Virus record (IMG/VR): IMGVR_UViG_3300032665_000134
Span: 1 to 31,300 of that record
Source of the DNA: a virus
DNA: 31,300 bases
Strand: one strand, 5' to 3'
The position numbers were made by a program, and so were the translations under genes. Positions 1 through 31,300 of the stretch are shown in pieces (within the stretch, counting starts at the first letter, position 1; every line of letters starts with the position of its first letter). The notes under the pieces are model-generated. The model was given only the letters and a program-made list of their open reading frames with translations, had not been told where the DNA came from and made no database searches.

Positions 1-1
1 A

Positions 2-3000
2 TTGGTATTAGCAAACTTAACGTTAAATCCATACACTGGTTATCTTCCAACTGAAGTACAAAACAAAGTTGCAGATCTTTCTATAGAAAAGGTTCAACAC
101 AGAAGATACACCATGCAGGATATTGCTGCATTGGATTCAAGGATCAATCAGGTTGAATATTATACATCTTTAAGTGCTTTAGAGCAAAGTGCAACGGGTA
201 TGCAAATCACTGATGCGTATGGTCTAAACAGATTCAAGAATGGTATTTTGACTGATGATTTCTCTAGTTATGCTACTGCTGATACAGTTAATGTTGATTA
301 CTCATCAGCAATTAATAAGAGAACTCGTCAGATGTCAGCATCACAATCTGTTGAAAACTTTCCATTGAAGAATCTGGCACTTGTATATAACTTGGCAAAA
401 CCATCAGATGCTATGTTGGCATCATTAAACTATAAGATTTCTACAGATGGTTTAATCAACTACTTCAGTTTACCATTCACTACTGCAAATCTTATTTCAC
501 AACCTATTGCAAGTCGTGTAACAAACATAAATCCATTCTCGGTATCTTCTTCTGAAGGAATTGTATCATTGTCACCTAACGTTGACAACTGGGTAGATTC
601 ACAACAAGCACCTGCATTATTAATAACAGACCCAAGTTTACAAGTATTCCAGTCATCCAGTACCAATAATATATTAAGTGTTGGTGATTGGCAAACTGTA
701 TCCGGGACAACAGTTCTATCTGGTTCTTCTGCTACTACTTCAGCATCTACAGTCAATAGAATCAATCATGGTACATTCAATGGACCATTTGGTGGAACAG
801 TTGGTACTTCAACAACAACTGTAACTACTAATGTAACTGATACTTATACTACAACTTTACAACAGCAACAAAATAATATTATTGGTCCATATAGTAGTAT
901 CGGTAATACATATTCACAAAATAATGGATATATTACTGATATCAGTATTCTACCTTGGATGCGTTCACAAGAAATTATTATCCGTAGTTCTGGGTTATTA
1001 TTCAACTCAACACTATACAATTTCTTTGATAATATAAGTGTTGATAATTATATCCGTAAACCAAACATTATTGAATTAACTGGTGTATCTGGAACATTCA
1101 ATCAAGGTGATATTGTAGGATATGTACTAAGTGGTTCATTTGAACCAACAGCGTTTGTTTTAGACGTATATTATTATTCCGACACATCTAAAGTTAGATT
1201 ATATGTTGTTTCTGATGGAAATACTATAACATATAATAATGGAACAACATTAACTAATGCAACATTTAACGATGATGGAAGTTATTCTTCTATCGGTACT
1301 GCAACAGTTGCAAGTACATCACATGTTGGTGGTATAATAAAGAGTGCAAACACAACAACAAGTGCTATAACGCTGTCACCATTGGCATCTTCTACTGCAA
1401 ATATCTACAATGGCAATACAGTTTATATTACATCTGGAAGTGGAATTGGACAATCTGCAACTATTATTTCATACAATGGAACAACAAATGTTGCTAACCT
1501 TTCTTCAGCATTAACTACTGCAACAGGTGATATTTACTCAATAGGAACGTTCTCTAGTAACGAATCTGGTAACTATTCTGGTGTATTCTGCTTACCACCT
1601 AATACATTCCACAATGGTCAAAGAATATTCCGTGTAGATAATAGAATCAATAATGATTTAAATACAGTAACAACTTTTGCTGAAGGTACTTTCTATTCTG
1701 AGGGGTTACAAACCACTTCACAACAGTTAGACTTCGGTGCATCCCCTGCTGGTGCTAAAGGTACATTTGTACAGACAAATAAACAATCTGTATCATATAC
1801 TACTACAACAACATCAACTACATCCAATTCATATGTTTCACCTTATGATCCTGTATCACAAACATTTATTATTGATCCAACCAATTATCCAAATGGTGCT
1901 TTCTTATCTTCTGCAAGGTTCTTTTTCTCATCAAAACCAACCGATGATAATTCACCTGTAACATTATCTATTGTTGGAACACTAAACGGATATCCAAATG
2001 GATCTACATTAGATCATAGTATTGTAACATTAACTCCAGATAAAGTTAATTTTTCTCAGAACCCACAATATCTTGATACCACTACATATACACAGTTTGA
2101 TTTCCCTGCTCCTGTGTATATTCAACCAGGTGTTATGTACTCATTTATATTGAAATCTAACTCAAATCAATATAATCTTTGGACTGCTGCAAATGGTGAC
2201 ACTGCGTTACCATCTTCTGTGAAGAATTATCCAACAGATCCAACTCCAACTAATATCACTAAGATTACGACTGCTCCATATGTTGGTGGATTGTTCATGT
2301 CACAGAATTCACAGACATGGACTGCTGATCAAAATCAAAGTTTAATGTTCACTGTTGATCGTTGTGTGTTTGATATCTCTCAAAACCCAACAGTTAGAAT
2401 GGTAGTTCCAACAAACCTTCCAGGTAGAACAATTATTGAACAAAATATTGATTACTATAACAATGCTAATACTGTTGGTAATACTGTTGGTTCAATATCA
2501 AGCACAGATATCAATGTTGATGCATTCAATCTGACAACAACAGATTTCACACCAACATCAACTGGTGTTACATACAGTTATAATGCTACTTTGTTAAATG
2601 GAACAACGACTTCTACTTCATATATCAATCCTGGTAAATATGGTACTACAATGTATGATCACATTTACTTGAACGATAACAATGGAGAAAGAAAATTACA
2701 AGCAAACTCTGCAACATCTTTCTCTATGTTTGCATTGTTATCGTCAACAGATAATGCAGTAAGTCCTATCATCTCTGATGCTGGTGTTAGTTTGTATGCG
2801 ATACAGTATAACATAAACAACTGTGAGTTGTCAAATAGTGTTATTACTGTAGTAAATGGTGGTTCTGGATATAATGCAAATACAACAAGTGTTACAGTTT
2901 CTTCACCAACAGGTAAAGGTGCAGTCCAAGCATATGCTACTGCAAACATAGTTGGTGGTGTAATTCAAACAGTAACATTAACAAATGGTGGTAATGGGTC

Positions 3001-3535
3001 TGGTTACATAGTAACTCCAACTATCACAATTACAGATGCAAATACAACACCTGGAACTGGTGCAAGTGTTATTGTTTCTGGTGAAACATCATCTCAAGGT
3101 GGTCCTGCATTAACCAAGTACTTCACTAAGAAGGTTGTATTGGATGCTGGATTTGATTCTGGTGACTTGAATGTGTATGTAACTGCATATCGTCCAGTTA
3201 ACTCTGATATTCTTGTTTACTATAAGATTCTGAATAGACAGGATACACAGAAGTTTGAAGATGGTTCTTGGCAGTTAATGACCAAGACCAGTAACTCAGA
3301 TACTTTATATTCACAATCTAGAAGTGATTTGTATGAGTTCTCATTTGCACCTGGTACAACTGGTTCGGATCAAGGATATGTTTCATACACAAGTACTAAC
3401 AACGGACAAACATATACTCAATTTAGTCAATTTGCAATTAAAGTTGTATTGGTAACAACAGATAAAACCTCTGTTCCGTTCTTGACTGATTTGAGAGCAA
3501 TGGCATTACCATCTAACGTAAATACATCAGTATAA
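2..3535 (+). CDS. DUF4815-like large virion structural protein, 5' end missing
   Basis: The open frame enters from the left edge, so the true start is outside the window; the TTG at base 2 is only the first in-frame codon. About 1177 residues are visible. The segment near residues 37-64 (YTMQDIAALDSRI, then EYYTSLSALEQ) and the following GLNRFKNGI stretch resemble the C-terminal half of the large DUF4815-type structural proteins of T4-like cyanophages, thought to belong to the baseplate or tail periphery. Around residues 455-515 lies a beta-rich adhesin-like module (GNTVYITSGSGIGQSATI), and around 949-1030 a GGSGYNANTTSVTV / GSGYIVTPTITI pair typical of GSGY repeats. The last 120 residues (SDILVYYKILNRQD, then VPFLTDLRAMALP) form the usual C-terminal domain of this family as I remember it. 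The family match is from memory and the exact baseplate position is inference. Confidence 0.7.
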   Translation: MVLANLTLNPYTGYLPTEVQNKVADLSIEKVQHRRYTMQDIAALDSRINQVEYYTSLSALEQSATGMQITDAYGLNRFKNGILTDDFSSYATADTVNVDYSSAINKRTRQMSASQSVENFPLKNLALVYNLAKPSDAMLASLNYKISTDGLINYFSLPFTTANLISQPIASRVTNINPFSVSSSEGIVSLSPNVDNWVDSQQAPALLITDPSLQVFQSSSTNNILSVGDWQTVSGTTVLSGSSATTSASTVNRINHGTFNGPFGGTVGTSTTTVTTNVTDTYTTTLQQQQNNIIGPYSSIGNTYSQNNGYITDISILPWMRSQEIIIRSSGLLFNSTLYNFFDNISVDNYIRKPNIIELTGVSGTFNQGDIVGYVLSGSFEPTAFVLDVYYYSDTSKVRLYVVSDGNTITYNNGTTLTNATFNDDGSYSSIGTATVASTSHVGGIIKSANTTTSAITLSPLASSTANIYNGNTVYITSGSGIGQSATIISYNGTTNVANLSSALTTATGDIYSIGTFSSNESGNYSGVFCLPPNTFHNGQRIFRVDNRINNDLNTVTTFAEGTFYSEGLQTTSQQLDFGASPAGAKGTFVQTNKQSVSYTTTTTSTTSNSYVSPYDPVSQTFIIDPTNYPNGAFLSSARFFFSSKPTDDNSPVTLSIVGTLNGYPNGSTLDHSIVTLTPDKVNFSQNPQYLDTTTYTQFDFPAPVYIQPGVMYSFILKSNSNQYNLWTAANGDTALPSSVKNYPTDPTPTNITKITTAPYVGGLFMSQNSQTWTADQNQSLMFTVDRCVFDISQNPTVRMVVPTNLPGRTIIEQNIDYYNNANTVGNTVGSISSTDINVDAFNLTTTDFTPTSTGVTYSYNATLLNGTTTSTSYINPGKYGTTMYDHIYLNDNNGERKLQANSATSFSMFALLSSTDNAVSPIISDAGVSLYAIQYNINNCELSNSVITVVNGGSGYNANTTSVTVSSPTGKGAVQAYATANIVGGVIQTVTLTNGGNGSGYIVTPTITITDANTTPGTGASVIVSGETSSQGGPALTKYFTKKVVLDAGFDSGDLNVYVTAYRPVNSDILVYYKILNRQDTQKFEDGSWQLMTKTSNSDTLYSQSRSDLYEFSFAPGTTGSDQGYVSYTSTNNGQTYTQFSQFAIKVVLVTTDKTSVPFLTDLRAMALPSNVNTSV

Positions 3536-3536
3536 T

Positions 3537-3761
3537 ATGGCACTACTAAAAGTACAAGGAACACCTCACATGGTAAGGGATACTACCAGTGGGGCCCTTA
3601 TCAATAGGGATTTGAGTGGTCTTGAAGAATATAATAAAAAAAGACAAATGATGGCCAATCAAAAAGAAGAACTAAATAAAGTAAAATCAGAACTAGATAT
3701 TATCAAAACAGATATGTCAGAAATAAAAGAGTTGATGTTACAACTACTGAATAAAGGTTAA
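3537..3761 (+). CDS. Small coiled-coil virion protein (74 aa)
   Basis: It starts one base after the stop of the DUF4815-like gene and ends one base before the next fibre gene, so it is probably translationally coupled to both. The N-terminal part (LKVQGTPHMVRD, then SGALINRDLSGLEEY) looks like a short folded or adaptor segment. Residues about 30-72 form a heptad-rich, charged helix (EELNKVKSELDIIKTDMSEI, then LMLQLL), predicted to be a coiled coil. Small proteins of this design follow the large structural gene in T4-like marine phages and are usually annotated only as virion proteins. A role as connector or fibre-attachment helix is inference; no enzymatic motif is present. Confidence 0.75.
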   Translation: MALLKVQGTPHMVRDTTSGALINRDLSGLEEYNKKRQMMANQKEELNKVKSELDIIKTDMSEIKELMLQLLNKG

Positions 3762-3762
3762 A

Positions 3763-6700
3763 ATGTCCAACTATAATCCAGCACCAACGTTTAAAATATT
3801 AGATTACTCAAACACTTGGGGTAATTTGTTAACAACAACCAATTATTTGGTTTTACAGAACAACGATTTAGCATCTAACAACTTTTTCAAAGCAACGGGG
3901 ACAATGTATCTTGAAGATCCAACACTAGGTCTTCAAGTTAACTCTGCTGCAATCTTCTCTGGGGCATTCCAATCAATTGGTACTGGTTCTTCAGCAACTA
4001 TACAGAATAACCTAACAGTTGGTGGACAAGTATATCTTAACTATTCTAGTGTAGGTCCGAGTTTAACTGTTGCTGGACAGGCAAACGTAAGTGGTCCAAT
4101 ATTAGCATTAGGTTCTGGAACTGGTCTTACTGTAGCAAATACTGCAAACATTAATGGTAAGTTATTTGTTTCCAATACTTCTTCATTTGCAAATGCTGTT
4201 TCAATATATGGTCAAACATATATTTCAAGTAACGTAACTGTAACTGGCACAACAGTAACCAATCAATTACAAGCAAATACAGGTATTGCTGCTGGTGCAT
4301 TAAACGTAACCAATACTACTAATACAAATATTCTTCAAGCTAATACCAGTGTTAACACTGCTGTTATAACTGTAACTGGAACAATATTTACAAATCAATT
4401 ACAAGCAAATAGTGGTATTTCTTCCGCTGCATTAAACGTAGTTAACACAACTAATACTAATATACTTCAAGCAAACACATCAGTAAATACTGCTACACTA
4501 ACAGTAACTGGTCAAATATATACTAATACTCTGCAAGCAAATACTGGTGTTGCTGCTCGTGCATTAAATGTAATCAATACAACTAATACTAATATTCTTC
4601 AAGCTAATACTAGTGTTAATACTGCTACTTTAACTGTTACTGGAAAAACATTTACTAATGAACTACAAGCAAACAACAATATATTCAGTAGTAATGTTTA
4701 TAGTAATTTAGTCCAAGCAAATACTCAAATACAGACCCTAAACTTAAATGTAATTGGGTATCAAAATGTTGATTCTATTACTGCTAATACTAGAATCACC
4801 ACTCCTAGTATAGTTATACCATCTAATGGTTTAATAGATGCATCTTCAAGTGGATCTGTTATTTCTGCTAATGGTTTGTCTGTTGGTACTGCTGGTCTAA
4901 ATGTTCTTGGTAACTTTACGATTAATGGTACTACTGTTTACAATACACCATCATTCATTCTTAGTGCAGGTAATCCAAATCCAGCATTAGTTTTGAATCC
5001 AGGATTTGGTATCTATAGAACATCTGCGAATGCAATAATTCGTTGGAATGAAACCAACAAATTTTGGGACATGAATGATGTAGTTAATGGTAATTACTAC
5101 AGAGTTATCACAGATGAGTACAAGAGCGATTCGTTAACATTAGCAAGTTCTTCCAATGTTGCATCATCATTAGCAGCAAATACATTAAATACTAACTTAA
5201 ACGCTGCTAACACATTCCTCCAAGCAAATATCAACTTTGGTTTATCAAATGCCAAAGCATATACTGATACCGCCAATAATTATTTACAGGCAAATATTAA
5301 CTTTGGTTTAGCAAGTTCTAAAACATATACTGATACTGCTAATACATTCTTACAAGCAAATGTTATATCAGGTGTTGCTAGTGCTAAAGTATATACAGAT
5401 GTTGCTAATACATACATCTCAACCAACTTAAATACTGCTAATACATTCTTACAAGCAAATGTTATATCAGGTGTTGCTAGTGCTAAAGTATATACAGATG
5501 TTGCAAACTCATATTATAATGTAGTAACATCTAACATTAATGCTTATGCTCAATCTGGATATGCTAGAGCAAACACATCATCAAACCTATTCAATGGTAC
5601 AGGTGGTTCTGCTTCTCCTAGTTCTGGAACAGTTACTTTAACCAGTACCAACGGTGTAACCATTACTGGTTCTGGTAGCACACTGACATTCAATACTCCA
5701 CAGGATTTAAGAACAACTGCCACAGTAACTTTCACAGACATTTATGCTATCAGACCTGGTTCTAGTGCTGGAACTGGTGTAGTATTCTTAGGAAACCAAG
5801 GTAGTGGTGCAAGATATGTTTATTATGATGGTACAAATTATCAAATGCCTGGTACCAATTTGTATATTAATAGTGGATTAGCACTTACCACATCCAACTA
5901 TAATACATACGCACCAACCTTGACTGGTACTGGAGCTTCTGGTACATGGAACATTAATATATCTGGTAATGCGGTAACAACAAGTCAAGTAACTTGGTCA
6001 AATTTATATACCACTGCACAGTTAAATTCACAAGGAAACCAAACTGGGTCAATACTGACTGCAACGGGTAGTCTTGGTGGTATCATGGTTCAAGGACCAG
6101 GTTCATCTGGTTCTGCATTCATGTCTTTCCTTAGACCAGGTATATATGCATCATATTTTGGATTAGACACAGATAACCAATTTACTGTTGGTGGATGGTC
6201 AGCAGGTGCCGCTTTAGGTAACATGAAAGTTGGTTCTCTTGGTATTGGTGGTGCTGCTTCTGGGACTGCTGGATCAATTACAGCAACAGGTGCTATATCA
6301 TCAGCATCAACCATAACCGCTGTTACATTCTCTGGAGCTGGGACATCATTAACAGGTACAGCATCAAGTTTAACCACAGGTAAGGCATCTACACTTGCAA
6401 GCGGTGGTGGTTCTGGTTCAGCAATGACCTTCAATTGGGCTGGTCAAGGTGGACAACCAACTTGGTTATGGGGTGGTAATGATGGAACAAATATGTATGT
6501 TTACAATCCATCAAACTTCAGTGTAAATTTCGCTAATTACTTATCAGGAATTGAACAACAGAACGTTATACTAGGAAAACACCAATCTATGGGAATGGTT
6601 GGTGATGGTTCACAAGGAAGCTTCACTTGCAGAGCATCAGGAGCAGGTGATAGCAACCTAGCAGGTGTAACATTTTGGAACGATGCTTACGCTATCAAAA

Positions 6701-7125
6701 TGGGTATTCGTGCTGATGGATACTTTGGTTTAGGTGGATGGTCTAGAGCAGCTTGGTCTTGGTATTCAGATCCAAGTGGAAACATGGTTGCTGCTGGTAA
6801 TGTAACAGCATATTCCGACCCAAGACTGAAAGAAAACTTCCAACCAATACTTTCACCTGTACAACAAATATCAAAATTAAATGGTGTATATTTTGATTGG
6901 AAACAAGGAATAAAACACACTGAATGTAAAGCAGGAAAAAGAGATATGGGTGTTCTTGCTAATGAAGTTGAAGAAGTATTCCCAGAAATAGTTTCCGAAT
7001 CAATCAGTTTAGATGGTGATACATATAAGATGGTTGCATATGAAAAGTTAGTTCCTGTTTTAATTGAAGCAATTAAAGAACTATCAAATGAAATTAATAT
7101 ATTGAAAGGTAAAATTGGAGAGTAA
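3763..7125 (+). CDS. Tail fibre with C-terminal S74 intramolecular chaperone (1120 aa)
   Basis: The ATG is preceded by AAAGG at 3753-3757. The N-terminal 100 residues look like a phage-attachment region. Residues about 163-327 hold a 22-residue beta-type repeat, paired into 44-residue units (LQANTSVNTATLTVTG, then TNxLQANxGV), suggestive of a trimeric beta fibre. Residues about 400-460 contain a small module (PALVLNPGFGIYR, then WNETNKFWDMND) that I recall from marine phage fibres, and 480-583 contain NTFLQAN helical repeats. The C-terminus (1018-1120) is a peptidase S74 domain: Ser1018-Asp1019 in AYSDPRLKENF is the expected self-cleavage site, followed by DMGVLANEVEEVFPEIV and a terminal helix. 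In this family the domain guides trimerisation and then cuts itself off. Host-binding function is inferred. Confidence 0.85.
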   Translation: MSNYNPAPTFKILDYSNTWGNLLTTTNYLVLQNNDLASNNFFKATGTMYLEDPTLGLQVNSAAIFSGAFQSIGTGSSATIQNNLTVGGQVYLNYSSVGPSLTVAGQANVSGPILALGSGTGLTVANTANINGKLFVSNTSSFANAVSIYGQTYISSNVTVTGTTVTNQLQANTGIAAGALNVTNTTNTNILQANTSVNTAVITVTGTIFTNQLQANSGISSAALNVVNTTNTNILQANTSVNTATLTVTGQIYTNTLQANTGVAARALNVINTTNTNILQANTSVNTATLTVTGKTFTNELQANNNIFSSNVYSNLVQANTQIQTLNLNVIGYQNVDSITANTRITTPSIVIPSNGLIDASSSGSVISANGLSVGTAGLNVLGNFTINGTTVYNTPSFILSAGNPNPALVLNPGFGIYRTSANAIIRWNETNKFWDMNDVVNGNYYRVITDEYKSDSLTLASSSNVASSLAANTLNTNLNAANTFLQANINFGLSNAKAYTDTANNYLQANINFGLASSKTYTDTANTFLQANVISGVASAKVYTDVANTYISTNLNTANTFLQANVISGVASAKVYTDVANSYYNVVTSNINAYAQSGYARANTSSNLFNGTGGSASPSSGTVTLTSTNGVTITGSGSTLTFNTPQDLRTTATVTFTDIYAIRPGSSAGTGVVFLGNQGSGARYVYYDGTNYQMPGTNLYINSGLALTTSNYNTYAPTLTGTGASGTWNINISGNAVTTSQVTWSNLYTTAQLNSQGNQTGSILTATGSLGGIMVQGPGSSGSAFMSFLRPGIYASYFGLDTDNQFTVGGWSAGAALGNMKVGSLGIGGAASGTAGSITATGAISSASTITAVTFSGAGTSLTGTASSLTTGKASTLASGGGSGSAMTFNWAGQGGQPTWLWGGNDGTNMYVYNPSNFSVNFANYLSGIEQQNVILGKHQSMGMVGDGSQGSFTCRASGAGDSNLAGVTFWNDAYAIKMGIRADGYFGLGGWSRAAWSWYSDPSGNMVAAGNVTAYSDPRLKENFQPILSPVQQISKLNGVYFDWKQGIKHTECKAGKRDMGVLANEVEEVFPEIVSESISLDGDTYKMVAYEKLVPVLIEAIKELSNEINILKGKIGE

Positions 7126-7131
7126 GTAATA

Positions 7132-7536
7132 ATGACTAATTATAATCATTCATCCGTTTCAGCAAATAGTTGGAACAGAGCTGCGTATGTTGTGATAGAT
7201 AATCCTTTACAATCACCAGATTGTATCAGAAAACCGTCAATCACATTCAATGAAGAATTTGTCATTCATACTGGTGACACCTATATAAAACAGAATATAA
7301 CTGTTTCTGATATTAATAATTTTGTTAGAGAAGAATTAAGTCCTGACAATCTTAAAACATCATTTAAACTTTTAGATTCTGATGGTAATCCCACCAAAAA
7401 GACAGCAACATATCAAGATGTTTACAATATGATAGCATCTTTGTATATTCATGTTGCTGAAATTAGAGATAAGAGAGTTTCTACTGATATTGATGTGGGT
7501 GAAACGTTGAATACTGAAATTAATACTGAGGAATAA
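7132..7536 (+). CDS. Hypothetical tail-region protein (134 aa)
   Basis: I do not recognise this protein. It starts six bases after the S74 fibre stop, with GGAG at 7117-7120 as a possible ribosome binding site. The sequence is soluble-looking, without signal peptide or membrane segment. A central beta-rich part (SITFNEEFVIHTGDTYIKQN) is followed by a helical segment (YQDVYNMIASLYIHVAEIRD) and an acidic tail rich in Glu, Asp and Thr. The stop is directly followed by the start of a 52-residue ORF. The position between fibre genes suggests a virion component or fibre assembly factor, which is inference only. Confidence 0.65.
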   Translation: MTNYNHSSVSANSWNRAAYVVIDNPLQSPDCIRKPSITFNEEFVIHTGDTYIKQNITVSDINNFVREELSPDNLKTSFKLLDSDGNPTKKTATYQDVYNMIASLYIHVAEIRDKRVSTDIDVGETLNTEINTEE

Positions 7537-7695
7537 ATGGATACTATTACAATTAAACTTGAATTGACTGTTGATGAAGTAAATGGAGTATTAAATAGTC
7601 TTGGACAAATGCCATATGCACAAGTAACACTATTAGTAGATAAAATTAGACAACAAGCAATTGCACAAGTCCCACAAGATGCACCATCCGAATAA
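7537..7695 (+). CDS. Small conserved-type phage protein (52 aa)
   Basis: This short ORF begins immediately after the stop of the previous gene (TAA then ATG) and ends 24 bases before a hairpin terminator, so it closes the transcription unit. The product is MDTITIKLELTVDEVNGVLN followed by a helical segment with Leu/Val spacing (ALINE-type heptads absent; VTLLVDKIRQQAIAQV present). A pattern of a beta strand plus two short helices with VNxVLNxLGxxP resembles small proteins of unknown function found in the structural regions of T4-like cyanophages. Role unknown. The tight coupling and complete ORF with stop argue that it is real. Confidence 0.65.
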   Translation: MDTITIKLELTVDEVNGVLNSLGQMPYAQVTLLVDKIRQQAIAQVPQDAPSE

Positions 7696-7719
7696 TATAT
7701 TTTTTTAATAAGTAGCAAG

Positions 7720-7757
7720 AACCTCTCAACTAAATAGATGAGAGGTTTTTTTATTTT
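7720..7757 (+). terminator. Rho-independent terminator
   Basis: A 9-bp perfect stem (AACCTCTCA at 7720-7728 pairing with TGAGAGGTT at 7739-7747) with a 10-base loop is followed by a T-rich tract from 7746 (seven T, then ATTTT). It lies just after the 52-residue ORF and before the gene at 7770, the place expected for the end of a transcription unit. The loop contains CTAAATA, which resembles a T4-type late promoter (separate entry). Confidence 0.85.
7730..7736 (+). promoter_or_regulatory. Late-type promoter motif inside terminator loop
   Basis: CTAAATA, flanked as ACTAAATAG, differs little from the T4 late promoter consensus TATAAATA and matches the variant reported for T4-like cyanophages as I recall. 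If used, transcription would start roughly at 7741-7744, inside the right arm of the stem, so the new transcript would lack the left arm and escape the terminator. The next gene starts at 7770 with AGGG close upstream, leaving a leader of about 27 bases. Confidence 0.5.
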
Positions 7758-7769
7758 ATAGGGTTTAAA

Positions 7770-8126
7770 ATGGCGGGTTATCAAGATCTTTTTCTAAATC
7801 AAGGCGAGACTTTTACTACACAGATGAATCTGAATGATAGTAATGGTGCTCCATATAACCTTACTGATTTTATAGTATTATCTTCTGCAAAAAAATCATA
7901 CTATACCAATACTATCAGTTTAATGTTTAATGCATCTATTTATGATGCCAATAACGGGGTAATTCAATTATCTGCAAACTCTTCTGTCACATCAAATGTG
8001 AGTGCTGGTAAATATGTATATGATGTTATTGTAAGGGAAAATAATTCTGGAACTATAACAAGAGTACTAGAAGGACAATTAATAGTTAGTCCTGGTGTCA
8101 CTGGTATAACTACTTCTTATTACTAA
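7770..8126 (+). CDS. BppU-like beta-sandwich tail protein (118 aa)
   Basis: First gene after the terminator/promoter element; AGGG about eight bases before the ATG is the likely ribosome binding site. The sequence (FLNQGETFTTQMNLNDSNG, then GAPYNLTDFIVLSSAKKSY, then SAGKYVYDVIVREN) has the strand pattern of small immunoglobulin-like domains at the N-terminus of baseplate upper proteins (BppU/DUF2479 type): a Gly-Ala-Pro turn, an aspartate-rich linker, GKYVYDV near the end and a final strand (VLEGQLIVSPGV). No signal peptide. In that family the domain anchors receptor-binding proteins to the baseplate. Assignment is by eye, so the fold is likely but the partner is inferred. It is followed after one base by another small structural gene. 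Confidence 0.6.
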   Translation: MAGYQDLFLNQGETFTTQMNLNDSNGAPYNLTDFIVLSSAKKSYYTNTISLMFNASIYDANNGVIQLSANSSVTSNVSAGKYVYDVIVRENNSGTITRVLEGQLIVSPGVTGITTSYY

Positions 8127-8127
8127 A

Positions 8128-8451
8128 ATGCCAAACGTAACTGTTGCACCTATAAAAACGATAAACGTAAGAGTTAACCAAAGCTCTCAGAAAACAGTCA
8201 CATCTACTTCCCAGTTTGTTGGTGCAAGTAATATACAAAATGAAGTAAATCAAATTAAAATTTTAGCACAAAATGCATCCGATACTGCAAATGTTGCAAT
8301 TATACTTGCTGATGAGGCAAACGCTAATGTTGATTCAAAATTGAGTTTAACTGGTGGAACTATTACTGGTAATCTTGAAATAACACAAAATTTAACAGTT
8401 GACAATATAATCACAGCAAACAACGAAACCATTGATGCTGGTCTTTTTTAA
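8128..8451 (+). CDS. Small fibre-like structural protein with C-terminal DAGLF (107 aa)
   Basis: The gene begins one base after the BppU-like gene. Residues about 30-72 form an Ala/Asn-rich helix (VNQIKILAQNASDTANVAII), followed by LSLTGGTITGNLEITQNLTV, a beta repeat motif seen in many phage fibres (T-G-G-T-[IL]-T-G-x-L). The final residues are DAGLF. A related C-terminus, DGGSF, ends the next two proteins. I infer a short fibre or an adaptor that joins a fibre to the baseplate; there is no catalytic motif. Confidence 0.65.
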   Translation: MPNVTVAPIKTINVRVNQSSQKTVTSTSQFVGASNIQNEVNQIKILAQNASDTANVAIILADEANANVDSKLSLTGGTITGNLEITQNLTVDNIITANNETIDAGLF

Positions 8452-8458
8452 ATAAATA
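8451..8458 (+). promoter_or_regulatory. Possible T4-type late promoter
   Basis: AATAAATA matches seven of eight positions of TATAAATA and lies 28 bases before the ATG at 8486, in a 34-base AT-rich gap. Such AT-rich strings arise easily by chance here, so support is weak and rests on position. Confidence 0.35.
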
Positions 8459-8485
8459 ATAAAAAAATAATAACGGGTAATAAAC

Positions 8486-10495
8486 ATGGCTATTTCCAAT
8501 ACCAGTATTCTAATCAAACGATCATTAACAACAGGAAGACCACCTTCTGCACAACAAGGTGAATTTGCATATTCATATGCATCTAACACCCTATTCATTG
8601 GTACTCCCGGTGGTAATGGTGTTGTCAATGTTGGTGGTCAATATTATACATCAACATTAGATGCATCAACAAGTTCCAATACATTAAATACTCTCGTTAA
8701 AAGAGATGGATCTGGTGGTTTTTCTGGTCAATTATATGGAAATTCCAATACAGCATCATATTTACAGACACCACAGAATTTTTCAATATCAGGTGGTGAT
8801 ATTACTGCATCTACCCAATCTTTTGGTGGAACAAATGCTGTAACACTTAATGCATCATTAAATACTATTTCTGGTCTGACTGCTGGATATTATGGTGGTT
8901 CAACTTCATCTGGTTCAACTATACCAGTAGTTCAAGTTGCAGCAAATGGACGAATAATGTCTATTGCAAATACATCAGTATCAAGTTCATTCAATATTTC
9001 AGACGGAACTAATTCCAAACAAATACAATCGGGTAATACTTTTTACCATTTAGGTACATCTGGTGTTATAACAACGGTATCACAAAATACCGTAACCTTC
9101 AGTACTGACAATACAGTTGCTCGTACCAATACAACATCAGTTGGTCCACAAACATTCTTAACAGACATTAATTTACCAACTAACAATATGTCTGTTGGTG
9201 GTACATTATATGTTTCTAATTTAAGTGTTTCTGGAAACGTTAATTATGCCAATGTTACATCAACATTGAATATTGGCGATCCAATGATTTACTTGGCATC
9301 TAACAACTCAAGCGACTTAGTTGATATCGGTTTCGTTGGTCACATTGTTGGTACTGGTAGTTCTCAAACCTCACATTACCAACATCTTGGTTTTGTTCGT
9401 GACTATAATGATAGAAAATGGAAACTGTTCTCTAACGTATCTCCTGAACCATCATCAACAGTTGTATTTGATGCTAATACAATTTATGATGTAATCAAAG
9501 TTGGTGGTGTTGATGTATCTGGTGGTGATGTTCTTTCTGCAAACTTATTGTCAACATCAACATTAATTGCAACGAAAGCAAACACTACAAATGATTTAGC
9601 TGTTGGTGGTAATGCATATATCGCTGGTGGTATCTCATTTACTACTGCTAATGCTACTTATGTAAACGTTTCTTCTGGTATAGTTTCATATGGACCATAT
9701 GCTGGACCATATGTTGATGGTACTGTATTAGATTACACAACTGGTGTAGGTCGTTTAACTGTTGGTGCTTCCGATGGATTTACAATCTATAATGGTGGTA
9801 CTGGTGCTCGTAACGCGTTACTTGCTATCAACTCATCAGGAAATATTACTACAGGTACATGGACCGGATCAACTATTGGTGTTGCTTATGGTGGTACTGG
9901 TAATACAACATTTGCACCATCAGGAATTCTGATTGGTAATGGTACTGGTGCATTACAGACACTTTCAAACACTTCAAGTTCTGGTACTTACGGTTCTGCT
10001 TCTTATCTTCCAGTCGTAACTGTTGATGGTTATGGTCGTGTCTCTTCAGTATCCAATACTGCAATTGGTATAGACCAATCACAGGTAACAACTGGTATAT
10101 TCCCAATTGCTCGTGGTGGTACAAACAACAATACATTTACGAATAATTCATTAACATTCTTTAATGGAACTAGTATTGTTTCTCTTGCTAACGTATCATT
10201 TACTGCGACAGGAACAGGAGCAACCAATAATACTATAACATCAATAACCGTTGATAACTTTGGTCGTACAAGTGCGTTAACTTATTCAGCAATTTCTGGA
10301 TTGACTGTATCTCAAGGTGGTACTGGTACAAACAATATTACACAAAATGGTGTTGTTTTTGGTAATGGTACTGCTAGTTTGGGTGTGACCGCAGTGGCAG
10401 GAATTAGTGATCAAACATGGAGCAATCAAATCCTTACTGTTACTAATGCTGGAGTACCTGTTTGGTCATCAGCAATGGATGGTGGTTCTTTTTAA
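8486..10495 (+). CDS. Tail fibre with GGTG repeats and C-terminal DGGSF (669 aa)
   Basis: The start is preceded by ACGGG. Residues 1-55 (SNTSILIKRSLTTGRPPS, then GEFAYSYASNTLFIG) look like the N-terminal virion-binding module found in many phage fibres and in Mtd-type proteins. Residues about 260-330 hold a module (GDPMIYLASNN, VDIGFVG, LGFVRDYNDRKWKLFSN) also present in the giant fibre at 14910. Residues about 465-640 contain three GGTG/GGTN repeats (GGTGNTTFAPSGILIGNGTG and variants), typical of phage side-fibre shafts. There is no S74 domain; the protein instead ends in SAMDGGSF. It is probably a trimeric fibre or fibre shaft; receptor is unknown. Confidence 0.8.
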   Translation: MAISNTSILIKRSLTTGRPPSAQQGEFAYSYASNTLFIGTPGGNGVVNVGGQYYTSTLDASTSSNTLNTLVKRDGSGGFSGQLYGNSNTASYLQTPQNFSISGGDITASTQSFGGTNAVTLNASLNTISGLTAGYYGGSTSSGSTIPVVQVAANGRIMSIANTSVSSSFNISDGTNSKQIQSGNTFYHLGTSGVITTVSQNTVTFSTDNTVARTNTTSVGPQTFLTDINLPTNNMSVGGTLYVSNLSVSGNVNYANVTSTLNIGDPMIYLASNNSSDLVDIGFVGHIVGTGSSQTSHYQHLGFVRDYNDRKWKLFSNVSPEPSSTVVFDANTIYDVIKVGGVDVSGGDVLSANLLSTSTLIATKANTTNDLAVGGNAYIAGGISFTTANATYVNVSSGIVSYGPYAGPYVDGTVLDYTTGVGRLTVGASDGFTIYNGGTGARNALLAINSSGNITTGTWTGSTIGVAYGGTGNTTFAPSGILIGNGTGALQTLSNTSSSGTYGSASYLPVVTVDGYGRVSSVSNTAIGIDQSQVTTGIFPIARGGTNNNTFTNNSLTFFNGTSIVSLANVSFTATGTGATNNTITSITVDNFGRTSALTYSAISGLTVSQGGTGTNNITQNGVVFGNGTASLGVTAVAGISDQTWSNQILTVTNAGVPVWSSAMDGGSF

Positions 10496-10503
10496 TCTTA
10501 CTA

Positions 10504-10509
10504 TATAAT
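10504..10509 (+). promoter_or_regulatory. Possible sigma70-type -10 element
   Basis: TATAAT in the 37-base gap before the coiled-coil gene at 10533, which also has a strong AGGAG. No good -35 hexamer is visible at the expected spacing, so this may only be AT-rich spacer. Confidence 0.25.
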
Positions 10510-10532
10510 TATTTGATCATAGGAGTTTTGTT

Positions 10533-11063
10533 ATGAGTAATGAAAAGTATGTGAATTATTATATTGAAACATTAACTAGCGTTATGAATGACGCAATTAT
10601 TAATAATGTTTCCTTACAAGCAAATTCTAAAGTTATTGATGATGTTATATTAGAACAATCAAAAGTAATAGAAGAATTGAAACAACATATAGAATCAATG
10701 AATCAATTGGAAAACAATCAGATTGATTCATTGAATAACACCATAAATACTCTTAATGCTGAGATTTTTAATTTAAGAGTTGAGATTAATAATTCAAACA
10801 AATTAAAAGTTGAATATGATAATACTAAAAATCAAATTCAACATTTAGATACCTTTAGAAATGAATTATTGAAATCACAAAAAGAAAATGAAAATATTCG
10901 GTTAGAATATGAATATAAAATAAAAGGACTAGAAGAAAGGATTGAATATTTGCAATTATCTCCAGCGAAAAGAAAAAAGATTGATGAATCACAATCAAAT
11001 AATAAAACCACAATTTCTACTACATTAGAAGTAGAAGGTGTAAAAGATGGTGGAAGTTTTTAA
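10533..11063 (+). CDS. Coiled-coil structural/assembly protein ending in DGGSF (176 aa)
   Basis: The ATG follows AGGAG at good spacing. After a 35-residue N-terminal segment (YVNYYIETLTSVMNDAIINN) the protein is nearly all helix, with heptad-spaced Leu/Ile from about residue 40 to 140 (KVIEELKQHIESMNQL, INTLNAEIFNLRVEI, LEERIEYLQL) and then the basic stretch SPAKRKKIDES. A flexible Ser/Thr-rich tail ends in VKDGGSF. I recall similar proteins with QHLDTFRNELLK and YLQLxPAKRKKI in T4-like cyanophages, where they are uncharacterised. The C-terminus repeats that of the preceding fibre, so the two may dock to the same partner; that is inference. Confidence 0.75.
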   Translation: MSNEKYVNYYIETLTSVMNDAIINNVSLQANSKVIDDVILEQSKVIEELKQHIESMNQLENNQIDSLNNTINTLNAEIFNLRVEINNSNKLKVEYDNTKNQIQHLDTFRNELLKSQKENENIRLEYEYKIKGLEERIEYLQLSPAKRKKIDESQSNNKTTISTTLEVEGVKDGGSF

Positions 11064-11067
11064 ATAA

Positions 11068-13782
11068 ATGTCAGTTGCAAATACCACAATTATATTAAAG
11101 AAATCTGGTTCTACCGGAAATGTACCATCATCATTAAATTATGGTGAAACAGCATTAAACTATGCTGATGGTAAACTTTACTATAAAAATTCTCTTGGTA
11201 GTATTGCATATATCACCAATAGTCAATCATTTGCAACAATCAATGCAAATAGTTCACTAATACTCGCTAGTTCTCCCACAGATACATTATCTATTGTTCC
11301 CGGACAAAATATATTCATATCTGCATGTACAGCAACTAAGACTATTACAATTAGTGCTAATGCAACTGGTGGAGGCGAGTCAACATTAGCACAAGCGGCA
11401 TTTAATCAAGCAAATTCAGCCAGTTCAAATACTATCTATACACAAGGTGTAGATGCTACACAAAATACTTGGATTTCTAGTAATAATAGTTATTTTCAAG
11501 GAGCATTGAATGCAACTAATACTAGTATATCTAATGCTAACACGTTCTTACAAGCAAATGATGCATTAACATTATCTGCTGCTTTTTCTTATACTAATAG
11601 TGCAAACTCATCAATACAAGGTAATATATCATACTTAACTGGTGTTAATAATACACAAAATACTTGGATTTCTGCAAATAGTATCTATTCTCAAGCATCA
11701 TTTGGACAAGCAAATAGTGCTTCTGCAAATACAATATACATTCAGAACAATCTGAATACTGCTAATGCTAATATTGCATATATTCTTGGAGTAGATATTA
11801 CTCAAAACAATAGATTATCTACAGTAGAATCAAATACAGTATATACATTCGGTGTTGATGCACAACAAAATACTTGGATTTCTAGTAATAATAGTTATTT
11901 TCAAGGAGCATTGAATACTGCTAATGCCAATACAGTATATATTCAGAGCGGTCTTAATACTGCTAATGCTAATATAGCATATATTCTGAGTGTAGATGCT
12001 ACACAAAATACTTGGATTTCTAGTAATAATGCTTATTTCCAAGGAGCATTGAATGCAACTAATACTAGTATATCTACATCAAATACATTTTTACAAGCAA
12101 ATATAATATCTGGACTTGCTAGTGCTAAATCATACTCAGATGCTTCTAATACATCAATACAAGGTAATATATCATACTTAACTGGTGTTAATAACACACA
12201 AAATACTTGGATTAGTTCTAATGTAGCATATATTTCTGGTGTAGATGTAACACAGAACACAAGATTAGGTGTAGTAGAAGCAAACACCATTTACATTCAG
12301 AACAATCTGAATACTGCTAATGCTAATATTGCATATATTCTTGGAGTAGATATTACTCAAAATACTGCTATTGGTAATGCTAACACATTAGCACAAACAT
12401 CATTTAGTATTGCTTCTAGTGCCAGCTCTAATACAATCTATACTCAAGGTGTTGATGCTACCCAGAACACTTGGATTAGTGCTAATGTAGCATATATTCT
12501 TGGTGTAGATGCACAACAGAACACTTGGATTAGTGCTAATAATAGTTATTTCCAAGGTGTCACAAATCAACAAAATACTTGGATTTCTGCAAATAGCATT
12601 TATTCTCAATCATCGTTTGGACAAGCAAATAGTGCTTCTGCAAATACAATATACATTCAAAATAATTTGAATACTGCTAATGCTAATATTGCATATATTC
12701 TTGGAGTAGATATTGCTCAAAACAATAGATTATCTACAGTAGAATCAAATACAGTATATACATTCGGTGTTGATGCACAACAAAATACTAATATTACTGG
12801 TGTAGGTACATTTGCTCAAGCAGCATATAATACTGCAAATACTGATGTAACAAGTATTAATACTACGCCAGGAACATATGGGAGTACAACAGTTGTTCCA
12901 GTAATAAATCTATTAGCAAATGGTAGAGTATCATCAATAACAAATACATCAATATCCACATCTGCTAATAATCTAACTGGTGCAATACCAAGTACAGTTC
13001 TTGGTGCTAACTCATTATACATTGGTACTACAACAATTGCATTGAATCGTGCTAGTGCATCTCAAGCATTAACTGGTATCATTTCAATAGACGGTGGAGC
13101 ACCAGCAGGACAGTTAACTGGTTCTACATTAAGTTCTAATGTCACTTCTTCTAGTTTGACTTCAGTAGGAACAATAACATCAGGAACATGGTCTGGTTCT
13201 TTTGGTGCTGTATCTGGTGCCAACTTAACTACTTTAAATGCATCCAATCTATCTTCTGGTACTGTATCTACTGCACAATTAGGTTCTGGTACTGCAAATT
13301 CAACAACATACCTAAGAGGTGATAGTACTTGGCAGGTTATTTCTGCATCAGGTGGTGGTGCAACAATCACCGATGATACAACAACCAATGCTACAAGATA
13401 TGTAACACTGACAAATGCTACATCTGGTACTATGTCTGTTGCAAATACTTCATCATCAAAATTGTACTTCAATCCAAGTACAGGTACATTATCTTCAACA
13501 GTATTTAACTCATTGTCTGATGCGTCACAAAAGACAAACATCAAGATAATTGAAAACGCAACAGACACTATCAATCAAATAGAAGGGGTTGAGTTTGATT
13601 GGGTAGACAATGGTGAAAAATCATCTGGTGTAATCGCACAACAATTAGAAAAGATATTACCACATTTAATATCAAATAATGATGGTATCAAGAGTGTTAA
13701 CTATTCTGGTTTAATTGCATACTTGATACAATCCAATAAAGAATTAACAGAGAGAATAGAGAAATTGGAGAATATGATATAG
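11068..13782 (+). CDS. Tail fibre with coiled-coil repeats and S74 chaperone (904 aa)
   Basis: It starts four bases after the previous stop. The N-terminus (ANTTIILKKSGSTGNVPSS, then YGETALNYADGKLYY) is the same type of attachment module as in the 8486 fibre. Residues about 120-580 are Asn/Ala-rich repeats (GVDATQNTWISSNNSYFQGA, NTFLQAN, SASANTIYIQNNLNTANANI), probably a trimeric coiled coil. A beta-rich part (YGSTTVVPVINLLANGRVSS) is nearly identical in the giant fibre, with a 95-base identical DNA tract. The C-terminal S74 domain has Ser817-Asp818 (SLSDASQKTNI) and SSGVIAQQLEKILPHLI; the usual Arg-Leu after the cleavage Asp is replaced (DASQK). Self-cleavage is expected from the family but not certain here. 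Confidence 0.83.
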   Translation: MSVANTTIILKKSGSTGNVPSSLNYGETALNYADGKLYYKNSLGSIAYITNSQSFATINANSSLILASSPTDTLSIVPGQNIFISACTATKTITISANATGGGESTLAQAAFNQANSASSNTIYTQGVDATQNTWISSNNSYFQGALNATNTSISNANTFLQANDALTLSAAFSYTNSANSSIQGNISYLTGVNNTQNTWISANSIYSQASFGQANSASANTIYIQNNLNTANANIAYILGVDITQNNRLSTVESNTVYTFGVDAQQNTWISSNNSYFQGALNTANANTVYIQSGLNTANANIAYILSVDATQNTWISSNNAYFQGALNATNTSISTSNTFLQANIISGLASAKSYSDASNTSIQGNISYLTGVNNTQNTWISSNVAYISGVDVTQNTRLGVVEANTIYIQNNLNTANANIAYILGVDITQNTAIGNANTLAQTSFSIASSASSNTIYTQGVDATQNTWISANVAYILGVDAQQNTWISANNSYFQGVTNQQNTWISANSIYSQSSFGQANSASANTIYIQNNLNTANANIAYILGVDIAQNNRLSTVESNTVYTFGVDAQQNTNITGVGTFAQAAYNTANTDVTSINTTPGTYGSTTVVPVINLLANGRVSSITNTSISTSANNLTGAIPSTVLGANSLYIGTTTIALNRASASQALTGIISIDGGAPAGQLTGSTLSSNVTSSSLTSVGTITSGTWSGSFGAVSGANLTTLNASNLSSGTVSTAQLGSGTANSTTYLRGDSTWQVISASGGGATITDDTTTNATRYVTLTNATSGTMSVANTSSSKLYFNPSTGTLSSTVFNSLSDASQKTNIKIIENATDTINQIEGVEFDWVDNGEKSSGVIAQQLEKILPHLISNNDGIKSVNYSGLIAYLIQSNKELTERIEKLENMI
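12772..12866 (+). repeat. 95-base exact repeat, copy 1 (partner 19245-19339)
   Basis: Every base matches the partner copy in the giant fibre gene, and similarity continues beyond both ends. Synonymous positions are also conserved, pointing to recent duplication or gene conversion between two fibre genes. Confidence 0.9.
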
Positions 13783-13788
13783 CAGATG

Positions 13789-13796
13789 AATAAATA
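13789..13796 (+). promoter_or_regulatory. Possible late promoter before gp15 gene
   Basis: AATAAATA (seven of eight to TATAAATA) lies in the 53-base gap before the gp15 homologue. It is enclosed by complementary arms AGCAGAT (13781-13787) and ATCTGCT (13820-13826), a 7-bp stem with a 32-base loop. The stem has no T-run of note, so termination is doubtful. Position supports a late promoter; the hairpin may be chance. Confidence 0.35.
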
Positions 13797-13835
13797 AGAA
13801 TGTTAATCATAATATTTCAATCTGCTTTGTTATAA

Positions 13836-14900
13836 ATGGCCATTACAAATAACAATAAAATAATAAGAAAATTAATAGTTGCCTTTGGCAATCTATTTAA
13901 TAATATCTCTCTTGTTAGGTACAACACTGATGGTACAGAACAGGAAAGATTCTTAGTGCCAATAACATATGCACCAAAAGAATTGTATGTTCAGAGATTA
14001 TCTTCTGACCCAGATTTAGATAAAAAAGTACAAATGACTCTTCCTAGAATGTCATATGAAATGATAGGGATGACATATGATTCTTCTAGAAAACAGAACA
14101 CTAATATTAAAAATTTTGCACAATCTGGTTCTTTATTCTCACAATATAATCCAGTTCCATATAATTTTGATTTTTCATTATTGATTTACACCAGAAACTT
14201 TGAAGATGTACATCAAATAGTAGAATATGTGTTACCGTTTTTTACTCCTGATTATACAATAAAAGTTAATCTAATACCAGAAATGGGCGTTACAAAAGAA
14301 ATTCCCATTGTATTAAATTCAACTGATCGTGAAGTTCTGTATGAGGGTGATAGAGAATCTGACCCAAGAATGATTGTGTGGACATTGAACTTTACTGTTA
14401 AAGGGTTTGTGTTTGGTAATATATCTAATGCTAATAAAGGTTTGATATTAAATTCAATAACACACATCTATAACGAAATAACACCAGACTCTGTTATCTA
14501 TTTTACTTTAGACCCAAATTCTGGAATGGGTACTTACACAATAGGTGAAATGGTTTATCAGGGGTATTCACTTACAACTGCAACTGCAACTGCACAAGTG
14601 GTGTCTTTTGATGATACAAATAACAACTTGTATTTAAACAATATACAAGGAAATTTTGTATCTAACTTACCTGTAATTGGTGTTAAATCAAAAGCATCAT
14701 ACAAATTTACATACTACAGTGCAATCACCATAAGTGAAACTCCATCTGTAACAATTGATATACTATCTGAATATGCAAATACAATAATAGATGAAGCAAA
14801 TAATCTACCAATACAGATACCAGTAGATATATACGACTATCCAAATTTGGCAAATACGTCAGACAATTTCGTTATTGTTACAAAAATAACAGAAACATAA
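13836..14900 (+). CDS. 15: Tail sheath stabiliser, T4 gp15 homologue with C-terminal extension (354 aa)
   Basis: The protein matches T4 gp15 over its first 210 residues: a start with small-hydrophobic FGNLFNNISLVRY, then VPITYAPKELYVQRL, TLPRMSYEMIGMTYDSSR, SQYNPVPYNFDFSLLIYTRN, QIVEYVLPFFTPDY and MIVWTLNFTVKGFVF, each with a recognisable T4 counterpart at the same spacing. In T4, gp15 caps the distal tail tube and sheath and joins the tail to the neck. The protein is about 80 residues longer than T4 gp15 (272). The extra C-terminal part contains a module (GMGTYTIGEMVYQGYSL, then TATAQVVSFD, LYLNNIQGNF) that occurs in other marine T4-like structural proteins as I recall. No clear ribosome binding site is seen at this ATG. 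Confidence 0.9.
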   Translation: MAITNNNKIIRKLIVAFGNLFNNISLVRYNTDGTEQERFLVPITYAPKELYVQRLSSDPDLDKKVQMTLPRMSYEMIGMTYDSSRKQNTNIKNFAQSGSLFSQYNPVPYNFDFSLLIYTRNFEDVHQIVEYVLPFFTPDYTIKVNLIPEMGVTKEIPIVLNSTDREVLYEGDRESDPRMIVWTLNFTVKGFVFGNISNANKGLILNSITHIYNEITPDSVIYFTLDPNSGMGTYTIGEMVYQGYSLTTATATAQVVSFDDTNNNLYLNNIQGNFVSNLPVIGVKSKASYKFTYYSAITISETPSVTIDILSEYANTIIDEANNLPIQIPVDIYDYPNLANTSDNFVIVTKITET

Positions 14901-14909
14901 AGGATCAAA

Positions 14910-17900
14910 ATGGCAGGTATAAAACTTTCACAATTACATAGACTAACATCATTAGATCCAGCATCTAATACCACTCTATTGTTAGCATCCGATGAGAGTT
15001 ACCCTTATTCATCTGTAACTTTTGGGTTGGACGCACTTTTCAATGCTCTAAACACATCATTAACCGCAGATGTATCACAGGCATTTAATAGAGCAAATGA
15101 TGCTATCATATTAGCACAGAACGCATATGATAATTCCAACACATATCTAGGTAAGATTGATTCTGCTAACACCTTCTTACAGGCAAATGATAGTCTGACA
15201 CTTTCCAGAGCAATTCAATACACAAATTCTGTTGTATCTTCTAATGTTTCATATGTTTCTGGGGTAGATATTGCACAGAACACCAACATATCTAATACAC
15301 AAGCTTGGTTGAGTTCCAACGTTGCTTACATTGCTGGCGTAGATGCTACCCAAAATACTAATATCAGCAATTTAAATACTTGGTTAAATTCTAATAACCA
15401 ATATAACACTGGTGTAAATGCTAGTCAGAATACTAATATTACTAACTTACAAAGTAATTTAAGTTCCAACGTATCATATATTGCTGGTGTAGATTCCACT
15501 CAAAATACTAATATTAGTAATCTTAATACATGGTTAAATTCTAACGTTGCTTACATTGCTGGTGTAGATTTAAGTCAGAATACTAACATAAACAACTTGA
15601 ATGCATGGTTAAATTCTAATGTTGCTTATATTGCTGGTGTAGATGCTACTCAGAATACCAATATCAGTAATCTACAAAATGCCTTAAATTCTAATGTATC
15701 GTATAATGATGGTGTTAATGTTTCCCAGAATACTAGCATCAGCAATTTAAATACTTGGTTAAATTCTAATGTATCATATGTTGCTGGTGTTGATTACACA
15801 CAGAATACTAATATATCTAACTTAGGTAATTGGTTAAATTCTAATGTATCATTTATTGCTGCTGTAGATGCTACTCAAAACTCATGGATTAGTTCTAATG
15901 TTGCATATTTTACGGGTGTTGATTTAAGTCAGAACACTAGTATTAGTAACTTACAAAGTGGTTTAAGTGCTAATGTTGTTTATATTGCTGGTGTAGATGC
16001 TCAACAAAACACATGGATTAGTTCTAATGTTGCATATTTTGTTGGTGTTGATAACAGTCAAAACACTAATCTACAAACAGCAAATACTTTCTTACAAGCA
16101 AATGATTTATTAACACTATCATCTGCTAAATCATACACAGACACATCAATATCTGGATTAAACAATTCTATATTAACATATGTTGGTGGTGTAGATGCTC
16201 AACAAAACACATGGATTAGTTCTAATGTTGCATATTTTGTTGGTGTTGATGCTACTCAGAATACTAATATAACAAATTTAACAACTTGGTTAAATGCTAA
16301 TGTTGTTTATACACAAAATATAAATGATAGTCAGAATACAAATATTAGTAATTTAAATACATGGTTAAGTTCCAATGTATCATATATTGCTGGTGTTGAT
16401 TTAAGTCAGAATACCAATATCAGTAATTTAAATACTTGGTTAAATTCTAACGTTTCTTATATTGCTGGTGTGGATTTAAGTCAGAATACTAATATTACTA
16501 ACTTACAAAGTAATTTAAGTTCTAACGTTTCTTATATTGCTGGTGTGGATTTAAGTCAGAATACTAATATTACTAACTTACAAAGTAATTTAAGTTCTAA
16601 TGTTGCTTACATTGCTGGTGTGGATGCTACACAGAATACCAATATCAGTAATTTAAATACATGGTTAAGTTCTAATGTTGCTTATATTGCTGGTGTAGAT
16701 TTAAGTCAGAATACTAATATCAGTAATTTAAATACTTGGTTAAATTCCAATAACCAATATAATACTGGTGTAAATGCTAGTCAGAATACAAGTATATCAA
16801 ATTTACAAAGTGGTTTAAGCGCCAATTTACTCTACATCAAAGGGGTAGATGATAGTCAAAACAACAGTATAACTAATACTCAATCGTGGTTAACTTCTAA
16901 TGTAGCATATTTACAATCCATAGAAAATTCACAGAATACCTATATTTCATCCGTATTCAATACTGCCAACGTTGGAAATACTTTTGTCAATTCTGGTGGA
17001 ACAGTTTTTGGCAGCGTCACTATATCCAATGATGCTTTGATTAAAGGAAACCTATCAGTATTAGGAACAACCACCACAACATATTCGTCATCTATTCAAG
17101 TAGGTGATTCATTATTATTACTTGCAAACAATAATACACTATCAGATTCTGTTGATATTGGATTTGTTGGTACATATAACGTTAGTGGTAATGCATACAC
17201 AGGACTTTTCCGTGATCCAATATTAAAAGAATACATCTTCTTCAAAAACTATACACCTAAAGTTCAGTCAAACACACTCATCAATATTGCTGATCCATCT
17301 TTTACATATTCAAATGTATATTCTGCATATTTCAAAGGAAATGTCATAGCTTCTAATGTTGTAGTTAATGGAACTGATATAATCAATTTCACAACATCTG
17401 TATTCAATACTCAAAACACTAATATAAGTAACCTCAATAGTTGGTTAAATTCTAATATTGCTTATATACAGAGTATTAATAATGCTCAAAACACAAACTT
17501 ACAGTCTGCTAACACCTTCTTACAAGCAAATGACTTATCAACATTAAATCAGGCAAATTATTATACTAATATAACAGTTGCTTCTAATTCTAGTTCTATA
17601 TTAGCATATGTTGGTGGGGTGGATGCTCAACAAAATACATGGATCAGTAGTAATGTTGCTTACATTGCTGGTGTTGATGCTACACAGAATACATGGATCA
17701 GTAGTAATGTTGCTTACATTGCTGGTGTTGATGCAACTCAAAATACTAATATCAGTAATTTAAATACTTGGATTAGTTCTAATGTATCATATATTGCTGG
17801 TGTTGATGCTACTCAAAATACCAATATCAGTAATTTAAATACATGGTTAAATTCTAATAACCAATATAACACTGGTGTAAACGCAAGTCAAAACACCAAT

Positions 17901-20228
17901 ATAACCACTACTCAATCATGGTTAAGTTCTAATGTTGCTTATATTGCTGGTGTAGATTTAAGTCAGAATACTAATATAACCACTACTCAATCATGGTTAA
18001 GTTCTAACGTATCATATATTGCTGGTGTAGATGCAAGTCAGAATACCAATATTGGTAATCTTAATACATGGTTAAATTCTAACGTTGCTTACATTGCTGC
18101 TGTAGATTTAAGTCAGAATACTAATATCAGTAATTTAAATACTTGGTTAAATTCTAACGTATCATATATTGCTGGTGTAGATTTAAGTCAAAACACTAAT
18201 ATAACCAATACACAATCTTGGTTATCTGCAAATATTTCCTATATTGCTGGTGTAGATTTTACACAGAACACTAATATTAGTAATTTAAATACTTGGTTAA
18301 ATTCCAACGTTGCTTATATTGCTGGTGTAGATGCTACTCAGAATACAAGTATCAATAACATTATTTCTTGGATTGGTGCTAACAATTCATATTTTCAAGG
18401 TATAGAGAACTCACAGAATACTAGTATCACCAACTTGCAGAGTGGTTTAAGTGCTAATGTTGCTTATATTGCTGGTGTAGATGTTACACAGAATACAAGT
18501 ATCACTAATTTGCAGAACGCATTAAGTGCTAACTTACTTTATATCCAAGGGGTAGACGTTTCTCAGAACTCTAGCATATCAGGACTGACTATACAGATTA
18601 GTTCTAACGTTGCTTATACTCAAGGGGTTGATGCTCAACAGAATACTTGGATCAGTGCTAATAATAGTTATTTCCAAGGTGTATTAAATGGACAAAATAC
18701 CAGTATTGGTAATCTTAATACATGGGTAAGTTCTAACGTTGCTTATACTCAAGGGGTTGATGCTCAACAGAATACTTGGATTAGTTCTAATGTAGCATAC
18801 TTCCAGGGTATTGAGAATACTCAAAATACTAATATTACAACAGCAACCAATTTAGCACAGGGTGGATATAATAAAGCAAACCTGTCTATCAGTATACTTG
18901 GATGGCAACCAAATGCTGTGATATTTGCCAACTCTGGTGGTTATTTGGCAAATGATGCTTCACACATAGCATTCGTTACATCAAATAACACTTTAGTTGT
19001 TTCAAATATTTCTGTTCCGACAATATACACAACAGTGGGTGGTATTGTATTCCCAGATGGAACCACACAAACAACATCAACATATATTGCACCTGTTGAT
19101 TTAACTGCTAGAGCAATTGCCCAATCAGCATTTATTCAGGCAAATACTGCATCAAACAATACAGTATATACTTTTGGTGTAGATGCAAGTCAGAATACTA
19201 GAATATCAACACTAGAAGCAAATACCATTTATACTTTTGGTGTAGATGCACAACAAAATACTAATATTACTGGTGTAGGTACATTTGCTCAAGCAGCATA
19301 TAATACTGCAAATACTGATGTAACAAGTATTAATACTACAGCAGGAACATATGGGAGTACAACAGTTGTTCCAGTTATTACTTTACTTGCAAATGGTAGA
19401 GTTTCATCAATAACAAATACTGCAATATCAACATCTGCTGGTAATTTAACTGGTACTATTCCTAATACAGTATTAGGTAATTCATCAATTTATGTTGGTA
19501 CTACAGCAGTTGCTTTAAATAGATCATCAGCACCTCAAACATTAACTGGTGTGAGTATTGATGGTAATGCTGGTACTGTAACAAACGGTATATACACCAC
19601 CAATTACAACTCGTACTCACCAACACTAACAGGTGGCGGTGCTTCTGGTTCTTGGAGTATTAGTGTAACTGGTTCTGCTGGTTCTGTTGCAGCTTCTGGT
19701 ATAACAGGAACGATTCCTACTGCAACATTAGGTTCTGGTACCGCAAATACAACAACATATTTAAGGGGTGATAACACTTGGCAGGTTGTTTCTGCATCAG
19801 GTGGTGGTGCTACAATAACAAATGACAATTCAACCAATACCAATTATTACCTTGGTATGGCAGGTATTACTTCTGGTTCTTGGACTACTGCATATGTTTC
19901 ATCAAATGAATTGTATTTCAACCCAAGCACAGGAACACTTAATGCAACCATATTTAACTCATTATCAGATATATCATTAAAGGATAATATTACATCATTA
20001 AATAATTGTACTGACATTATAAATATGGTAAATCCTGTAGGATACACATGGAAGAAATCTGGTAAGAAATCATATGGTGTAATTGCTAATGAACTTGAAA
20101 AGATACTTCCAGAATTGGTTTCAGAAAATGATGGAATTAAATCCGTAGAATATAACTCATTAATAGCATTCTTAATTGGTGCAGTACAAGAGTTATCTGA
20201 TAGAATAGAGATATTGGAGAATAAGTAA
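14910..20228 (+). CDS. Giant repeat tail fibre with S74 chaperone (1772 aa)
   Basis: AGGA lies five bases before the ATG. The N-terminus (GIKLSQLHRLTSLDP, then TLLLASDESYPYSS) appears to be the attachment region. Residues about 110-680 and 895-1305 consist of a 25-residue repeat (SNVAYIAGVDATQNTNISNL plus NTWLN) with 18-residue variants lacking seven residues. Spacing of V, I, V, Q, I, L, L fits a trimeric coiled coil of two heptads plus an 11-residue unit. Between the arrays, residues about 728-790 hold the module also found in the 8486 fibre (VGDSLLLLANNN, VDIGFVG, GLFRDPILKEYIFFKN). The C-terminus has Ser1686-Asp1687 (SLSDISLKDNI) and YGVIANELEKILPELV, a standard S74 domain. It is the longest gene in the window and a strong candidate for the long tail fibre. 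Confidence 0.85.
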   Translation: MAGIKLSQLHRLTSLDPASNTTLLLASDESYPYSSVTFGLDALFNALNTSLTADVSQAFNRANDAIILAQNAYDNSNTYLGKIDSANTFLQANDSLTLSRAIQYTNSVVSSNVSYVSGVDIAQNTNISNTQAWLSSNVAYIAGVDATQNTNISNLNTWLNSNNQYNTGVNASQNTNITNLQSNLSSNVSYIAGVDSTQNTNISNLNTWLNSNVAYIAGVDLSQNTNINNLNAWLNSNVAYIAGVDATQNTNISNLQNALNSNVSYNDGVNVSQNTSISNLNTWLNSNVSYVAGVDYTQNTNISNLGNWLNSNVSFIAAVDATQNSWISSNVAYFTGVDLSQNTSISNLQSGLSANVVYIAGVDAQQNTWISSNVAYFVGVDNSQNTNLQTANTFLQANDLLTLSSAKSYTDTSISGLNNSILTYVGGVDAQQNTWISSNVAYFVGVDATQNTNITNLTTWLNANVVYTQNINDSQNTNISNLNTWLSSNVSYIAGVDLSQNTNISNLNTWLNSNVSYIAGVDLSQNTNITNLQSNLSSNVSYIAGVDLSQNTNITNLQSNLSSNVAYIAGVDATQNTNISNLNTWLSSNVAYIAGVDLSQNTNISNLNTWLNSNNQYNTGVNASQNTSISNLQSGLSANLLYIKGVDDSQNNSITNTQSWLTSNVAYLQSIENSQNTYISSVFNTANVGNTFVNSGGTVFGSVTISNDALIKGNLSVLGTTTTTYSSSIQVGDSLLLLANNNTLSDSVDIGFVGTYNVSGNAYTGLFRDPILKEYIFFKNYTPKVQSNTLINIADPSFTYSNVYSAYFKGNVIASNVVVNGTDIINFTTSVFNTQNTNISNLNSWLNSNIAYIQSINNAQNTNLQSANTFLQANDLSTLNQANYYTNITVASNSSSILAYVGGVDAQQNTWISSNVAYIAGVDATQNTWISSNVAYIAGVDATQNTNISNLNTWISSNVSYIAGVDATQNTNISNLNTWLNSNNQYNTGVNASQNTNITTTQSWLSSNVAYIAGVDLSQNTNITTTQSWLSSNVSYIAGVDASQNTNIGNLNTWLNSNVAYIAAVDLSQNTNISNLNTWLNSNVSYIAGVDLSQNTNITNTQSWLSANISYIAGVDFTQNTNISNLNTWLNSNVAYIAGVDATQNTSINNIISWIGANNSYFQGIENSQNTSITNLQSGLSANVAYIAGVDVTQNTSITNLQNALSANLLYIQGVDVSQNSSISGLTIQISSNVAYTQGVDAQQNTWISANNSYFQGVLNGQNTSIGNLNTWVSSNVAYTQGVDAQQNTWISSNVAYFQGIENTQNTNITTATNLAQGGYNKANLSISILGWQPNAVIFANSGGYLANDASHIAFVTSNNTLVVSNISVPTIYTTVGGIVFPDGTTQTTSTYIAPVDLTARAIAQSAFIQANTASNNTVYTFGVDASQNTRISTLEANTIYTFGVDAQQNTNITGVGTFAQAAYNTANTDVTSINTTAGTYGSTTVVPVITLLANGRVSSITNTAISTSAGNLTGTIPNTVLGNSSIYVGTTAVALNRSSAPQTLTGVSIDGNAGTVTNGIYTTNYNSYSPTLTGGGASGSWSISVTGSAGSVAASGITGTIPTATLGSGTANTTTYLRGDNTWQVVSASGGGATITNDNSTNTNYYLGMAGITSGSWTTAYVSSNELYFNPSTGTLNATIFNSLSDISLKDNITSLNNCTDIINMVNPVGYTWKKSGKKSYGVIANELEKILPELVSENDGIKSVEYNSLIAFLIGAVQELSDRIEILENK
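15239..16945 (+). repeat. In-frame 75/54-base tandem repeat array 1
   Basis: Imperfect tandem units encode the 25-residue repeat (SNVxYIAGVDxxQNTxISNL plus five residues), with some 18-residue units. Within it 16445-16525 equals 16520-16600 exactly (81 bases at offset 75), a recent unit duplication. Confidence 0.85.
17590..18830 (+). repeat. In-frame 75/54-base tandem repeat array 2
   Basis: This is the same unit family as array 1, separated from it by a folded module. Around 17639-17735 a 54-base unit (ATGGATCAGTAGTAATGTTG and on) is repeated almost exactly at offset 54, giving two consecutive 18-residue repeats. Confidence 0.85.
19245..19339 (+). repeat. 95-base exact repeat, copy 2 (partner 12772-12866)
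   Basis: This tract is identical to the one in the 904-residue fibre gene. It encodes the end of a coiled-coil repeat and the start of the shared beta-rich domain just before the C-terminal tip. Confidence 0.9.
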
Positions 20229-21412
20229 TGTCAGTTGGTAATCCAAGTAACTTTCAAAAAGACGATCCAATATTTGGAAGTATAGATTTAGATGATGAGT
20301 ATATTACTGATCAATGGTTAGTTGATCAGTTTGTTGGAAATACTTTGTTTGCATGTGGATATAATGCAAATGGTCAATTAGGTAATGGAACAATAGTATA
20401 TTATTCTTCACCAATACAAGTGGGATCATTAACTAATTGGAAACAAGTTTCTTGTGGATATAAACATACAGCAGCAATAAAAACTGATGGTACTCTATGG
20501 ACATGTGGATATAATATAACTGGAACATTAGGTAATGGAACAATAGTATATTATTCTTCACCAATACAAGTGGGATCATTAACTAATTGGAAACAAGTGT
20601 CATGTGGAGGCACCCATACAGCAGCAATAAAAACTGATGGTACTTTGTGGACATGGGGATATAATAATTGGGGAAATTTAGGTAATGGAACAGTAATAAG
20701 TTATTCTTCACCAATTCAAGTAGGATCATTAACTAATTGGAAACAAGTTGCTTGTGGCGGCCGCCATATGGCATCAATAAAAACTGATGGTACTTTGTGG
20801 ACATGTGGATATGGTCTTTTTGGTCAATTAGGTAATCCGCCGCAGACACTTCCTAGAAATTATTCTTCACCAGTACAAGTAGGAACATTCACTAATTGGA
20901 AACAAGTTGCTGGTGGAGCAATTCATACAGCAGCAATAAAAACTGATGGTACTTTATGGTCATGGGGGAATGGTACTAATGGTCAATTAGGTATTGGGGC
21001 AACACCAACATCAAGAAGCAGTCCTACACAAGTAGGAACATTAACTAATTGGAAACAAATTGCTTGTGGAAGTTTGTTTACAGCAGCAATAAAAACTGAT
21101 GGTACTTTATGGTCATGGGGAGACTGCGCTGGAGGTCAATTAGGTAATGGAACAAATATCACATATTCTTCACCAATACAAGTAGGATCATTAACTAATT
21201 GGAAACAAGTTGCTGGTGGAACAATTCATACAGCAGCAATAAAAACTGATGGTACTTTATGGTCATGGGGAGGTAATGGTAATGGTCAATTAGGTAATGG
21301 AACAACAGTAAACTATTATTCACCAATTCAAGTAGGATTATTAACTAATTGGAAATATGTTAATGGTAATTATAATACTACAGCAGCAATACCTTTCGCA
21401 GATATAACATAA
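20228..21412 (+). CDS. RCC1-type seven-bladed beta-propeller protein A (394 aa)
   Basis: The start overlaps the giant fibre stop by one base (TAATG), with GGAG upstream at 20215-20218. A 38-residue N-terminal segment (PIFGSIDLDDEYITDQWLVD) precedes seven blades of about 50 residues: TLWTCGYN, QLGNG, YSSPIQVGSLTNWKQV, then HTAAIKTDG. The pattern is that of RCC1 repeats (W-G-x-N-x-x-G-Q-L-G-N-G), and seven units close one propeller. No enzyme motif is present. RCC1-like proteins next to phage fibre genes are probably receptor-binding or adhesin tips, which is inference. Loop codons vary strongly and some are unusually GC-rich (GGCGGCCGC at blade 3; CCGCCGCAG insertion in blade 4). Confidence 0.85.
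   Translation: MSVGNPSNFQKDDPIFGSIDLDDEYITDQWLVDQFVGNTLFACGYNANGQLGNGTIVYYSSPIQVGSLTNWKQVSCGYKHTAAIKTDGTLWTCGYNITGTLGNGTIVYYSSPIQVGSLTNWKQVSCGGTHTAAIKTDGTLWTWGYNNWGNLGNGTVISYSSPIQVGSLTNWKQVACGGRHMASIKTDGTLWTCGYGLFGQLGNPPQTLPRNYSSPVQVGTFTNWKQVAGGAIHTAAIKTDGTLWSWGNGTNGQLGIGATPTSRSSPTQVGTLTNWKQIACGSLFTAAIKTDGTLWSWGDCAGGQLGNGTNITYSSPIQVGSLTNWKQVAGGTIHTAAIKTDGTLWSWGGNGNGQLGNGTTVNYYSPIQVGLLTNWKYVNGNYNTTAAIPFADIT
20377..20598 (+). repeat. Adjacent RCC1 blades with 72-base exact identity
   Basis: Bases 20377-20448 and 20527-20598 are identical at an offset of exactly 150 bases (one blade). This marks blades 1 and 2 as recent copies of each other. Confidence 0.9.
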
Positions 21413-21430
21413 TTATTAGGGTTTATAGAA

Positions 21431-22111
21431 ATGAATTATATATTAGTAAAAAATCAAGAACAAGTATTTTTAGGTCCATTTGATTGGAAACCTAGATATA
21501 TTCAATCTGAAATTGATCAATTAATTGAAGATGGTGAATTAAGTACATTTTATCAAGTTCCACCAGTAGAACAAGGTTATATTGATATTGGAGATGGGTT
21601 TGAAATAATTCCTATTACTGATTCATCTATACCTGCTATTGATCCTCTTTTTGAAGATCCTATTGGTCCTTTCTATACCTATGCAAATAATAATGCAACA
21701 GTTACTTATTCTAAACAAGATAGACCATTACATTTTATTAAATCTGATTTGATACAACTTGCTGGTTCAATAAGATATAACAATGAGGTTGCAGGAACAA
21801 CTGCAAATACTTCTGTTGGTTCTATTTCAGTTTCTACAGATAGAGATAGTAGATTACAATATTCCAACCTATTATCATCAATGGGGTCTAATACAATCAA
21901 TTTTAAAACTGGTACTGAATTTGTCACATTAACCAGTAATGATATGCAGATTATTGTAAATACTATTCATAATCATGTTCAAGAACAGTTTGATTGGGAA
22001 TTACAAACAATTAATGAATTAAATACAATAGATAATATTGATGATTTTAAATCAATATTATTAAATAAATTAACTCCACCAACAGAGAATACTGGATTAC
22101 CAAATGCCTAG
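21431..22111 (+). CDS. DUF4376-like tail-associated protein (226 aa)
   Basis: AGGG at about 21417-21420 precedes the ATG. The protein starts with a domain of fibre-assembly type (NYILVKNQEQVFLGPFDWKP). Residues about 135-205 (STDRDSRLQYSNLLSSMG, FKTGTEFVTLTSNDMQIIVN, HNHVQEQFDWE) fit the DUF4376 pattern often found at the C-terminus of phage tail proteins: D-R-D-S-R, a short strand, then a helix with H-x-x-x-x-F. The last bases overlap the next RCC1 gene by eight. It sits between two propeller genes, so a role as chaperone or as attachment protein for them is a reasonable guess. Confidence 0.65.
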   Translation: MNYILVKNQEQVFLGPFDWKPRYIQSEIDQLIEDGELSTFYQVPPVEQGYIDIGDGFEIIPITDSSIPAIDPLFEDPIGPFYTYANNNATVTYSKQDRPLHFIKSDLIQLAGSIRYNNEVAGTTANTSVGSISVSTDRDSRLQYSNLLSSMGSNTINFKTGTEFVTLTSNDMQIIVNTIHNHVQEQFDWELQTINELNTIDNIDDFKSILLNKLTPPTENTGLPNA

Positions 22112-23336
22112 TAATTTTGATCAGTATCATCCATATACGGGATTTCAAGTAACTGACCCAAATACCAGTAATACTCAAGATTTAGGTCAAAGGTATACTA
22201 CCAAATCTTATTTACTTGATGTTTATCCTAATATTGCAAGTACTTTAGGTGCAAGAACAAGTCCTGGATTATGGACATGGGGACAAAATAATAATGGTCA
22301 ATTAGGTAATGGAACAACAACAGGTTATTCTTCTCCTATACAAATAGGAACATTAACCAATTGGAAACAGGTTTCTATGAATTCAAGCGGGGCAGGAATT
22401 AAAACTGATGGAACTGTATGGACATGGGGTTATAATTTTTTGAGTCAGCTAGGTATTGGAGTATATAATATAAATTATTCTTCACCAATTCAAGTAGGAT
22501 CATTAACCACATGGAAACAAGTTTTTTGTGGATATAATAACATAGCATCATTAAAAACAGATGGAACTCTGTGGATGTTTGGTGGAGATAATAACTATGG
22601 CGAAATGGGTAATGGATCATCTGTTGTTATGTATTCTTCACCAATACAAGTGGGGGCATTAACGAATTGGAAACAAGTTTCTTGGGGATCTCAACATATA
22701 GTAACAGTAAAAACTGATGGAACTTTATGGACATGGGGAATTAATAATCAAGGTCAATTAGGACTTGGAACGGTAACAACATTTGGTTATTTTTCACCAC
22801 TACAAGTAGGAACATTAACTAATTGGAAACAAGTTTCAAGTTTAAACAATTTTTCAGCAGCAATTAAGACAGATGGTACTTTATGGGCATGGGGAAACAA
22901 TCAATATGGTCAATTAGGTAATGGGGCAAATGGTGTATATTATTCATCCCCAATACAAGTGGGATCATTAACTAATTGGAAACTGGTTTCCGTTGGAGGA
23001 AGACATTTATCTGCTATTAAAACTGATGGTACATTATGGACTTGTGGATATAATGGTTGTGGTCAATTGGGTAATGGAACAGGAATATATTATTCATCCC
23101 CAATACAAGTGGGGGCATTAACTAATTGGAAACAAGTTGCTTGTGGATACCAACATGTTGTGGCAGTAAAAACTGATGGAACTTTATGGACATGGGGATA
23201 TAATTTTAATGGACAATTAGGTAATGGAACAACAACAACATATTCTTCACCAATACAAGTGGGATCATTAACTAATTGGAAACAAATTTCTGCTGGCAAA
23301 AATAATACAGCAGCAATTTCAGACGGATATATTTAA
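22104..23336 (+). CDS. RCC1-type seven-bladed beta-propeller protein B (410 aa)
   Basis: The ATG overlaps the end of the DUF4376-like gene (8 bases). A 55-residue N-terminal segment (YHPYTGFQVTDPNTSN, then DLGQRYTTKSYLLDVYP) resembles the linker of the other two propeller proteins. Seven RCC1-type blades follow (LWTWGQNNNGQLGNG, YSSPIQIGTLTNWKQV and so on). Blades 2-4 are the most divergent (GGDNNYGEMGNGSSVVMYSS; INNQGQLGLG), and the others are close to those of protein A. Family members in cells are structural or exchange factors. Here no catalytic residues can be named, and a receptor-binding role is inferred from the position. Confidence 0.85.
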   Translation: MPSNFDQYHPYTGFQVTDPNTSNTQDLGQRYTTKSYLLDVYPNIASTLGARTSPGLWTWGQNNNGQLGNGTTTGYSSPIQIGTLTNWKQVSMNSSGAGIKTDGTVWTWGYNFLSQLGIGVYNINYSSPIQVGSLTTWKQVFCGYNNIASLKTDGTLWMFGGDNNYGEMGNGSSVVMYSSPIQVGALTNWKQVSWGSQHIVTVKTDGTLWTWGINNQGQLGLGTVTTFGYFSPLQVGTLTNWKQVSSLNNFSAAIKTDGTLWAWGNNQYGQLGNGANGVYYSSPIQVGSLTNWKLVSVGGRHLSAIKTDGTLWTCGYNGCGQLGNGTGIYYSSPIQVGALTNWKQVACGYQHVVAVKTDGTLWTWGYNFNGQLGNGTTTTYSSPIQVGSLTNWKQISAGKNNTAAISDGYI

Positions 23337-23340
23337 AATT

Positions 23341-23847
23341 ATGAAAAACATTATTATTTGTGACAACTTTTATAGTGATATTGAACCACTTTCTAATATC
23401 ATTTCTACTATGGAATTTGAAAGTGATATCTATGGAGAAGAAATAAAAGACTTCTCATATATCCCAGAACAATTACATAGTTTGTTTAATGGAATTCTAA
23501 ATGAACCAGTAGAAATACAACCAAATACTGGTGTATTCAGAAAACCAAATTCAGCAGTTCTATTTGAGAATTTTTATCAACATGCATTATGGAAATGTAT
23601 TGTGGCACTTGAAGATACTGTATTAAAAATACATGAACAAGAAGGTATTAAAACATTCTTTAATGTAGATAATGTTGAAGACTTTGTATTAAACAATTCT
23701 TTTGATTCTTCAAAATGGAATACTGTAAATTCAATAAATATCAAGAAAAATGATTTTGTTTTCATTAGACCTTGGTTTTGGCATAGTCTAGAAGAAAATA
23801 AATTAGTACAAGTATTTCTATTGAACCAAGAAATTAAGGAAGAATAA
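23341..23847 (+). CDS. Possible cupin/2OG-oxygenase-like protein (168 aa)
   Basis: It begins four bases after the RCC1 B stop and overlaps RCC1 C by one base. The N-terminus (KNIIICDNFYSDIEPLSNII) and the C-terminal part (IKKNDFVFIRPWFWHSLEEN, then LVQVFLLN) resemble the ends of small double-stranded beta-helix oxygenases found in marine phages; FVFIRPWFWHS corresponds to the strand that carries the second metal His. The first His may be in FYQHALWKCIVALED, but the usual H-x-D/E pair is not evident. It may thus be an inactive or very divergent member. A hydroxylase acting on neighbouring fibre proteins is possible but unsupported beyond position. Confidence 0.4.
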   Translation: MKNIIICDNFYSDIEPLSNIISTMEFESDIYGEEIKDFSYIPEQLHSLFNGILNEPVEIQPNTGVFRKPNSAVLFENFYQHALWKCIVALEDTVLKIHEQEGIKTFFNVDNVEDFVLNNSFDSSKWNTVNSINIKKNDFVFIRPWFWHSLEENKLVQVFLLNQEIKEE

Positions 23848-25400
23848 TGGCACAGTTTCCATCGGGTTATACATTTTCTAGAACTGCTCAAAATTTTGTA
23901 ATTTGGAGTGAACAATATATTACTCCTTATTGGGATGTTACATCATATCCTATGACTATTGTTCCTAATGCAACTACTGCGCCAGATGGTACGAATACTG
24001 CGTACTCTGTAACAGGCACCACCACAGGTGTCGGTGGTTTATTTGCACAAACTGTTTCAGCATCTACTGGTATAGGTTCTGGTATACAAACATCTTCAAT
24101 ATATGCCAAAGCAAACACCACAACACAGTTTACATTAAATTGTTACTATGGTGGAGATACCGAAGTTAATGTCACATTCACATTAACAGGAGCAGGATCT
24201 GCTACTGCTGGTGGAACGATTGTTAGTATCGGTAATGGGTGGTATAGATGTTCAATACAGACACCAGCAATGATAACTGCTAATGCATCATTTGCATATC
24301 GTGTATGGCCACAATTAAGAGGTAATCTAGCAGCAGTTGGTTGTTACTTCTGGGGTGCTGCTGTAAATAATGGTTCTACTTTATTACCATACATCGGAAC
24401 TCTAGATAAACAATTAAATCAAAATTTTGGATCAGTTCCTGTTGATATGGCAGATATGTTTGTCCGTAAGGAATTATTTTTGAATGCTGGATTGTGGACA
24501 TGTGGATATAATAATAATGGAGGATTAGGTAATGGAACAACAGTAAACTATTCTTCACCAATACAAGTTGGTTCATTAACTAATTGGAAACAAGTTGCTG
24601 GTGGATTTGGACATACAGCATCAATTAAAACTGATGGTACTCTATGGACATGTGGATCTAATCAATATGGTCAATTGGGTAATGGAACAACATCAAATTA
24701 TTCTTCACCAATTCAAATAGGATCATTAACTAATTGGAAACAAGTTTCTGCTGTATATTATCATACAGCATCAATAAAAACTGATGGTACACTATGGACA
24801 TGGGGATGGAGTCTTTATGGTCAATTAGGTAATGGAACAATAGTATATTATTCTTCACCAATTCAAGTAGGAACATTAACTAATTGGAAACAAGTTGCAG
24901 GTGGTGGTTATCATACAACATCAATTAAAACAGATGGTACTTTATGGACATGTGGATATAATGGTTCTGGTCAATTAGGTAATGGAACAATAGTATATTA
25001 TTCTTCACCAATACAAGTAGGATCATTAACTAACTGGAAACAAGTTGCTGGTGGATTAGTACATACAGCAGCAATAAAAACTGATGGTACTTTATGGACA
25101 TGTGGATCTAATCAATATGGTCAATTAGGTAATGGAACAACATTAAATTATTCTTCACCAATTCAAGTAGGAACATTAACTAATTGGAAACAAGTTGCAG
25201 GTGGTGGTTATCATACAACATCAATAAAAACTGATGGTACTTTATGGACATTTGGATACAACAATTATGGTCTATTAGGTAACGGAACAACATTAAATTA
25301 TTCTTCACCAATTCAAGTAGGAACATTAACTAATTGGAAACAAGTTGCTGGTGGACTTTATCATACAGCATCAATTTCATCACCAGATTTACCTGCATAA
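23847..25400 (+). CDS. CBM-like domain fused to six-bladed RCC1 protein C (517 aa)
   Basis: The start overlaps the previous stop by one base, with AGGAAG upstream. Residues about 10-190 match the carbohydrate-binding-like beta-sandwich common in phage tail proteins: NFVIWSEQYITPYWDV, NATTAPDGTNTAYSV, SIGNGWYRCSIQTPA and GCYFWGAAVNNGSTLLPYIG are its hallmarks. A linker (VPVDMADMFVRKELFLNAG) leads to six RCC1-type blades, not seven as in proteins A and B. Blades 3 and 5 share 79 identical bases at offset 300. The sandwich plus propeller suggests two glycan-contacting domains in one tip protein, which is inference. Ends SISSPDLPA without an S74 domain. Confidence 0.82.
   Translation: MAQFPSGYTFSRTAQNFVIWSEQYITPYWDVTSYPMTIVPNATTAPDGTNTAYSVTGTTTGVGGLFAQTVSASTGIGSGIQTSSIYAKANTTTQFTLNCYYGGDTEVNVTFTLTGAGSATAGGTIVSIGNGWYRCSIQTPAMITANASFAYRVWPQLRGNLAAVGCYFWGAAVNNGSTLLPYIGTLDKQLNQNFGSVPVDMADMFVRKELFLNAGLWTCGYNNNGGLGNGTTVNYSSPIQVGSLTNWKQVAGGFGHTASIKTDGTLWTCGSNQYGQLGNGTTSNYSSPIQIGSLTNWKQVSAVYYHTASIKTDGTLWTWGWSLYGQLGNGTIVYYSSPIQVGTLTNWKQVAGGGYHTTSIKTDGTLWTCGYNGSGQLGNGTIVYYSSPIQVGSLTNWKQVAGGLVHTAAIKTDGTLWTCGSNQYGQLGNGTTLNYSSPIQVGTLTNWKQVAGGGYHTTSIKTDGTLWTFGYNNYGLLGNGTTLNYSSPIQVGTLTNWKQVAGGLYHTASISSPDLPA
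24847..25225 (+). repeat. RCC1 blades 3 and 5 share 79 identical bases
   Basis: 24847-24925 equals 25147-25225 base for base at offset 300 (two blades). Blade 6 also shares 65 bases with blade 5 (25134-25198 and 25284-25348). These tracts are long enough for homologous recombination. Confidence 0.88.
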
Positions 25401-25417
25401 TATATCACATATATAAT
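25387..25417 (+). promoter_or_regulatory. Possible early-type sigma70 promoter before the glycan cassette
   Basis: ATTTAC at 25387-25392 (five of six to the T4 early -35 GTTTAC) is followed after 19 bases by TATAAT at 25412-25417. With a start near 25424, the leader reaches the sulfotransferase ATG at 25449, which has a good AGGAG at 25438-25442. The region is AT-rich, so TATAAT alone is weak; the pairing with ATTTAC and the position at the head of a functionally distinct gene set give modest support. Confidence 0.35.
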
Positions 25418-25448
25418 ATTGTAATGAATATATTATTAGGAGTTTGCA

Positions 25449-26222
25449 ATGAAAAAGTACAATTTTATCTCTGGTCTCCCAAGAAGTGGAACCACCCTTC
25501 TTTCAACGATTCTCAAACAGAATCCAAAGTTTGAAGCATCTATTTCTGGTCCTTTAGCAAGATTTACTAGAGCAGTTATTCAAGAATCATCTTCTCAGGG
25601 TGGTTATCGTTTTGAATGTCCACCAGAAAAACGCAAGAAACTTATCAATGGTTTATTTGAAAATTATTATGACGATCCTACCAAAGAAGTTGCTTTCAAT
25701 ACTAACAGAGGATGGGGATTACTTCTTCCTACCATCAAAGACCTTTATCCCGAATCAAAGTTAATTCTTTGTGTTCGTGATATTTCTCAAATTTTAAATT
25801 CATTTGAGTGGTTATTAAGAAAACAACCGTACGTTTTTTCTTCCATGTTTTCTCCAGAAGAAAATACTAATGTTTATACTCGTTGCGAAACATTGATGAA
25901 TCCGGGAAGAACTCTGGGGTTTGCTTATAATGCAGTTAAACAGGCGATTACTTCTGAATATAAATCTTCAATTATGATTATTGAATATGATAAATTAGCC
26001 AAGAATCCAGAGTTTATTATGAAGACTCTATATAATTTTATTGAGGAACCATATTTTGAACATGATTTTAATGACGTAGAAGCATCTTATACCGATTTTG
26101 ATGAAGATGTCCAAATTGAAAATTTACATACTACTAGAAAAAAAGTAGAATTTAAACCGCAAGATATGATTATTCCTCCAGATATTCTTCAAATGGTGAA
26201 AAATATGGAAGTCTGGAAATGA
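25449..26222 (+). CDS. PAPS-dependent sulfotransferase family protein (257 aa)
   Basis: The N-terminus FISGLPRSGTTLLSTIL (residues 6-22) is the classic 5'-phosphosulfate-binding loop of sulfotransferases. LILCVRDISQILNSFEW (about 105-121) carries the 3'-phosphate-binding Arg110 and Ser118. MIIEYDKLAKNPEFIM is the usual region before the C-terminal helices. Members move sulfate from PAPS to sugars, proteins or lipids. AGGAG lies upstream, and the gene ends in a four-base ATGA overlap with the next, marking an operon. It is the first gene of a glycan-type cassette. The acceptor is unknown; phage fibre glycans or host surface polysaccharide are both possible. PAPS would have to come from the host. 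Confidence 0.85.
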   Translation: MKKYNFISGLPRSGTTLLSTILKQNPKFEASISGPLARFTRAVIQESSSQGGYRFECPPEKRKKLINGLFENYYDDPTKEVAFNTNRGWGLLLPTIKDLYPESKLILCVRDISQILNSFEWLLRKQPYVFSSMFSPEENTNVYTRCETLMNPGRTLGFAYNAVKQAITSEYKSSIMIIEYDKLAKNPEFIMKTLYNFIEEPYFEHDFNDVEASYTDFDEDVQIENLHTTRKKVEFKPQDMIIPPDILQMVKNMEVWK

Positions 26223-26950
26223 TTTATAATATCACAAAATCCACATTTGGTACTTTAGGTACTAGATGTGGAGACCTGATTGCTATTTGTAATATCATTG
26301 AATATCTTAGAAAGACCAAAGAACAACATATACAATTTTACATTCCAAAATATGTTCTAAATCAAGACGATTATATTCATAAATTCTATGATTATCTTTG
26401 TGATATCACAGATTACTTTTCCAAAGAAGAAGGGTTTCTAGAACTACCATTCTTCAATGTTTCGGTATGGGATTTTAGATCCATCATTGGTGACCATGTA
26501 ATCATTAAAAATCCAATTGGAAACATGGATTATAAAGTCGTTATATTTCCACTATATGATGCAGAATATAATAATCAAAGAAATTGGTCTATTGATTGTA
26601 TGAATGATATTTTAAATGAATGTAGAACGAAATATCCTCATCACAGAAAAGTTATTTGCTCAAAAGAACCACCACCAGATGGACTATTTGATTATTCTGG
26701 ATTTGAAATATCAACAGATTTCATAACAAATATTCATCATATAGAAACTTCTATGGTATTTTATGGTGGTGATACTGGTGTTTCTCACTTTGCATCTGTA
26801 TTGGATAATGGTCCAGAATTGAATTATATATATTCAAATAGGTGTTTATTACACACAACTCCTTTCTATTCTATAGGTGAAAATAGTAAAGGAAAATTGA
26901 GAACATTTTGGTTAGATTTTATGGGAGACGCGAAGTGGGACTTAAAATAA
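26219..26950 (+). CDS. GT9-like glycosyltransferase (243 aa)
   Basis: It starts inside the stop of the sulfotransferase gene (ATGA). The N-terminus has a Rossmann-like pattern (STFGTLGTRCGDLIAICNII) comparable with the acceptor domain of heptosyltransferase-like GT9 proteins. FYGGDTGVSHFAS (residues 181-193, Asp185, Gly187, His190) is the donor-domain signature D-x-G-x-x-H found in GT9 and related GT-B enzymes. At 243 residues it is shorter than full GT9 enzymes (about 330-350), so it is compact or divergent. It likely adds a sugar from an activated donor; donor and acceptor are not predictable. Confidence 0.65.
   Translation: MIYNITKSTFGTLGTRCGDLIAICNIIEYLRKTKEQHIQFYIPKYVLNQDDYIHKFYDYLCDITDYFSKEEGFLELPFFNVSVWDFRSIIGDHVIIKNPIGNMDYKVVIFPLYDAEYNNQRNWSIDCMNDILNECRTKYPHHRKVICSKEPPPDGLFDYSGFEISTDFITNIHHIETSMVFYGGDTGVSHFASVLDNGPELNYIYSNRCLLHTTPFYSIGENSKGKLRTFWLDFMGDAKWDLK
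26923..26927 (+). promoter_or_regulatory. Ribosome binding site deciding the methyltransferase start
   Basis: GGGAG lies seven bases before GTG at 26935. The alternative TTG at 26908 has no comparable site and would give a 43-base overlap with the previous gene. Confidence 0.6.
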
Positions 26951-27528
26951 ATTTAGGTAGTGGGTTTAAAAGAATTGATGGATTTCTTAATGTAGATGAT
27001 GATCCTTTGGTTGAACCAGATTATATTGTCAATCTAGATGATGTTAATATCAAACTTCCCTTTGAAGACAGTTCTGTAGAAGAAATCAGAGCACACCACA
27101 TTCTTGAACATATCGGTGATGGATTCATTCCATTAATGAAAGAGTTATATCGTGTATCAGAACATGGATGTATTCTTGATATAATTTCTCCAAACGAAAC
27201 CCACTCAGCTTTTCATGGCGATCCAACACATAAAAGAGCAATCAATGTAAATGTGATGTACATGTTTTCCAAAAATTACATCAAGTACCATATAGAAAAA
27301 CACAATTCCAGTACTGGAATGGCACTTAAATATGATATCAATTTTGATGTAATCCATTATGAATTTGAATATGACCAATTCTATGTTCCTATGCTAGAGG
27401 ACTTCTTCAAAAGAAAAGAAGAAGGGAAAGTATCACCAGAAGAGGATTTTGGTGTCCAACGACTTCTTAGAGAAGCAAATAATGTAGCAATGAATAATAT
27501 TATCAAATTGGTAGCAGTCAAGGAATAA
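26935..27528 (+). CDS. SAM-dependent methyltransferase (about 197 aa)
   Basis: I place the start at GTG 26935 because GGGAG precedes it and the first strand of the fold follows at once (GLKINLGSGFKRIDGFLNVD). Gly8, Gly10 and Asp21 fit the SAM-binding loop and the acidic residue after strand 2 of class I methyltransferases. IKLPFEDSSVEEIRAHHILE matches the usual type-11 motif around strand 4 (P-F-x-D-x-S-V-x-x-I-x-x-x-H-x-L-E-H). The remaining part holds a less conserved region (SPNETHSAFHGDPTHKRAIN) that probably binds the acceptor. In glycan loci such enzymes methylate sugars or their precursors; here the substrate is unknown. The overlap with the GT9-like gene is 16 bases. Confidence 0.8.
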   Translation: MGLKINLGSGFKRIDGFLNVDDDPLVEPDYIVNLDDVNIKLPFEDSSVEEIRAHHILEHIGDGFIPLMKELYRVSEHGCILDIISPNETHSAFHGDPTHKRAINVNVMYMFSKNYIKYHIEKHNSSTGMALKYDINFDVIHYEFEYDQFYVPMLEDFFKRKEEGKVSPEEDFGVQRLLREANNVAMNNIIKLVAVKE

Positions 27529-27530
27529 CT

Positions 27531-28955
27531 ATGGATCAGAATGATACTTATGGTGAAGGTGACCCTTTAGTTTTTATAGTCAAACAACTAATTAAAGGTC
27601 AATATGAAGAATTAGCAGAACAAGTTGTTGATGTTTTTGCAAATGCAGCAATACATATTGAATCTGTTAATACTATATCAAAACTTTATTATGATGTCAG
27701 AAATTATGACAAGGCAGAGAAATTTACATTAAAAACATTGGATATGTGTGAGACGAATGAACAGAGATATAATGTTCGTGCCAATTTGGGTAAATTGTAT
27801 AATAATTTTAATGAACCTGTCAAGTCGTTATTTTATTCAAAACAGAATCTTGCAGTTAATCCAAACAATCCAGATACTTTATTGGAAATGGTATTCTCCT
27901 ATTTTCTCAATGGTCAAAAAGAACCAGCAGAAAAAATTCTTAGAGAACTGAAAGAAAGAGAACATGAACTTGGAGAAAGACACAGAAATATCGTAAATTT
28001 CAATCTTGGAACTTATGATATGGAAGCAGGACATTTCTTGAAAGGTCTTGGTGGATTCCTCATTAATGTTAAAAAACTAGAACTTTGGTTTAACCATGAA
28101 GAAATTCCATTGAAGTATTGGACTGGTGGGTTATATCCAGGCAGAACTTTGATTTTCCATATGAATGGTGGTGGATTTGGTGATTCTTTTATCGCAATCT
28201 CATATTGGAATAAATTAAAAGCAGCAGGATTTAATCCAGTATATTCCAATTCCAATAAAGATATTGTTGATATATTCAATCGTTGTGGTTACACTTCTGT
28301 TACTGATTGGAGAGATGTCAAAGATCCAGATGCATTATGGTGTTTTGCATTTGAAGTTCCTTTATATCTCAACATGAAACCACAAATAATGTTAACCGAA
28401 CATTATTTGTGGGCATCAGATCAAGCAAGAGAAAAATGGAGTTGGTTAAAGGAACGTAAGAAACTTAAAGTAGGTGTCAGGTTCATTGGTAACATGCGAA
28501 ATAATGCTTTGCTTTATAGACATATTGAACTTGACAATATGATGAATTTCTTACATGAAACTTTTGAGGGACAAGATGTAGAATACTATTCACTACAAAA
28601 GGGTGATGGTGAAGAAGAGGCAAGGAAATGTCCAGAATTAATTGATGTTGCAGGTCAAATCAATTCTTTTGATGATACTATTGCATTGATAGAAAATCTA
28701 GATATAGTTATTTCCACATGTACTTCTGTGGTTCATATTGCAGGTGCAGTTGGAACCAAAACCGTAGTGTTTGTTCCTATAGCCGCATACTTCACATATT
28801 TAACACCGACATTAGAAGGAAGACCACCACACACAAGTCCTTGGTATAGTGACAGCTTCAGATTCTTTAGACAAGTAAAACCAAAAGTTTGGGATGAACC
28901 CATGTTGGAAGCAAAAGAATACATTAAAGGACATTTACTTGAAAATAATGAATAA
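27531..28955 (+). CDS. TPR-containing GT9-like glycosyltransferase (474 aa)
   Basis: The gene starts two bases after the methyltransferase stop. Residues about 35-165 consist of TPR-like helical pairs (YYDVRNYDKAEKFTLKTLDM, LGKLYNNFNEPVKSLFYSKQ, VFSYFLNGQKEPAEKILREL). The C-terminal half is a GT-B fold: MNGGGFGDSFIAISYWNKLK (about 210-230) is the glycine-rich acceptor-domain start, and VISTCTSVVHIAGAVGTKTV with His402 plus WYSDSFRFFRQ is the donor-domain signature of GT9/TPR glycosyltransferases. TPR-GT-B enzymes in bacteria and phages often glycosylate proteins (O-GlcNAc-transferase-like logic), so a protein acceptor such as a tail fibre is plausible but inferred. Confidence 0.8.
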   Translation: MDQNDTYGEGDPLVFIVKQLIKGQYEELAEQVVDVFANAAIHIESVNTISKLYYDVRNYDKAEKFTLKTLDMCETNEQRYNVRANLGKLYNNFNEPVKSLFYSKQNLAVNPNNPDTLLEMVFSYFLNGQKEPAEKILRELKEREHELGERHRNIVNFNLGTYDMEAGHFLKGLGGFLINVKKLELWFNHEEIPLKYWTGGLYPGRTLIFHMNGGGFGDSFIAISYWNKLKAAGFNPVYSNSNKDIVDIFNRCGYTSVTDWRDVKDPDALWCFAFEVPLYLNMKPQIMLTEHYLWASDQAREKWSWLKERKKLKVGVRFIGNMRNNALLYRHIELDNMMNFLHETFEGQDVEYYSLQKGDGEEEARKCPELIDVAGQINSFDDTIALIENLDIVISTCTSVVHIAGAVGTKTVVFVPIAAYFTYLTPTLEGRPPHTSPWYSDSFRFFRQVKPKVWDEPMLEAKEYIKGHLLENNE

Positions 28956-29655
28956 TATATTTCTAGTCCCATCAGGGATATATACCAAGCAAACTTTATT
29001 CTCTGTAGAAGATAGGATAAATCAAACAATAGAAACTGCAATTGACATTCGTAAAAAAGTTCCAGATGTAAAATTGTATCTATTAGAGGGTGGTGATAAA
29101 TCACTATCATTTGATGAGAGGTCTAAATTTCTAGAAGTGTATGATGATGTTTTAGATTTCACAGGTCATGAAGTAATTAAATTTTCGCACCAGTTGGGTG
29201 GTGGGACAATGAAAAGTTCTTGTGAAACCTATATGTTAATGCAATCCATTAAATTGCTTAATGTACCAGAACAATCAAGAATTTTTAAGATATGTGGAAG
29301 GTATAGATTGTCTGATAGATTTGATTTAAGTAAACATCATAGTGCAACTGGAAAATATTTGTTTAAGAATAAGGAACCAGGATTAGAGTTCATTGCAGAA
29401 TATACCAAGTCAAAAACTTCATTGTATCGTTATGAAACTAGATTGTTTTCTTTCTGTGGATCAATATTTGATACTGTTGTTAAAGACTTTGAAAAGATAT
29501 TCTATAGTTTGATTGATATGTATTCAAACAATTTATATAATGATGTAGAACATATGACATATATGGTATTAGACCAATCTCTAGTTTTAGACACAGATTG
29601 TATTGGTGTAGCTGGACTTCGTGGTGAAGAGAAAGATTCAATTATAGATGAGTAA
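28948..29655 (+). CDS. Unrecognised GT-like paralogue 1 (about 235 aa)
   Basis: The ATG at 28948 overlaps the previous stop by eight bases (ATGAATAA), the same coupling seen at its own 3' end; an upstream ATG at 28894 would give a 62-base overlap and a poor N-terminus, so I reject it. The sequence MNNIFLVPSGIYTK, then RINQTIETAIDIRKKVPDVK suggests a Rossmann-like start. Two motifs, KICGRYRLSDRFD (114-126) and YETRLFSFC (162-170), recur in the next protein. I cannot name the family. A GT-A-type sugar transferase is a guess from the K-x-x-G-R-Y motif and from the cassette. Confidence 0.6.
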   Translation: MNNIFLVPSGIYTKQTLFSVEDRINQTIETAIDIRKKVPDVKLYLLEGGDKSLSFDERSKFLEVYDDVLDFTGHEVIKFSHQLGGGTMKSSCETYMLMQSIKLLNVPEQSRIFKICGRYRLSDRFDLSKHHSATGKYLFKNKEPGLEFIAEYTKSKTSLYRYETRLFSFCGSIFDTVVKDFEKIFYSLIDMYSNNLYNDVEHMTYMVLDQSLVLDTDCIGVAGLRGEEKDSIIDE

Positions 29656-30379
29656 TGACATGAGTGATTTTTATACTTTTATAGTAACATCAACTATTAA
29701 TGCATCTGTTCAAGGTGGTGTTAATGTATATGGAACGGCAAATAGGTTTGAAGAAACATTAAAAACTTTTGATTCTATCAGAAGTAAAGTTCCCAATGTT
29801 AAAATTATATCTATAGACAATTCTAATATTCCATTGACAGAAGAACAAAAAGAAATTATCAAATCAAAAGTAGATTACTTTCACCAAATAGATCACAATA
29901 TTTTCACACTATTCGTCAATAGAATAGGTTCTAAAGGAATGGGTGAATCATACATTATGTATGAGGCACTTAATATTATAGAAAAGAATAATTTGTTAGG
30001 TAAAAGAGTATTTAAAATAACTGGAAGATATTGGTTGGCAGATTCTTTTGACATTTCATTCTATGAAAAACCGGAACTTATTGGTAAATATGCTCATAAA
30101 ATAAATCAATGGGATGTAAGCACCGATAATTTTGTTAGTCATAGAGAAAGAGTTGTGTATTTTGAAACCAGATTATGGTCTTTCTGTTGGACATTATTTG
30201 ACAACTATAGAGAATTAATTCAAGTTATATTTGATACACAGGCAAGCAATGTAGGAAGACCTATGTGTAATCTGGAAAGGAGTCATTGGTACCATACACC
30301 AAGAGATAAACTATATGAATTAGAAACTGCCCATGTAGAAGGTTATACTGCCCATGATGGTGTTTATAAGTTTGAATAA
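29648..30379 (+). CDS. Unrecognised GT-like paralogue 2 (243 aa)
   Basis: It overlaps its paralogue by eight bases; a second in-frame ATG lies four codons on (29660). Shared features with the preceding protein are the N-terminal half (ETLKTFDSIRSKVPNVKI), KITGRYWLADSFD (123-135), and FETRLWSFC (172-180), at the same spacing, while the remainder differs, so the pair is an old tandem duplication. It ends the glycan-type cassette. A strongly charged Cys/His-containing C-terminal part (CNLERSHWYHTPRDKLYELE) could include acceptor-binding residues. Function is not known; sugar transfer is only suggested by the neighbours. Confidence 0.6.
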   Translation: MSNDMSDFYTFIVTSTINASVQGGVNVYGTANRFEETLKTFDSIRSKVPNVKIISIDNSNIPLTEEQKEIIKSKVDYFHQIDHNIFTLFVNRIGSKGMGESYIMYEALNIIEKNNLLGKRVFKITGRYWLADSFDISFYEKPELIGKYAHKINQWDVSTDNFVSHRERVVYFETRLWSFCWTLFDNYRELIQVIFDTQASNVGRPMCNLERSHWYHTPRDKLYELETAHVEGYTAHDGVYKFE

Positions 30380-30387
30380 TAAACTGA

Positions 30388-30395
30388 CATAAATA
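30388..30395 (+). promoter_or_regulatory. Likely T4-type late promoter before gp13 gene
   Basis: CATAAATA (seven of eight to TATAAATA) lies in the only sizeable gap (41 bases) between the cassette and the gp13 homologue. A start near 30402 would leave a leader of about 19 bases. It marks the return to late virion genes. Confidence 0.5.
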
Positions 30396-30420
30396 GTTGA
30401 TAACTCAATAGAGATTAACT

Positions 30421-31200
30421 ATGGCAGATATAACTTCAAGAGTAGATTTTAAAAATTATTGTCTTCGTAGACTTGGTTTTCCAGTAATAGAAATTAACGT
30501 AGATGATGATCAAATAGAAGACAGAATTACCGATGCTATTCAATATTTTGTTGATAGACATGCTGATGGTACACAGAAAATCTATTATGTTCGTTCATTA
30601 ACAGCACAAGATTTGACTAATAGATATTTAGATTTAAGTCCAACTGTTGCTGTAGACGATCATGGTAATCATGTGGATATTGTTGGTGTTACACGTATAT
30701 TTCCTATTATGGATTCACAAGCAACCATCAACATGTTTGACTTGAGATATCAATTACGTTTAAATGAACTCTACGACTTCACCTCTGCCTCATACATCAA
30801 CTATACACTCACACAACAACACTTACGATCACTAGAGATTATGTTCACTGGTGAGGTTCCTATTCGCTTTAATAGACATATGAAAAAACTCTATATTGAT
30901 TGGGCATGGGGTTCTCAAGAAGCACCAGCTGGAACAATTGTTGTTGCTGAATGTTATGCTACTTTGAATCCTGATGCATATCCTTGGGTGTATAATGATA
31001 GATGGTTAAAGGAATATGCCACAGTACTTATTAAAATGGCATGGGGTGCTAACTTAAAGAAGTTCAATAATATTCAACTACCAGGTGGTGTTACGCTCAA
31101 TGGTGATAAAATTTATGATGAAGCAAATCAGGAAAAACTGAGACTTGAAGATGAGATGGAGTCACAACATGGTGGTGTTTTGGAATTTTTCTTAAATTAA
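30421..31200 (+). CDS. 13: Neck protein, gp13 homologue (259 aa)
   Basis: The protein follows the pattern of gp13 of T4-like cyanophages from end to end: DFKNYCLRRLGFPVIEINVD, then DDQIEDRITDAIQYFVDRHA, a central VTRIFPIMD plus NMFDLRYQLRLNELYDF, and the very conserved end LKEYATVLIKMAWGANLKKF, then NIQLPGGVTLNGDKIYDEAN. It is slightly shorter than T4 gp13 (about 309), as in cyanophages. In T4, gp13 and gp14 form the neck that closes the filled head and receives the tail. The usual neighbour gp14 is not seen; a GIY-YIG gene begins three bases after the stop. Confidence 0.88.
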   Translation: MADITSRVDFKNYCLRRLGFPVIEINVDDDQIEDRITDAIQYFVDRHADGTQKIYYVRSLTAQDLTNRYLDLSPTVAVDDHGNHVDIVGVTRIFPIMDSQATINMFDLRYQLRLNELYDFTSASYINYTLTQQHLRSLEIMFTGEVPIRFNRHMKKLYIDWAWGSQEAPAGTIVVAECYATLNPDAYPWVYNDRWLKEYATVLIKMAWGANLKKFNNIQLPGGVTLNGDKIYDEANQEKLRLEDEMESQHGGVLEFFLN

Positions 31201-31203
31201 AAT

Positions 31204-31300
31204 ATGAAATACACAATTTATAGAATAACCAATAAAATTAATAACAAATCATATATTGGTTTTACTAGGAAGAAAATAGAAGAAAGATTTAAAGAACATC
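31204..31300 (+). CDS. GIY-YIG endonuclease, cut by right edge
   Basis: Only 32 codons are in the window. MKYTIYRITNKINNK, then SYIGFT is the GIY-YIG core (here TIY and YIG, with ten residues between them), and EERFKEH places Arg and His where the family has its catalytic Arg helix. Free-standing members in T4-like phages are Seg-type homing endonucleases. It starts three bases after the gp13 stop, so it has been inserted without disturbing gp13. The remainder, including any DNA-binding domain, lies beyond the window. Confidence 0.85.
   Translation, partial: MKYTIYRITNKINNKSYIGFTRKKIEERFKEH

Follow-up and report, generated by a model that had tools for sequence, protein, structure and literature searches.

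Can the hairpin that ends one transcription unit of a phage also hold the promoter of the next one? This question is raised by an intergenic hairpin in a 31,300-nt stretch of viral DNA (positions 1 to 31,300 of the IMG/VR record IMGVR_UViG_3300032665_000134; hereafter the window), which is a piece of the late region of a marine T4-like phage. The ORFs of the window include tail-fibre and baseplate-type genes, a tail sheath stabilizer and a gene 13-like connector, and a large ORF occupies the position held by VrlC in HTVC008M. For bases 1-25000, a comparison with 50,697 phage records gave no close match at the DNA level. Among the tail-fibre genes, three ORFs at 20228-25400 match PHROGs named regulator of chromosome condensation (RCC1-like repeats). 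A preliminary description of the locus read the hairpin as a terminator with a late promoter in its loop, reasoned that an RNA started from this promoter could not form the stem, and regarded the whole as a compact punctuation device that would recur in the genome.

A terminator-like hairpin with a late promoter motif in its loop

The hairpin and both flanking ORFs lie on the plus strand. The upstream unit ends with a 52-aa ORF (7537..7695; MDTITIKLELTVDEVNG...), which has no PHROG match and whose stop codon is located 21 nt 5' of the 12-bp stem, while the downstream ORF (7770..8126) encodes a 118-aa L-shaped tail fibre assembly-type protein (phrog_3304/phrog_1084). Between them, a left arm (7717..7728; AAGAACCTCTCA) and a right arm (7739..7750; TGAGAGGTTTTT) enclose a loop (7729..7738; ACTAAATAGA) in which CTAAATA, resembling a T4-type (gp55) late promoter, occupies 7730..7736. 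The proposed hairpin terminator with CTAAATA in its loop at 7720-7757 was confirmed: the stem consists of nine perfect Watson-Crick pairs (7720-7728 with 7739-7747), or of 12 bp when one G-U pair is allowed (7717-7728 with 7739-7750), and a T-rich tract at 7746..7757 marks the region where upstream transcripts would be released. RNA folding of 7700-7757 gave -18.2 kcal/mol (z = -5.4), and none of 200 shuffles was equally stable. With a stable GC-containing stem and a T tract, in an intergenic position 3' of a stop codon, the 7717-7757 hairpin has the sequence features of an intrinsic terminator, and it is the sole perfect-stem terminator found when both strands of the 31.3-kb window were scanned. 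A bidirectional terminator was considered and rejected; the reverse strand folds, but without a comparable T run at this site.

The core of T4 late promoters is placed at -13 to -6 in PMC1524935, and with this spacing the start falls in the right arm; we infer a late start at about 7742 (plus strand), near the earlier estimate of 7743. An RNA beginning at 7742 is predicted to have no stable 5' hairpin (-4.0 kcal/mol, z = +0.9), which bears out the idea that a transcript started in the right arm is unable to form the stem. A Shine-Dalgarno-like AGGG (7760..7763, plus strand) lies outside the hairpin, 6 nt 5' of the ATG. T4-type late promoters are formed by a -10-like element only, and a short core is sufficient without a -35 element according to PMC2988020; the whole promoter can thus fit into a loop of 7-10 nt, which leaves the arms free to change.

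The frequency of the motif is uninformative here. In the window, [CT]TAAATA is not enriched, with 34 matches versus 31.8 expected, and since this is the chance level the motif count was dropped as evidence. Part of the 34 matches lies inside a 1772-aa ORF (14910-20228), in which several TTAAATA matches are spaced by 75 bp or multiples of it, a spacing that points to a 25-residue repeat. Judged from sequence comparison, what is significant is the conserved position of the motif in the loop and not how often the motif occurs.

Conservation upstream of the tail fibre assembly gene

To sample the site independently of the hairpin, 44 loci were picked solely for encoding a relative of the downstream ORF, and these contain 33 distinct upstream regions. 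TAAATA was found within 80 nt of the start in 27 of these regions, where 0.06 would be expected per region. A TAAATA core shortly 5' of a late structural gene is the arrangement of a T4-type late promoter, and the motif is present at a similar distance also in relatives that have no hairpin. A terminator occurs within 130 nt upstream in five of the 33 regions, and its loop contains TAAATA in four of the five. Across the 44 loci and the window, five of 47 perfect-stem terminators have a TAAATA loop, all five at this very site, and a locus found by DNA pattern (L120) provides a sixth case. The hairpin is therefore present at orthologous sites in the window, L002, L003, L004, L007 and L120. The stems of these orthologues vary (CCTCTCA, CCCTCTG, CCTTCTC or CCTCTCTG), with pairing restored each time and TAAATA unchanged. 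Among the 33 distinct terminators of this set, the loop holds TAAATA in four and TATTTA in two; TAAATA is the commonest loop hexamer here as well as in a second protein-chosen set, based on gene 13 (best 80 of 426 stretches).

Other arrangements are seen upstream of related ORFs. Upstream of position 10001 in L009, a terminator with a TTCG loop stands immediately 5' of a doubled late motif (TAAATATAAATA), so that the two elements are adjacent and not nested. L011 and L012 carry two copies of TAACTAAATATTAGA 5' of the ORF, in each of which CTAAATA is framed by a small dyad, and a T run follows. Several loci among L015-L027 have the late motif between short dyads 5' of the ORF (e.g. AATCA-taaata-TGATT) without a T tract; these are perhaps remnants or chance.

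The gene 13 site

The same hairpin design was met in pattern scans before gene 13, which encodes a neck protein (phrog_211). A sample for which the gene 13 protein was the only criterion (best 80 of 426 stretches) yielded 79 loci with 45 distinct upstream regions in 798 kb. Within this sample, TAAATA lies within 80 nt upstream of gene 13 in 42 of the 45 regions. A terminator is found just 5' of the gene in 11 regions, and all 11 contain TAAATA in the loop, so that not one terminator at these sites is without it. The motif stands without a terminator at 31 of the 45 sites in the same best 80 of 426 stretches, which indicates that the fusion is not required for expression. Among the 62 distinct terminators in these gene-13 loci (again from the best 80 of 426 stretches), TAAATA leads the loop hexamers with 11 occurrences, and its reverse complement TATTTA has none. 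The gene 13-like ORF of the window itself (30421) has CATAAATAG about 31 nt 5' of its start (30385-30425) without a hairpin, unlike gene 13 of the cyanophages.

In an alignment of 21 distinct gene-13 hairpins, 94.9% of the cells are paired and TAAATA is invariant; the hairpins were selected by at least 9 of 13 complementary arm letters, which in itself favours pairing. What supports the structure, at the level of sequence, is the letter changes on both arms, and the covariation score was 0.307 compared with 0.125 for shuffled alignments (0/500) and at most 0.086 for slid structures. Because these hairpins stem from related cyanophages, the counts do not represent independent events, and the covariation is strong evidence for a maintained structure and less so for many independent origins.

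Distribution in cultured phages and whole genomes

Cultured phages carry the element too. It is present in six of six isolate gene-13 upstream regions checked (S-PM2, Syn1, S-RIM44, Sf-FR1, S-RIM32 and S-H9-2), which are the top matches of 1178 records with a gene 13 relative and do not constitute a survey; the S-PM2 hairpin is at about 66785. In S-CAM1 (at about 164554) and S-MbCM7 the element stands 5' of genes other than gene 13, and at the S-CAM1-type gene S-RIM44 and Sf-CH11 have TAAATA without a hairpin. The Methylophilales phage Melnitz-1 has one TAAATA-loop hairpin at 75066; in the corresponding locus (L306:15366) the hairpin is long and imperfect, has TATAAAT in its loop and immediately precedes a 346-aa ORF.

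Scans of whole records returned 0-2 TAAATA-loop terminator sites per genome. Relative to all terminators, the counts are 1/40 in S-PM2, 2/46 in S-CAM1, 1/32 in Syn9 (weak), two sites (three rows) of 37 in S-MbCM7, 1/41 in T4 (weak) and 1/23 in Melnitz-1 (139.4 of 141.6 kb scanned), with zero in P-SSM2 (0/38), RB49 (0/62), Aeh1 (0/83), HTVC008M (0/14) and G011 (0/22). G003, a 143-kb record and the nearest large relative of the window, has 1/17, at the same site as the window. The per-genome excess over loop shuffling reached p<=0.003 in S-MbCM7, a value that counts one hairpin twice, p<=0.017 in S-CAM1 and p<=0.037 in G003, and was not significant in S-PM2, Syn9, T4 and Melnitz-1. The expectation of further such hairpins in the genome thus formally failed in G003. 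Since other phages carry the hairpin at different genes, with one or two per genome, it is a site-specific device, and the idea of a general, genome-wide punctuation device was rejected, TAAATA-loop terminators being usually 0-2 per genome.

Pattern scans and the form with a ribosome site

Scans of the collection by pattern found TAAATA with CCTC arms in at least 117 stretches, the TATTTA control in at least 118 and CCCT arms in at least 120. As these are lower bounds in motif and control alike, raw contig counts are uninformative. The position relative to genes does separate the two: of 98 distinct TAAATA cases among the matches listed, 54 have an ATG no more than 9 nt after the hairpin, versus 17 of 92 in the TATTTA control (Fisher p = 2.3e-7) and 19 of 91 with CCCT arms. 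Relatives do not count as independent cases here, and both the TAAATA and the TATTTA sets include bidirectional hairpins. By sequence, the predicted start falls within the right arm in 189 of 189 elements among the matches listed, because the loops are short. The AAGCCCTT hairpins, which lie 5' of a small basic protein, and the CCCTAGCTTTAAATAAGTTAGGG hairpins are probably unrelated; they are still included in the 180- and 189-element counts.

Of 138 distinct elements followed by an ORF (among the matches listed), 57 have a Shine-Dalgarno-like sequence within or beside the right arm that does not precede the predicted start, and the start codon follows 3-12 nt further, most often at 7 (24 cases). 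One example is ACCTCCTCTAAATACTAGGGGAGGTTTTTTCGTATG in S-CAM1, for which folding gave -14.7 kcal/mol for the full hairpin and -1.3 for the piece starting in the right arm. In such elements one stem can, as far as the sequence indicates, both end read-through RNA and hide the ribosome site. The Shine-Dalgarno sequence lies outside the stem in the window (as described above), in its orthologues and in the gene-13 class.

Borders of exchanged modules

The hairpins often coincide with sharp changes in homology. In the CCTCCTC class, 10 of 15 pairs with similar sequence in the 300 nt upstream have unrelated sequence in the 300 nt downstream, as do nine of 10 upstream-similar pairs in the CCCTTCCA class, and the reverse polarity (downstream similar, upstream unrelated) was seen in no pair of either class. 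L192 and L119, for instance, are identical at 300 of 300 positions upstream and share the hairpin except for one base, and their similarity ends at the start codon. Homology resumes past the swapped gene in four of five comparable pairs, the exception being L111/L104. A tRNA-Ser(TGA) gene ends about 4-7 nt 5' of the hairpin in 10 of 16 loci scanned (L119 5496-5587, L192 6374-6465, L111 997-1089 and seven other loci).

Loci were also picked by the small gene upstream and not by the hairpin. Of 33 MINLHE-type loci found in this way, one that was too short and one partial match (L696) were left out, and the element is present in 28 of the other 31. It is present in eight of 10 MSTKVV-type loci (12 found; one too short and one partial match, L663, left out). 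The element is followed by two unrelated clusters of downstream proteins in the MINLHE type and by four in the MSTKVV type. One cargo family swapped in behind the hairpin (L631:5387-6607 in S-CAM1, and relatives) belongs to phrog_8438, which has no assigned function. Its structural model is weak (mean pLDDT 61.4), and the restriction endonuclease HinP1I provides the first and second PDB matches (best E 0.034, probability 0.90); from this model, the cargo is possibly a nuclease.

In the class of the window the polarity is reversed: all 15 pairs have similar DNA downstream (scores 51-208), and only one pair, the window and L002, has similar DNA upstream. Among the upstream proteins, a clear relationship is seen in L004/L120 as well, and a weaker one in L003/L004 and L003/L120. 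Both in the relatives and in the window's own class, the element thus sits at the border of exchanged modules, as PeSLs do. An element that would close one unit and open the next unaided could be expected at such boundaries between exchanged neighbours.

Proposed mechanism and alternatives

The hairpin, its conservation, the covariation of its stem around a constant loop motif and its place at an exchange boundary are direct observations, and we consider it quite probable that the element is an intrinsic terminator whose loop holds a complete T4-type late promoter, with start, termination and timing deduced from sequence. A polymerase arriving from upstream would transcribe both arms, upon which the hairpin would form and the transcript would end in the U tract. 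Late in infection, polymerase with the phage sigma factor gp55 would recognize TAAATA and start about 6 nt further on, in the right arm. As the late RNA would lack the left arm, it would neither terminate nor hide the ribosome site. In many relatives, a right arm with a Shine-Dalgarno sequence directly 5' of the start codon may add translational shut-off of read-through RNA. A gp55 homologue was found in seven of seven records searched, including the relative G003; the window is too small a piece to reveal one. The earlier proposal that one element serves as terminator of one unit and late promoter of the next is supported by these comparisons, in that the loop is kept, the stems compensate and the sampling by protein alone agrees.

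It is very improbable that an ordinary terminator merely contains TAAATA by chance in an A+T-rich genome. Such an explanation would suit the unremarkable frequency of [CT]TAAATA in the window (34 vs 31.8) and the single hairpin of this kind in the window and in G003. It does not suit a loop motif that is constant at orthologous sites while the stems change, that is present in 11 of 11 gene-13 terminators (best 80 of 426 stretches), that is the top loop hexamer in two protein-chosen sets and that recurs at a similar distance in relatives without the hairpin. Nor do we favour the view that the element persists mainly as a patch for homologous recombination in the manner of PeSLs, with promoter and terminator as baggage, which we regard as quite unlikely. 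The sharp loss of homology 3' of the hairpin (10/15 CCTCCTC-class and 9/10 CCCTTCCA-class pairs) and its return after the swapped gene in 4/5 comparable pairs are what such a patch would produce; however, the stems differ between classes and covary within gene 13, where both flanks are conserved, and a pure homology patch would not preserve pairing and loop motif through sequence change.

Another reading is a late promoter combined with a translational hairpin, in which the stem would silence RNA that reads through, with little or no termination. This principle has been established with T4 e and I-TevI (PMC3014915, PMC2988022), and the Shine-Dalgarno sequence within or beside the right arm, with the start codon 3-12 nt on, in 57/138 elements (among the matches listed) agrees with it. 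The T tract directly 3' of the stem is nevertheless kept, and the Shine-Dalgarno sequence is located outside the stem in the window, its orthologues and the gene-13 class. We judge this account unlikely, although the terminator and translational roles are not mutually exclusive.

Relation to known systems and significance

PeSL (promoter-early stem-loop) cassettes of T4-like phages, reportedly described by Arbiol in 2010 and Comeau in 2014, are said to carry sigma-70-like early promoters. By sequence, the element resembles them in uniting a stem-loop terminator and a promoter within a short stretch where exchanged modules meet, and PMC4503421 likewise describes PeSLs as composites of early promoter and stem-loop at exchange borders in T4-like genomes. 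It differs in that its promoter belongs to the late gp55 type and is placed within the loop of the hairpin, and in that the right arm may double as the Shine-Dalgarno sequence. No early sigma-70-like promoter, as in PeSLs, is present: the loop has TAAATA only, and the would-be -35 region varies with the stem. The element is thus not a PeSL, since it lacks an early-type promoter.

In T4 gene e and I-TevI, a late promoter lies inside a translational hairpin that the late RNA escapes, as stated in PMC3014915 and PMC2988022. As in the hairpins of T4 e, I-TevI, segB and Aeh1 mobE, the late RNA predicted here would lack a 5' arm that is present in the longer RNA. Those hairpins block translation, whereas the stem here is a terminator with a T tract, and the elements bearing a Shine-Dalgarno sequence combine both. 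The late motif of Aeh1 is CTAAATA according to PMC1524935. With T4-type late promoters (TATAAATA; NATAAATA in S-PM2) the element shares the core, the expected start distance and the lack of a -35 element, but the motif is set within an inverted repeat with a T tract. With ordinary T4-like intrinsic terminators (e.g. those with TTCG loops) it shares a GC-containing stem and a T tract between genes, but the loop holds a promoter motif and not a stabilising tetraloop. In the literature searched, no terminator loop was described as containing a late promoter; such an account may exist in PeSL, RB49 or Syn9 transcriptome papers. The element would work like both PeSLs and the T4 e/I-TevI hairpins, its closest known kinds.

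Going further, and tentatively, since we would put it at somewhat below even odds, marine T4-like phages may possess a distinct class of late cassette in which one hairpin combines terminator, gp55 promoter and, often, a lock on the ribosome site. Such cassettes would insulate units such as tRNA-Ser genes from late genes, and unrelated late genes could be swapped in behind them with late control ready. As only about 10-25 bp separate the release point from the promoter behind it, a polymerase freshly released by the terminator could be captured again at this promoter and start anew with gp55, so that late re-initiation would be coupled to termination; the recycling of bacterial RNA polymerase, as described in PMC6978380, offers an analogue.

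The nested arrangement would explain how two units of different timing can abut in less than 40 bp, and why a promoter without a -35 element suits such nesting. It also gives a sequence signature for late promoters of marine T4-like phages, a group in which late promoter prediction failed for pelagimyophages in one study (PMC7029224). The hairpins point to late counterparts of PeSL borders, so that new late cargo genes may be found by looking behind them, and the proposed working is testable in cultured cyanophages such as S-PM2 and S-CAM1.
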